64,000 nucleotides of DNA, taken from assembly GCA_014190475.1 (NCBI GenBank), contig BJGL01000002.1, forward strand, positions 1 to 64,000. Direction: 5' to 3'. Position 1 is the first letter of the stretch, and every line of letters begins with the position of its first letter. The translations under genes were made by a program, and so were the position numbers. Below, piece after piece: positions 1 through 64,000 of the stretch. This stretch comes from Bacteroidota bacterium (GTDB lineage: Bacteria > Bacteroidota > Bacteroidia > Chitinophagales > Chitinophagaceae). The notes beneath the pieces are model-generated. The model had not been told where the DNA came from. It saw only the letters and a program-made list of their open reading frames with translations, and did no database searches.

Positions 1-208
1 AAGCCTCTTTGATAAATACTTTTTCTATTGCTAACGCAGCAGAATCATTTCTGGCTATGCGGATGCCGTAATTGTTTGACAACACTTGCTCGTGTACGTC
101 CTCAAGCCGGAGTAGGGGCAGATTATTTTTTATTGTTTGCTGACCCGGATGCTGTGCTTGGGAAAACGTGGATAATAATAGTAAGATTATAAGTGCGTAG
201 GTATTCAT
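1..208 (-). CDS. TolC-family outer membrane efflux protein (N-terminal part, runs off the window edge)
   Basis: Translation of the reverse strand from ATG at 208: MNTYALIILLLLSTFSQAQ...LRLEDVHEQVLSNNYGIRIARNDSAALAIEK. Signal peptide plus TolC-type N-terminus, directly downstream of RND genes. Confidence 0.75.
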   Translation of the reverse strand, partial: MNTYALIILLLLSTFSQAQHPGQQTIKNNLPLLRLEDVHEQVLSNNYGIRIARNDSAALAIEKVFIKEA

Positions 209-217
209 CCGATTTGA

Positions 218-3200
218 TTAAGTGGGGCTAACTAGTGTTTCAATTTCACTTTTCTTTTTAGTTCGGGACAAGTAGGCATACATCGCTGGAATTACAAACA
301 GTGTAAGTACCAGTGAAAATATAATTCCTCCTACAATAACTATACCCAATGGAATTCTACTTGTGGCAGCCGCTCCGAGCGAGAGTGCAAGCGGAAGTGC
401 TCCTAAGGCCATCGCCAAACTGGTCATTAGAATAGGACGCAATCGTTGTCCTGCCGCATCTAGCACAGCTTCTTGCCTTGATAAACCGCGAAGCTGATTT
501 TTATTGGCGAATTCTACAATTAGAATTCCATTTTTTGTAACCAGACCAATCAACATGATCATGCCTATTTGGGAGAAAATATTGAGGGTATGATCAAATG
601 CCCATAAGGACAGAACGGCCCCTGCAATGGCAAGCGGAACGGTGAACATTATAATCAGGGGATCAATAAAACTTTCGAATTGTGCGGCTAGAATTAGAAA
701 AATCAATGCCAAGGCTAGCACAAACGCATAAAGTGTGTTACTGCTGCTCTCTTTAAAGTCTCTTGATGAACCTGATAAGGCTGTCGCATAGGTTTCGTCC
801 AGTACCTTTTTAGCTATTTTCTCCATCTCGTTTATCCCGTCCCCAATTGTATATCCAGGTTGTAAGCTGGCTGAAATGGTAGCGGATTTATACCGGTTAA
901 AATGGTAAATGGAGGGCGGGCTATTGATCTCCTCTGTTTTGATCAAATTATCCAAGCTAATGAGTTCTCCTCGGTTATTACGAACAAACAATAAACGTAA
1001 ATCTCCGGGGTCGTCCCGTTCAGCTCTACTGACTTGGCCCACGACGCTATACTGTTTCCCATCTTTAGTAAAATAGCCCATTCTGCGATTGCTATAGGCT
1101 AACTGTAGTGTTTGCGATACGTCTGAAATACTGATACCTAATGAGGCTGCTTTGATTCGGTCAATTTCAATCTTAATCTCTGGTCTGTTGAATTTCAGAT
1201 CTACGTCAGGATTTAAAAGCACTTTACTATTTCTTGCTTCCTCAAGCAACTTGGGTAAGGCCTTTGTCAATTTTTCAAAATTGTTGTGCTGGACTACAAA
1301 AGCAACGGGTTGTCCTCCTCTTCTATTGACTGAGATAGTTTGTTCCTCAATGACAAAAGCACGTCCTTCATTGAATTGGGAGAGATTCTTGTTTACCGCT
1401 TTCACAATAGCGGACTGACTACGTTTTCTTTCTGGTGGATCAACGAGCATGATCCGCACATAGCCAGTGTTGGAATTTCCGGTCCCAACAAAGCCAGGTG
1501 CAGTAATACTAAATAGCATCCGCTTCTCTGGAACAGAGTCTATTACCATGTCGGTTACATTAGAAATGTAGCGATCCATGGCGTCAAATGAGGTGCCTTC
1601 AGGCGCTGTTAGTTGAATACGAAATTGACTGCGATCTTCAAGTGGAGCAAGTTCAGATTGCAGGCCTGATCCAATAAAATAAATTGAAGCTAAACAAACC
1701 GCAATAATTACTAGCGCCACCCACTTCACCCGCATGAATGCCTGCAATAATTGTTTGTAGGTTCGATCCATGCCCTGAAAAAAGGGCTCTGACCATTTAT
1801 AAAAGCGGGAATGATCAGAGGGATTTTTCCGATTCAATTTAACGTTCAATACTGGTGTTAGCGTCAATGAGACAAAGGCCGAAATCAATACAGCACCTGA
1901 AACCACTACGCCAAACTCTCGGAATAGTCGGCCTACAAAACCTTCTAGAAAAATGATAGGAAGAAATACCACAGCCAGTGTGATTGAAGTTGCGATTACG
2001 GCAAAGTAAATTTCCTTTGAACCTTCCAAAGCCGCTTGCCACTTATTCATTCCTTTCTCGATACGCTTATAGATATTTTCTGTTACTACAATCCCATCAT
2101 CCACTACAAGCCCTGTTGCTAGAACAATGGCCAATAAGGATAAAACGTTAATGGTGAATCCCATTAAATACATGATGAAAAAAGAACCAATTAGCGAAAC
2201 GGGTATATCAATGAGCGGCCGTAATGCAATGATCCAGTCCCTGAAAAATGCGTAGATAATCATGACGACCAAAAGAAATGAGATCATCAAAGTTTCTCTA
2301 ACTTCTAAAATAGATTTTTTGATAAATCTAGTTTGGTCCATACCGACGTTGAGTTTAATATCTGTCGGTACATCTTTCTTAATTTGCTCAATCCGTTTAT
2401 AAAATTCATCGGCGATGGCCACATAATTGGAGCCTGGTTGTGGGATCAGTGCAATTGAAATCATCGGGATGCCATTTCCCCGTAGCAGTGTTTCTTCATT
2501 CTCTGGACCGAGGGTAGCTTCACCCACATCGCTCAATCGAACTTCATTTCCCTCTGTATTTCTAATAATTAGATTATTGAAGTCTTCTTCACTCTCTAGT
2601 TTTCCAAATGTTCTTACTGAGAGTTCTATTGAGTTGCCATAAATTTTTCCAGCTGGGAGTTCGGTGTTTTCACGCGATAGTGCTTGTTGTACATCATTGA
2701 CAGTGATGCCTCTGGCTGTTAACTTGTTGGGGTCAAGCCAAATTCGCATGGCATACTTCTTTTCCCCCCATATCTGCACACCGCTTACACCTGGAATGGT
2801 TTGAAGCCGCTCTACCAAAACATTGGTCGCAAACTCGGTAATCTGGAGCGGGTTTCGTAGTTCACTCTGTACAGTCATTGAAATAATTGACTCTGAGCTG
2901 GCATCCGCTTTTGAAACTACGGGTGGAGAGTCCAGGTCTGATGGTAATGAACGAACGGCTTGTGATACTTTATCGCGAACATCGTTTGCTGCCGCTTCCA
3001 GGTCAATTCCCAACTCAAACTCTACGTTTATATTACTGGTACCATTACTGCTAGAGGAGGTAATATTTCGTATACCGGCAATTCCGTTAATTGCCTTTTC
3101 AAGTGGTTCAGTGATCTGCGTTTCAACAATATCTGGGTTAGCGCCGGGGTAGGAGGTTCTAACACTAATATTTGGGGGATCGATAGCCGGGTAATCCCGG

Positions 3201-3301
3201 ACGCCTAGAAATTGAAAACCGATTACCCCAAAAAGGACAATCAAAATATTCATGACCACGGCCAATACCGGCCGACGAAGGCTTAGCTCGGCAATATTCA
3301 T
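218..3301 (-). CDS. Efflux RND transporter permease subunit (AcrB/HAE1-like)
   Basis: 1027 aa; RND hallmarks (LRRPVLAVVMNILIVLFGVIGF, GLVVDDGIVVTENIYKRIE, LVTKNGILIVEFAN). Confidence 0.95.
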   Translation of the reverse strand: MNIAELSLRRPVLAVVMNILIVLFGVIGFQFLGVRDYPAIDPPNISVRTSYPGANPDIVETQITEPLEKAINGIAGIRNITSSSSNGTSNINVEFELGIDLEAAANDVRDKVSQAVRSLPSDLDSPPVVSKADASSESIISMTVQSELRNPLQITEFATNVLVERLQTIPGVSGVQIWGEKKYAMRIWLDPNKLTARGITVNDVQQALSRENTELPAGKIYGNSIELSVRTFGKLESEEDFNNLIIRNTEGNEVRLSDVGEATLGPENEETLLRGNGIPMISIALIPQPGSNYVAIADEFYKRIEQIKKDVPTDIKLNVGMDQTRFIKKSILEVRETLMISFLLVVMIIYAFFRDWIIALRPLIDIPVSLIGSFFIMYLMGFTINVLSLLAIVLATGLVVDDGIVVTENIYKRIEKGMNKWQAALEGSKEIYFAVIATSITLAVVFLPIIFLEGFVGRLFREFGVVVSGAVLISAFVSLTLTPVLNVKLNRKNPSDHSRFYKWSEPFFQGMDRTYKQLLQAFMRVKWVALVIIAVCLASIYFIGSGLQSELAPLEDRSQFRIQLTAPEGTSFDAMDRYISNVTDMVIDSVPEKRMLFSITAPGFVGTGNSNTGYVRIMLVDPPERKRSQSAIVKAVNKNLSQFNEGRAFVIEEQTISVNRRGGQPVAFVVQHNNFEKLTKALPKLLEEARNSKVLLNPDVDLKFNRPEIKIEIDRIKAASLGISISDVSQTLQLAYSNRRMGYFTKDGKQYSVVGQVSRAERDDPGDLRLLFVRNNRGELISLDNLIKTEEINSPPSIYHFNRYKSATISASLQPGYTIGDGINEMEKIAKKVLDETYATALSGSSRDFKESSSNTLYAFVLALALIFLILAAQFESFIDPLIIMFTVPLAIAGAVLSLWAFDHTLNIFSQIGMIMLIGLVTKNGILIVEFANKNQLRGLSRQEAVLDAAGQRLRPILMTSLAMALGALPLALSLGAAATSRIPLGIVIVGGIIFSLVLTLFVIPAMYAYLSRTKKKSEIETLVSPT

Positions 3302-4362
3302 GGTTGAGGATTCAAGACGTTGCGAATAGTGATTTTACTTTCTGGGCGAAGGCTCATCAGTCCGGTTACTACGATGGTATCTCCAACAGTGAGACCTTCG
3401 GTGATTTGAATTTTTTCAGCACTTCTCACACCGGTAGTTACATCCTGAAATTGGGCTATCCCGTTTCTGTATACAATAATTTTTTTCCCTCTTGCTTGCG
3501 GCAGAATAGCTTGAGCAGGTACTAACAGCGCATTGGGGTCTGGTTCAAAACTTATTCTAATTTTTGCAAAACTCCCAGGTAAAACTAATTTGGAGGGGGT
3601 AATTAATTGCGCTCTTACTAACAAACTTCTGCTGTTCTCAATAATGCTGGGATCCACTGCGGTAATTTTTGCACTAATTCCCTCTGCGTTGCTGGCGGTA
3701 ATTAGGTTGATCACTTGTCCTAATTTAATTCTTGCACTGTATTTCTCAGGAATTGAAAAGTCTACTTTGAGGATATTGGTTTGATTGATTCTTGTCAGCA
3801 CAAGGGCGGGGGTAACATAGGCACCAACACTGATATTTTTCAATCCTATTTGGCCACTAAATGGTGCCTTGATCTCTGTTTTTTCCAAGCTCGTTTTAAT
3901 AATGCCGATATCTGCTTTAAGATTATTTACTTGTAATAAGCTAATGTCATAATCCTGCTGACTGATCCCTTGCACTTTGAGTAACTGTGCTTGACGCTCC
4001 TCCGTTTTTTGGGCTAATTGGAGCTGTACTTCAAGTTTTCTTAGCTGGGCTACCAGGTCGCCATCATAGAGTTTTGCCAGAACGGTTCCTTTTTCAACTG
4101 TTTTCCCTTCTTGCAGGTTCAGGGCTACGATCCGTCCAGAAATTTCCGGGTGAATTTCTACTGTTTCATTGGCTAGAATATTTCCGGGAACTTCCAACGT
4201 TTCAGCGAACGACTCTGGCCGAACAATGTAAACCTGAACACCCATTGTCTTGTTCTTTTCATTACCCCCTTTATCATTTTTGGCAGCGCTTGGGGAAGGA
4301 TTATCACATGCGATCAATGTAAATGCCAACAGCAGCAGGGTAGACCCGTATTCAAGTTTCAT
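3298..4362 (-). CDS. Efflux RND transporter periplasmic adaptor subunit (MFP)
   Basis: 354 aa lipoprotein-like N-terminus (LIACDNPS); barrel-sandwich motifs (VEIHPEISGRIVALNLQEGKTVEKGTVLAKL; IKAPFSGQIGLKNISVGAYV); 4-bp overlap with the RND gene. Confidence 0.93.
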   Translation of the reverse strand: MKLEYGSTLLLLAFTLIACDNPSPSAAKNDKGGNEKNKTMGVQVYIVRPESFAETLEVPGNILANETVEIHPEISGRIVALNLQEGKTVEKGTVLAKLYDGDLVAQLRKLEVQLQLAQKTEERQAQLLKVQGISQQDYDISLLQVNNLKADIGIIKTSLEKTEIKAPFSGQIGLKNISVGAYVTPALVLTRINQTNILKVDFSIPEKYSARIKLGQVINLITASNAEGISAKITAVDPSIIENSRSLLVRAQLITPSKLVLPGSFAKIRISFEPDPNALLVPAQAILPQARGKKIIVYRNGIAQFQDVTTGVRSAEKIQITEGLTVGDTIVVTGLMSLRPESKITIRNVLNPQP

Positions 4363-4402
4363 GAGCTAATTAGTTAAGTAAGTTCAATGTAACGTTATTA
4401 AA

Positions 4403-5539
4403 TTAGTTTTCTTTTGGATTAGCGACGGAGCGAATGGTTTTTTTTATCCAATCTGCCTCTGCAGCAGCTTGTGATGCTTCTACATTCAGGACAGTTACGT
4501 GTCCCATTTTTCTGCCTGGTTTTGTTTCTGCTTTACCATACCAATGGATAAAATAGTTGGGTTTAGTTTTTGTTTTTTCAAGTCCCTCCAGTTGTGCCAT
4601 TCCACTATGTCCACTGGCTCCAATGATATTAACCATGATGGAGGGAGCGAGGATTTCCGTAGTCCCAAGTGGTAAATCTAGCAGCACTTGCCAAACTAAT
4701 TCAAATTGGGAGGTGGCTAATGCTTCTATACTATGATGACCGCTGTTGTGTACACGGGGAGCAGTTTCATTGACAAGAATAGTGCCGCTTTTATCTATGA
4801 AGAGTTCGATGGCAAAGATCCCAGGGGAATTAAATGCATAGACTAGATTGGTAGCTATACTAATTGCTTTTTCAGCAATGGTTGGATCGAGCTGTGCTGG
4901 ACATAATTGATAATCCAGCAGGTTTAAGTGGGGGTTAAATACCATTTCAACCGGTGGGCAAATCGCTATTTCACCTGTTGAAGAAACTGCAACCTGAATG
5001 GCTATCTCTTTGTCAATCTCAGCCATTTTTTCCAAAACGGCGGGTGCATCAAAACCCAATTGTAGGTCAGCCTCCGTTTGCATGAGCACAACACCTTTGC
5101 CATCATAACCGCCTATTCCTATTTTATGAACAGCCGGTAAAAAATGAGCCATCGATACTAATTCCTTTTTCTGTGTGGTGAGATGATAGGCTGATGTTGG
5201 AATCTGATGTTTTGTGTAAAATTCCTTTTGTGTGATTTTGTTTTGTATTGTTCGCAAAACCACTGGGCGTGGAATTACAGTAACCCCTTCTTTTTCGAGT
5301 TTTTCTAAAGCCTCCACACAAACCTGTTCAATTTCAATTGTGATACAATCCAGGTCTTTGCCGAATGCGTATACGGTATCAAAATCCCTAATATCGCCAA
5401 GCGTGAAGTGATCACAAAGTGAACGAGCGGGACAGTTTTCCTGATTTTCAAGAATATAGGTCTCAACCTTGAATTTTGTGGCCGATTCCAGTAACATGCG
5501 TCCTAACTGTCCCCCGCCAAGTATCCCGACTTTGGTCAT
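4403..5539 (-). CDS. purK: 5-(carboxyamino)imidazole ribonucleotide synthase
   Basis: ATP-grasp protein MTKVGILGGGQLGRMLLESATKF...NETAPRVHNSGHHSIEA, typical of PurK. Confidence 0.95.
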   Translation of the reverse strand: MTKVGILGGGQLGRMLLESATKFKVETYILENQENCPARSLCDHFTLGDIRDFDTVYAFGKDLDCITIEIEQVCVEALEKLEKEGVTVIPRPVVLRTIQNKITQKEFYTKHQIPTSAYHLTTQKKELVSMAHFLPAVHKIGIGGYDGKGVVLMQTEADLQLGFDAPAVLEKMAEIDKEIAIQVAVSSTGEIAICPPVEMVFNPHLNLLDYQLCPAQLDPTIAEKAISIATNLVYAFNSPGIFAIELFIDKSGTILVNETAPRVHNSGHHSIEALATSQFELVWQVLLDLPLGTTEILAPSIMVNIIGASGHSGMAQLEGLEKTKTKPNYFIHWYGKAETKPGRKMGHVTVLNVEASQAAAEADWIKKTIRSVANPKEN

Positions 5540-5543
5540 CCAA

Positions 5544-5551
5544 CAAAGATA
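5544..5551 (-). promoter_or_regulatory. Bacteroidota -7 element TATCTTTG for purK
   Basis: Exact match to the TAnnTTTG consensus on the minus strand, 4 nt upstream of the purK ATG. Confidence 0.6.
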
Positions 5552-5571
5552 ACTGAGCGGATAAAATAAAT

Positions 5572-5579
5572 TACTTTTG
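5572..5579 (+). promoter_or_regulatory. Bacteroidota -7 element TACTTTTG for hppD
   Basis: Exact TAnnTTTG match, 4 nt upstream of the hppD ATG (5584). Confidence 0.6.
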
Positions 5580-5583
5580 CTTT

Positions 5584-6717
5584 ATGAAAACAACGCTTGC
5601 AAGCCCTTTGAACTCCTCTCAAACAGTCGACTTTCTTCCGCTGGAAGGAACAGACTATGTTGAATTCTATGTCGGAAATGCCAAACAGGCTGCACATTAC
5701 TACATGAGTGCCTTTGGTTTTCAGGCGTTGGCTTATGCTGGTCCCGAAACCGGCGTGCGGGATCGTGCCAGTTATGCAGTTCGTCAACATAAGTTAACCT
5801 TTGTGCTAACCACCCCCTTGCGGGGAGATAATCCCATTGCCGATCATATTTACAAACATGGCGATGGGGTAAAAGCCCTCTCCTTGCGTGTGCAGGATGC
5901 AACCCGTGCTTGGGAGGAAACTACAAAGCGAGGCGCTCAATCTTTTATGGAGCCAAAACGCTTGGAAGACAAAGATGGAGAGGTAGTCCTCAGTGGTATT
6001 CATACCTACGGTGATACGGTCCATTTATTTGTAGAGCGAAAAAATTACAACGGTGTATTTATGCCGGGATATCGTGCCTGGTCCAATCCCCATTTTCAGC
6101 CAACGGATTGTGGGTTACTTTATGTTGATCATTGCGTAGGAAATGTAGGTTGGAATCAGATGAACAAGTGGGTTACTTTTTATGAGGAGGTACTTGGTTT
6201 TAAGAATATTTTATCCTTTGATGACGAAGATATTTCTACAGAATACTCCGCCTTGATGAGTAAAGTAATGAGCAGTGGCAATGGTTTTGTCAAGTTTCCC
6301 ATCAATGAGCCTGCGGAGGGAAAGAAAAAAAGTCAGGTAGAGGAGTATCTTGATTTCTATAATGGTGAGGGGTGTCAGCACGTGGCTATGGCCACCAGTG
6401 ATATTGTCCGCACGGTAACTGAGCTGAAGAAAAGAGGCGTTGAGTTTTTGCAAGTTCCTACTACTTATTACGACACATTGCTTGATCGGGTTGGCTCTAT
6501 CGATGAGGATTTGTCCCCTTTGAAAGAACTTGGGATTCTAGTTGACAGAGATAATGAAGGGTACCTCCTCCAACTCTTTACCAAGCCAGTTGAGGATCGG
6601 CCAACATTATTTTTTGAAATTATCCAGCGCAAAGGAGCTACCAGTTTTGGGAAGGGTAATTTTAAGGCATTGTTTGAGGCAATTGAGCGAGAACAGGAAG
6701 CAAGGGGAAACCTCTAG
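5584..6717 (+). CDS. hppD: 4-hydroxyphenylpyruvate dioxygenase
   Basis: 377 aa; GTDYVEFYVGNAKQAAHYYMSAFGF and C-terminal FFEIIQRKG...FGKGNFKALFEAIEREQ motifs. Confidence 0.96.
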   Translation: MKTTLASPLNSSQTVDFLPLEGTDYVEFYVGNAKQAAHYYMSAFGFQALAYAGPETGVRDRASYAVRQHKLTFVLTTPLRGDNPIADHIYKHGDGVKALSLRVQDATRAWEETTKRGAQSFMEPKRLEDKDGEVVLSGIHTYGDTVHLFVERKNYNGVFMPGYRAWSNPHFQPTDCGLLYVDHCVGNVGWNQMNKWVTFYEEVLGFKNILSFDDEDISTEYSALMSKVMSSGNGFVKFPINEPAEGKKKSQVEEYLDFYNGEGCQHVAMATSDIVRTVTELKKRGVEFLQVPTTYYDTLLDRVGSIDEDLSPLKELGILVDRDNEGYLLQLFTKPVEDRPTLFFEIIQRKGATSFGKGNFKALFEAIEREQEARGNL

Positions 6718-6773
6718 TTGTTTACAGGATAACTACAATTTCCCAACCGATATTCCCTTCGTACATTCGTAGT

Positions 6774-8003
6774 ATGCAACGCTGCAAGTTTTTGCTGCTT
6801 TTGTTTTTTTACTGTTCACTACAGGGTTGGACACAGCCAGGTTATAATCTTGGCGCAGGTCCGTCAGCGCCTTACCTTTCTTTTGTTGATTACCAACGTA
6901 GCTTTCCGCGTCCACAGGAAGCAATGCAGCGTAAATTAGATACCTTAAAAAAACAATTTGCTGCAAAAAAAATAAAATGGCCTGCTGCACAGATTTATAT
7001 CCGCTCTTTTAAGTACGATAGTCAACTTGAAGTTTGGGTAAAACAAGAGTCCGAATCTGTCTTTACCTTGTTTAAAACCTATGCTGTTTGCGCGTTGGCT
7101 GGTTCATTGGGGCCAAAGCGTGTACAGGGTGATTATCAGGTTCCTGAGGGATTCTATTATATCAATGAGTTCAATCCTTTTAGCAATTATTATTTATCAC
7201 TGGGCTTAAATTATCCTAATGCTAGTGATCAAATTTTGAGTGATGCTAGCAAGCCGGGTGGTGATATTTATATTCATGGTAGTTGTGTTACGGTGGGTTG
7301 CATTCCTATCACCGACCAACAAATTGATGAACTTTATGTGCTTGCAACATTTGCTCGAGATGCAGGGCAAGACTTTATTCCCGTTCATATTTTTCCATGT
7401 CGGTTTGATGTGCCAAGGAGCAAATCCTATTTAGATGACTTAGTGAAAGATGATCCTATATTGAAAAACTTTTCTGATAAGTTGTCAGATGCTTATTTCT
7501 ATTTTGAGAAAAACAGAAAGTTGCCCATTGTATTAATCACGGGCGATGGGCAATATCACATCAATGAAGCTCCGCGTGCTGCTACCAATTCCCGCTCCGC
7601 TTTATCAGCTACACTTCCGAAAGAGGAGTTATCTACTGCCTTGCCAAGGGCGGTGCCTTCTAAGCGTGTAAGAACCATCGCAAAGCTTTCCGAGGTCGTA
7701 GATCAATGGCCCCAATTTCCAGGGGGAATGACTGCATTCAATGATTTCATCGATCAGGTTTCTTCCTCACTACGCACTTCTTTACCTGCAGATTTTGCTA
7801 AGGTCTATGTGCAGTTTGAATTTGTAGTAGATCGAGACGGTACGCCTGTCAATTTCAAGATCATCAAGGGACTGACCGAATACCCCAAATTACAATCGTT
7901 ACTTATTGAACGGTTAGAGCAAATGCAAATTTGGACCCCTGCCAAACTCAATGCGATGCCCGTTGCTAAAAAGCTCACTCAAACGCTCACCCTTCAAAAA
8001 TAA
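6774..8003 (+). CDS. Secreted L,D-transpeptidase (YafK/DpaA-like YkuD domain) with C-terminal TonB-C-like domain
   Basis: Signal peptide; catalytic motif DIYIHGSCVTVGCIPITD; C-terminal VDQWPQFPGGMTAFNDFI...VYVQFEFVVDRDGTPVNFKIIKGL resembles TonB C-terminal domains. Confidence 0.85.
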   Translation: MQRCKFLLLLFFYCSLQGWTQPGYNLGAGPSAPYLSFVDYQRSFPRPQEAMQRKLDTLKKQFAAKKIKWPAAQIYIRSFKYDSQLEVWVKQESESVFTLFKTYAVCALAGSLGPKRVQGDYQVPEGFYYINEFNPFSNYYLSLGLNYPNASDQILSDASKPGGDIYIHGSCVTVGCIPITDQQIDELYVLATFARDAGQDFIPVHIFPCRFDVPRSKSYLDDLVKDDPILKNFSDKLSDAYFYFEKNRKLPIVLITGDGQYHINEAPRAATNSRSALSATLPKEELSTALPRAVPSKRVRTIAKLSEVVDQWPQFPGGMTAFNDFIDQVSSSLRTSLPADFAKVYVQFEFVVDRDGTPVNFKIIKGLTEYPKLQSLLIERLEQMQIWTPAKLNAMPVAKKLTQTLTLQK

Positions 8004-8010
8004 TTACCAC

Positions 8011-9024
8011 ATGCCAGTCAATCGTAAAGTGCAGACGTTGGACGAATTTACAATACAACAGTTGCGTGATTTTCCACATGCCACCGGTGAATTGTCAAAT
8101 CTACTTCGCAACATCGGGCTAGCGGCAAAGCGTGTGAATGTTGAAGTTAATAAAGCGGGCTTGGTTGATATTTTGGGTAATGCAGGAACGGTTAATGTGC
8201 AAGGCGAGAAAGTGAAAAAGCTGGATATTTTTGCAAATGATCAATTTATCAGAGTATTACAACATGGGATTAGCTGTGCCGGTATTGCCAGTGAGGAATT
8301 GGAGGATTTTGTAGCCTTCGACGACGAGAAGAGCATCCATTCTAAATATGTTTGTTTGTTTGATCCACTAGATGGAAGTGGCAATATTGATGTAAACGTT
8401 TCAATTGGCACCATTTTCGGTGTATACCGACGTGTTACGCCTGTGGGCACCGTAGTTACAAAAGATGATTTTTTGCAAGCGGGAAGTCAGCAAGTTGCAG
8501 CAGGTTACATTGTTTACGGTTCTTCAACGATGTTCGTATACGCTACCCGCAGAGGGGTGAATGGGTTTACTTTAGATCCTTCGATAGGAGAGTGGACACT
8601 CAGCCATCCTGACATTCGTTGTCCTGAACGCGGGAAGATTTACTCAGTCAATCATGGAAGTTATTTTGAGTTTGAAAAAGGAGTACAGGAGTATATTAAA
8701 GCATGTCAGTCCCGATCTCATGCGGAAGGTGGACCCATGCGACAGCGGTATATTGGAAGTATGGTGGCGGACGTTCACCGTAATTTGATCAAAGGTGGAA
8801 TTTTCATGTACCCGGGCACTACTTCTCGTCCGGAGGGAAAACTTCGGTTATTGTATGAATGCAATCCATTTGCTTTTATAGTAACGGTAGCGGGTGGAAG
8901 AGCCACCAATGGACATATTCGTACATTGGACATAGTTCCTCGTTCCCTCCATGAGCGTTGTCCGTTTTTTGTAGGCAGTGCAGGCATGATGGATGATCTT
9001 GAAAAAAAATTATTACATGGCTGA
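8011..9024 (+). CDS. fbp: Class 1 fructose-1,6-bisphosphatase
   Basis: DPLDGSGNIDVNVSIGTIFGVYRR, GSMVADVHRNLIKGGIFMYPGT motifs; start placed at MPVNRKVQTL rather than the upstream in-frame Met at 7951. Confidence 0.95.
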   Translation: MPVNRKVQTLDEFTIQQLRDFPHATGELSNLLRNIGLAAKRVNVEVNKAGLVDILGNAGTVNVQGEKVKKLDIFANDQFIRVLQHGISCAGIASEELEDFVAFDDEKSIHSKYVCLFDPLDGSGNIDVNVSIGTIFGVYRRVTPVGTVVTKDDFLQAGSQQVAAGYIVYGSSTMFVYATRRGVNGFTLDPSIGEWTLSHPDIRCPERGKIYSVNHGSYFEFEKGVQEYIKACQSRSHAEGGPMRQRYIGSMVADVHRNLIKGGIFMYPGTTSRPEGKLRLLYECNPFAFIVTVAGGRATNGHIRTLDIVPRSLHERCPFFVGSAGMMDDLEKKLLHG

Positions 9025-9778
9025 GCCAATCATTACGGTAAATAATCTGCAGAAGCGGTACGGAAATTTTGAGGCGGTCCGTGGACTCAGTTTTACGATC
9101 CATCAAGGGGAGATCTTTGGATTACTCGGTCCTAACGGTGCTGGAAAATCAACTACACTGGAAATTATCGAAACCTTACGTGATAAAACTAGCGGTACTG
9201 TTCAGGTTTGTGGTTATGATTTGGACTCACAAGCGGAATTAATAAAGCAAGTCATTGGTGTGCAATTACAAAGCAGTGGCTATTATCCGGGGCTAACCTT
9301 AACTCAATTATTGAGTTTATTTGCCGGCCTTTACAATACGGTTGTAGATCCTTTACAAATTCTTTCTCTTGTAAATCTTGCGGATAAGGCTTCTGCAAAG
9401 GTTAAAGAGTTAAGTGGCGGTCAGCGCCAGCGATTTTCTATCGCTACCACATTGGTCAATCGCCCAAAGGTTATTTTTCTGGATGAACCTACAACCGGCT
9501 TAGATCCACAAGCCCGCAGGAGTTTGTGGGAGTTGATCCGGACTATTCGTGCTTCCGGTACAACGGTAGTGCTCACCACGCATTATATGGATGAAGCAGA
9601 ATACTTGTGTGATCGGATTGCAATTATGGATCAGGGGAAGTTAATTGCGCTAGATACGCCCGATGCGCTCATTGATCAACTTTTGGAAAAAGGGTTTGAA
9701 CGAAAAAAGGACGTGAAGGCCGCAACTTTAGAGGATGTGTTTATTGCGCTCACTGGACACACCTTAGAGCCAATTTAA
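9017..9778 (+). CDS. ABC transporter ATP-binding protein (ABC-2/CcmA-type)
   Basis: Walker A GPNGAGKST, signature LSGGQRQR, Walker B VIFLDEPTTGLDP; start MAEPIITVNN overlaps the fbp stop (ATGGCTGA). Confidence 0.93.
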   Translation: MAEPIITVNNLQKRYGNFEAVRGLSFTIHQGEIFGLLGPNGAGKSTTLEIIETLRDKTSGTVQVCGYDLDSQAELIKQVIGVQLQSSGYYPGLTLTQLLSLFAGLYNTVVDPLQILSLVNLADKASAKVKELSGGQRQRFSIATTLVNRPKVIFLDEPTTGLDPQARRSLWELIRTIRASGTTVVLTTHYMDEAEYLCDRIAIMDQGKLIALDTPDALIDQLLEKGFERKKDVKAATLEDVFIALTGHTLEPI

Positions 9779-9783
9779 TAATA

Positions 9784-11082
9784 CTACAAAGTCCACCGTT
9801 CTCTATCTACTTCCGCTACCAGAAAAATGCTGCCACAAACAAGTAGTAATTCATTTGGCGCCGCTTTTTGTTGCGCAGCTTCAATCGCAGCGTTTACATT
9901 TTCATGGGTTGAACCCGTAATACCCCATTCACTTGCCAATGCAGCTAGTGCAGCTGCAGGTAAGGCTCTGGGAAGCTGTGCTTGTGTAAAATAATAGGTT
10001 GCATCTTTAGGAAGTAAGGCTAGTACTCTTCCGCAATCTTTATCTTTTACCATCCCCATGATGAGGTGTAGCTTTCCATACGCTGTTTGTTGCAAATGTC
10101 GTAGGACCTGCTCAATTCCTTCAGCATTGTGCGCTACGTCAAGTACCAGCGCGGGGTGGCTACTTAACTGTTCCCACCGCCCCAGCAATCCAGTGTTTTT
10201 CTTGGTATTTCTAAGTCCCACTTGTAGTGCATTATGACCAATCGAAAAACCAGTTTTAGTGAGTTGATCTATTGAAGCTAAGACGGTAAGAAGATTCTCG
10301 CATTGATATACTCCGCAGAGGTCAAGTTCAAAGGTGTTCTGACGGCCCTCGCTGTTTGTTTTTATCAGAAATTTTTCTTGCTCCCAGTGGTAAGCAACAA
10401 TTGACTGTTTTTCGCCAGCCAGCAATATGGGGGCATCCATTTCATTTGCTTTACTGAGAAAAACCGGCCAAGATTCCGCTTGTTTTTTCCCAATCACTAT
10501 GGGCACCTGCTTTTTTATAATGCCCGCTTTTTCAAAGGCAATTTTTTCAAGGCTATCGCCCAGTAATTGCATATGATCCCAGCCAATGTTTGTAATAATT
10601 GAGAGTACCGGCGTAATAATGTTTGTGCTGTCTAAACGGCCCCCCAATCCTGTTTCGATTACCGCAACATCAACTTTTTGACGGGCAAAATAATCAAAAG
10701 CCATTGCAACTGTTACCTCAAAAAAACTTGGATTGATTTGGTCAATCAAGGGTTGGATGCTATGGGTAAAATCAACTACTTCATCTTTGCTGATCATTTC
10801 TCCATTGATTCGTATACGCTCTCTGAAATCGTACAAATGCGGAGACGTGTAGAGTCCGGTTTTATAGCCAGCCTCCTGTAATACGGAAGCGAGCATATGG
10901 CTTACGGAACCTTTTCCATTGGTTCCTGCAATGTGAATCGATTTGAATGCTTGCTGCGGGTTATTCAGCGCATCACAAAGCGCAACCGTATTATGAATAT
11001 CTTTTTTGTAGGCTGCTTCTCCAATTCGGGTAAACTGAGGAAGTTTTTCGTACAAAAATTCCAATGTTTCTTGATAATTCAT
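9784..11082 (-). CDS. folC: Bifunctional folylpolyglutamate synthase/dihydrofolate synthase
   Basis: HIAGTNGKGSVSHMLASVLQEAGYKTGLYTSPHL; ETGLGGRLDSTN. Confidence 0.95.
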   Translation of the reverse strand: MNYQETLEFLYEKLPQFTRIGEAAYKKDIHNTVALCDALNNPQQAFKSIHIAGTNGKGSVSHMLASVLQEAGYKTGLYTSPHLYDFRERIRINGEMISKDEVVDFTHSIQPLIDQINPSFFEVTVAMAFDYFARQKVDVAVIETGLGGRLDSTNIITPVLSIITNIGWDHMQLLGDSLEKIAFEKAGIIKKQVPIVIGKKQAESWPVFLSKANEMDAPILLAGEKQSIVAYHWEQEKFLIKTNSEGRQNTFELDLCGVYQCENLLTVLASIDQLTKTGFSIGHNALQVGLRNTKKNTGLLGRWEQLSSHPALVLDVAHNAEGIEQVLRHLQQTAYGKLHLIMGMVKDKDCGRVLALLPKDATYYFTQAQLPRALPAAALAALASEWGITGSTHENVNAAIEAAQQKAAPNELLLVCGSIFLVAEVDRERWTL

Positions 11083-11101
11083 TATGCAGTCAGCCAGCTT
11101 G

Positions 11102-11974
11102 CTAATTGATTCTAAAATTGAATTGTACGGTTACCATTGATTCGTGATCACTTACATCAAAGCGAATTCTCTCTAGGTATTGCACGATAGCTTGGCGATA
11201 GGCAGCACCGGTAGCGGTAGATCCTTTTGCAAAATTCACAAACTTTCCAATCCCTTCAGGAGATACAGCGATGTTTACATAAAGAGTAGCCTTGCTTAAC
11301 TCTCCCTCAAAAGCGTAACTACGAGTAATTCTTCTATCACCCCTTGTAACACGCGGCCCGCTTCCTGCTCCAATTCCAGTTCCATTTCCTCCGCCAGTGC
11401 CTTCACCAGATCCTCCTCCTGCGCCATCACCTTTTCCTACACCTGATCCATTTCCTGTACCCCCTGTTTTTTCAAAATCGCTAATTCCTGCTCCACCAGC
11501 TGCGCTTCCTCTATTTGTTTTTCCCATTACCGCCTTGGGAGTTGGAGGAGAGGGAGGCTCTATATTATTTTTAGGTTTAGTCCTTAGATTGCTGGATGCC
11601 AGCACTTTGGCATTTTTATTTTTGGAAGTTTGGCGAACTGTTTCCGGCTGCTTACTGAACTGATCCGTTTCAATGACTTTTGAAGGTATTTGTTCGCCAG
11701 GTTCTTGAGTTGCCTCCACAGATGTTCCTGCCTGATCGGGCGAAGATGCCGTTTGACCACCCCCACCGCCACCATCTTGGTATGGAGCCGGTGGATCAGG
11801 GGGCCAGTTTACTTCCACATCTACTCCTCCATTGTTTGTCTCTTTTTCAAACGAGGGTAGTTTCCACTTTAACAAAAAAAGTATAATCAATAAAAAAGCA
11901 AATACCAAGGCCGTGTAACTGGCTGCTTTTTTTGAATAAGTATACTGCTGTTTCAACATGTTTATAGCGTGCAA
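11102..11974 (-). CDS. TonB-like energy-transducer family protein with Gly/Pro-rich linker
   Basis: Single N-terminal TM, Gly-rich low-complexity spacer, C-terminal TonB-like domain (ATLYVNIAVSPEGIGKFVNFAKGSTATGAAYRQAIVQYLERIRFD). The start may instead be MLKQQ at 11959. Confidence 0.75.
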   Translation of the reverse strand: MHAINMLKQQYTYSKKAASYTALVFAFLLIILFLLKWKLPSFEKETNNGGVDVEVNWPPDPPAPYQDGGGGGGQTASSPDQAGTSVEATQEPGEQIPSKVIETDQFSKQPETVRQTSKNKNAKVLASSNLRTKPKNNIEPPSPPTPKAVMGKTNRGSAAGGAGISDFEKTGGTGNGSGVGKGDGAGGGSGEGTGGGNGTGIGAGSGPRVTRGDRRITRSYAFEGELSKATLYVNIAVSPEGIGKFVNFAKGSTATGAAYRQAIVQYLERIRFDVSDHESMVTVQFNFRIN

Positions 11975-12089
11975 GGCGAAAATAAGTGATATGGCAGAAA
12001 CCTGCTTAAAACTGTTTTCAAATCTGTTTAGTAGAACGAACGCAGTGTAGATACACTACTCCTCCATTCACTAAAGTTTGGTTAAAATA

Positions 12090-13379
12090 TCAATGCGCAA
12101 AATCAAGCTGGAAATTTCCCTTGATTCTTTCAATGGGGGGATTAAAATAACCAAATTGAAGGGTAGGGAATTCTTGTTGTAATAAAAGCTGCATATTTTT
12201 TACACCGATAGCTTCCCCTGTATCGGTTACTCCAATTTTCCCCAAGTACCAATCCGGATCAATATTGAAATTTCTCCATTGGATCATTTTCAAGTCGGTG
12301 TTTCGAATTAGTTTTCTAAGTGCTTCCACCTCCTCTAATGAGTCAGTCATACCCGGAAATACAAAGTAGTTGATAGAAGTCCAGCCGCCAAAAGAGCTCA
12401 TCACTTTTAAGCTTTCTACAATATCCTCGAATTGATAATTATTAGGACGGTAATAAGCGGTGTAGATATTTTTTCTTGCAGAGTTTGTGCTAACGCGGAT
12501 CGAATTCAGTCCCGCTTTACAGAGGGCACGTACTGCATCAGGATTTGAACCGTTGGTATTGATGTTTATGCTTCCCTTATCTGTGTGCTTACGAATTTCT
12601 ATGATCGCTGCACGAATGGTTTCCCACATCAAAAGGGGTTCGCCCTCACATCCTTGCCCAAAACTGATAATAGGGAAAGGGGCTGAGGCAAGATGAGGTA
12701 CTGCAAATTCTACAATCTCTTCAGGGGAAGGTTTGAATTGTAACCGATCCTGCGTTGAAACAATGGGTTCTTCATCGGGTTGTAGTGAAATACAGCCCAC
12801 ACAATTGGCATTACAAGCAGGAGATACGGGAATTGGACATTCCCATCTACCCAATGAAAAATTACGGGCGGCCGGACAGTTATATGTCTGACAACAATTT
12901 TCCATCAAATGCTTGACCAAGCGGTTATGAGGATAGGAATCCAGTAATGATTGGGCGCCTCGTTTAATTTTTTTATCATCGTAGCCATCACAATCCTGTC
13001 GTATGTCAGGCTCTATTCGAATGGCGGGGACCCAAAACTGATCATTTTGCCAACCAGCTGCTGTATAACAAAAAAGAGGAAGTGTGGGTGCTTCTGGTGA
13101 AGTTTCATAAGCGGCTAAATAAAATCCGGTATGTGCAGGTGGAAGAAAAGCGGCAACAGCCCATCCCTTTTCACAGAGACGCATTTGACCAGTTTCTACA
13201 TCTATGCCAATGCCTTTTCTGCCCGGTAGCTCATATAGGGAACCGCCGGAGGGTAGTAGTATCCAGTCTTCATCCGGCACAGGCATGGCATCCCAACCAG
13301 ATCTACCCGTTGCATACAAGGTTTGATCTTCGAAGATATTTCCCTTTCCATCTGAGTAGAGCAGATATGGCGTTTTCAT
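12090..13379 (-). CDS. Radical SAM protein with ~200-aa N-terminal extension
   Basis: CNANCVGC (CX3CX2C) SAM motif, GQGCEGEPLL, NTNGS; start at MKTPYLLYSDGKG avoids overlap with the upstream gene. Confidence 0.88.
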   Translation of the reverse strand: MKTPYLLYSDGKGNIFEDQTLYATGRSGWDAMPVPDEDWILLPSGGSLYELPGRKGIGIDVETGQMRLCEKGWAVAAFLPPAHTGFYLAAYETSPEAPTLPLFCYTAAGWQNDQFWVPAIRIEPDIRQDCDGYDDKKIKRGAQSLLDSYPHNRLVKHLMENCCQTYNCPAARNFSLGRWECPIPVSPACNANCVGCISLQPDEEPIVSTQDRLQFKPSPEEIVEFAVPHLASAPFPIISFGQGCEGEPLLMWETIRAAIIEIRKHTDKGSININTNGSNPDAVRALCKAGLNSIRVSTNSARKNIYTAYYRPNNYQFEDIVESLKVMSSFGGWTSINYFVFPGMTDSLEEVEALRKLIRNTDLKMIQWRNFNIDPDWYLGKIGVTDTGEAIGVKNMQLLLQQEFPTLQFGYFNPPIERIKGNFQLDFAH

Positions 13380-13381
13380 AA

Positions 13382-13945
13382 TTATTTGATTTGTTCTAGA
13401 TGGCGAAGACAAAATTGATTGAATGGGTTAGGATTAAAATCACGCTCAACCAGGATTGGGTGTTGTATAAACCGATTATTGGCAAAGTTCAACGTTAAAA
13501 TTTGATCTCGCAGTATAACCTGATCAAGTTCCTTCCAAGTGTAGGACCGGGTAGGGAACGAATTGATCTGGATATAGTCCGTATAAAAATAAATCGTAAT
13601 CGGGCGAATGGCCTGTACAAATAGAAAAGTAACGCCAATCATTCCAATGCCTGGTAGCCAATAAAAATTTGCCAACCAATTGATAGCAAAGGACAGCCCA
13701 AGGACTAACAGTAACTTTGACCGAGGATCGATGGGGGTTAGCTTCCGGTTTTTCAGGGCGTATGAAATAACGAGTAGCGAAAAAAAGGGAAATGTCAGTA
13801 GCGCAATTTTCTCCAATTGATCAGCAACAAGCATGAGATAAATTAGAAATATGGCATTGATCAAGAGCAGTAATAGTTGTATTCCTTTGACTAGTTGCTT
13901 GCTGCCTGACTGAAGCGTGAACGTAAAAAGAGCTTTGTCTTTCAC
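13382..13945 (-). CDS. Hypothetical membrane protein (two hydrophobic hairpins plus PH-like C-terminal domain)
   Basis: 187-aa intact ORF, hydrophobic segments, close spacing with neighbours. Confidence 0.7.
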   Translation of the reverse strand: MKDKALFTFTLQSGSKQLVKGIQLLLLLINAIFLIYLMLVADQLEKIALLTFPFFSLLVISYALKNRKLTPIDPRSKLLLVLGLSFAINWLANFYWLPGIGMIGVTFLFVQAIRPITIYFYTDYIQINSFPTRSYTWKELDQVILRDQILTLNFANNRFIQHPILVERDFNPNPFNQFCLRHLEQIK

Positions 13946-13951
13946 AAGAGA

Positions 13952-14689
13952 TTACGTTTCGTTTAAAATCAAATCGTGTAAGCTACGTATGCCAATTGTT
14001 TTATTGCTGGTAAATCCTTCAGCATAATCAACACCTATTCGTTTTCCTAAAAGTCTTGCCCTTGCTACGATAGCATCTAGAAAACCTTTTTTTGAGATAT
14101 AAGTTTCTGGCCCCTCTATCTGGGTATCTGGATTGTGAAATTGTGTTCCATAGGCCTGAATTGCTTTCATTCGTTGCTCAAAGACCGGACTGATGTCAAC
14201 AATAAAATCAGGCTCTTGGAAGCGATCTTGAATATAGTGAAGAACATAGGAGGGGCGCCAGCGAGCTTGGGGGAGGTTATTGTCGTCTTCTGTTTTTATC
14301 TTTTCAAGTCCTGCTAAAAAACAACTATCTGCTACAAGCTGACTTGCTTTTCCGTGATCTGGATGACGATCTTGTAATGCATTTGCCAATACAATGGTCG
14401 GTTGATATTTACGAATCGCTTGGATCAACTGGAGTTGGTGTGCCTCATCATTCAACAAAAACCCGTCTCTCATTCTTAGATTTTCCCGTCCATGAACTCC
14501 CATAATCATAGCTGCGGCAGCAGCTTCTTCATAACGGGTTTGAACTGTTCCCCGTGTTCCCAATTCGCCTTCGGTAAGATCCAGCACAGCTACTTTTTTC
14601 CCAGATTTAATTTCTTGTATAAGCGTGCCTGAGCAGCTTAATTCCACATCATCTGGATGTACGCCTATAGCAAGTATGTCAACTTTCAT
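13952..14689 (-). CDS. bshB1: Bacillithiol biosynthesis deacetylase BshB1
   Basis: PIG-L family MKVDILAIGVHPDDVELSCSGTL...DRHPDHGKAS, BshB1-type LRMRDGFL and TYISKKGFLDAI segments. Confidence 0.92.
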   Translation of the reverse strand: MKVDILAIGVHPDDVELSCSGTLIQEIKSGKKVAVLDLTEGELGTRGTVQTRYEEAAAAAMIMGVHGRENLRMRDGFLLNDEAHQLQLIQAIRKYQPTIVLANALQDRHPDHGKASQLVADSCFLAGLEKIKTEDDNNLPQARWRPSYVLHYIQDRFQEPDFIVDISPVFEQRMKAIQAYGTQFHNPDTQIEGPETYISKKGFLDAIVARARLLGKRIGVDYAEGFTSNKTIGIRSLHDLILNET

Positions 14690-14698
14690 AAAAAGTAT

Positions 14699-15394
14699 TT
14701 AGCGTCGGTAAGGATTGTTATACCAAGTTCCATCAATTTCCCGAATAATGCTCTCGATATCTCGATCTGTTCTGTTTTTGGCAAGGTCCCAATCTTGTTT
14801 CAAGTTCCCCCCAAAAAAGAATGCAACGGTTTGGTAGAGTCGGGCATTGATGCTCCCTTTGAATTCCTGAAGGATTTCATAGCAGTTATTACCCGTTTGT
14901 CGATTAATTAGCTTCATTAATATTTTACCCTGGTACACGGAAAGGTTGGTGAGAGGTTCGGTAAACTGATTACGAAGTTCTTTTTCTCGCTCTTTAATTA
15001 ATAGTTTCCTTTTGCGTTTGGCATCCACTCCCTCCAATTGGGAATTGATTTGATTGATGGTGGTTCCTGCCACCCGGGCGTAGGGGTAGGTCACATATAC
15101 GGCATTCCGTAAGCGATTCCAGGCTTCAATATGTTTACGTAGTTCCTCCGGGGAGAGGTTAGATATCCATACCATGTCCTCTTCTCGGTAACTCATAATC
15201 TCGTTGCGGTACCAAATAGCAGGAACCAGCACGGTGTCATTGGGTCCCCATCTTTTCATGATTTCTGTAAGCGGGGGTACTGGTTTAATTGAATCAGCTT
15301 CAGGAAATTTTGGATATTCTTGTCCTGTCAATCTTTTATGGAATAAAAGACTTGCACCTACTAACAAGAATACTAAAAGCTGTTTTTGTAACAT
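14699..15394 (-). CDS. DUF4294 domain-containing protein
   Basis: AIWYRNEIMSYREEDMVWI...RLRNAVYVTYPYARVAGTTINQIN...GKILMKLINRQTGNNCYEILQEFKGSINARLYQTVA. Confidence 0.85.
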   Translation of the reverse strand: MLQKQLLVFLLVGASLLFHKRLTGQEYPKFPEADSIKPVPPLTEIMKRWGPNDTVLVPAIWYRNEIMSYREEDMVWISNLSPEELRKHIEAWNRLRNAVYVTYPYARVAGTTINQINSQLEGVDAKRKRKLLIKEREKELRNQFTEPLTNLSVYQGKILMKLINRQTGNNCYEILQEFKGSINARLYQTVAFFFGGNLKQDWDLAKNRTDRDIESIIREIDGTWYNNPYRR

Positions 15395-15398
15395 GTAA

Positions 15399-17864
15399 TT
15401 ACGAAGACGTAGTGGCTGTTCGATTTTTTCTAATTCGATTAATCATACTCAGCAACAGCCCGATGGCTGTTAACCAGACGCCATACCATAACACTTTAAT
15501 AAATGGGTATCGATAAGCCTTTAGCGTTACGTACTTCAAAAGGGCGTCACTTTCTTTAATTCCTAGCCGTACTGTACCATTTACATCCGCTTCTTGAACT
15601 TGCAGAATCAAACCTTCTGAAACAAGGGTATCTGACAGGCTAATCCACTGGTTTTTTACAAAGGCCGCTCGTCCCACTATCGAATAGCTGGTTCCTGTCT
15701 TTGATTGTACTCTAATAGGCACTTCGTATAACTTGCCTTTCTCGCCAAACAGTTCTTTAGGTAAATCACTTCTGGTTTGTATCGAGTCTATGGTCATAAA
15801 ACCATTGGCATAGAAAAGCGTGTCGCCTTGTTTTTGTAAATATGATTTTAATGTGGCTGTATCTTTTTGATTTTCGGGATCTGGTATCGAGGTGATGTAG
15901 GTGAATACGTCATGATCCCAATAATGTCTCGCATCAGGATTAGCCATCAAGCCCTGGTTTCCTTTGTAGTTGACAAAGGCATTTGGAGTTAATACAAACT
16001 CTTCCTTTTCTTTTTGATTCTTGAACTGTATTTTGTAATACCACAATTGTTTTTTGGGGTGAGCCGAATCTTTTAAATAAGTTAAGGTATAGTTACCCAT
16101 CGTAACGGGGAGGCCTTGTACCAATGTTAGATTTTCTCTTGGATTTTCCCCTTCACCAAGCGGAGCAGGAATACCATTGATATTGTTTGAGATTACTTCT
16201 TTATTGGCTGACGATAACAGAATTCCGGTCAACACAAGACCAAAGCCCACATGGGCAATGGAGCCACCCGCTTCTCGGATTTTTCCCTTTGCGCCCAACC
16301 AGATATAGCTTGCATTAGCAATGACTGTATAAAAACTGAATAGAATCGTGAGTGTAATTGAATATTGAAATACAGGTCCCTTTTTTTCGTAATTGACTTC
16401 GCCAAAAATCATAAATGCTGCACCTGCAACTACTGAAAGCACCGCTGGGATTAGCATTTTTTTCCAGAAAAAAGATCGGGTAGTTGATTTGTATTTTAAG
16501 TAATGACTAATAGCAGTTAGTACAGCAAGAATTAGTGCAACATAAAGCTGTATGCTATTATAGGAGAACTCAACATCCTCCGGAGGAGCAAGTGTAGTTC
16601 CAAATATTTTATTGAAAACGGGTAACGAAGTTTGTCCGCTGATTACTATTGCGGAAAGAAAGAAAACAAGCGATCCTATAAACATCCAAAACTCACGGCT
16701 GCTGATTTCCTCTTCTTTTTGAATGGCAGGGATTTTTTTAAATGAACGGAGTAAGAAAAAAAGTGAGGGGATTGTGAACACCAGTAAAAAGGCTAGCAAT
16801 TGCCAGTTCATTCCTAAGTCTGTGAATGCATGAACAGAGGTTTCTCCAAGTATTCCGCTTCTAGTTAAAAATGTTGAATAAAGAATAAACAAGAAAGTTA
16901 GTATAAAGAATAAGTAAGTTGCTCTTAGCGAATGACCCGTGGCGCGATAAATTAATAATGTGTGTAATCCTGCAACTCCGGTCATCCATGGCACCAACGA
17001 AGCATTCTCTACGGGATCCCAGGCCCAATATCCTCCAAAGCTCAGCGATTCGTAAGCCCACATTCCTCCCATCATAATACCCACCCCTAATACGGCAGTG
17101 GAGAATAAAGACCAGGGAAGTGCCTGTTTGGTCCAGTCTCCATATTTTCCAGTCCATAGCCCTGCAATCGCGTAGGCAAAGGGAATCAGCGTAGAGGCAA
17201 AACCCATGAATAGCACAGGAGGGTGTATCACCATCCAATAATTCTGTAAAAGCGGGTTTAAGTCATTACCGTCTTTGATTGAAGAAAGGTAATCGGGCCG
17301 AAGTGATTGTGTGATATCGAAATTCAAGTGGAGTGCAGGGGCATTATCCAAAACACCACTGTCTCGTAACAATATAAAAGGGTTTGATCCCATTTTCCAA
17401 CCAGCAATGTATAAACCCATTACCATGGTCGAAAGGGCAAATTGAGCAAAACTAACAGTGGTCATCACGGGTGATTCCCATGTTCCTGCACGCCGGATCA
17501 GCAGTAAACCCAATATTGATTGGCAAAGACTCCAGAGCAGGAAACTTCCTTCTTGACCTTCCCAAAAGCAAGCGAGTAAATATTTAAACTCCAACGAGCG
17601 ACTACTATGTTTCCAAGCATAGTGGTATTCGAATAGATGGTGTTGGATTATATAAAACAATAGGCTAAAAATGGCAACTATCGAAAGCGCCTGTATGCCA
17701 AAGGATATCCTTCCCAGTTTTTTCCAATTATGGCTGTCAACAGATTCTGGTTGTCGTGCAGCAAAATAATAGGAGAGGGTGGACAGCCCCGAACTGATCA
17801 AGGTTAAAATGATAAAAAAGTGACCAAGCTGGCCAGGTAGTAGGTTTTCGCCAATGTATTTCAT
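15399..17864 (-). CDS. ccmF: Cytochrome c biogenesis protein CcsA/CcmF-type heme lyase
   Basis: 821 aa, WWD domain WGGYWAWDPVENASLVPWM, FLTRSGILGETSVHAF. Confidence 0.93.
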   Translation of the reverse strand: MKYIGENLLPGQLGHFFIILTLISSGLSTLSYYFAARQPESVDSHNWKKLGRISFGIQALSIVAIFSLLFYIIQHHLFEYHYAWKHSSRSLEFKYLLACFWEGQEGSFLLWSLCQSILGLLLIRRAGTWESPVMTTVSFAQFALSTMVMGLYIAGWKMGSNPFILLRDSGVLDNAPALHLNFDITQSLRPDYLSSIKDGNDLNPLLQNYWMVIHPPVLFMGFASTLIPFAYAIAGLWTGKYGDWTKQALPWSLFSTAVLGVGIMMGGMWAYESLSFGGYWAWDPVENASLVPWMTGVAGLHTLLIYRATGHSLRATYLFFILTFLFILYSTFLTRSGILGETSVHAFTDLGMNWQLLAFLLVFTIPSLFFLLRSFKKIPAIQKEEEISSREFWMFIGSLVFFLSAIVISGQTSLPVFNKIFGTTLAPPEDVEFSYNSIQLYVALILAVLTAISHYLKYKSTTRSFFWKKMLIPAVLSVVAGAAFMIFGEVNYEKKGPVFQYSITLTILFSFYTVIANASYIWLGAKGKIREAGGSIAHVGFGLVLTGILLSSANKEVISNNINGIPAPLGEGENPRENLTLVQGLPVTMGNYTLTYLKDSAHPKKQLWYYKIQFKNQKEKEEFVLTPNAFVNYKGNQGLMANPDARHYWDHDVFTYITSIPDPENQKDTATLKSYLQKQGDTLFYANGFMTIDSIQTRSDLPKELFGEKGKLYEVPIRVQSKTGTSYSIVGRAAFVKNQWISLSDTLVSEGLILQVQEADVNGTVRLGIKESDALLKYVTLKAYRYPFIKVLWYGVWLTAIGLLLSMINRIRKNRTATTSS

Positions 17865-17877
17865 GGGGGCGTTATGC

Positions 17878-18303
17878 TTAAGGGGCTGTTCTTGGATCAG
17901 GTACGTTGCCAGGATGTTTTAAACCTTTAGCCTCCTCTTCCTTGTATTTAGAGGGGCATTTGGTTTGAATTTCCTCACATTGAAATGTTCCATCTTTATA
18001 ACGTCCTTTTAAAACCAATCGTTCACTCATCTCAAGGTTTTCAGGCTTTGCATTGTTGTACACAACAGGCACAGAAAGTCCTAAAGAATCAACAGCGGTA
18101 AAGCGTAGGTAGTTTGGGTTTTTGATGGCATCATACTCCAAGGGAACAGTTTTATCTAACTTGGCCATTAAGTGAACATATTTTCCGGGTTTTGACATGG
18201 CCGTGCCAATGGTATCATACGTGCTGGTCGTATTGGTAAAACTGATCAATATACCTATGGACACAGCAATGAGAACTAGTAAAACAAGGTGTATTTTTTT
18301 CAT
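17878..18303 (-). CDS. ccmE: Cytochrome c maturation protein CcmE (CxxxY variant)
   Basis: N-terminal TM, OB-fold CcmE-like sequence, FQCEEIQTKCPSKYKEEE at the heme-handle position. Confidence 0.88.
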   Translation of the reverse strand: MKKIHLVLLVLIAVSIGILISFTNTTSTYDTIGTAMSKPGKYVHLMAKLDKTVPLEYDAIKNPNYLRFTAVDSLGLSVPVVYNNAKPENLEMSERLVLKGRYKDGTFQCEEIQTKCPSKYKEEEAKGLKHPGNVPDPRTAP

Positions 18304-18320
18304 ACAAAAAAATGATGGTG

Positions 18321-18328
18321 CAAAGTTA
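18321..18328 (-). promoter_or_regulatory. -7 element TAACTTTG for ccmE operon
   Basis: TAnnTTTG match 17 nt upstream of the ccmE start. Confidence 0.5.
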
Positions 18329-18393
18329 GTTCAAACTACGTGGGCATTGGGAACTATCTCGTTAATTGATTCAAAATAAAAAGCTAGTTCCTG

Positions 18394-18401
18394 TATATTT
18401 G
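18394..18401 (+). promoter_or_regulatory. -7 element TATATTTG for acyl-CoA dehydrogenase
   Basis: TAnnTTTG match 35 nt upstream of the ATG. Confidence 0.5.
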
Positions 18402-18436
18402 CAAAACTAACACTTGTTTGTATAAAATCAATCTGT

Positions 18437-19591
18437 ATGAATTTCCAACTTACCGAGGAGCAATTAATGATTCAACAGGCAGCCCGGGACTTTGCACAAA
18501 ATCAATGTTTACCAGGTGTTATTGAACGCGACGAAAAGCAGCAGTTCCCAAAAGAGCAAATTCTTCAATTGGCCGATCTTGGCTTTATGGGAATGATGGT
18601 AGACCAAGCTTACGGTGGTAGCGGGTTAGACACGGTTAGTTATGTGTTAGCAATGGAGGAGATCAGTAAAGTAGATGCTAGTACCAGTGTTTGTATGAGC
18701 GTAAATAATAGTCTGGTTTGTTACGGCTTGCAAGAGTTTGGTACGGAAGAACAAAAACAGCAGTACCTCGTACCGTTAGCACAAGGGAAAAAGAATGGTG
18801 AGCTCTATATTGGTGCTTTTATGTTGTCGGAGCCGGAAGCAGGCAGTGACGCCACCTCACAGCGTACCACGGCAGAGGATAAAGGGGACTACTACTTGCT
18901 TAATGGAACGAAGAACTGGATAACCAATGGTGGCAACGCATCTGTCTATCTTGTAATCGCCCAAACAGATCCAGCCAAGGGTTCTAAGGGAATTAACTGT
19001 TTGATTGTAGAAAAAAATTGGCCCGGTGTGGTAGTTGCTGCGAAAGAAAATAAAATGGGTATTCGTGCCAGTGATACACATACGGTTATGTTCAACGATG
19101 TAAAGGTTCCTAAGAAAAATCGGATTGGTGTCGACGGATTTGGTTTCACCTTTGCCATGAAAACATTGGCAGGAGGAAGAATTGGAATAGCTGCACAGGC
19201 ACTAGGTATTGCTAGCGGTTCTTATGAACTATCAAAAGCCTATTCCAAAACCAGAAAGGCATTTGGTACGGAAATCATGAATCACCAAATAATCGCTTTC
19301 AAGCTAGCTGATATGGCTACCCGTGTTGAGGCTGCTCGTTTGTTCTGTTTGAAATCTGCCTGGGAAAAGGATAATGGATTAGATTATACAATAAGTTCTT
19401 CCATGGCAAAAGTATTTGCCTCTGAAACAGCCATGTGGGCTTCCACGGAGGCCGTACAAATTCATGGTGGTTACGGATATGTCAAAGAATATCATGTGGA
19501 GCGATTGATGCGTGATGCAAAAATCACACAGATCTATGAAGGTACCAGTGAAGTACAACGAATTGTTATCAGCCGAGGAATTTTGAAGTAG
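18437..19591 (+). CDS. Acyl-CoA dehydrogenase (short-chain/butyryl type)
   Basis: MNFQLTEEQLMIQQAARDFAQ...LSEPEAGSDATSQRTTA...IHGGYGYVKEYHVERLMRDAKITQIYEGTSEVQRIVISR. Confidence 0.96.
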   Translation: MNFQLTEEQLMIQQAARDFAQNQCLPGVIERDEKQQFPKEQILQLADLGFMGMMVDQAYGGSGLDTVSYVLAMEEISKVDASTSVCMSVNNSLVCYGLQEFGTEEQKQQYLVPLAQGKKNGELYIGAFMLSEPEAGSDATSQRTTAEDKGDYYLLNGTKNWITNGGNASVYLVIAQTDPAKGSKGINCLIVEKNWPGVVVAAKENKMGIRASDTHTVMFNDVKVPKKNRIGVDGFGFTFAMKTLAGGRIGIAAQALGIASGSYELSKAYSKTRKAFGTEIMNHQIIAFKLADMATRVEAARLFCLKSAWEKDNGLDYTISSSMAKVFASETAMWASTEAVQIHGGYGYVKEYHVERLMRDAKITQIYEGTSEVQRIVISRGILK

Positions 19592-19600
19592 TTTTACAAT

Positions 19601-20260
19601 ATGGCTGTTTCTGTAGCGAATTATGTAAGAATCAAAAAAGAGTTAGAAGAAGCTGGTGCTTTATTAGTAGCAGTTTCTAAAAAAAAATCCGTTGTGGATA
19701 TACTATCACTGTATGAACTTGGGCAGCGTGATTTCGGTGAAAATTATGTGCAGGAACTCATGGAAAAACAGCCCCAATTGCCAGCAGATATCCGGTGGCA
19801 TTTTATAGGGCATCTCCAGCGTAATAAAGTCAAGTATATTGTTCCCATTTGTTCCTTGATTCAAGGGGTGGACAGCCTTTCGCTCTTGGATGAAATTAAT
19901 AAGCAAGCGATTCGCTCTAACCGAATAGTTGACTGTTTATTACAAGTACATATTGCCCGTGAGGAAACAAAGTTTGGCTTCGATGAGTCTGAGTTAGCGG
20001 CTGTTGTTCCCTTAATCGCTGAGCGGAAAAATGTACGCGTGTTGGGTTTTATGGGAATGGCTAGTTTCACGGCTGACGAATTGCAAATCCGTTCAGAGTT
20101 TCGACACCTGAAAAAAATGGTTCAACAGCATGCCTCCAATTTTTCGAGTCCGGAAAGTCCCGTTATTTCAATGGGAATGAGTGGAGATTACTCCATTGCA
20201 TTGCAAGAGGGTAGTACACTGGTAAGAATCGGTAGCCTTTTGTTTGGGGCACGTCAATAA
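19601..20260 (+). CDS. YggS family pyridoxal phosphate-dependent enzyme
   Basis: LVAVSKKKSVVDILSLYELGQRDFGENYVQELMEK...WHFIGHLQRNKVKYI; MGMSGDYSIALQEGSTLVRIGS. Confidence 0.95.
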   Translation: MAVSVANYVRIKKELEEAGALLVAVSKKKSVVDILSLYELGQRDFGENYVQELMEKQPQLPADIRWHFIGHLQRNKVKYIVPICSLIQGVDSLSLLDEINKQAIRSNRIVDCLLQVHIAREETKFGFDESELAAVVPLIAERKNVRVLGFMGMASFTADELQIRSEFRHLKKMVQQHASNFSSPESPVISMGMSGDYSIALQEGSTLVRIGSLLFGARQ

Positions 20261-20286
20261 TTCAAATAAGGCTTTATATTCATTTT

Positions 20287-20787
20287 ATGGTACCCTCGGA
20301 TTTTATCAAGCGATTCTCCATGCAGCCCCATCCTGAGGGAGGCTATTACTCTTCCACCTACCAAGCTTCTTTACTGATACCACAACATAGTCTACCGGAT
20401 TCCTTCCAAGCAAGCAGGCCTGTTAGCTCAGCTATTTATTATTTACTGGAACAAGGGGATTTTTCTTCCTTTCATCGAATTGCCAGTGATGAGTGTTGGC
20501 ATTTTTATGCTGGAGAGCCATTATGGATTCATGCATTAGCACCTGATGGCTCTTATACCCGCACCACGTTGGGGCCACATCAGGGGATGACTTTTCAATA
20601 TGTTGTAAAAGCGGGTACTTGGTTTGCGAGCGAGCCAGCAACAGGTTCAAGTTTCAGTTTTGTCGGCTGTACTGTTTCGCCTGGATTTCATTTTGATGAA
20701 TTTGAAATGGCTGAATCTGATTGGCTGATTTCCCAATTTCCTGAACAAGCTTCGTTGATCAAACGACTGTGCCGCGGCCCACTTTAA
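20287..20787 (+). CDS. Cupin domain-containing protein (DUF985-like)
   Basis: [15 protein letters not shown]...[32 protein letters not shown]. Confidence 0.88.
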
Positions 20788-20794
20788 TTTGCGT

Positions 20795-20802
20795 TATCTT
20801 TG
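20795..20802 (+). promoter_or_regulatory. -7 element TATCTTTG for glnS
   Basis: TAnnTTTG 17 nt upstream of the glnS ATG. Confidence 0.5.
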
Positions 20803-20819
20803 CGCATCTACTTGGAATT

Positions 20820-22472
20820 ATGGCTGAAGAAAAGAGTTTGAATTTTATTGAGGAAATTATTGATACGCATTTGCGGGAAGGCGTCTATAGTTCCATTGTT
20901 ACTCGATTCCCTCCAGAGCCTAATGGTTACTTGCATATTGGGCATGCCTCTAGTATCTGTTTGAATTTTGGCCTTACCAGACGTTTCCCTGGGTATACCA
21001 ACTTACGCTTTGACGATACAAATCCTGTAACGGAGGATACGGAGTATGTGGAGAGCATAAAGGAAGATGTACGTTGGTTGGGTTTTGAGTGGAAGCATGA
21101 ACGCTATGCCAGTGATTACTTTGATCAGTTATATGCATTTGCGCTGACCTTGATTGAAAAAGGCCTAGCCTATGTGGATGATTTAACTGCTGAGGAAATA
21201 GCTAGCCAGAAAGGAACGCCCACAGAGCCCGGGACAAATAGTCCTTACCGAGCTAGAAGTATTGAAGAAAACCGGGATTTATTTATCCGAATGAAGAATG
21301 GTGAATTTTCGGATGGGGCCAAAACGTTACGTGCTAAAATAGATATGGGGCATATCAATATGTTGATGCGTGATCCCATTTTATATCGTATAAAACATGC
21401 GCATCATCATCGTACGGGAGATAAATGGTGTATCTATCCGATGTACGATTTTGCACATGGTCAAAGTGATTCCCTTGAGCAAGTAACGCATTCCATCTGT
21501 ACAATGGAGTTTGTTCCCCATCGTGAGTTGTATGATTGGTTAATCAAGCAGTTGGAAATTTATCCTTCTCACCAATATGAGTTTGCACGTAGGAACATTA
21601 ATTATACGGTCACCAGTAAACGAAAGCTTTTACAGCTAGTACAGGATAAAAAGGTTGCAGGCTGGGATGATCCTCGTATGCCTACGATCAGTGGACTTAG
21701 ACGACGTGGTTATACACCAGAGAGTATTCGAGAGTTTTGTGAGCGCATCGGCGTTGCAAAGCGTGATAATCTGGTGGATGTAGGTTTACTTGAATTTTGT
21801 GTACGAGAACATCTCAATCGAATTGCACTACGTCGAATGGTGGTATTTGATCCGGTCAAAGTAGTATTAACTAATTATCAAGGAGAAGAATGGTTAAGCT
21901 CTGAGAATAATCCTGAAGATCCAACAGCAGGGCATAGACAAATTCCATTCAGTCGTGAGATTTATATCGAGCGTGAAGATTTTATGGAGAACCCGCCTAA
22001 GAAATATTTTAGGTTGGCTCCCGGACAGCTTGTTCGTTTGAAGAGTGCTTATATTATCCGTTGCGAGGAGGTCATCAAAGATCAACTAGGCGCTATAACT
22101 GAAATTCGTTGTACCTATATTCCGGAGAGTAAAAGTGGATCGGATACCAGCGGAATATCAGTGAAGGGCACATTGCATTGGGTAAGTGTGGCACATGCAG
22201 TCAAAGCGGAAGTTCGGTTGTATGATCGACTTTTTAATGTTGAGGACCCCACTGATGAATCACAAGATTTTATGCATTACCTCAACCCGGCATCGCTGGA
22301 GGTATTACCCCAGGTAATGGCTGAGCCCTCTCTGTTGGAGGCAAAGTCTGGTGATCGGTATCAATTTGTCCGCAAAGGTTATTTTGTTCTAGATAAAGAC
22401 AGTCATTCTTCCCAGTTGGTATTCAATAAAACAGTGGGATTGAAAGATGGGTGGAGTCCTTCAAAAGGTTGA
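20820..22472 (+). CDS. glnS: Glutamine--tRNA ligase
   Basis: [26 protein letters not shown] (HIGH), [11 protein letters not shown] (KMSKS-like); start at MAEEKSLNF. Confidence 0.95.
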
Positions 22473-22481
22473 TATACCCCG

Positions 22482-24041
22482 TTATTGATGTTCGCCAAAT
22501 ACGCCTCGGAGGGTAGTGGCGATTTCTCCTAAAGTGCAATAGTTTTCAACTGCTTCCAACACTGCTGGCATCAGATTGATCCCTTCTACTGCATGGCTAT
22601 GAATTTGCTTCAAACAGACAGCTACTTTATTGGAATCTCTCCTGGCTTTTAAATCGGCGATACGGGTTATTTGTTGTATACGAATGGATTCATTGATTCG
22701 CAGTAATGGAATTTTTTTCTCCTCTTCAACTTGGTATTGATTCACCCCGACAATTATCTTTTCTTTTTTCTCGAGTGATTGCTGAAACTGATAAGCACTG
22801 CTGGCGATTTCCTCTTGCATATATCCTTGCTCTATAGCCGCAACGCTTCCTCCCAGCAGATCAATTTTTTTCATCATTTCGAGTGCTTCCTTTTCCAACG
22901 CATCAGTTAAATACTCTACATAGTACGATCCCGCCAAGGGATCTGCCGTGGCGGTAACTCCACTTTCATGCGCAATAATTTGTTGTGTTCGAAGAGCGAT
23001 TCTGGCCGCCTCCTCAGTGGGAAGGCTTAGTGCTTCATCGTATCCATTTGTATGCAAGGATTGTGTTCCCCCTAATACCGCTGCAAGGGATTGTAACGTA
23101 ACACGCGCAATATTGTTGAGGGGCTGTTGGGCTGTGAGTGTGCTTCCTCCAGTTTGTGTATGGAAGCGCAACATCATGGCTTTAGGATCTTTTGCTCCGA
23201 GTTCTTTCATGATGGTTGCCCAGATTTTTCGAGCAGCTCTGAATTTGGCCACTTCCTCAAAAAGGTCGTTGTGGGCATTAAAGAAAAAGGAAAGTCTTTT
23301 TCCAAAAACATCAATATTTAATCCTTTATCAAGGGCGGCTTTCACATAGGCTTTGCCATTACTAAGTGTGAAGGCGATTTCCTGTGCTGCGGTACTTCCT
23401 GCCTCCCTGATGTGGTAGCCTGATATTGAAATAGTATTCCATTTGGGTATTTCCTTACTGCACCATTCAAAAATATCAGTGATGATACGCATGGATGGCT
23501 TGGGCGGATAAATGTAGGTTCCCCTCGCTGCGTATTCTTTCAGAATATCATTCTGAATAGTCCCATTTAGCTGTCGAATATCACATCCCTGTTTTTTGGC
23601 AACAGCCGCATACAAGGCAAGTAGGATATAACCAGTGGCATTGATGGTCATCGAGGTGCTCACTTCATCCAGTCGAATTCCTTTAAAAAGAGTTTCCATG
23701 TCCTCTATGGAGTCAATGGCAACCCCCACTTTACCAACTTCACCTTCAGCCAATGCATGATCACTGTCATATCCAATCTGTGTCGGTAAATCAAAGGCAA
23801 CACTTAAACCACTTACCCCTTGAGAAAGCAAGTAGTGATAACGTTGGTTGCTCTCCTCAGCTGTGGAAAATCCTGCATATTGACGCATAGTCCACAAACG
23901 CCCTCGATACATATCGGGTTGTATTCCTCTGGTAAATGGAAATTCACCCGGAGGTGGCGCTGGCTCATGCGTTGCGTCAGTGGAAGTATAAACTTTCTTT
24001 ATGGGAATCCCTGCGTCAGTAAATTTTTCTGAATTTTCCAT
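22482..24041 (-). CDS. Acyl-CoA mutase large subunit (methylmalonyl-CoA mutase family, substrate-binding domain only)
   Basis: [39 protein letters not shown]...[24 protein letters not shown]; no B12-binding domain in the ORF. Confidence 0.92.
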
Positions 24042-24051
24042 AATCAAGGGC

Positions 24052-24558
24052 TTACATAATTTTTTTAGCCTCACGGTTGAGCGTCTGCGTTACTATTTCA
24101 CGCAAAGATCCCTCTGGTTGGGCCATCTCCAATTCAAGTATCTTTTTTGTAAATGTGGAGGCAGGATCCGTGGGAGTAACCGAGCTATATACCTGGTTAA
24201 TCAGCATAATCTCTTGTTCTTTGAGATTTCGAACTGCATCCCAGGCTAGTTGGCTGACATATAGTTGTTGGGATGTATTATAGGCGAATTCCTGCCTGAT
24301 ATTGTCTAGTAACAGTTGTTTCATTTCCAGAGAACTTAAACCTGGCTGGTATAGCCTGTTAATGAGTTCAGACAAAGCAATACGTTCGGTTAACAATACC
24401 AGTCGCTCATAGGCTTGAAGCTGTAGCGGAGTTGATTCAAATTGTTTTCCATTAGCGATTGCTTCAGTTTTTTGGTTGTTGAGCTGAAAGGCTCTTGCAC
24501 TTAGTATTACGGCCAGTACGGAGAGGGCGAAGCTGAAGGTTACCAGATCTATTGACAT
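24052..24558 (-). CDS. Hypothetical protein, N-terminal TM segment
   Basis: 168-aa intact ORF placed tightly upstream of the mutase gene. Confidence 0.65.
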
Positions 24559-24605
24559 ATAGGATAGTTCGGAATGTCAAAAGTAGTTGATTCCGCAGCT
24601 TTATC

Positions 24606-24613
24606 TAATTTTG
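24606..24613 (+). promoter_or_regulatory. -7 element TAATTTTG for iscA-like gene
   Basis: TAnnTTTG, 4 nt before the ATG at 24618; TTG at 24587-24589 as a possible -33 core. Confidence 0.55.
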
Positions 24614-24617
24614 CAGT

Positions 24618-24965
24618 ATGGAAATGACCACAACAACAGTTCCGGTATTATTTACAGCAGGAGCCGTGAAAGCCGTTCAGAAATTGCTACAAGAGGATGC
24701 TACTGCGTCCAACAAGGCACTACGTGTAGGGGTAAAGGGCGGAGGTTGCTCCGGAATGACTTATGTGCTGGAATTTGATGTTCCTACTGAAAAGGACATC
24801 CATTTCTCTATAGAGGGTATTTCTTGTGTGATGGATCGGTCCCATGAAATTTATCTATTGGGGATGGAAATTGATTGGCAGGATGGTTTGCAAAACAGAG
24901 GATTTACGTTTACAAATCCCAATGCTAGTAAAACTTGCGGCTGTGGAACCAGCTTTGCTGTATAG
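24618..24965 (+). CDS. Iron-sulfur cluster assembly accessory protein (IscA/ErpA/SufA family)
   Basis: LRVGVKGGGCSGMTYVLEFD...FTNPNASKTCGCGTSF. Confidence 0.94.
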   Translation: MEMTTTTVPVLFTAGAVKAVQKLLQEDATASNKALRVGVKGGGCSGMTYVLEFDVPTEKDIHFSIEGISCVMDRSHEIYLLGMEIDWQDGLQNRGFTFTNPNASKTCGCGTSFAV

Positions 24966-24982
24966 TTAGTTTGTAATGGCAT

Positions 24983-25018
24983 AAAAAAACCGGAGTAATT
25001 ATATGCTCCGGTTTTTTT
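24983..25018. terminator. Bidirectional intrinsic terminator between iscA-like and secDF
   Basis: AAAAAAACCGGAG-taattatatg-CTCCGGTTTTTTT hairpin with flanking A and T runs. Confidence 0.85.
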
Positions 25019-25036
25019 ATGTGTTCAGATGAAGTT

Positions 25037-28000
25037 TTACGATCTGTTTTTCTTCTTTGATTTTCCTTGTAAATCCACCAATATAGGGGCTGCTACAAAA
25101 ATTGAAGAGTAAACACCGGTCAGTACACCGATTAACATCGCAAAGGCAAAGCCTTTAGTTACTTCTCCACCCAGCAAGAACAATATTAAAATAGTAAGGA
25201 ATACTGTCAATGAAGTCATGATAGTTCTGCTCAGGGTTTCATTGATGGCGCGATTGATGATTTCTCCCATTGGAGCACCAGGCATCAACCTTGAATCCTC
25301 ACGAATACGGTCAAATACAATCACCGTATCATTCATAGAGAATCCAATTACTGTTAGTACCGCAGCAATGAAGTGCTGGTCGATCTCGAGCGGGAAGGGC
25401 ACTAGGTCTTTCGCAAATGAGAAAACAATAAGGGTTACTAATACGTCGTGTAATAGTGCTACGATGGTACCGAGCGAATAGCGCCAATCTCTGAATCGAA
25501 TAAATATGTAGAGGAAAATAACAATCAATGCGAATAAAGTTGCTTTTACTGCACCAGACTTCAAGTCGTCGGAGATGGTTGGCAATACCTTTTTAGTCTG
25601 CGGAATGTATCGATCTGTTTTAAACTCCTGGAAGCTGAGGTTAGTCGGTAAATATTTTTGCAAGCCCTCATACAAACGATATTCGACAATTGAGTCCGCT
25701 ACAGGACCTCTAGTGTCTTTGATCAGGTAGGAAGTAGTGATATCCAACTTTGAGTTGTCGCCAATTGTTTTGATGATGGTATTCTCACCTTCAAAACTGC
25801 GGTTTAGATCCTGACGTACATTTTCAACATCTACCTTGGTTGGGAATTGTACGGTAAAACTACGGCCTCCATTAAATTCAACCCCATAGTTGAAACCATT
25901 GAAGAAGGACCCAATTCCACCTACCAACACCACTACAGAGATGATATAGGCAATCTTTCTATACTCGATAAACTTGTACTTGGCATGTTGGAAGATGCGC
26001 GTAGAGATGCCAGTAAAGTACTCTACATGCTTTTTCTTGTTGGTGAATAGATCACTCACCCAGCGACTCACTAGAATACCACAGAAAAGAGAGAGCAGTA
26101 ATCCTAGAATTTGCGTGGTAGCGAATCCTTTTACCGGACCTAATCCAAAATAAAACAAAATGATTGCTGTAAGAAGGGTAGTAATGTGTCCATCTAATAC
26201 CGGAGGTAAGGATCGGGTATATCCATCTGTAATAGCCGTCAAGTAGCTTTTGCCACGTTTTAATTCTTCTTTGATACGCTCGTAGATTACCACGTTTGTA
26301 TCAACGGCCATTCCGATGGTCAACACTAGACCAGCAATACCCGGAGCGGTTAGCGTTGCGCCTAAGCCAGCTAGAATTCCTACCGTGAAAAGAAGGTTGA
26401 GTATAAGCGCAATATTTGCGATCCATCCGCTGGTGTTATAATAAACCAGCATTAAAGCGAAGATCACTACAAAGGAAACGATAAAGCTGAGTGAACCTCC
26501 TTGAATAGCTTCCTCGCCAAGGGTTGGACCTACTTGCTGCTCTTGTACAATTTTAGCAGGAGCGGGTAGTTTACCAATTTTTAAAATATTGGCCAGGTCA
26601 GCAGCTTCTTGTTGTGAATAGTTGCCCGTGATAGAGGAAATTCCATTCGGAATGGGAGTAATTACATTGGGAGCAGATTGCACCACATTATCCAATACAA
26701 TTGCAATGGGGCTTCCAACATTTTCCTCGGTCATTCTTTTCCAAATTGCTGCACCAGCAGGACGCATGGTCATTTCAATTTGAACTTTCCCATATTGATC
26801 AAAATCTTGTCTGGCATCCGAAATGGCATCTCCCTCCAATTTAGCTGTAGTACGGTTGTAGGTTTTAAGTGCATGCAGGGGAACAATTGTGGCAGCAACC
26901 CCTTTATTGTCCTTATCAGGAACTCCATAAGCCCAGATTACGTCAGAAGGAAAGTTGCCTTTGAGTTCATCCAAATAACTTCTTACCAGCGCAGTGTCCT
27001 TTACGGCTACCATGGCAGTGGCGCCAGGATAAACCACATTCCCTTTTTCATCTTGATAAGGCTGTACGAACTGTAAATAGTTATTTAAGCTAATGGTAGG
27101 GACTGTAGCGTTTGTTGCTTTTTTACCCGTATCAGCTCCTTTGCTTACGATAGCCTCAGAAAGTTTTTTGGTGCTACTCGTATCTTTTTTTGCAGTTTCA
27201 GGTGCTGCTTTAGTGGTGACAAGGGCACTGGTATCTTTTTGAAGTGTAGAATCAGCTTTGCCTGCATATTTTACATTAAATGCATCGATAGCACGTTGCC
27301 AGCTGCTTGCATAGTTGGCATTCTTAAGCGTGTATATCTCCCAGAATTGAAGATTGGCAGTGCTTTGCAATAGTTTGCGAACACGCTCCTTATCTTTTAT
27401 ACCAGGTAATTCTACGGTAATCAATCCACGATTTGGAATTGGATTAATGGAGGGCTGTGCAACACCAAATTGGTCGATACGTGTGCTGAGACGATCAAAA
27501 GTTAGATCGAAGGCGGCTCGAGCTTGTTCTCTGATATAAACTTCTACATCAAGATCGGTTGTCTTGATGTTCACTTGATTACCGCTTGCGCCGGAAAATA
27601 GAGTAGCTAATGGTCTGCTGGGTTCTAATTTCCTATATTCTTGTATGAACAGTGTAATGAAGTCCGCATCGCTATTAGCCTTCCGTTTATCAGCATTTTG
27701 AAGAGCGCTTAAAAAGTTGGGATCCGTTGTATTATTGGCAAGGGAACGAAGCAAACCTGACATTTCTACTTCTAACGTAACGTTCATGCCCCCTTGTAGG
27801 TCAAGACCGAGGTTTAACTCTTCTTCTTTCGCTTTTTTGTAGCTCATGGCACCATTGATGCCATAGGTTACTGTTTCATTTTCACTTGCTCTTAGAACAC
27901 TGTCTCGGTAAGTAGCCTTTCTCTTATCTAGAAATTCCTGCCAATAGGATTGTGAGTCCTTGTCATTGGGGTATTTCACGGAGGCGGCGGGATAGGACTT

Positions 28001-28132
28001 GCCGACATACTGACTGGCCTTTTCGTCCGCCTTTTTTTCAAAGTTTTGAACCAGCCACGTAAAGGAGAGCTGGTACAGCGAATAGATGATCAGCAGGACA
28101 GTAAAAAAGCGAACCAAACCTTTCAGTTGCAT
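25037..28132 (-). CDS. secDF: Protein translocase subunit SecDF (fused)
   Basis: LGLDLQGGMNVTLEVEMSGL, AVDTNVVIYERIKEEL, EFNGGRSFTVQFP, MNDTVIVFDRIRED. Confidence 0.95.
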   Translation of the reverse strand: MQLKGLVRFFTVLLIIYSLYQLSFTWLVQNFEKKADEKASQYVGKSYPAASVKYPNDKDSQSYWQEFLDKRKATYRDSVLRASENETVTYGINGAMSYKKAKEEELNLGLDLQGGMNVTLEVEMSGLLRSLANNTTDPNFLSALQNADKRKANSDADFITLFIQEYRKLEPSRPLATLFSGASGNQVNIKTTDLDVEVYIREQARAAFDLTFDRLSTRIDQFGVAQPSINPIPNRGLITVELPGIKDKERVRKLLQSTANLQFWEIYTLKNANYASSWQRAIDAFNVKYAGKADSTLQKDTSALVTTKAAPETAKKDTSSTKKLSEAIVSKGADTGKKATNATVPTISLNNYLQFVQPYQDEKGNVVYPGATAMVAVKDTALVRSYLDELKGNFPSDVIWAYGVPDKDNKGVAATIVPLHALKTYNRTTAKLEGDAISDARQDFDQYGKVQIEMTMRPAGAAIWKRMTEENVGSPIAIVLDNVVQSAPNVITPIPNGISSITGNYSQQEAADLANILKIGKLPAPAKIVQEQQVGPTLGEEAIQGGSLSFIVSFVVIFALMLVYYNTSGWIANIALILNLLFTVGILAGLGATLTAPGIAGLVLTIGMAVDTNVVIYERIKEELKRGKSYLTAITDGYTRSLPPVLDGHITTLLTAIILFYFGLGPVKGFATTQILGLLLSLFCGILVSRWVSDLFTNKKKHVEYFTGISTRIFQHAKYKFIEYRKIAYIISVVVLVGGIGSFFNGFNYGVEFNGGRSFTVQFPTKVDVENVRQDLNRSFEGENTIIKTIGDNSKLDITTSYLIKDTRGPVADSIVEYRLYEGLQKYLPTNLSFQEFKTDRYIPQTKKVLPTISDDLKSGAVKATLFALIVIFLYIFIRFRDWRYSLGTIVALLHDVLVTLIVFSFAKDLVPFPLEIDQHFIAAVLTVIGFSMNDTVIVFDRIREDSRLMPGAPMGEIINRAINETLSRTIMTSLTVFLTILILFLLGGEVTKGFAFAMLIGVLTGVYSSIFVAAPILVDLQGKSKKKNRS

Positions 28133-28164
28133 ATGGATTGATTTACAGAATTTTTCAAGGACGG

Positions 28165-28172
28165 CAAATATA
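28165..28172 (-). promoter_or_regulatory. -7 element TATATTTG for secDF
   Basis: TAnnTTTG on the minus strand 32 nt upstream of the start. Confidence 0.5.
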
Positions 28173-28265
28173 GCTTTTTCAGGGAATTTCGGGCATAAAA
28201 ACAGGCTTAGTTGAGCTTCTGGTTAGGAGCTTTATTGTAATTTGCCGCACTAGTACTTTAAGCCT

Positions 28266-29459
28266 ATGACAGCCCTTTCCTCCTTGCTGAGCCGTTTTAA
28301 TGAACCGGAAACCCTGAAAATGGCTAAGCTGGGCCGTGAACTCAGGGCCCGTGGCGTAGATGTGATTGATTTGAGTCTGGGAGAACCTGATTTTGATACC
28401 CCCTCTCACGTCAAAGAAGCTGCTATTAAGGCCATACAAGAGAATTGGAGCCACTATACTCCTGTACCGGGCTATCTTGAATTACGAGAGGCCGTTTGTA
28501 CAAAATTGTTACGCGATAACGGACTAATCTATAAACCCACACAAATAGTAGTTTCCACGGGTGCTAAGCAAAGTTTAGCCAATCTTATTCTTTCATTAGT
28601 AGACGAGGGGCAAGAGGTAGTCATTCCAACTCCTTATTGGGTTACCTACAGCGAGTTGGTAAAAATTGCAAGAGGAAAAGTTGTTGAGATAAAAACAACT
28701 GCAGCATCAGGTTTTAAAATTTCGCCTCGTGAGTTAGAGGATGCTATCACAAAAAATACTTCCGTTTTTCTTTTTTCTTCTCCATGTAATCCGAGTGGAG
28801 CCGTATACAGCAGACAGGAATTGGAGGCATTGGTTCATGTATTTGAAAAATATCCTCAAATAACTATTATCTCCGACGAGATTTATGAGTATATCAACTA
28901 CGTGGGAGAGTCTTGCAGTATTGCAGCTTTCCCCTCAATTGCCGATCGTGTGGCAATTGTAAATGGGTTGAGTAAGGGTTTTGCAATGACCGGTTGGCGC
29001 TTGGGGTATATAGCCGCCAACGAAACAATTGCTAAAGCTTGTGAGAAAATTCAAGGGCAGTTTACCAGTGGAGCCAATTCTATTGCACAACGTGCTGCTA
29101 TTGCTGCACTCACAGAGGACCTAAGGCCAACCCTACAGATGGTAGAGGAATTTGCTGCGAGACGTGAACTGGTTTTGAAATTAGTCGCAGCAATACCAGA
29201 TATCAAATGCCCAATTCCTGCAGGTGCTTTTTATATTTTTCCAGATATGAGTGCTTACTACGGAAAGTCTGATGGTAATAACATTATAACGAACGCTGCA
29301 GATTTATCTATGTATCTCTTAAATACAGCACATGTTTCCTCCGTGATGGGAGATGCCTTTGGAGAACCAAGCTGTATTCGTTTTTCCTTTGCCAACAGCC
29401 GCGATAAAATTGAAGAAGGCTGGCATCGAATCAAGCTTGCCTTGGCTCGGTTGAAATAG
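28266..29459 (+). CDS. Pyridoxal phosphate-dependent class I/II aminotransferase (aspartate aminotransferase-like)
   Basis: DVIDLSLGEPDFDTPSHVKEAA, NGLSKGFAMTGWRLGYIAA. Confidence 0.94.
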   Translation: MTALSSLLSRFNEPETLKMAKLGRELRARGVDVIDLSLGEPDFDTPSHVKEAAIKAIQENWSHYTPVPGYLELREAVCTKLLRDNGLIYKPTQIVVSTGAKQSLANLILSLVDEGQEVVIPTPYWVTYSELVKIARGKVVEIKTTAASGFKISPRELEDAITKNTSVFLFSSPCNPSGAVYSRQELEALVHVFEKYPQITIISDEIYEYINYVGESCSIAAFPSIADRVAIVNGLSKGFAMTGWRLGYIAANETIAKACEKIQGQFTSGANSIAQRAAIAALTEDLRPTLQMVEEFAARRELVLKLVAAIPDIKCPIPAGAFYIFPDMSAYYGKSDGNNIITNAADLSMYLLNTAHVSSVMGDAFGEPSCIRFSFANSRDKIEEGWHRIKLALARLK

Positions 29460-30033
29460 CCCTAAGCTTTTTATCCAGCGCAACTACTTGCATCAATAAC
29501 GGCTGGGTATTATCGTTTAGCAATAAAAAGTTACATTTTTTATTACGAGCCTCTTCATCCAGTTGATTAGCCATCCGCTGTTTGATGGCAGCAGGGCTTG
29601 CGCCATCTCTTTTAATTACTCTATCCAACCGAAGGGAGATCGGAGCGGAAACGCCCACTACATAATCCAAACCTTTATCTGCACCACTTTCAAATAGTAG
29701 CGCCGCTTCCCGAACTGCATAGGGAGCCTTCTGTTCTTCAAACCAGCGATTAGCAGCTTGGATGGTAGCCGGATGAATCAACTGATTAAGCCAAGCAAGC
29801 TTTTTCGGATCAGAAAAAATTTGTGTAGCAATTAATTCTTTGTTTAAATGGCCATCCAGGTAAGCAGCCGCACCAAACTTTTCTTTGATGGCAGCTACTA
29901 ACTGAGGGTCTTGTGTCATTAAACGTTTCGCAACCTCATCCGCATAAAATACGGGAATACCCAGTGACTCAAAAATATGAGCAACTGTGGTTTTCCCACT
30001 CCCTATACCACCGGTCAGTCCAACCCGTAGCAT
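29431..30033 (-). CDS. coaE: Dephospho-CoA kinase
   Basis: MLRVGLTGGIGSGKTTVAHIFESLGIPVFYADEVAKRLM; start chosen to avoid overlap with yajC. Confidence 0.94.
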   Translation of the reverse strand: MLRVGLTGGIGSGKTTVAHIFESLGIPVFYADEVAKRLMTQDPQLVAAIKEKFGAAAYLDGHLNKELIATQIFSDPKKLAWLNQLIHPATIQAANRWFEEQKAPYAVREAALLFESGADKGLDYVVGVSAPISLRLDRVIKRDGASPAAIKQRMANQLDEEARNKKCNFLLLNDNTQPLLMQVVALDKKLRAISTEPRQA

Positions 30034-30035
30034 GT

Positions 30036-30371
30036 TTATTTTTTTTCTGCAGCGGCAGGCTTGTTCAATGCCTGTGTCCAATCCATACTAATGGCAGATT
30101 TTTCGATTTTGAGATAACTGCCAGGACTTGTTTCAATCTGTAAAGTGCCGTCTTCATTTACCTTGTTGATGCTAGCATGAATGCCTGCAATTGTTACAAT
30201 CTTTTCTCCCTTTGCAAGATTGTCAATAAACTCTTTTTGAGTTTTTGCGCGTTTTGCTTGCGGTCTTATAAAGAAAAGCCAAAACACTAAAATCATCAAT
30301 CCTAAAAAAATGAACTGAAATCCGCCAAATCCAGGTTGAGCGGCTTGTTGTAGAAGGTAAAAAGTATTCAT
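30036..30371 (-). CDS. yajC: Preprotein translocase subunit YajC
   Basis: FWLFFIRPQAKRAKTQKEFIDNLAKGEKIVTIAGIHASINKVNEDGTLQIE. Confidence 0.93.
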   Translation of the reverse strand: MNTFYLLQQAAQPGFGGFQFIFLGLMILVFWLFFIRPQAKRAKTQKEFIDNLAKGEKIVTIAGIHASINKVNEDGTLQIETSPGSYLKIEKSAISMDWTQALNKPAAAEKK

Positions 30372-30379
30372 AGTATTAA

Positions 30380-30850
30380 TTATTGATTTTGTTCAGGAAT
30401 TTGACCAGAAAAACTAAGGGTATGGTTTTTAGAGGGGTTGGTATTGGCAACTACATGAACCTGCTTTACGATGTAGCCGCTGCCACTTCCATTGAATTTA
30501 GCCTTGATGGTCCCTTCCTCGCCGGGTAATAATGGTTTTTCAGGCTTTTCAGGAATAGTGCATCCGCAGGAGGCTGTTACTCCTTCAATAATTAAGGGGC
30601 GTTCACCCGTATTCTTGAATCGCCATTTAATCTCAATTTCTTTACCAGGTTTTAATTTCCCCAGTGATTGATCCGTGGTGTCTAACCAAGTTATGCGCGT
30701 GAATTGGGAGGTATCCTCTTGTGGAATTTTTTCTGCAACTGCAGCTGTATCGGTGGCCATCGCTGCATCGGTGTTTGTGCTTTCAGGTAATTCTTTACAA
30801 CCTGATAGGAGTAACACAGATGATACAAGCAGTATTAAAAGTTGCTTCAT
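30380..30850 (-). CDS. DUF1573 domain-containing lipoprotein
   Basis: LLLSGCKELPES lipobox; RFKNTGERPLIIEGVTASCGCTIPEKPEKPLLPGEEGTIKAKFN. Confidence 0.9.
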   Translation of the reverse strand: MKQLLILLVSSVLLLSGCKELPESTNTDAAMATDTAAVAEKIPQEDTSQFTRITWLDTTDQSLGKLKPGKEIEIKWRFKNTGERPLIIEGVTASCGCTIPEKPEKPLLPGEEGTIKAKFNGSGSGYIVKQVHVVANTNPSKNHTLSFSGQIPEQNQ

Positions 30851-30865
30851 AGAACTATTGATTGT

Positions 30866-31798
30866 TTACTTTTTTGTTTTTTTAAAATCAATTTTATTGA
30901 GTTTTCCTTGTTCTTCCAACTCTTTTCGAACATTATCCAGGATTCCATTCACAAAATGACCGCTTTGAGCCGTGCTATATTCCTTGGCCAAGTCGATATA
31001 TTCATTGAGTGTTACTTTGGGCGGGATCGTTTCAAAATACAGGAATTCGGCAACACCCATTTTCATCATGATCATGTCTAACACCGCAATTCGGTCTGGA
31101 TCCCAATTTTTTAGTTTAGGGACAATCAGCGATTCAAGGTGTTGGTCCTTCTCTACGGTTGTTCGTAATAATTCGCGCGCAAACTTTTCTTTTTCAGGGT
31201 CTATTAATGTATCCAGTGAAAGTGCATGTGGTTTTTGAAGTAAGGTTCCTATCAATTGCACAACAGATTCTCCATCGTCATCAAAATTTCCAAATAATTC
31301 GCTAATGTGAGAAAGGAAAACGGGGTTTGCCAGAAGCAGATCATTTAGAATAAATTCCATGATCTTTTTTTCTTCTTTTTTATCTCTTTTGTTATTTGAA
31401 ATGTACTCCCTGTAAGCATTCGTTTCCAACAGCTGAAGGTGAATTTTACGAATTAAATCTGGTTCGGTTTTGCTTTCAGGTTTTAATCGATTAACCTGTT
31501 TCTTGAAGTCCTCCTTTTCAAGAATCTGCCAAAGCAATTCATTGCCGGCCAATTTGGTATTAATATTAAGATCAGCCTCTGTGGGGAGATGTTTTGAGGC
31601 TTTCTTGTGTGCGTAGGTTTCCGTGTAGCGAAGTACCTGTGTCAGGAACCAGGTTAAATAGGTAAATAGGTCCCGGGTTTGTTCAAAATGTTGATCCAGC
31701 TGTGCTTGTAAACGGGTAGGTGTGGGTATTTCCTCTACGGTGGATAGGGTATAGAGTACCTGCATCACTTTTACCCGGATATTTCTTCTGCTGATCAT
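30866..31798 (-). CDS. nusB: Transcription antitermination factor NusB (long Bacteroidota form)
   Basis: MISRRNIRVKVMQVLYTLS; C-terminal IAVLDMIMMKMGVAEFLYFETIPPKVTLNEYIDLAKEYSTAQSGHFVNGILDNV. Confidence 0.92.
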   Translation of the reverse strand: MISRRNIRVKVMQVLYTLSTVEEIPTPTRLQAQLDQHFEQTRDLFTYLTWFLTQVLRYTETYAHKKASKHLPTEADLNINTKLAGNELLWQILEKEDFKKQVNRLKPESKTEPDLIRKIHLQLLETNAYREYISNNKRDKKEEKKIMEFILNDLLLANPVFLSHISELFGNFDDDGESVVQLIGTLLQKPHALSLDTLIDPEKEKFARELLRTTVEKDQHLESLIVPKLKNWDPDRIAVLDMIMMKMGVAEFLYFETIPPKVTLNEYIDLAKEYSTAQSGHFVNGILDNVRKELEEQGKLNKIDFKKTKK

Positions 31799-31821
31799 GT
31801 TTCAATGAGCTGTTGCAGGGG

Positions 31822-31829
31822 CAAATATA
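31822..31829 (-). promoter_or_regulatory. -7 element TATATTTG for nusB operon
   Basis: TAnnTTTG on the minus strand 23 nt upstream of nusB. Confidence 0.5.
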
Positions 31830-31911
31830 GATCATAATCCCTTGCCCTGCAAGGAATAAAGTGTACTGAAAAAATGGCAGGATTATGTTCTAATAAGTTA
31901 ACAATGAGCAG

Positions 31912-31936
31912 TTTTGTCGTTTGTTTTCTGACAAAA
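31912..31936. promoter_or_regulatory. Perfect inverted repeat TTTTGTC-N11-GACAAAA upstream of groES, candidate operator
   Basis: 7-bp perfect arms in the nusB-groES intergenic region; not a CIRCE element. Confidence 0.3.
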
Positions 31937-32042
31937 AATGCAGGTTGAATATCAAAAAAAGTACTGGCATACAATTTACGGTAACTTCGCCGCCCGCCGG
32001 TGGGTGGGCATTGAACCTTTAAAAACAAAATCAAAACAAGCT

Positions 32043-32324
32043 ATGGCCAAGAAAGTAAACGTAACTCCGCTTCACGATCGAGTGATTGTGAAAGCTGCAG
32101 CTGCCGAGGAAAAAACAGCCGGTGGTATCATCATTCCAGACACTGCAAAAGAAAAACCACAGCGTGGTACGGTGATCGCAGCAGGTCCTGGTAAAAAAGA
32201 TGAGCCGGTAACGGTAAAGGCAGGAAACACTGTACTCTATGGCAAATATGCCGGTACAGAAATTCAGATTGAGGGAGAAGATTACCTCATCATGCGTGAA
32301 TCCGATATTCTAGCAATTGTTTAA
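32043..32324 (+). CDS. groES: Co-chaperonin GroES
   Basis: [45 protein letters not shown]; start at MAKKVNVTP. Confidence 0.96.
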
Positions 32325-32364
32325 TTGCGCTATCCTCAACAACTTAACTACAAATTAAAAGTAT

Positions 32365-34002
32365 ATGGCAAAGCAGATTTTTTTTGATATTGAAGCAAGA
32401 AACAAAATGAAGCGTGGTGTTGATACACTCGCCAACGCAGTAAAAGTTACATTAGGCCCTAAAGGACGCAACGTAGTAATTGAAAAGAAATTTGGCGCTC
32501 CTCAGGTTACAAAGGACGGTGTAACAGTTGCAAAAGAAATTGAATTAGAAGACCCTATTGAAAACATGGGTGCTCAAATGGTAAAAGAAGTAGCTTCCAA
32601 AACAGCCGACATTGCTGGAGACGGAACTACTACTGCTACCGTGCTGGCGCAAGCTATTATCGGTGAGGGCCTCAAAATGGTTGCTGCGGGTGCCAACCCA
32701 ATGGACTTAAAAAGAGGAATTGATAAAGCGGTAAGTATTGTTGTAGAAAGTCTAAGAGATCAGAGTCAGACAGTTGGAAGTGATGGTAAAAAAATCCAAC
32801 AGGTTGCTACCATTTCTGCCAACAACGACGAAACCGTTGGTAAATTAATTGCTGAAGCGTTTGCTAAAGTGGGTAAAGAGGGGGTGATCACTGTGGAAGA
32901 AGCAAAGGGTACTGATACTACAGTGGATGTGGTAGAAGGTATGCAATTTGATCGTGGATATATTTCACCATATTTCGTTACAAACAGCGAAAAAATGGAA
33001 GCTGAATTGCAAAATCCCTATATCCTGATCTATGACAAGAAGATCAGCAGTATGAAGGACATTTTGCATATCCTCGAGAAAGTTGCGCAGGGTGGCCGTC
33101 CATTACTCATCATCGCTGAGGATTTGGAAGGTGAAGCATTAGCAACGTTAGTTGTAAACAAATTACGTGGTACCCTCAAAGTAGCTGCTGTAAAAGCTCC
33201 TGGATTTGGTGATCGTCGTAAAGAAATGTTGCAAGACATTGCTATACTAACAAAGGGTATCGTGGTAAGCGAGGAGCAAGGTTTCAAATTGGAAAATGCT
33301 GATATCAGCTACCTGGGTCAAGCAGCCTCTGTTACTATTGACAAAGACAACACAACAATCGTAGGCGGTAAAGGAAAGAAAGAAGATATCACAGCGCGTG
33401 TAAATCAGATCAAAGCGCAAATCGAAACAACTACCTCTGACTACGATAAGGAAAAATTACAAGAGCGTTTAGCAAAGTTAAGTGGTGGAGTAGCGGTTTT
33501 ATATGTAGGAGCTGCTACAGAAGTGGAAATGAAAGAAAAGAAAGATCGCGTGGATGATGCGTTGCATGCTACTCGTGCGGCCGTGGAAGAAGGTATCGTG
33601 CCTGGTGGTGGTGTGGCATTTATCCGTGCCATCGAAAAGCTCGAGGCAAAAGTGAAAGGTCAAATCGAAGATGAACAAACCGGTATGGCAATTGTACGTC
33701 GTGCTTTAGAAGAGCCCGTACGTATCCTGACAGCTAATGCTGGCATTGACGGATCTATCGTGGTACAGAAAATTAAAGATGGCAAGGGTGATTTCGGTTT
33801 CAATGCCCGCACGGAAACATATGATAACATGTTCAAGGCTGGTGTGATTGATCCTACTAAGGTTAGCCGCGTAGCGTTGGAGAATGCAGCATCGATTGCC
33901 GCAATGCTTCTAACTACTGAATGTGTAGTAGCCGACAAGCCTAAAAAAGAAGAACCTCATGCGCACCCCGCACCTGATATGGGGGGTATGGGAGGCTACT
34001 AA
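32365..34002 (+). CDS. groEL: Chaperonin GroEL
   Basis: [32 protein letters not shown]...[15 protein letters not shown]-terminal GGMGGY. Confidence 0.98.
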
Positions 34003-34033
34003 TTCCTGCCGTAAAGCTTCAAAATCAATTTAC

Positions 34034-34067
34034 AGTCCCGTTTCTGACCGAAACGGGACTTTTTTTT
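34034..34067 (+). terminator. Intrinsic terminator of groESL
   Basis: AGTCCCGTTT-ctgaccg-AAACGGGACTTTTTTTT. Confidence 0.9.
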
Positions 34068-34170
34068 GCCAATTCCTGTACAAACGGACTGTTAAAATCC
34101 TTATTTTTAAGGCGCTGGCGGGGTTTCATACCCTTGCCTGACAATCATTTATTAAAACAAACCACTTCAC

Positions 34171-39557
<5,387 letters not shown>

Positions 39558-39634
39558 ATTACAGGGGTGGATTGTTGATTTTTTGTTCAACATCTACTTT
39601 CGAACAACTGTTATAAACACACAGGCCCTGTACA

Positions 39635-40879
39635 ATGAAAGAAACAATACAATTGAATTTGACAAATCCGGCCAAACTGGAAAGTTTGTATCGTTCGGAC
39701 AAATCTGGATTTCGAAAAGCTTTTTTCGAGGTATTCCCAGCCAAACCTGCTGATCCTATTGCAATATGCTGGTATGAGCGCTTACAAGAAGAATCCTCCT
39801 CCATTTCTTGGGGAAGGGGGGCTGACTTATTGGTTATTTTAGTGGCCACTGCCATTGCAACTTTAATCGCAAAAATTCCTGATTTTTTTTCGCTGAAACC
39901 GGAGGAATTTTTTCCCCGCAATATCAGTTTTATTGTACTGCCTGTATTAGCGGGATATTTTATGTGGTTGCACCGACTTAACAAGCAAATCATCTTTGGA
40001 GTCCTGTTCCTATTTGCAGCCTGTGCGGCTTATATCAATTGGTTGCCAGGTAATTTTGATAATGACACGTTTATACTAAGCTGTATACATCTCCCGCTAG
40101 TTGGATGGTCCTTACTTGGATTTGTATACGGGAAGGGTCAGTTGCATGATTGGGCGGAGCGTCCTGCTTTTTTACGTTTTAACGGCGATCTTATAGTTAT
40201 GGGCTCCTTGATTGTTAGTGGGGTGATGGTACTATCTGGAATTACCATGGGTCTCTTTAGTTTAATTGGTCTTTCTATCGAAGATTTTTACACCCGGTGG
40301 ATATTGATTGCTGAATTATCGGCCTCCCCCTTGATTGCTACCTATGTAATTCGGTATAATCCTCAATTAGTGAATAAGGTCTCTCCTGTTATTGCCAGAA
40401 TTTTTAGTCCGCTAGTGCTGGTCACATTGGTGGCCTATTTAATTGGGATTTTGATTGCTGGAAAAGATCCTTATACCGATCGCGATTTTCTAATGCTATT
40501 TAATGCGCTCTTAATTGGTGTATTAGCGATCATCTTTTTCTCTGTGGTCGAAATGAAGCGTGCTGCAGAAAATAAGCTAGCACATTGGATTATCTTCCTT
40601 TTGGCTCTCGTAACGATCGTAGTAAATGGAGTAGCGCTTTCTGCCATTGTATATCGTATCGGATCTTGGGGCTTTACGCCAAATCGATTAGCAGTACTGG
40701 GCGGAAATTTATTGTTCTTCATTAATTTGATTTTACTGGCTCGTCAACTGTTTCGACAACTACGCGGCCAGGTAGCCTCCACTTCAGTAGAGGAAGTTAT
40801 TGCTCGCTATTTGCCTGTTTACTTTATTTGGGCTGTCTTGGTTACCTTTTTGTTCCCACTTATCTTTAGGTTTCAGTGA
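39635..40879 (+). CDS. DUF4153 domain-containing multipass membrane protein
   Basis: Multiple TM helices; RIGSWGFTPNRLAVLGGNLLFFINLILL typical of DUF4153. Confidence 0.82.
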   Translation: MKETIQLNLTNPAKLESLYRSDKSGFRKAFFEVFPAKPADPIAICWYERLQEESSSISWGRGADLLVILVATAIATLIAKIPDFFSLKPEEFFPRNISFIVLPVLAGYFMWLHRLNKQIIFGVLFLFAACAAYINWLPGNFDNDTFILSCIHLPLVGWSLLGFVYGKGQLHDWAERPAFLRFNGDLIVMGSLIVSGVMVLSGITMGLFSLIGLSIEDFYTRWILIAELSASPLIATYVIRYNPQLVNKVSPVIARIFSPLVLVTLVAYLIGILIAGKDPYTDRDFLMLFNALLIGVLAIIFFSVVEMKRAAENKLAHWIIFLLALVTIVVNGVALSAIVYRIGSWGFTPNRLAVLGGNLLFFINLILLARQLFRQLRGQVASTSVEEVIARYLPVYFIWAVLVTFLFPLIFRFQ

Positions 40880-40888
40880 CAACCAATC

Positions 40889-42322
40889 ATGCTACAAGAA
40901 TATAATAAAGGGCAGCTTTCCGGAAAGGCTGCCCTTTCTCTTATTGTAGGATCAATCATTGGGGCTGGTCTTTTTATGAAGCCAGCCTCTATGGCAACAC
41001 AATTAGGATCGCCTGTGGCTATGACCCTAATATGGGTGGTGGCCGGTTTTTTTACCTTATGCGGGGCATTGGTTATAGCAGAGTTGGGGGTGCGTATGCC
41101 TACCACAGGCGGATTATTTGTGCATTTTACGAAATGCTATGGACCCCGAATTGGATTTTTATACGGTTGGTCTGCATTTTCGGTTATCAATACAGCCTCT
41201 GTAGCTGCGATTGCTTTCATTTGTGCTACTTATCTGAATGCTCTTTTAGCTATTCCTGATTTTTTGAGTCCTGGCTGGAGTTCATTTTCCATTTCTATTT
41301 ATCCGCTAGGTTATCTATATCCTTTTCGTGACTTTACTGTCAAATTGATTGCCATAGTACTGGTGCTGTTTATTACGTGGATTAATACAAAAAGTTTGCA
41401 AGCGGGTGGTCGGCTTCAATTCTTTTCAACCGCTTTGAATATTTTTATTTTATTGTTCTTATCAATTTTGCTTTTTTCAGCTGCAAAGGGGAATATTACT
41501 AATCTAACGTTGCCGGGTTTGAACGTCGCCATGGATCGTGGCCTTGTGGCATGGATACCCGCTTTGACGGGTGCTTTTTTTGCATTAGATGGATGGATCA
41601 ACATCATTTCAATGGCAGGGGAGGTTCGATCCCCATCTCGTAATATCCCTCGTGCTTTACTTTTTGGTGTGGGGATTTGTTTATTCCTTTATCTGCTGTT
41701 GAACCAGGCCTATCTTTTTGTGATGCCTGTAAATCAAATCGCTACTACCAAAGTGGTTGCTGCCGATGCATTATCGCTGGCTTGGGGCCCAATGGCGGGA
41801 GGATTAATCGCATTTCTGATTGTATGTTGCACCTTGGGGTGTTTGAATGGGAATATCATGGCTACTTCTCGGATTACTTATGCAATGGGAAGGGATCGAG
41901 TTTTTCCAGGGTGGCTTGGCGCCTTAGATCAAAAGAGACAGCTCCCTGTTGCAGCGCTTCGGTTGCATGGGTTTTGGGTAACTATTTTAATTTTATCGGG
42001 TTCTTTTGATATGCTTGCTGATATGTATGTTTTTGTTACTTGGATTGCCTATGGTCTGGCTGCAATTGCGGTATTTCGGTTGTCCCGGACTAAACAAGAT
42101 CAACCGCCATCCTATCAGGCTTGGGGGCAGCCATTTTCGGTTCTCATTTTTATTTTTTTCTGCGCTTTTTATTTAGTGGCTACACTTTATTCAGATATTG
42201 TTTCTTTCATGCTGGGTAAACAACCCATCATTCATGCTGGAGCAGGTCTCTTATTGGTGTTAGCTGGATTACCTTTGTACTATTATTGGCAAAAGAAATC
42301 ACGGTCGGTCCTAAAAGATTAA
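40889..42322 (+). CDS. APC superfamily amino acid permease
   Basis: LSLIVGSIIGAGLFMKPASMA; GWINIISMAGEVRSPSRNIPRAL; 12-TM-like hydrophobicity. Confidence 0.93.
   Translation: MLQEYNKGQLSGKAALSLIVGSIIGAGLFMKPASMATQLGSPVAMTLIWVVAGFFTLCGALVIAELGVRMPTTGGLFVHFTKCYGPRIGFLYGWSAFSVINTASVAAIAFICATYLNALLAIPDFLSPGWSSFSISIYPLGYLYPFRDFTVKLIAIVLVLFITWINTKSLQAGGRLQFFSTALNIFILLFLSILLFSAAKGNITNLTLPGLNVAMDRGLVAWIPALTGAFFALDGWINIISMAGEVRSPSRNIPRALLFGVGICLFLYLLLNQAYLFVMPVNQIATTKVVAADALSLAWGPMAGGLIAFLIVCCTLGCLNGNIMATSRITYAMGRDRVFPGWLGALDQKRQLPVAALRLHGFWVTILILSGSFDMLADMYVFVTWIAYGLAAIAVFRLSRTKQDQPPSYQAWGQPFSVLIFIFFCAFYLVATLYSDIVSFMLGKQPIIHAGAGLLLVLAGLPLYYYWQKKSRSVLKD
40907..40937 (+). repeat. Near-perfect palindrome (15-bp arms, 1-nt asymmetry) inside 5' end of the permease CDS
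   Basis: AAAGGGCAGCTTTCC/GGAAA(G)GCTGCCCTTT read directly at 40907-40937. Confidence 0.85.
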
Positions 42323-42324
42323 CT

Positions 42325-42726
42325 ATGAAAAACAGTCATTATCTACTTTTCTCTCTTCTATCTGGTCTTTTACTGGCGATCGCTTGTTGGATGCCGTGGA
42401 TTGTGATTTCTACTCCTTCACTTATTCTGACTGGGATGAATACGGAGGGAACCAGTTTTGGGAAACCTGGCCTTTTTCATCTACTATTTCTGTGTCTATA
42501 TTTTCTTTTTGTTTTTATTCCTATGGGTTGGGCAAAGCGGTTTAATCTGCTCGTTTCAGCGCTCAACCTGTCTTGGATGATTCGCAATTTCTTCTTGATG
42601 GCTTTATGCAGAGGCGGTGAGTGTCCCGCTCGGCAATTGGGATTTTATTTGGTAGCAATCGCCAGTATCGCCATGTTACTCGCAAGCTTTTTTCCTCCTG
42701 TTCTCCAACAGGAAAAAAGTCAGTAA
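42325..42726 (+). CDS. Hypothetical small membrane protein
   Basis: 133-aa ORF from MKNSHYLLFSLLSG, four hydrophobic stretches, overlapped only by its own N-terminal ORF extension. Confidence 0.65.
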   Translation: MKNSHYLLFSLLSGLLLAIACWMPWIVISTPSLILTGMNTEGTSFGKPGLFHLLFLCLYFLFVFIPMGWAKRFNLLVSALNLSWMIRNFFLMALCRGGECPARQLGFYLVAIASIAMLLASFFPPVLQQEKSQ

Positions 42727-42782
42727 AATTCTAATTTCTTTCAGGTATTGATTTTGAGGGGTAGTGACTGTATACTTATGGG

Positions 42783-43964
42783 GTGCTAGTAGTCCGTTAT
42801 CTGTCCCAATTTACTATTGTCCTTTTTCTTGCACCCATGGTTATGGCTCAATCTGCTTTTTCCATTTATTGGAATATGCAATTGTCGACTCCCGCTACTC
42901 ATCCTTCCTCACTACTAACGGCCAGCGATATTTCTCAAGGTGTAAATTTTGGTACTACTTCATTTCTTACTTCAAATTCTGCATCCTTAAATTCATACAC
43001 TGGCGCTTCGGGTGATAATAATGCTGCTCTAGCCTGCAGAACCGGCCCCTTAAATAAGACGGCTACTGGTTCCTCTTATTTTAGTTTTACTATTTCAGCC
43101 GTTTCTGGATATAAGTTTTTACTACAATCCATTGCACTTGGTCTTCGATCTACCAATTCGGGTCCTCAAACCTGGTCTATTTATTCCAGTGTTGACAATT
43201 TTACTACACCTATTTACACTAGTAGCCTTTCCAATAACAGTAGCTGGGTATTTCAACAGCATTCCATTTCCTCTTCCTATCAAGAGGTTGTTGCCTATCG
43301 GATATACGGATTTGATGGAGTTGGAACTGCCGCTATTAATATCGCAAACTGGCGAATTGATGATTTGGAATTATCGGGACAAGTGGTTCCTGCAACGCTA
43401 CCCGTGCATTGGCTGTACACAGATCTTTATCTGTTAAATAATCGGGTTATGGTAGCGTGGGCAACCACTTGGGAAGAAAATAATTTGCGCTATCATGTTG
43501 AGCGCTCTGCAGAGGGCGAATCATTTTTAAGAATTGGAGAACTTACTGCAGGATTTAGTGGAAATTCTAGTACAGAACAAGTTTATCAGTTTTGGGATAA
43601 TAACCCCTTACCCGGAAGAAGTTATTACCGTATTGTGCAGGAGGACAAGGATGGCTCCTTAAATTTTAGTGCAGTGAAGTCCATTTTTATAGCGGGTGGT
43701 ACTTCTTTTTCATTACACCGGTATCAGGTTGACTTATTTTCCCATCGAATATCGATCGCGTGTAAAGGTGTTGGTCAAACAATTTTTCAACTTTTTACGT
43801 TGCATGGTCAATTATTGAGTCGAGAATTTCGAAATTTAGTATCTGGTCATGATGAGCTCTTTTCAATCCCAATTTCTGCAGAAATAAAAAGAGGTTCGCT
43901 TTTGATTTTGTCAGTTCAACAAAATAACAAACGAGTGGCTTCGCGATTGATCATTTGTAATTAA
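42783..43964 (+). CDS. Secreted hypothetical protein with a Bacteroidota 'LPVxW...[25 protein letters not shown]' domain
   Basis: GTG start, signal peptide, conserved LPVHWL...[29 protein letters not shown] block before a divergent C-terminal region. Confidence 0.7.
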
Positions 43965-45189
43965 GCAGGGGTAAACTATCGCGAATGATACCAAGGGCTT
44001 CTTCTATTTGTGCCGCCGAGATAACCAAGGGGGGAGCTAATCTGATTTTATCTCCATGAGTAGGTTTTGCCAGTAGTCCTCTGTTTTTCATCTCTATACA
44101 TAAATTCCAAGCTGCGTTAGGATCAGGATGAGCTATTACAATAGCATTTAGTAATCCTTGACCTCTTACTAACTTGATGTAGGGTGAATTTATTTCTTTG
44201 ATTCCCGCCCTGAGTTGAATACCACGCTCAGCAGCATTTTCTGCTAGTCTTTCTTCTTCAATAACCTCCAGTGCTGTTTTGGCAATGGCGCATGCCAACG
44301 GGTTTCCACCATACGTAGATCCGTGTTGCCCAGGTTTGATGGTAAGCATGATCTCGTCATCCGCTAACACTGCGCTAACCGGCAAGAGGCCGCCACTAAG
44401 CGCTTTGCCGAGTATCAGAATATCTGGTCTAACATTTTCATGATCACAAGCCAGCCTTTTTCCTGTTCGTCCTAATCCAGTTTGAATTTCGTCTGCAAGC
44501 AGGAGTACTTGTTTTTCTCGGCAAAGTTGTGCGGCTTTGTTCAGGTATCCGAAAGCAGGAACAACAACACCGGCCTCTCCCTGGATAGGTTCTACCAAAA
44601 ATCCAGCTACATGGGGGTCTGCTAACGCTTTTTCCAGTGCTTCACAATCATTATAAGGTATAGTAATAAATCCTGGCAGGTAGGGGCCAAAGTTTCGTGT
44701 TGACTCCTCATCGGTACTGAATGAAATTACCCCGGAAGTTCTGCCGTGAAAATTGCCCTCACAAACAATGATTTTGGCTTTATTGCTGGGAATTGATTTT
44801 TTTTCATACGCCCACTTTCGGCATAATTTGATGGCTGTCTCCACGGCCTCTACGCCTGTGTTCATAGGGAGCACCTTGTCATAACCAAATAAGGAGGTTA
44901 TGAAAGCAGCATAGGGTCCAAATAAGTGGTGGTGGAAAGCTCTGCTGGTGAGTGTTAACTTTTGAACTTGCTGGGTACAACTAGCCACAATTTTGGGGTG
45001 GCAATGCCCTTGATTAACGGAGGAATATCCGCTTAGAAAGTCAAAATAGCGTACACCTTCTACATCCCACATAAATACGGACTCCGCTCGTTCTATGACA
45101 ACTGGTAACGGGTGATAATTGTGTGCACTGAAATGCTCCTCTTGCTCTATAAATTGTTTGGCTAGCGCGCCAGTAGGGGCTTCATACAT
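43951..45189 (-). CDS. rocD: Ornithine--oxo-acid transaminase
   Basis: [66 protein letters not shown]. Confidence 0.95.
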
Positions 45190-45339
45190 AATAATCAGAT
45201 AAAGGGGTGATGGTTAGTGGGGGAGTGAAAACAGCAGAAACAGCAAAAAGCGTTAGTGATTCAATAGATCCAAATGCTTTTTGAGTAGCGGGAAGGAAAA
45301 TGATGAAATAGAGTTGCTGTTAACCATGTAGCCCTAAAG

Positions 45340-46167
45340 TTATGGAATTTTTTTCCATTGTATCCAGGGATATGGTTCGAGCGTAGGTCTACTGGCATCC
45401 GGTGGAAAAATTCCAAAAATAGTACTACCGCTTCCACTCATTGAGGCGTACAAAGCGCCAGCCTTATAAAGAGTACTCTTTATTTTTTTCAATTCAGGGT
45501 ATTTTATAAAGATGGTTTCTTCAAATTGATTTTGAACTACCGTTTTCCATTCCTCAATTGGTCGTAAAATTGAATTAGTTAATGGCTCTCCCTCTATCCT
45601 GGGGCTTACTCCTCGAAAAGCTTCGGCCGTAGCAATAGAAATGCCAGGATGGATCAATAGAATCTGATAACCTGATAATGACAAGGGTAAGGGCGTTAGT
45701 TTTTCTCCTCGTCCTAATCCCCATGCGGCTTGTTGTAGTAAAAAAAAGGGACAGTCACTTCCAAGTTCAAGTGCGATTTGTTCATTCTCTTGCTTTGATA
45801 AAGAGAATTCAAACAGTGATTGAAGTGCTAGTAATGTAAAGACCCCATCGGCACTTCCGCCTCCCAATCCAGCTCCCATAGGAATATTTTTATGAAGATG
45901 TATGTAGGCTGGGGGTAGATCGGGCTTTATTTCTTGAAGTAGGCGATAGGCTTTAACACAAAGATTTTGTTGCGTGGCGCCCTTAATAGATAAACCGGTT
46001 TGTTCAAATTGAAGAGAGCTGTCTTTATCCTTTTGAATGGGTAGTATCTCCAACGCATCATGTACAGGAACCGGATAAAAAATAGTCTCTATATCATGAA
46101 ATCCATCCTCTCGCTTGCGTAGAATCCGAAGCCCAAGATTGATTTTGCAATTTGGAAATACAATCAT
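45340..46167 (-). CDS. ispE: 4-(cytidine 5'-diphospho)-2-C-methyl-D-erythritol kinase
   Basis: NCKINLGLRILRKREDGFHDIETIFYPV; NIPMGAGLGGGSADGVFTLLAL; ASMSGSGSTIFGIF. Confidence 0.94.
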   Translation of the reverse strand: MIVFPNCKINLGLRILRKREDGFHDIETIFYPVPVHDALEILPIQKDKDSSLQFEQTGLSIKGATQQNLCVKAYRLLQEIKPDLPPAYIHLHKNIPMGAGLGGGSADGVFTLLALQSLFEFSLSKQENEQIALELGSDCPFFLLQQAAWGLGRGEKLTPLPLSLSGYQILLIHPGISIATAEAFRGVSPRIEGEPLTNSILRPIEEWKTVVQNQFEETIFIKYPELKKIKSTLYKAGALYASMSGSGSTIFGIFPPDASRPTLEPYPWIQWKKIP

Positions 46168-46184
46168 AGGTACTGGGTTCGCGC

Positions 46185-46784
46185 TTATTTATTACGGCTG
46201 TTTATTTCGTCGCGAATTGCAATGGCACGAATATAATCCTCGCTCTCCAATACCTCCGTTAAAAGGTGGTTCAACTCCTCTAAGGTCATTTTTTTGAGAT
46301 CTTCGTGTCCAGTGGTTCTTATCTCTTCGTCCAAGCTTTCTGTTTCAGTTTTTTTGCGCTTCGATTCTTCTGTTTCTTCCAACAGTATTCCAGCGTTTTG
46401 TAAAATGTGCTCAAAGGTGTAAATAGGACAACCAAAACGTACCGCCATGGCAATGGCATCAGAAGTTCTGGAATCAATTTCAATGGTGTCATGCTCATTG
46501 GAGCAAACCAATTTTGAATAAAAAACACCTTCTTGTAAATCGTTGATGATTACTTCGTGAAGGTCAATTCCAAAGGCAACTAAAAAATTCTTCATCAGAT
46601 CATGCGTCAGGGGTCTTGACGGATTCATTTTTTCTAACGCCACTGCAATGGCCTGGGCCTCAAATCCACCAATCACGATAGGAAGCCTACGCGAGCCATT
46701 CACTTCTCCCAAAACAACTGCATAGGAGTGTGTTTGCGTGATGCTATGAGAGATTGCAATAATTTCTAATTCAATTTTTTTCAT
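46185..46784 (-). CDS. Bifunctional nuclease (BFN/DUF151) family protein with C-terminal UVR motif
   Basis: RRLPIVIGGFEAQAIAVALEKM...RPLTHDLM...IDSRTSDAIAMAVRFGCPIYT; LEELNHLLTEVLESEDYIRAIAIRDEIN. Confidence 0.92.
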   Translation of the reverse strand: MKKIELEIIAISHSITQTHSYAVVLGEVNGSRRLPIVIGGFEAQAIAVALEKMNPSRPLTHDLMKNFLVAFGIDLHEVIINDLQEGVFYSKLVCSNEHDTIEIDSRTSDAIAMAVRFGCPIYTFEHILQNAGILLEETEESKRKKTETESLDEEIRTTGHEDLKKMTLEELNHLLTEVLESEDYIRAIAIRDEINSRNK

Positions 46785-46791
46785 TCACCTG

Positions 46792-46799
46792 CAAATATA
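46792..46799 (-). promoter_or_regulatory. -7 element TATATTTG for BFN gene
   Basis: TAnnTTTG on the minus strand, 7 nt from the start codon. Confidence 0.5.
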
Positions 46800-46820
46800 G
46801 AATAGCAATCAGGGGTATTC

Positions 46821-47783
46821 CTAACTTGCTTTTACTTTTTTAATTGCTGCCGTAAGCTGCGGGACCACTTCAAATGCGTCTCCCACTATTCCATAGTCTG
46901 CCGCCTTAAAAAACGGAGCTTCTGGATCTTTATTGATCACCACAATTACCTTACTGCGATTTACTCCTGCCAGATGTTGTATGGCGCCGGAAATTCCTAT
47001 TGCTACATAGAGATTGGGTGCAATCGCTACTCCCGTCTGACCAACATGCTCGTGATGAGGCCGCCAATGCGCATCGGCAACCGGCCGGCTACAGGCAAGG
47101 GCTGCATTTAATTCACCTGCTAATTCCTCAACCATGCCCCAGTTTTCAGGTCCTTTTAATCCTCGTCCTGCACTGACAACAATTCCAGCCTCTGTGAGGG
47201 ATAGTGCGCCTGCTGCGCTTTCTATATTTTTACTTCTTACCCGTGTTGGAGGCGCCACTAATGCTGCAGAGGTTAGTTTTGCTACCCCGCCTGTTTGTTT
47301 AACAGGGTAAGAGTTGGGATTTATCGTTAATACGCGCACTTCGGTTTTTATTGCAATTTTTGCAAAAGCTTTTCCTGAAAAAACTGATCTTTTAACACTA
47401 AATCCATTAGAAAGGTCCGGTTGTGAGATAACACCTGAAACAATCCCCGCTTTGAGACGGGCTGCTGTCAATGGGGCTAATAATTTGCCTCCCAGCGAAT
47501 GAGAGAAAAGCAACGTATGGGCCTTTTTTTCTGTTGCGAGTGTCGCAAGTGCCCAGGCATCCGTTTCTTGCGGCGTGTTACGTACTATTTCTTTTCCAAG
47601 TTGAATCACTTCTTGCAAGCCAAAGGTGCCCAGTTCTTCCAGTTGATCTTGGCAATTTCCTATAGCTACCCCGATTAATTGATCTCCTGTTGCTGCTGCC
47701 AAATCCGCACCATACGAGATAACTTCATGTGTTGATTTCTTTATTTTACCGTTGGCAATATCGATATAGACTAAAATACTCAT
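46821..47783 (-). CDS. etfA: Electron transfer flavoprotein subunit alpha
   Basis: VVSAGRGLKGPENWGMVEELAGELNAALACSRPVADAHWRPHHEHVGQTGVAIAPNLYVAIGISGAIQHLAG. Confidence 0.96.
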   Translation of the reverse strand: MSILVYIDIANGKIKKSTHEVISYGADLAAATGDQLIGVAIGNCQDQLEELGTFGLQEVIQLGKEIVRNTPQETDAWALATLATEKKAHTLLFSHSLGGKLLAPLTAARLKAGIVSGVISQPDLSNGFSVKRSVFSGKAFAKIAIKTEVRVLTINPNSYPVKQTGGVAKLTSAALVAPPTRVRSKNIESAAGALSLTEAGIVVSAGRGLKGPENWGMVEELAGELNAALACSRPVADAHWRPHHEHVGQTGVAIAPNLYVAIGISGAIQHLAGVNRSKVIVVINKDPEAPFFKAADYGIVGDAFEVVPQLTAAIKKVKAS

Positions 47784-47801
47784 AATGGATGATTGAAATT
47801 G

Positions 47802-48545
47802 TTAAATGACTTTTGCTTCTTCGTGTAAAAGACGAACCAATTCCTCCACTTGATCTGCCGCAATCAGTTTAACACCTGACTTGGGAGCGGGCAATTCAAA
47901 TTGTATTGTTTCAGTATAAGTGTTGGTGGGAATGGGCTCTACTACTTTAAGGGGTTTTGTTCGTGCAGCCATGATCCCCCTCATATTTGGAATTCTGGCC
48001 TCTGCCATTCCTTTTTGTGCACTGACCACAACCGGTAGTTCTACTTCGCAAACCTCCTGGCCACCTTCAATTTCCCTAGTAATTGTCAATGTTTTGTCTT
48101 GCCGATCTAATTTGGTAGCCAAACTTATAAATGGCATCTCTGTTTCGCCCGCAATTAAACCTCCAACGGTTGATCCGTTATGATCTATAGTCTCTTTACC
48201 GGTTAACACTAAATCATAATTTCCATCCTTTACGATGGCAGCAATTTGGTGTGCTACAAATTGACTTTCAGCAGGAGCAGCATTGATTCGGATTGCCTCA
48301 TCTCCCCCTAATGCTAATGCCTTTCTGATGATGGGATCCGCATCTGATTCGCCAACTGTCAGCAAGTGTAAAGTAACACTGGGGTCAGCTTCCTTCAATT
48401 CAATGGCCCGTACTAACGCGAACCATTCGTCCCAGGGGTTTACTATCCATTGTACTCCATTGGTATCGAATTTCGTGTTGTTGTCGGTGAAGGCTATTTT
48501 TGCCGTTGTGTCCGGCGTTTTACTGATACAAACAAGAATCTTCAT
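47802..48545 (-). CDS. etfB: Electron transfer flavoprotein subunit beta
   Basis: MKILVCISKTPDTTAKIAF...NPWDEWFALVRAIELKE...VLTGKETIDHNGSTVGGLIA. Confidence 0.95.
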   Translation of the reverse strand: MKILVCISKTPDTTAKIAFTDNNTKFDTNGVQWIVNPWDEWFALVRAIELKEADPSVTLHLLTVGESDADPIIRKALALGGDEAIRINAAPAESQFVAHQIAAIVKDGNYDLVLTGKETIDHNGSTVGGLIAGETEMPFISLATKLDRQDKTLTITREIEGGQEVCEVELPVVVSAQKGMAEARIPNMRGIMAARTKPLKVVEPIPTNTYTETIQFELPAPKSGVKLIAADQVEELVRLLHEEAKVI

Positions 48546-48587
48546 AAATAAAGTTGATGCTGCTTAAAAGTTGTTATTGCAACTATG

Positions 48588-48595
48588 CAAAGATA
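48588..48595 (-). promoter_or_regulatory. -7 element TATCTTTG for etfBA
   Basis: TAnnTTTG on the minus strand 42 nt upstream of etfB. Confidence 0.5.
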
Positions 48596-48657
48596 AGTTT
48601 TGCCGCATCTCCGGAGAAGCGATTAGCAGGCTTTTTTAACCCTGTAGCCCTTTAATT

Positions 48658-48969
48658 ATGGATAGAATTTCAAAGCTTACTGAAATGCTTGCGGCCAGCC
48701 CTGCTGACTGTTTTTTATTACATGCGCTTGGGCTGGAGTATGTTAAAATAGGAGCCTTGCAAACTGCGCAAACTTATTTTGAAAGGGTCTTAGAAACTGA
48801 TTCATCGTATGTTGGCACCTATTATCATTTAGCAAAGCTATTGGAGCAAATAGGCAATCCGGAGCAAGCGATTGCTATTTATGAGAAAGGAATGGAACAA
48901 GCCAAAATCGGCAATGATATGCATGCGTATAACGAACTTCGCTCCGCATGGGAAGAACTAACTTTTTAA
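48658..48969 (+). CDS. Small tetratricopeptide-repeat protein
   Basis: 103 aa; ALGLEYVKIGALQTAQTYFERVLETDSSYVGTYYHLAKLLEQIGNPEQAIAIYEKGMEQA. Confidence 0.85.
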   Translation: MDRISKLTEMLAASPADCFLLHALGLEYVKIGALQTAQTYFERVLETDSSYVGTYYHLAKLLEQIGNPEQAIAIYEKGMEQAKIGNDMHAYNELRSAWEELTF

Positions 48970-48972
48970 TCA

Positions 48973-50319
48973 ATGAATCAGCTTTCAGTTAAACAGAATC
49001 TCGAATTGATTGCTCCGGTGCTACCCGGCGATGTTTTGCTGATTGCTATCAGTGGGGGATTGGATTCAGTGATGCTAGCCCACCTATGTAAAGAGGAGGG
49101 CTATGCAGTTGAATTAGCGCATTGTAATTTTCGATTACGAGGTACAGAAAGTGAACGTGATGAAACCTTTGTTCGACAGCTTGCTGCTTCCTGGGATATG
49201 CCCTTGCATGTAAAACAATTTGATACTACTACTTATGCCCTTGAAAAACAGCTGTCGGTTCAAGAGGCGGCACGCAATCTTCGTTATGAATGGTTCGCTT
49301 CCTTAATTAATCAGTTTCCTCATATTAAATGGGTTTTAACGGCGCATCACAAGGACGATCAGGCGGAAACGTTATTGATGAATTTTTTCAGGGGCACAGG
49401 TCTTCACGGTTTGACAGGCATGCCAGCACGAAATGGTAGTATTCTTCGACCCTTGTTAACTGTAGAACGACGGGAGCTAGAAAAAATAGCCTTAGAAAAA
49501 CAGGTAAGCTATGTGGTTGATTCCTCGAATCAAAAAGAAGAGTATACCCGAAATTATATTCGCCACACCGTTATGCCGGCGCTTCAGAAAGTTTATCCGG
49601 CGGTTGTGAGTAATTTATGTGACAATCAGATTCGATTTACGAAGATTGAAAAATTGTACAAGCAATTAGTCGGTGTTCAGGTAAAAAAAGTATTGAAAGA
49701 AAAAAACGGAGAGTATATGATTTCGATCGGTGCTATCGCCCATTTTCTGGGTACCTCTCTTTTCTACGAACTTTTACATCCTTTTGGTTTTTCTGCAGGC
49801 CAAATAGAAGAGGCTACGCGATTAATGCAGGCAAGAACAGGAGCGCAACTCGTGGCCAATACAGGAAATTGGAGGTTGATAAAACATCGGAATTGGTTAA
49901 TACTTTCGCCGCAGCAATCGAAGCACACTGATTTTATTGAAGTTTCTTCTGCTCAAGCGTCCATCGAATTTTCAAACGGGACACTAGCTTTTCAAGAAAT
50001 CAAAAAAATTGATAGTAAGGATTGGTCTTCGACTTCTGTAGCATTGCTTAATCGAAAACTTCTGGCATTTCCACTACAAGTTCGCCGGTGGAGAGCCGGG
50101 GATTACTTCTATCCCTTGGGTATGGCAAAAAAGAAGAAGTTGGCCCGTTTCTTAATTGATCTAAAATTTTCTTTGCCAGACAAGGAAAAAGTTTGGGTAC
50201 TGACCGCAGGTGATAAAATTGTATGGGTAATTGGAATTCGAATCGATGAGCGTTTTAAAGTGACGCCCCCCTGTAATGATGCGCTTCGTATTGAATACAG
50301 GTCCTTACCCCAGTCCTAG
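48973..50319 (+). CDS. tilS: tRNA lysidine(34) synthetase
   Basis: LIAISGGLDSVMLAHLCKEEGYAVELAHCNFRLRGTESERDETFV; TAHHKDDQAETLLMNFFRGTGLHGLTGM. Confidence 0.95.
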   Translation: MNQLSVKQNLELIAPVLPGDVLLIAISGGLDSVMLAHLCKEEGYAVELAHCNFRLRGTESERDETFVRQLAASWDMPLHVKQFDTTTYALEKQLSVQEAARNLRYEWFASLINQFPHIKWVLTAHHKDDQAETLLMNFFRGTGLHGLTGMPARNGSILRPLLTVERRELEKIALEKQVSYVVDSSNQKEEYTRNYIRHTVMPALQKVYPAVVSNLCDNQIRFTKIEKLYKQLVGVQVKKVLKEKNGEYMISIGAIAHFLGTSLFYELLHPFGFSAGQIEEATRLMQARTGAQLVANTGNWRLIKHRNWLILSPQQSKHTDFIEVSSAQASIEFSNGTLAFQEIKKIDSKDWSSTSVALLNRKLLAFPLQVRRWRAGDYFYPLGMAKKKKLARFLIDLKFSLPDKEKVWVLTAGDKIVWVIGIRIDERFKVTPPCNDALRIEYRSLPQS

Positions 50320-50955
50320 TTTTTTAAGTATAATTGAAAGGGGAGCTTTCAATGGGTTCAAGGAATCGTGTTGTAAATAAGTGACTGCAATCGTAAAGGC
50401 CCAACCATAAAGTGCTCCTCCAATATGCGCTGCATGGTTTATATTATCTTTTCTCTTTTTACCCATCCAGGCCGATAATATTAAAAAAAGAGGTCCAAAC
50501 AGATAGCCGGGTATGATCGGGGGTATAATAAAAAGTCCAATTTGGATCATGGGATCCATCAGAATAGCAGAAAAAATTACTGCACTCACGGCTCCAGATG
50601 CACCGAGGCTGGCATAATTCGATTTTGTGTGATATCGAAAATAGCTATAGAGTAGCGAGAATGGAATGGAGGAGAAGTAAAGTATTAAAAATAGGGTAGT
50701 TCCGTCTTCTGCAAAAAATGAGTCGGATTGGTAAGCGTTTTCTACAAGTGTTCCAAACAAATAGAGGGAGAGCATGTTAAATAAAAGGTGCTCCCAGTCT
50801 GCATGAATAAATCCGCTACTCAAAAACCGATGCCATTCTTGATTTTTTTTGATACGGGTTGGTTTGAACAGCATTTTCTCTTTGAGTGCGGGGCTGAAAT
50901 TAGCAAGGATAGAAATGGCTGTAGTGATAATCAGTAAAAGCTGGGTGGTATTCAT
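50305..50955 (-). CDS. Rhomboid family intramembrane serine protease
   Basis: GASGAVSAVIF catalytic Ser motif and NHAAHIGGALYGW catalytic His. Confidence 0.92.
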   Translation of the reverse strand: MNTTQLLLIITTAISILANFSPALKEKMLFKPTRIKKNQEWHRFLSSGFIHADWEHLLFNMLSLYLFGTLVENAYQSDSFFAEDGTTLFLILYFSSIPFSLLYSYFRYHTKSNYASLGASGAVSAVIFSAILMDPMIQIGLFIIPPIIPGYLFGPLFLILSAWMGKKRKDNINHAAHIGGALYGWAFTIAVTYLQHDSLNPLKAPLSIILKKLGLG

Positions 50956-51429
50956 TTATGGATGATGATACTTTTCGTTTTTAAGAATTGTTCCCGCTCG
51001 GTATAACTGCTCAGCAAGGATTAATCGTACCAACTGGTGCGGAAATACTAGTTTGGAGAGGCTCCAGGTAAATTGCGCTCTTTGTTGTATTGCTTTGTCT
51101 ACTCCAAACGCGCCTCCAATCAAAAAAACAATTTTCTTTATACCCGTATCTGCTTTTTTTTGAAGAAGCATTGCTAGTTCAACTGATGAAAGATCTTTTC
51201 CTTTCTCATCGAGTAATATCAAATAATCCTCTGGCTTAAGCCATTCAAGCACCAGGGCTCCTTCTTTTTTCTTAAGATCCATTTCGCTGAGCATTCCAGT
51301 GCTCTTAGGGGTGGGAATTAAAATCCATTCCGCTTTAAAATAGTGATTTAGTCGCTTGGTAAACGCTTCAATCCCTGGTTTTACATAGGGCTCATGCGAT
51401 TTACCAATTGACCACAACTCGATTCGCAT
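50956..51429 (-). CDS. rlmH: 23S rRNA (pseudouridine(1915)-N(3))-methyltransferase RlmH
   Basis: 157 aa; VFLIGGAFGVDKAIQQRAQFTWSLSKLVFPHQLVRLILAEQLYRAGTILKNEKYHHP. Confidence 0.95.
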   Translation of the reverse strand: MRIELWSIGKSHEPYVKPGIEAFTKRLNHYFKAEWILIPTPKSTGMLSEMDLKKKEGALVLEWLKPEDYLILLDEKGKDLSSVELAMLLQKKADTGIKKIVFLIGGAFGVDKAIQQRAQFTWSLSKLVFPHQLVRLILAEQLYRAGTILKNEKYHHP

Positions 51430-51465
51430 AAACTAAAAATATTAAATATATCCTAACTTTCCAGT

Positions 51466-52866
51466 ATGGTTAAGTCAAATTATCTCCTCTGTTTTATAGC
51501 AACACTTTGTATAGCTGGATTGAGCTATGGACAACAACGCCCAATTGGTGTATTTGATTCTGGTACGGGCGGTTTAACTGTGTTGGAAGCTATGCTATCG
51601 CTGGATGCTTTTAACAATAAAACCGGAGAGCAAAAGCCAGATGGCGTTCCAGATTTTTCAGGAGAATATTTTCATTATTTGGCAGATCAAGCTAACATGC
51701 CCTATGGAAACTATGCTTCAGAGGGTAAAACTGCATTTTTGAAGGAGCAAATACTGCGCTGCATGTCTTTTCTCTACTCGGATACCACGTATGCTATTCG
51801 AAAAAATGAAGCGTATTCATTTTCTCCAAAGCAAACTGCAAAAATGATTGTTGTGGCCTGTAATACGGCTACTGCATACGCCTTGCCTGAAATCAAAATG
51901 TCTGTAGGTGAAAGTGTACCCGTGGTAGGTGTGATTGATGCAGGTTGTAAAGCGGCACTCACTTATCAGCAAAAAGAAAGAGGAACCATTGGTGTTTTTG
52001 CCACGGTGGGTACGGTGGCTTCTGATGGTTACCCTAAAACACTTCGCCGTCTATCTGCGTTTGTCGGCCTCTCTAATTTGTCGATTGTTAGTCAGGGGGG
52101 CTATGGTTTGGCGGAGAGTATCGATCGGGATTGGAGTTTTTTAGCTGATCAGGTAAGTAAAATCCGAGCTGATTATAAAGGACCATCGCTCACGCACTCA
52201 CAGTACCGTATTGACACATCGCTTGCTGCTGTCTATGGATTCAGTAGGAATGGTAATAGTTTGCTATGTGAATATGACGAAAAGGGCAATTGCACGGAAA
52301 TGCAATTGAATGACCCAGTTAATTACGTTCGCTATCATCTAGTCAGTTTACTGGAAAAAATGAAACGGGAGCAATATCAAGCGCCTTTGAATACATTAAT
52401 TCTTGGTTGTACACATTACCCTTACATGCGTGATACAATCGCTCAGGTTCTTCTGGAGCTCTATAACTATCAGGAAGGGGGGGCTTACCGCTATCGTAAG
52501 GTTTTGGCAAAAACCGTATGTTTAATTGATCCTGCTGTTGAGACTGCAAAGGAAGCTTATCTGGCACTTCGCCATTTACGTAAACTCCAACATAACGAGG
52601 CCTCCTTTCAAAATGGAACTAGGCCCGATGCTTTTTTTATTGCTGTTCCCAACTTGGATTTGCCCGAGGTTAAGCTTCAGTCAGACGGATGGTTCACGTA
52701 TAATTATAAGTATGGTAGAACTGAAGGGGAAAACAAGCAGTATGTCCGGTTTGTACCCTTTGATACCCAGAATATTGCTCCGGCCACCTATGATCGCTTT
52801 AAAAGGGCCTTACCCTTTTCCTATGATCGACTAAATCGGTTGGGTATACTTTCTCAAATACGATGA
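51466..52866 (+). CDS. Exported Asp/Glu racemase family protein (MurI homologue with signal peptide)
   Basis: MVKSNYLLCFIATLCIAGLSYGQQ signal peptide; RPIGVFDSGTGGLTVLEAM, VVACNTATAYALPEI, LILGCTHYPYMRD catalytic motifs. Confidence 0.88.
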   Translation: MVKSNYLLCFIATLCIAGLSYGQQRPIGVFDSGTGGLTVLEAMLSLDAFNNKTGEQKPDGVPDFSGEYFHYLADQANMPYGNYASEGKTAFLKEQILRCMSFLYSDTTYAIRKNEAYSFSPKQTAKMIVVACNTATAYALPEIKMSVGESVPVVGVIDAGCKAALTYQQKERGTIGVFATVGTVASDGYPKTLRRLSAFVGLSNLSIVSQGGYGLAESIDRDWSFLADQVSKIRADYKGPSLTHSQYRIDTSLAAVYGFSRNGNSLLCEYDEKGNCTEMQLNDPVNYVRYHLVSLLEKMKREQYQAPLNTLILGCTHYPYMRDTIAQVLLELYNYQEGGAYRYRKVLAKTVCLIDPAVETAKEAYLALRHLRKLQHNEASFQNGTRPDAFFIAVPNLDLPEVKLQSDGWFTYNYKYGRTEGENKQYVRFVPFDTQNIAPATYDRFKRALPFSYDRLNRLGILSQIR

Positions 52867-53204
52867 GGGAAATTTAATTGCTCGGATTTTTTATTAAATG
52901 TAGTTCGTATGGCCTCTTCTAACTCTATATCCAATAAAGAGGCTAATAAGTCCAAGTAAATTGCTATTCCACCAATTTCTTCTTGGAGCATTTTCTTGTC
53001 TATATCGCAGGCTTTATAGCTGCTGCCACCATCTATCCCTCCTTTTTCTACTCGTTGCAGTTTTTTAATCATATTACATAACTCGCCAACCTCACCTGCC
53101 AAGGCAGTGGTCCAGTAGGTTAATGGTTGGTTTTGATAACAGTTAAACCCATTAATGGCCCTGTCTACATTGGTTGCTCTAAAGGTTGGGAGGTGGAGTG
53201 GCAT
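52854..53204 (-). CDS. MazG-like nucleotide pyrophosphohydrolase
   Basis: ALAGEVGELCNMIKKLQR...DKKMLQEEIGGIAIYLDLLASLLDIELEEAIRTTFNKKSEQLNF. Confidence 0.85.
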   Translation of the reverse strand: MPLHLPTFRATNVDRAINGFNCYQNQPLTYWTTALAGEVGELCNMIKKLQRVEKGGIDGGSSYKACDIDKKMLQEEIGGIAIYLDLLASLLDIELEEAIRTTFNKKSEQLNFPHRI

Positions 53205-53253
53205 ATAAGCTGGATATTTTATTCTAATTTAGTTCATCCACAGAATTAATCAA

Positions 53254-54744
53254 GTGCAAAAATCAATTCTTCTTTGTTGTTTGCTTTCCTCCTTTTTTCA
53301 GGTGGTGGCCCAACCAATGCAATCGACGTTGCTTTATAAGTTGTACAAGACGCAGGCACCTGTCAATCAAATTTTTGCTCCGAACCTCAATAACTTATTT
53401 TCAGTAAGCAAAAATTATACTGATAATAAACAGTATTTAATCAAAACCAGTAAGCAATTGTTCCTGGGAATTGATGGTACGGGGCAGTTATATGAGATTT
53501 TTGAAGCAAGTCCTGGGGTACTAGATGCCCAACGCGTTGACTCGACTGTCTATGCAGGAAATAATTTTTGTGCGGCTACTTTTTCCATTGATACAGCAGT
53601 TTTCTCATTCGGAGGTTACGGTTTTTGGAAAACAAATGGGACGTTAAAGCAGTATAATTTCTACTCTCGGGAATGGGATGTGGTTCCATTGCTGGAGGAG
53701 CGCCCCTCGATTTTTTGTCAGAAGCCATCTGGGGTTAATTGGAAAGGGGATTTAAATGAGGTAAAAAAGCTTGAGGACATGAATACAACATTTGCGCCGT
53801 CCTTTTACTGGGTTGATAACGAGAAAAAACTTTTTTATGCAGGTGTGCAACATCTGATTAATCAAACTATTTCCGATAGTGTACAAACTTTCAAAGCTCA
53901 ATATAATGCCTCGCTGAGTGTGCTGGATCTTTCCACCAAGCAATGGAAAGTACTGGGAGATATTCTTAATTATGGTTGGCATTATACGGTGCAACTTCCC
54001 TGGGGCTTATTGGTAGTAGAATCGCCCGAGTCAATTTATTATACCGATTTCGATCATAACCGACTCCTCTATTGTAAAGAGGATAAAATTCCGCAGTATC
54101 GTAAATTTTTTCGAAATAGGATTCCAGATCTTTTTTTCTATGCCGATGGGTATATTTATTTTGGAGAAGTTGCAATAAATTCCATCGACAGTATCCCTGT
54201 ATCTAAAGAGGACTTTGAAGAACGTAATGCACTTCTCTATACCGCAACAAAAAAAGTAAGTAAAATCTCCTTACTCTACGATAATTATCGAATACCATTT
54301 TTCTTTGTCTTGTTTGCGAGTGTAGTCGTTTTAATCGTTGCTTTTAGAAGAAAGAGTCAAAACCGGGCTAATAAATCTGCATTCGTATCGCCAACTGTGT
54401 TGCCCACTCAATTACCCTTGGTGGATCGAATAGGAATTCTAAACGAAATGGAACGACAGCTTATCCTTTATTTGGTTGAGCAATCTTTACAAGGGAAGCG
54501 GGTAACTGTAGAGGCAGTTAATAAATTATCAGGTGTGGCTTTTAAGAATGAACCTATCCGTAGGCGTACCCGAAGTGAGTTGATTAATGCCATTAATGAT
54601 AAATGGTTGATTATTTCAGGAAACCGTGAACGATTTGTGCTTTCTGAAAAATCTGATTTTGATGGTCGTACCCGCGAATATTTTATCAATGAAAAATTAT
54701 TAGCCTCTTCACTGTTGCGACAGATTATTCAGCTGATCAAGTAG
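53254..54744 (+). CDS. Uncharacterised single-TM protein: signal peptide, large extracytoplasmic domain, TM, cytoplasmic winged-helix-like tail
   Basis: GTG start; MQKSILLCCLLSSFFQVVAQ signal peptide; kelch-like FSFGGYGFWKTNGTLKQYNFYSREWDVV; TM IPFFFVLFASVVVLIVAF; tail NEMERQLILYLVEQSLQGKRVTVEAVNKLSG...RRRTRSELINAINDKW. Confidence 0.72.
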   Translation: MQKSILLCCLLSSFFQVVAQPMQSTLLYKLYKTQAPVNQIFAPNLNNLFSVSKNYTDNKQYLIKTSKQLFLGIDGTGQLYEIFEASPGVLDAQRVDSTVYAGNNFCAATFSIDTAVFSFGGYGFWKTNGTLKQYNFYSREWDVVPLLEERPSIFCQKPSGVNWKGDLNEVKKLEDMNTTFAPSFYWVDNEKKLFYAGVQHLINQTISDSVQTFKAQYNASLSVLDLSTKQWKVLGDILNYGWHYTVQLPWGLLVVESPESIYYTDFDHNRLLYCKEDKIPQYRKFFRNRIPDLFFYADGYIYFGEVAINSIDSIPVSKEDFEERNALLYTATKKVSKISLLYDNYRIPFFFVLFASVVVLIVAFRRKSQNRANKSAFVSPTVLPTQLPLVDRIGILNEMERQLILYLVEQSLQGKRVTVEAVNKLSGVAFKNEPIRRRTRSELINAINDKWLIISGNRERFVLSEKSDFDGRTREYFINEKLLASSLLRQIIQLIK

Positions 54745-54751
54745 TTTCATT

Positions 54752-55522
54752 TCAATAGGCTGTCCAACCCCCATCTACGGTTAGCACAGCCCCATTTATA
54801 AAACTGCTTTGTTCTGATACCAGAAACATTGCAGCATTTGCAATTTCAGCTGGATTTCCGTAACGTGGGTTGATTTGAGTTCCCCCTAATATTCTCTCCT
54901 TTATTTTAGTAGGTAAAGATTCTAAATCAAATCCCTCCAGAATATTGGTGGTTACTGCGCCGGGCGCAATGGCATTACACCTAATCCCGTCTTTTGCGTA
55001 GAAATACCCTGTATTTTTTGTTAGTCCAATCAATCCATATTTACTGGTGGTATAGGCTGCACCTGCTCTGCAACCAAAAAGTCCTCCGACTGATGCTATA
55101 TTAAGAATGACGCCTCCACCTTGTTTTAAAAATATTCTACAGGCACTTCGCATGGCCTTCATGGGTCCTTCAAGATTTATTTTTAAAATTTTTTCCCACT
55201 GAAGATTACTTACATCACTTACTGTTTCGAAATGATCCATTACCCCTGCATTATTGATTAAAATGTGTAAGCCTCCAAAATGTTTCAGCGTTATCGAAAT
55301 CATATGTTCAATTTGGTCTTCACTCGACACATCTGTGAGGCAGGTGTGAAGTAGGGGGGTAGGATAAGGGTGAAGATGTTTAGGAAGTGCGGCAAGCCGC
55401 TCCTGGTGATGATCAGCTGCCACTACACTGCATTCCTCTCTTAGTAGTGCTTCGACAATTGCTTTTCCAATCCCTGAGGCTGCTCCAGTTACAATGGCAA
55501 TTTTATTTTTTAGATGTGGCAT
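54752..55522 (-). CDS. SDR family oxidoreductase
   Basis: KIAIVTGAASGIGKAIVEAL; NNAGVMD; YTTSKYGLIGLTKNTGYFYAKDGIRCNAIAPGAV. Confidence 0.94.
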   Translation of the reverse strand: MPHLKNKIAIVTGAASGIGKAIVEALLREECSVVAADHHQERLAALPKHLHPYPTPLLHTCLTDVSSEDQIEHMISITLKHFGGLHILINNAGVMDHFETVSDVSNLQWEKILKINLEGPMKAMRSACRIFLKQGGGVILNIASVGGLFGCRAGAAYTTSKYGLIGLTKNTGYFYAKDGIRCNAIAPGAVTTNILEGFDLESLPTKIKERILGGTQINPRYGNPAEIANAAMFLVSEQSSFINGAVLTVDGGWTAY

Positions 55523-55667
55523 GGGTACGCAAATATGTACTTCTTTGACCCATATCTACATTGACTATGGTGGGGAGTAGCTTGTTTTTAATCAGGGCTA
55601 TGTTTTGTAAGTTGTCTTTTTAATCTTAATTTGCTTTTAAATATTATTTACCTAATAACTGCTAATT

Positions 55668-56300
55668 ATGAAACATTACCTTTTTGCTTTCCTCATTTCT
55701 TTTTCTGCATTGTTGGTGGTACAATTACCCGTTTTTGCACAAAAGAATTCTAAGGGGATAAATATCGAGCTAGGTGGAGGTGTTAGTCTAGCCAGCGCTC
55801 ATGTAGGAGGTTTCTACGCCCATTCCAGTGAGTCGACCTCTCGTTTCGCATTTGGCTTCTTTGCGGATAAAAAGTTGATTGGGGGTCTCTCTGCTCGCTC
55901 CGGGTTCTTTTATAATGGACTTGGTAGGGCGCATAAGGCTGGGGAAATGGAAATGCAGGACGAGTTTAGCTTTTTTACAATTCCCTTACAAGCTAAGTAC
56001 TCTTTCAAAAAATCTCCATTTAGCTTTTATGCTGGACCACAGTTTTCTTATTTGATTAACGCAACTGCAAGACCTGATGCCAGCACTCGCTCCTTAATGA
56101 CTGAAAATTTTCAGCGTGTGAATGTATCTGCAGCAGGTGGTTTGCTTTGCGCTTTTACAAACCGCTTTTCTATGGGCTTTGAATATCAAAGCAGCATCGG
56201 CAGTAATCTAGATAAGGAATATGCTGCTATTTTACCCGCTGATACTAAATATCAGCTGAATGCGTATTCCCTAAGAGCTTTTTATAAACTATCGAAGTAG
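55668..56300 (+). CDS. Outer-membrane beta-barrel (porin-family) protein
   Basis: Signal peptide; GLSARSGFFYNGLG...FFTIPLQAKYSFKKSPFSFYAGPQFSYL...SMGFEYQSSIGSNL. Confidence 0.82.
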   Translation: MKHYLFAFLISFSALLVVQLPVFAQKNSKGINIELGGGVSLASAHVGGFYAHSSESTSRFAFGFFADKKLIGGLSARSGFFYNGLGRAHKAGEMEMQDEFSFFTIPLQAKYSFKKSPFSFYAGPQFSYLINATARPDASTRSLMTENFQRVNVSAAGGLLCAFTNRFSMGFEYQSSIGSNLDKEYAAILPADTKYQLNAYSLRAFYKLSK

Positions 56301-56310
56301 TTACACACTT

Positions 56311-56345
56311 AAAAAAAGCCCTCGGTTAACCGGGGGCTTTTTTTA
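56311..56345 (+). terminator. Intrinsic terminator of the beta-barrel gene
   Basis: AAAAAAAGCCCTCGGTTAACCGGGGGCTTTTTTTAA. Confidence 0.85.
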
Positions 56346-56383
56346 ATACCCAAATCCTTTCCCACCACTTCGACGTAGGTGGT

Positions 56384-56437
56384 CTTTTTCACTTGGATGC
56401 TTGGGTAAGCAAGCTTGCTACGCTCCAAATGAAAAAG
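56384..56437. repeat. Imperfect inverted repeat (14-bp arms, 13/14 matching) enclosing a 12-bp perfect palindrome
   Basis: CTTTTTCACTTGGA ... TCCAAATGAAAAAG with AGCAAGCTTGCT in the loop. Confidence 0.7.
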
Positions 56438-56465
56438 CCCCCAACACTTCGTGCTGAGGGCTTTG
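56434..56465 (-). terminator. Intrinsic terminator of tRNA-Arg (minus strand)
   Basis: Minus strand: AAAGCCCTCAGCACGAAGTGTTGGGGGCTTTTTC. Confidence 0.75.
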
Positions 56466-56539
56466 TGACCCCGTCAGGATTCAAACCTGAAACCTTTTGA
56501 TCCGTAGTCAAATGCTCTATTCAGTTGAGCTACGGGGCC
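56466..56539 (-). tRNA. tRNA-Arg(ACG)
   Basis: Minus strand GGCCCCGUAGCUCAACUGAAUAGAGCAUUUGACUACGGAUCAAAAGGUUUCAGGUUUGAAUCCUGACGGGGUCA folds to a cloverleaf; anticodon loop CUACGGA; no encoded CCA. Confidence 0.95.
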
Positions 56540-56573
56540 ATCCAAATTCCAACCCGTATGGTTGAAAGGGTGG

Positions 56574-56581
56574 CAAATATA
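56574..56581 (-). promoter_or_regulatory. -7 element TATATTTG for tRNA-Arg
   Basis: TAnnTTTG on the minus strand 34 nt upstream of the mature tRNA 5' end. Confidence 0.5.
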
Positions 56582-56591
56582 GGACAAAAAA

Positions 56592-58520
56592 TTAATAAGG
56601 ATATCGTACAAAGGCCTCCACGGCAGCGTAATGCGTAAGACCAAGGTCGGCGTACAAAGAGGCTGTATGAGCGTTTCGTTCTTCGGCTCTTTGCCAAAAC
56701 TCCCTTGAATCAGCTCCCTGAAAAGGAACCATATCCTTTTGGGACTGATGAATAAATATTCCATACCGCTTTTTCATGACCTGATCCGGGCTCATGGGTA
56801 CAGCCATTTCGATATCCTCAATGTTCCACTCCTGCCAGGCCCCTTTGTAAAGCCAGAGCCAGCAATCCTCCACCCAGGGCTCTTGTAAAGCCTTGAGTCG
56901 TTTTAAAGCCTCTACAACCACTGTAAAGCAAACTTTGTGCGTACCATGAGGATCTGCAAAATCGCCAGCACAGTACACCTGGTGTGGTTTTATAGCGCGG
57001 AGCAAATCCATGGTTTGCTTGATGTCTTTGTCTCCAGCAGGTTTTTTCTGGATTGTTCCTGTTTCGTAGAAGGGTAATTGCTGGAAATGAACATTATTTT
57101 CCTGGATCCCCACGTACCGGCAGGTAGCCTTGGCTTCCCCTTGTCTGATCAGCGCCTTTATTTTTCTGATAGACGGTGTATCAATCTGGTTAGACTTTTT
57201 TCGAGTTAAAAATCTTCTGGCATCTTTTACAAATTCAATCGACTTTCTGGTAGGGCTTCCCAGTACAGATTCAAAACCAATTGCAAAGTCTAGGTATCGT
57301 GTTACAAACTCATCTGTTACAGCAATGTTTCCGCTAGTCTGATAGGCAACATGTACCTCATTGCCCTGATCGTGTAGTCGTTGAAAAGTTCCTCCCATGC
57401 TGATAATATCATCGTCGGGATGGGGAGAAAAAATGACCACTCTCTTAGGCCATGGAGTGGATCGCTCCGGATGTGCAGGAATATCCGCATTTGGTTTTCC
57501 AGCTGGCCAACCTGTTAGCGTATCACGAAGCATATAATAAACTTGCAAGTTGATTTCATAGGCATCTCCTTTCTCAACCAGCAAGTCTCCTAATCCAAAT
57601 TCATTGTAGTCACTGTTGGTAAGACTCAATACAGGCTTTTTTAATTCTAAAGCCATATTGACCACTGCTTTTTTTATAAGACGTGGCGTCCATTCGCATT
57701 CACCCGTTAACCAGGGAGATTTAAATCGAGTTAATTCCGTAGCAGCATCTTGATCAATCACAAATTGAACATCATCATGGGCCTGAAGAAGGGAAGCGGG
57801 TAACGATTCTGTCATTTCCTCTTCCACTGCTTTTTTAATGACTGGAGCTTTCCCTGACCCCCAAGCCATTAATATAATTTTCTTAGAACGCAGAATAGTT
57901 TGTATTCCCATCGTTAATGCAAGACGGGGAACCTCGGCAATGTTGGCAAACTCATAGGAATTTGCAAGCCGGGTGGAATTATCCAAGTTAATTAATCGCG
58001 TTTTGGAATGCAGGCCAGATCCGGGTTCATTAAAACCAATATGTCCATTATTACCAATGCCCAAAATTTGTAAATCAATTCCACCTGCTGCTTCAATTTT
58101 CTTTTCGTACTCGTTGCAATGCTCTTTTATTTTATCTTTTTCGATCTCCCCATTGGGTATGTGAATATTCTTGGGGTTGATGTCAATATGGTCAAATAAC
58201 TGCTGATGCATGAAGCGATAATAGCTTTGCAAAGCATTTCGCTCAATGGGGTAGTATTCATCAAGATTAAAGGTCACCACATTTTTAAAACTCAATCCTT
58301 CTTCTTTATGCAGCTTAACTAACGCTGCGTAAAGCGATTTTGGGGTAGAACCGGTGGCTAGTCCTAATACTAGTTTTTCCTTCTTTTTTTGTTTAGAGCG
58401 AATTAAAGCTGCTATTTGTCTGGCAACCCAATCTGAACCCTCTATGGCATTTTCTACAATTTTTGTGGAAACTCTTTCAAAACTGTCGGCAAAATTGGGG
58501 GAGGGTTGGTTCTCTGACAT
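56592..58520 (-). CDS. nagB: Glucosamine-6-phosphate deaminase (NagB) fused to a C-terminal PIG-L/LmbE-family deacetylase domain
   Basis: LGLATGSTPKSLYAALV...NLDEYYPI...GIGNNGHIGFNEPGS; C-terminal VVIFSPHPDDDIISMGGTFQRL...DPHGTHKVCF. Confidence 0.93.
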   Translation of the reverse strand: MSENQPSPNFADSFERVSTKIVENAIEGSDWVARQIAALIRSKQKKKEKLVLGLATGSTPKSLYAALVKLHKEEGLSFKNVVTFNLDEYYPIERNALQSYYRFMHQQLFDHIDINPKNIHIPNGEIEKDKIKEHCNEYEKKIEAAGGIDLQILGIGNNGHIGFNEPGSGLHSKTRLINLDNSTRLANSYEFANIAEVPRLALTMGIQTILRSKKIILMAWGSGKAPVIKKAVEEEMTESLPASLLQAHDDVQFVIDQDAATELTRFKSPWLTGECEWTPRLIKKAVVNMALELKKPVLSLTNSDYNEFGLGDLLVEKGDAYEINLQVYYMLRDTLTGWPAGKPNADIPAHPERSTPWPKRVVIFSPHPDDDIISMGGTFQRLHDQGNEVHVAYQTSGNIAVTDEFVTRYLDFAIGFESVLGSPTRKSIEFVKDARRFLTRKKSNQIDTPSIRKIKALIRQGEAKATCRYVGIQENNVHFQQLPFYETGTIQKKPAGDKDIKQTMDLLRAIKPHQVYCAGDFADPHGTHKVCFTVVVEALKRLKALQEPWVEDCWLWLYKGAWQEWNIEDIEMAVPMSPDQVMKKRYGIFIHQSQKDMVPFQGADSREFWQRAEERNAHTASLYADLGLTHYAAVEAFVRYPY

Positions 58521-58536
58521 GGGTTCTGTTTACTTA

Positions 58537-58544
58537 CAAAAATA
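58537..58544 (-). promoter_or_regulatory. -7 element TATTTTTG for nagB
   Basis: TAnnTTTG on the minus strand 16 nt upstream of the ATG. Confidence 0.45.
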
Positions 58545-58603
58545 ATTTAATAAGTACAATGAAGCTCTTGCAATTTCTAATTAATTGCATAAAGTATTGA
58601 TAA

Positions 58604-60925
58604 TTAATCGACTTGTATTTCATCAATAAAAAGCCAAGGCTTATTGCCTTCGCCCGGATTTCCAGCAGGAATTAGTCCATAATTCTTTATTAAAACTTTA
58701 ATAAATCTTGTTTTTTCATTGAAAATGAATGGAATATAGCCTATGTTATTATCTTCTGACTCAAACACTAATTTAGTTGCGCTTCCAATTGTTTTGAAAT
58801 TAATCCCATCCATAGAAATGGAAACTTGCATCTCTTGCGGCCTGTGAATCCAGCTACTGGGTTGATGAAGAAAATAACCTTTGACTGTTCGTACTGGCAT
58901 GGTTTTGCCCAGGTCGATGGTAGCCTCCATATCTCCTCCATCAAATCCAAGGTAATTTCTAAAATGTACATTTTTGCCAGGTTGGCTTCTTATCCCGTTA
59001 ACCAAGGTGAATCCACCGTTACCGGGATAGCTTTTGGAAGGTTGAACTTTTAATGTAATATCCTTACCGGTTGCTTTGTTGATTTCAAATTTTTGGAAGT
59101 AGGTACTCTTCACCTCTCTGTTTTTATCAATATACTGCGCTTGATAAACGCCAGAGGACTGAACAATAACCGGTTTTTCATAGCTGGATTTTGTAGGAGA
59201 AACCCATTGAATTTTTCCCTCTGAAGATTTACTACTCAATGCGAGTTCTATACCATTTTTATTTTGATCGGGACTTACTTTGCTTACCATTTCGAAATAG
59301 GCCATACTGGGTTTAATTCCCCATTGCTCATATCTTTTGAGCAATGGACTAATTTTCATTTCGAATTCGGTCCAGTTTTTTTTGTCGAGTGGAGTCCAAA
59401 GCAACTCACTCAAGGCTGCTATTCGTGGGAAAATCATATAGGCGATCTTCTCCTCATTTTTCATATACTCTGTCCACACATTTGCCTGTGCCCCAAGCAC
59501 CAGGTTGGCATTACTAGCAGGAATTTCTGCTGGCAAGGGATTGTAAGCGTATACTTTTTCAATGGGGTTGTAGCCGCCAATGGTCACGGAGTCCTCTGTT
59601 AAAGCCTGCGTGTGATCAAAATAAACGGGATTGCCAGGTGTCATAATCACTGCATGTCCTTGCTTTGCCGCTTCAATTCCTCCGGCCTCGCCACGCCAAC
59701 TCATCACAATGGCATTGGGGGCTAATCCGCCTTCCAAAATCTCATCCCAACCAATTAATATTTTTCCTTTACTGTTAAGATATTTTTCAATGCGCTGGAT
59801 AAAATAGCTCTGCAATTCATGTTCATCTTTTAGTTGAAGTTCTTTCATTCTTTGTTGGCACAACGAACATTGCTTCCAATGTGTTTTAGGACATTCATCT
59901 CCGCCTATATGAAAGTAAGGGGAGGGGAATAGTGGGATTATTTCATCAATTACATTTTGAAGAAATTCAAAAGTGGTTTCCTTACCTGCGCAGAACACAT
60001 CGTCAAATACACCCCAGGTTTCCTGTACTAATTTGATTTCTCCATTTTTTTGTGCTTCCATTGATTTTTGTGAGATCATATTGGAAGGGATCACGGTTGG
60101 TCTACTGGGAAAACAGCTTAAGTAAGGATAAGCAGCTATCGCGGCACTACTGTGCCCGGGCATTTCAATCTCAGGAATTACCTCTACAAATCGTGCTTGC
60201 GCATAGGCAACCACTTCTCTGATGTCCGCTTGTGTGTAGAAGCCACCGTATCGAATATTATCATTCCCTCTTCCGGGGTAACGACCTATGATTGTACCAT
60301 TTCTCCAGGCTCCCACCATGGTGAGTGCAGGGTATTTTTTTATTTCAACCCTCCACCCCTGGTCTTCCGTTAAATGCCAATGGAATTTATTGAGTTTGTG
60401 GTAGGATAACCAGTCGATATATTTTTTGATAAAGCTGACGGGGAAAAAATGTCTGCCCACATCCAAGTGCATGCCCCTGTATTGAAAACGAGGAAAATCC
60501 TCAATTTTCAGATAAGGTATTACCAGTTGATTGTTATGGCCAAGCGTAATTAATTGCAACAAAGTCTGATTAGCATGATGCAAGGCTTCTGCGGTGTTTA
60601 CAGTAATCGAGATGCCTTCTTTGTTTACAAGTAGTTCATACGAGGGGGTATTATTCCCCTTTCCAACTTTATGATTGATTTGAATGGTAGCTTGTTGCTT
60701 GGAGTTGGCAGCAGCTAGTTGAATATGATATTGCTTTTGTAATTCATCTGCTAGCAAACGAATGGTATTGCTTGAGGATACCTGTTCGTTATCTAAAAAA
60801 TAAGTACAATTTGTAGGTAAGGAAAAAGTTCCTTCTCCCTGCATCCAATAAGCAGGCGTTGGAACAACAAGTTGTTGGGATATTCCGAGCAATGGAAGAG
60901 TCAACAAAAATAAAAGAAGACGCAT
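58604..60925 (-). CDS. Beta-N-acetylhexosaminidase (GH20) with C-terminal discoidin-like region
   Basis: FPRFQYRGMHLDVGRHFFPVSFIKKYIDWLSYHKLNKFHWHLTEDQGWRVEIKKYPAL; FHIGGDECPKTHWK. Confidence 0.95.
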   Translation of the reverse strand: MRLLLFLLTLPLLGISQQLVVPTPAYWMQGEGTFSLPTNCTYFLDNEQVSSSNTIRLLADELQKQYHIQLAAANSKQQATIQINHKVGKGNNTPSYELLVNKEGISITVNTAEALHHANQTLLQLITLGHNNQLVIPYLKIEDFPRFQYRGMHLDVGRHFFPVSFIKKYIDWLSYHKLNKFHWHLTEDQGWRVEIKKYPALTMVGAWRNGTIIGRYPGRGNDNIRYGGFYTQADIREVVAYAQARFVEVIPEIEMPGHSSAAIAAYPYLSCFPSRPTVIPSNMISQKSMEAQKNGEIKLVQETWGVFDDVFCAGKETTFEFLQNVIDEIIPLFPSPYFHIGGDECPKTHWKQCSLCQQRMKELQLKDEHELQSYFIQRIEKYLNSKGKILIGWDEILEGGLAPNAIVMSWRGEAGGIEAAKQGHAVIMTPGNPVYFDHTQALTEDSVTIGGYNPIEKVYAYNPLPAEIPASNANLVLGAQANVWTEYMKNEEKIAYMIFPRIAALSELLWTPLDKKNWTEFEMKISPLLKRYEQWGIKPSMAYFEMVSKVSPDQNKNGIELALSSKSSEGKIQWVSPTKSSYEKPVIVQSSGVYQAQYIDKNREVKSTYFQKFEINKATGKDITLKVQPSKSYPGNGGFTLVNGIRSQPGKNVHFRNYLGFDGGDMEATIDLGKTMPVRTVKGYFLHQPSSWIHRPQEMQVSISMDGINFKTIGSATKLVFESEDNNIGYIPFIFNEKTRFIKVLIKNYGLIPAGNPGEGNKPWLFIDEIQVD

Positions 60926-60954
60926 GCAATTGATTTATGCATCTAAAGTACCAA

Positions 60955-61818
60955 TTAGTCTAATACGCCGAACTTTCCGTTGTTAAAGTCCTCTACGGCT
61001 TGTTCAATTTCCTCCCAGCTATTCATTAGAAAAGGACCATAGGCCACAATAGGTTCATTCAAGGGCTGGCCTGATAGAACAAGCAGCGTGGCGCTTTCTT
61101 TTGCTTTGATAGTTATGCTAGTGCCATTATTTTGAAATAGTGCAAAGTGATCTGCAGATACTAGTTGATCTTCTATCGTAACGGAACCTTTAATTACAAG
61201 CATTCCGGTGTTAAATTCCGCTGGCAATTCCAGGGTTATTTCTTTGCTAGGATTCAAATGAAGGTTATAAACATTCAGTGGACTGAAAGTTTGGGCAGGT
61301 CCTTTGATTTCCCTGTATTCACCGGCTATTATTTCCAACATTCCTCCTTCGAAAGCATGCTGCCCCATTTTTTCTTTTTTAATTTCCTGGTAGCGGGGTG
61401 TAGTCATTTTATACTGTGCTGGAAGATTTACCCATAATTGCACCATTTGAAAAGTTCCACCTTTTTGCGAGAAATCTTTTTCATGATACTCCTTATGCAA
61501 CACGCCCGATGCTGCTGTCATCCATTGGACATCCCCTTCACCAATCACGCCATGATTTCCGGCGCTGTCATGATGCGCCACTTTTCCCTGATAAGCAATC
61601 GTGACTGTCTCAAAACCACGATGTGGATGAACATCTACTCCACGTTGAGTTTCGCTGGGGGGGAAATGGTAGGGAGAAGCATAGTCCAACATAAAAAATG
61701 GACTCATGCGTTGTTTGTTTTGAATACCTGCAGCGGGAAAAAAGTTATGCACTCTAAATCCATCGCCCACCATGTGTGGTGGTGGTGGAGGAATAATACG
61801 TTCTAATTTTTTTTGCAT
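60955..61818 (-). CDS. Pirin family protein
   Basis: PFFMLDYASPYHFPPSETQRGVDVHPHRGFETVTIAYQGKVAHHDSAGNHGVIGEGDVQWMTAASGVLHKEYHE. Confidence 0.95.
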   Translation of the reverse strand: MQKKLERIIPPPPPHMVGDGFRVHNFFPAAGIQNKQRMSPFFMLDYASPYHFPPSETQRGVDVHPHRGFETVTIAYQGKVAHHDSAGNHGVIGEGDVQWMTAASGVLHKEYHEKDFSQKGGTFQMVQLWVNLPAQYKMTTPRYQEIKKEKMGQHAFEGGMLEIIAGEYREIKGPAQTFSPLNVYNLHLNPSKEITLELPAEFNTGMLVIKGSVTIEDQLVSADHFALFQNNGTSITIKAKESATLLVLSGQPLNEPIVAYGPFLMNSWEEIEQAVEDFNNGKFGVLD

Positions 61819-61822
61819 GTTG

Positions 61823-61830
61823 CAAAGGTA
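61823..61830 (-). promoter_or_regulatory. -7 element TACCTTTG for pirin gene
   Basis: TAnnTTTG on the minus strand, 4 nt upstream of the ATG. Confidence 0.55.
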
Positions 61831-61876
61831 ACTTTCGGTGTTTAAACATTAAAATATTTATTCCTATCTTGAACAC

Positions 61877-62917
61877 ATGTTTAACCGAAGAAATTTTGTC
61901 AAGAAAGTAGGGATGCTCACGGCAGGTGTTACTGTGCAGGGTGTTTCTACAGGTTCATCCAACAAATCAATTTTTTTGGATCAAGGTCCAATAGTGATTT
62001 CTACCTGGGATGCAGGTATGGAGGCGAATATACCTGCATGGGCTATACTCGAAAAAGGGGGACTAGCCTTGGATGCAGTCGAACAGGGCGTTAGACATAC
62101 CGAGAACTCTTTAAATTGTTGCGTGGGTTTGGGTGCTAATCCTGACAGAGATGGTCATGTCACGTTAGATGCCTGTATCATGGATCACAATCACAATTGT
62201 GGTGCGGTTGCTTTTTTGGAGCGGATTAAACATCCCATTAGTGTGGCTCGACGAGTAATGGAAAAAACGCCACATGTGATGTTAGTTGGAGAAGGGGCAC
62301 AACAATTTGCCCTTGCGGAGGGATTCAAATTAGAATCAGATCAATTATCACCGGCAGCGCAAGCTGCTTACACGGATTGGTTGCATCAATCACAGTATAA
62401 ATCTCCTTCGATCAATCGGGAGAATAAAAATGATCATGGACCCTTTGCACCCACCCGTCTGCAAAATGGTGAATGGAATCATGATACCATTGGAATGATT
62501 GCTTTGGATAAACAAGGAAACTTAAGCGGAAGTTGCACAACATCAGGAGCAGGGTTTAAAATGAGAGGTCGTGTGGGAGATTCTCCCATCATTGGAGCAG
62601 GACTTTTTGTCGATAATCAAGTTGGAGCTTGTGTTGCTACCGGACAGGGAGAGGATGTGATACGTGTGGCTGGAGCCTCAACAGTAGTAGAGTTAATGCG
62701 TCAAGGAAAAACACCCCAGCAGGCTTGTGAAACAATTATCCAGCGAGTAGTTCAAATAAAAAAGGAGCGCGCTAAAAATATTCAAGTTGCTTTTCTAGCG
62801 TTGTCGAATCGAGGTGAGGTAGGGGCTTTTGCCATCCATCCTGGCTTTTCTTTTGCTTACAAGGATTTACAACGAAGTGAATTAATAAAAGCGGCAAGCT
62901 GGTTTAAATCAAATTAG
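61877..62917 (+). CDS. N(4)-(beta-N-acetylglucosaminyl)-L-asparaginase (aspartylglucosaminidase), exported
   Basis: Twin-arginine-like MFNRRNFVKKVGML; VEQGVRHTENSLNCCVGLGANPDRDGHVTLDACIMD; WNHDTIGMIALDKQGNLSGSCTTSGAGFKMRGRVGDSPIIGAGLF (autoproteolytic Thr context). Confidence 0.94.
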   Translation: MFNRRNFVKKVGMLTAGVTVQGVSTGSSNKSIFLDQGPIVISTWDAGMEANIPAWAILEKGGLALDAVEQGVRHTENSLNCCVGLGANPDRDGHVTLDACIMDHNHNCGAVAFLERIKHPISVARRVMEKTPHVMLVGEGAQQFALAEGFKLESDQLSPAAQAAYTDWLHQSQYKSPSINRENKNDHGPFAPTRLQNGEWNHDTIGMIALDKQGNLSGSCTTSGAGFKMRGRVGDSPIIGAGLFVDNQVGACVATGQGEDVIRVAGASTVVELMRQGKTPQQACETIIQRVVQIKKERAKNIQVAFLALSNRGEVGAFAIHPGFSFAYKDLQRSELIKAASWFKSN

Positions 62918-62920
62918 AAT

Positions 62921-63655
62921 ATGTTGATCGAAATTGCCACGACTGATTTTGTAACCACACAACTTGCTGTAGAAGGTGGCGCTGACCGGATTGAATTATG
63001 CGCCGGATTGTCTGAGGGAGGTATTACACCAAGTGTTGGGTTGTTGGAACTATGTCGGCAAAAATTTACGTTACCTATTTATCCAATCATTCGTCCAAGG
63101 CCGGGGGATTTTCTCTACAGCCAAGCTGAACTCGAGATTATGCTAAAAGATATTTTGCATTGCCGTGCGCTTGGTTATGAAGGTGTGGTGTTGGGGTTGC
63201 TAAATCCAGACGGTTCCATAGATCGAGACAGAACGGCCAAGCTAATTGATGCCGCTTATCCGATGGAAGTTACTTTCCATCGAGCATTTGATCGATGTGT
63301 TGATCCTTTTGAAGCCTTAGAGCAATTGATTGATTTGGGTTGTGAACGAATTTTAACATCCGGGCAACAGCCAACGGCTCCGGAAGGGATAAAATTGATT
63401 ACTTCATTACAGCAGCAAGCTGCCGGTCGAATTATAATTATGCCAGGTAGCGGTGTTCGTCCTGATTCTTTAGTTGAATTGGCAACACAAACTAAATGTG
63501 TGGAATTTCACACCTCCTTACGATCCAGTAGGGATTCTACAATGGCATTCAGACATCCTTCATTCATAAACAGTAGTGAGAGCTATCAAAATCCTGGAAT
63601 AGAGCCAGGTTCAATTGCTGTGATGAAGCAACAATTGAAGGCTCTCGTGCATTAA
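62921..63655 (+). CDS. cutC: CutC family protein (annotated as copper homeostasis)
   Basis: MLIEIATTDFVTTQLAVEGGADRIELCAGLSEGGITPSVGLLE; IIRPRPGDFLYSQAELEIM; TFHRAFDRC. Confidence 0.94.
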   Translation: MLIEIATTDFVTTQLAVEGGADRIELCAGLSEGGITPSVGLLELCRQKFTLPIYPIIRPRPGDFLYSQAELEIMLKDILHCRALGYEGVVLGLLNPDGSIDRDRTAKLIDAAYPMEVTFHRAFDRCVDPFEALEQLIDLGCERILTSGQQPTAPEGIKLITSLQQQAAGRIIIMPGSGVRPDSLVELATQTKCVEFHTSLRSSRDSTMAFRHPSFINSSESYQNPGIEPGSIAVMKQQLKALVH

Positions 63656-63661
63656 GTTGGT

Positions 63662-64000
63662 TTAAAATTTTATTTTCTTCAAATAAGCGGCTCCTGTTGC
63701 GGCTGCATGCATGGGTGATCCACCAGGATAAAACTCTTGCTCCATGAATAAGTATTGAAGTCCCAATTTTTTAGCCTGAGGAATCAGTTGTTTAAAATCG
63801 ATGCTGCCTGTACCTAAGTCTACTGATTCAAAATTATTCTTATTGATTGGGCTTTGACTTCGATCCTTGATATGACTTAATTCAAAGCGACCCGGGTATT
63901 TTTTAAGCCATGCTAGGGGATTTTCACCGGCTGATACTACCCAGTAGATATCCATTTCAAAACAAACCAGATTGGGATCCGTTTCTTGCATCAAAATATC
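63662..64000 (-). CDS. Sugar phosphate isomerase/epimerase (xylose-isomerase-like TIM barrel), C-terminal part only
   Basis: VCFEMDIYWVVSAGENPLAWLKKYPGRFELSHIKDRS...LGTGSIDFKQLIPQAKKLGLQYLFMEQE; N-terminus lies beyond 64000. Confidence 0.82.
   Translation of the reverse strand, partial: DILMQETDPNLVCFEMDIYWVVSAGENPLAWLKKYPGRFELSHIKDRSQSPINKNNFESVDLGTGSIDFKQLIPQAKKLGLQYLFMEQEFYPGGSPMHAAATGAAYLKKIKF

Follow-up and report, generated by a model that had tools for sequence, protein, structure and literature searches.

What does a protein do that presents a propeller outside the cytoplasmic membrane and a winged-helix-like tail inside it? The question is raised by an open reading frame at positions 53254-54744 of the window (the whole stretch of 64,000 nucleotides analysed here), in which the initial annotation had seen a possible membrane-tethered sensor. 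We argue that the encoded protein probably belongs to an undescribed family of one-component transcription regulators that span the membrane, a reading whose topology, propeller, winged-helix fold and conserved basic surface are supported by sequence comparison and structure prediction. The features of the locus on which the argument draws are listed below.

53254 to 54744, plus strand: the whole gene (496 aa), encoding kelch propeller, transmembrane helix and winged-helix-like tail.
53254 to 53313, plus strand: predicted signal peptide, residues 1-20, with probable cleavage at the VVA/Q boundary.
53317 to 54270, plus strand: predicted extracytoplasmic kelch-type propeller, residues ~22-339, about five four-stranded blades (AF2, Foldseek and HMMs).
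53605 to 53682, plus strand: signature stretch FSFGGYGFWKTNG...EW, residues 118-143 (alignment of 28 relatives).
54292 to 54348, plus strand: predicted transmembrane helix, residues 347-365, followed by RRKSQNR.
54352 to 54432, plus strand: flexible, unconserved linker, residues 367-393 (AF2 pLDDT below 50 at residues 374-384).
54433 to 54693, plus strand: predicted winged-helix core, residues 394-480 (AF2, Foldseek and profile comparisons).
54535 to 54588, plus strand: basic turn and start of helix H3, residues 428-445, ..KNEPIRRRTRSELIN, the predicted DNA-contact surface.
54661 to 54681, plus strand: wing with the invariant D470-x-R472...Y476, aligned with the MarR wing.
52854 to 53204, minus strand: divergent MazG-like neighbour across a 49-bp intergenic gap, syntenic in the related genomes G535 and G491.

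An open reading frame scan placed the GTG start at 53254 and the TAG stop at 54742-54744, as annotated before, and the start codon call is supported by the orthologues in G535 (74% identity to the window protein) and G491, as both keep the start position, the former with GTG and the latter with ATG. Relative to the G535 orthologue, dN is low in the ectodomain (0.118) and the winged-helix core (0.069) but reaches 0.77 in the transmembrane helix and 0.81 in the linker, with dS at about 1.8-2 or saturated. The reading frame is a functional gene in which both domains are under strong purifying selection while the membrane span and the linker are free to change, the pattern expected of a receptor.

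A cleavable-type signal peptide, a single transmembrane segment followed by positive charges and a cytoplasmic tail of about 140 residues had been read from the sequence before. The hydropathy scan found a hydrophobic N-terminus, with its peak at residues 4-22 and a helix at residues 2-18 in the AF2 model; it ends in VVA before Q, a cleavage position read by eye and not by a dedicated predictor. One further hydrophobic peak lies at residues 347-365 (mean KD 2.54), is followed by four K/R within 12 residues and is spanned by an AF2 helix (residues 337-372), such that the predictions speak for a segment that does cross the membrane. The same single peak, with three to seven K/R in the next 12 residues, recurs in 27 of the 28 aligned relatives; for L002 the scan chose another segment, and the alignment shows a hydrophobic stretch and RRRKR at the expected position. 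The tail is cytoplasmic by this topology, as had been claimed, but shorter than stated, with 131 residues after the transmembrane helix. The protein thus unites a transmembrane helix and an extracytoplasmic sensor in one chain that carries no kinase or receiver domain, as do transmembrane regulators as a class, but it has no recognised Pfam DNA-binding domain.

The extracytoplasmic sequence, about 320 residues long, had been called propeller-like with a kelch-like stretch, a description that the structure prediction bears out. In the AlphaFold model of the full protein (mean pLDDT 83) the blades of the ectodomain are predicted mostly at pLDDT 80-95, the loop at residues 158-179 excepted. The best Foldseek match of the model in the PDB was the kelch propeller of KLHL2 (E=1.9e-8); KEAP1 and YjhT also matched, and the latter, the NanM/YjhT sialate mutarotase (2uvk, E=1.1e-7), is a match of fold. 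Query-normalised TM-scores of these propeller matches were low (0.33), as expected when one domain of a longer chain is matched, possibly with another number of blades. The Kelch_6 model matched the window protein alone only weakly (E=0.054), and Kelch HMMs matched its relatives at up to E=8e-7. Propeller fold by Foldseek and kelch motifs by HMMs, the latter mainly in relatives, together mark the ectodomain as a kelch-repeat propeller. Its GGYGFW...G...EW signature is almost invariant among the aligned relatives, with G120, G121, G123, W125 and W141 invariant across all 28.

The part of the tail that is conserved, residues 394-480, had been described as winged-helix-like, and both AlphaFold and Foldseek point to this fold. 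Modelled alone with 25 homologues, the tail reached a pLDDT of 93.3 and is predicted to form helices H1 (398-412) and H2 (419-426), a long H3 (433-455) and a two-stranded wing (462-466 and 474-478). Among the 50 Foldseek PDB matches listed, nearly all were winged-helix proteins, mostly of the MarR type (PefR, AdcR, MepR, ZitR), at probabilities of up to 0.99 and a best E-value of 0.042, short of 0.001. In comparisons with profiles drawn from related genomes, the tail scored 22.6 against MarR, 24.9 against SARP-like and 22.8 against PhoB-type proteins (column-shuffled maxima 20.5, 18.8 and 16.5, respectively), and two kelch segments used as negative controls scored 9.1 and 11.7. HHalign probabilities to known winged-helix families were low (9-25%), and the profile scores therefore back the fold and not membership of the MarR, SARP or PhoB families. 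The tail is not described by any model in Pfam or NCBIfam, and no DNA-binding model matched above its cutoff, in keeping with the earlier remark that no named family could be recognised. A search of solved structures by sequence yielded nothing meaningful for the whole protein and, with the tail profile, chance-level matches that included MarR-type ZitR entries aligned over the wing.

The dense arginine cluster pointed out in the initial annotation falls where the predicted recognition helix begins, and it is conserved: across the 26 members examined, the turn and the first half of H3, with the invariant R440, always carry a net charge of +2 to +4. N423, G427, R440, D470, R472 and Y476 are invariant in 25-26 closer members, and the D-x-R pair aligns with the wing of MarR proteins, a DNA-contacting element. 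Judged by its model, the tail may work as a DNA-binding domain even though no Pfam model describes it. A weak point of this reading is that winged helices can also serve as protein-binding modules. The protein would then be a membrane receptor whose tail binds a cytoplasmic protein (an anti-sigma factor, polymerase or a regulator partner) and not DNA, which would suit the short linker to the membrane (about 27 residues) and the outcome of the operator search in eight intergenic regions described below, in which none was found. We regard this as unlikely, because conservation in the tail is strongest where the putative recognition helix begins with its basic residues and at the wing D-x-R, which is like that of DNA-binding MarR proteins, and no conserved candidate partner gene adjoins the gene across the family.

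The transcription regulator that we favour instead can be compared with several known systems. ToxR and CadC are likewise one-component proteins with a single transmembrane helix, a winged-helix DNA-binding domain (predicted, in the kelch protein) and an extracytoplasmic sensor, but their order of domains is reversed (PMC9214523): their DNA-binding domain is N-terminal and of the OmpR type, whereas the tail is C-terminal and no match to Trans_reg_C was found in the kelch protein, which places it outside the ToxR/CadC family. The opposite topology had been recognised correctly, but it is not unusual, as it is shared by SusR and the HTCS proteins of the Bacteroidota, in which the DNA-binding domain is C-terminal to the transmembrane segment (PMC3878776), and by a Reg_prop/Y_Y_Y-TM-LuxR (GerE) protein encoded in the window's own genome (G000:C21). 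SusR, which with SusR-like regulators belongs to starch utilisation in Bacteroides, pairs a sensor in the periplasm with a DNA-binding C-terminus that fits no recognised family (PMC3878776); by description it resembles the kelch protein, likewise a membrane protein of the Bacteroidota with a putative sensor outside and a putative DNA-binding region at its cytoplasmic C-terminus. The Reg_prop/Y_Y_Y-TM-LuxR proteins share the periplasmic propeller, the single transmembrane helix and the C-terminal helix-turn-helix, but have a Reg_prop and Y_Y_Y sensor, a long coiled coil and a GerE helix-turn-helix in place of kelch and winged helix. Closer in layout are kelch-TM-SARP-like long forms from the same family of genomes, in which both the kelch signature (E about 1e-4 to 1e-6) and, by profile, the winged helix are weakly similar to those of the window type; they differ in their length (790-930 aa), an extra N-terminal domain, a W-x-[DN] SARP-like helix and a BTAD-like region, the BTAD match being weak (E=0.013, in one long form).

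MarR proteins provide the best structural matches of the tail, sharing the winged-helix core and the aligned D-x-R of the wing at weak E-values, but they are soluble, and the 103-aa tail has no room for their dimerisation helices: of the flanking helices (alpha1, alpha5 and alpha6) it shows only a short C-terminal helix (residues 486-495). The Pfam MarR model did not match the window protein and matched single relatives at chance level (E 0.12-0.13). The winged helices of OmpR/PhoB and SARP proteins have an N-terminal beta-sheet before the helices, whereas the tail model has no strands before H1; no Pfam match assigns the tail to them, and the profile similarity is weak, though above shuffles. 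A link to DUF6377 (PF19904), whose proteins consist of a TPR-like N-terminus, a transmembrane helix, a coil and a helix-turn-helix, was considered because the tail of one relative in family f23 of the phylum matched PF19904 below cutoff (E=1.3e-4), with similar partial matches within the genus, and was rejected as the model did not align to window-type tails (score 10.9 versus a null mean of 13.1). Literature searches turned up no account of a kelch-type transmembrane regulator from Bacteroidota. In the published census, transmembrane transcription regulators were identified through Pfam DNA-binding models (PMC10269533); this family would have escaped it, since the tail has no such model. The layout is thus known in Bacteroidota; its combination with this tail is unnamed, and ordinary in principle.

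Near full-length members occur in about 25 of 399 sampled genomes of the window's family, with up to four in each, and in 13 of the 104 genera sampled; most other matches in the 399 genomes fall on proteins of 790-930 aa, whose kelch part is weakly similar. The gene is carried by 12 of the 42 genomes of the genus and is therefore patchy and accessory, and the window's own genome has a second copy (G000:C10, 26% identical). Divergent relatives with the same layout of signal peptide, propeller, transmembrane helix and tail are found in families f8 and f23, and the f23 genome G568 holds eight matches; tandem pairs occur there (L224 and L225) and in G546 (L229) and G750 (L280). The f23 tails form two groups, one clearly homologous to the window-type tail (hhalign probability 98.7) and one remoter (81 over 42 columns) that keeps the blocks R...RKKLI..IN and RS..DKR; the comparison of the tail profile groups T1-T3 was significant, scoring 34.0 over 42 columns where the null did not exceed 15.2. 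Searching the phylum with the tail revealed no tail without a kelch ectodomain, and no match to the protein was found in plasmid records. Three f23 proteins (L149, L151 and L153) are ~730-750 aa long, an additional N-terminal segment preceding the propeller, and a weak OB-fold match was seen in L055. Two copies look damaged: L062 (G126:C4 near 440121) has an in-frame TAG near its N-terminus, and is probably decayed or affected by a sequence error, and L286 (G770:C4:971219-972634) lies in three overlapping frames, a probable pseudogene.

The genes around the window's kelch gene are the divergent MazG-like gene, possibly a target of the regulator or a mere neighbour, and a convergent SDR gene on the other side. 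G535 and G491 retain the two genes, but they retain the entire region too, with synteny seen within the genus only, and this conservation therefore says little. Conservation of neighbours had been proposed as a check, and no neighbour is kept across the whole family. The upstream gene is divergent in 35 of about 50 loci in which it is in view, a count that includes orthologous and hence not independent loci. No theme was seen among the neighbours of f23 members. A functional operon at the paralogue G000:C10 was considered and dismissed, its mixed neighbours (MBL/beta-CASP nuclease, DUF4442, PLP decarboxylase, ScpB and an ATP synthase subunit) having no functional theme. In G073 a microbial rhodopsin gene (L059, 5685-6443, minus strand) is divergent from the kelch gene, a single case. 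Elsewhere in the window, 51466-52866 (plus strand) encodes a glutamate-racemase-like protein of 466 aa (IGVFDSGTGG motif, Asp_Glu_race E=1.3e-9) that is larger than ordinary MurI, is 77-78% conserved in G535 and G491 and has an apparent signal peptide, which is unusual as it implies an exported racemase-like protein; 56592-58520 (minus strand) encodes a fusion of a glucosamine-6-phosphate isomerase-like domain with a PIG-L deacetylase domain and adjoins a glycosidase-like gene (GH20 by eye, 58604-60925), a probable amino-sugar cluster.

One neighbour does recur. A LamG lipoprotein gene is adjacent to, upstream of and divergent from the kelch gene at eight loci from seven genera (L058, L061, L062, L064, L068, L069, L274 and L276), its product having a lipobox, in most cases a coiled coil or Ig/fn3-like segment, and then LamG. 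As the genomes concerned have only two to four LamG matches each at E<=1e-10, repeated chance adjacency is very unlikely, and the six of these members included in the tree sit at four separate positions, so the association is either old and often lost or was made several times. No operator is claimed at these loci: the 13-mer TTCGTAATTCACC, common to the intergenic regions of the sister loci L061 and L062, and words of the AGGTTACTAA type seemed promising on visual inspection, TAGGTTACTAATTAAT-like words are common to L064 and L069, and L058 has three 12-bp direct repeats, but no word from the eight intergenic regions beat dinucleotide shuffles. The kelch protein might sense together with the divergent lipoprotein, as ToxR does with ToxS, and regulate the LamG gene. 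Beyond the recurrent adjacency and the scatter on the tree, such a two-gene receptor would accord with the N-terminus of the long-form kelch-SARP proteins, which is weakly like LamG lipoproteins (hhalign 36.3 versus a null maximum of 16.9, 34 columns); we nevertheless hold it to be quite improbable, because the pairing involves a minority of members, LamG matches at E<=1e-10 are absent from the window's own genome, and a plain pair of regulator and target accounts equally well for the adjacency.

For the membrane-bound transcription regulator that we prefer, we infer DNA binding by the tail, a ligand, a signalling mechanism and targets along the following lines. The exported kelch propeller would bind an envelope or extracellular cue, perhaps a glycan or an envelope protein, both of which are guesses. 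The signal would cross the single transmembrane helix and the flexible linker to alter the oligomeric state or the position of the winged-helix tail. While still anchored in the membrane, the tail would bind DNA, inserting the basic N-terminal half-turn region of helix 3 into the major groove and contacting the minor groove through the D-x-R wing. The regulator's own promoter and nearby, often divergent, genes would be the probable targets. That the envelope signal instead triggers cleavage near the transmembrane helix and lets the tail diffuse to its targets would agree with the disordered, unconserved linker, but is very improbable, as the linker has no conserved stretch that could be a protease site, no protease gene is consistently adjacent and action at the membrane is the simpler default for transmembrane regulators (PMC10269533).

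A bolder proposition is possible, although on balance we doubt it: the tail might found an undescribed winged-helix DNA-binding family that is used almost only C-terminally on membrane kelch receptors of the Bacteroidota. Its divergent sub-forms would be the short type found in the window's family, a 'WPD..YDYRR' type from f23 and other f23 tails that carry an additional strand-like segment at the N-terminus; part of the family would form a receptor pair with a divergently encoded LamG lipoprotein, unseen by Pfam-based censuses. The general picture of bacterial signalling is left unchanged by this family. With members in roughly an eighth or more of the sampled genera, however, kelch proteins of this layout add a combination of sensor and tail to the repertoire of the Bacteroidota, and the loci with LamG lipoproteins offer a testable pair of regulator and target.
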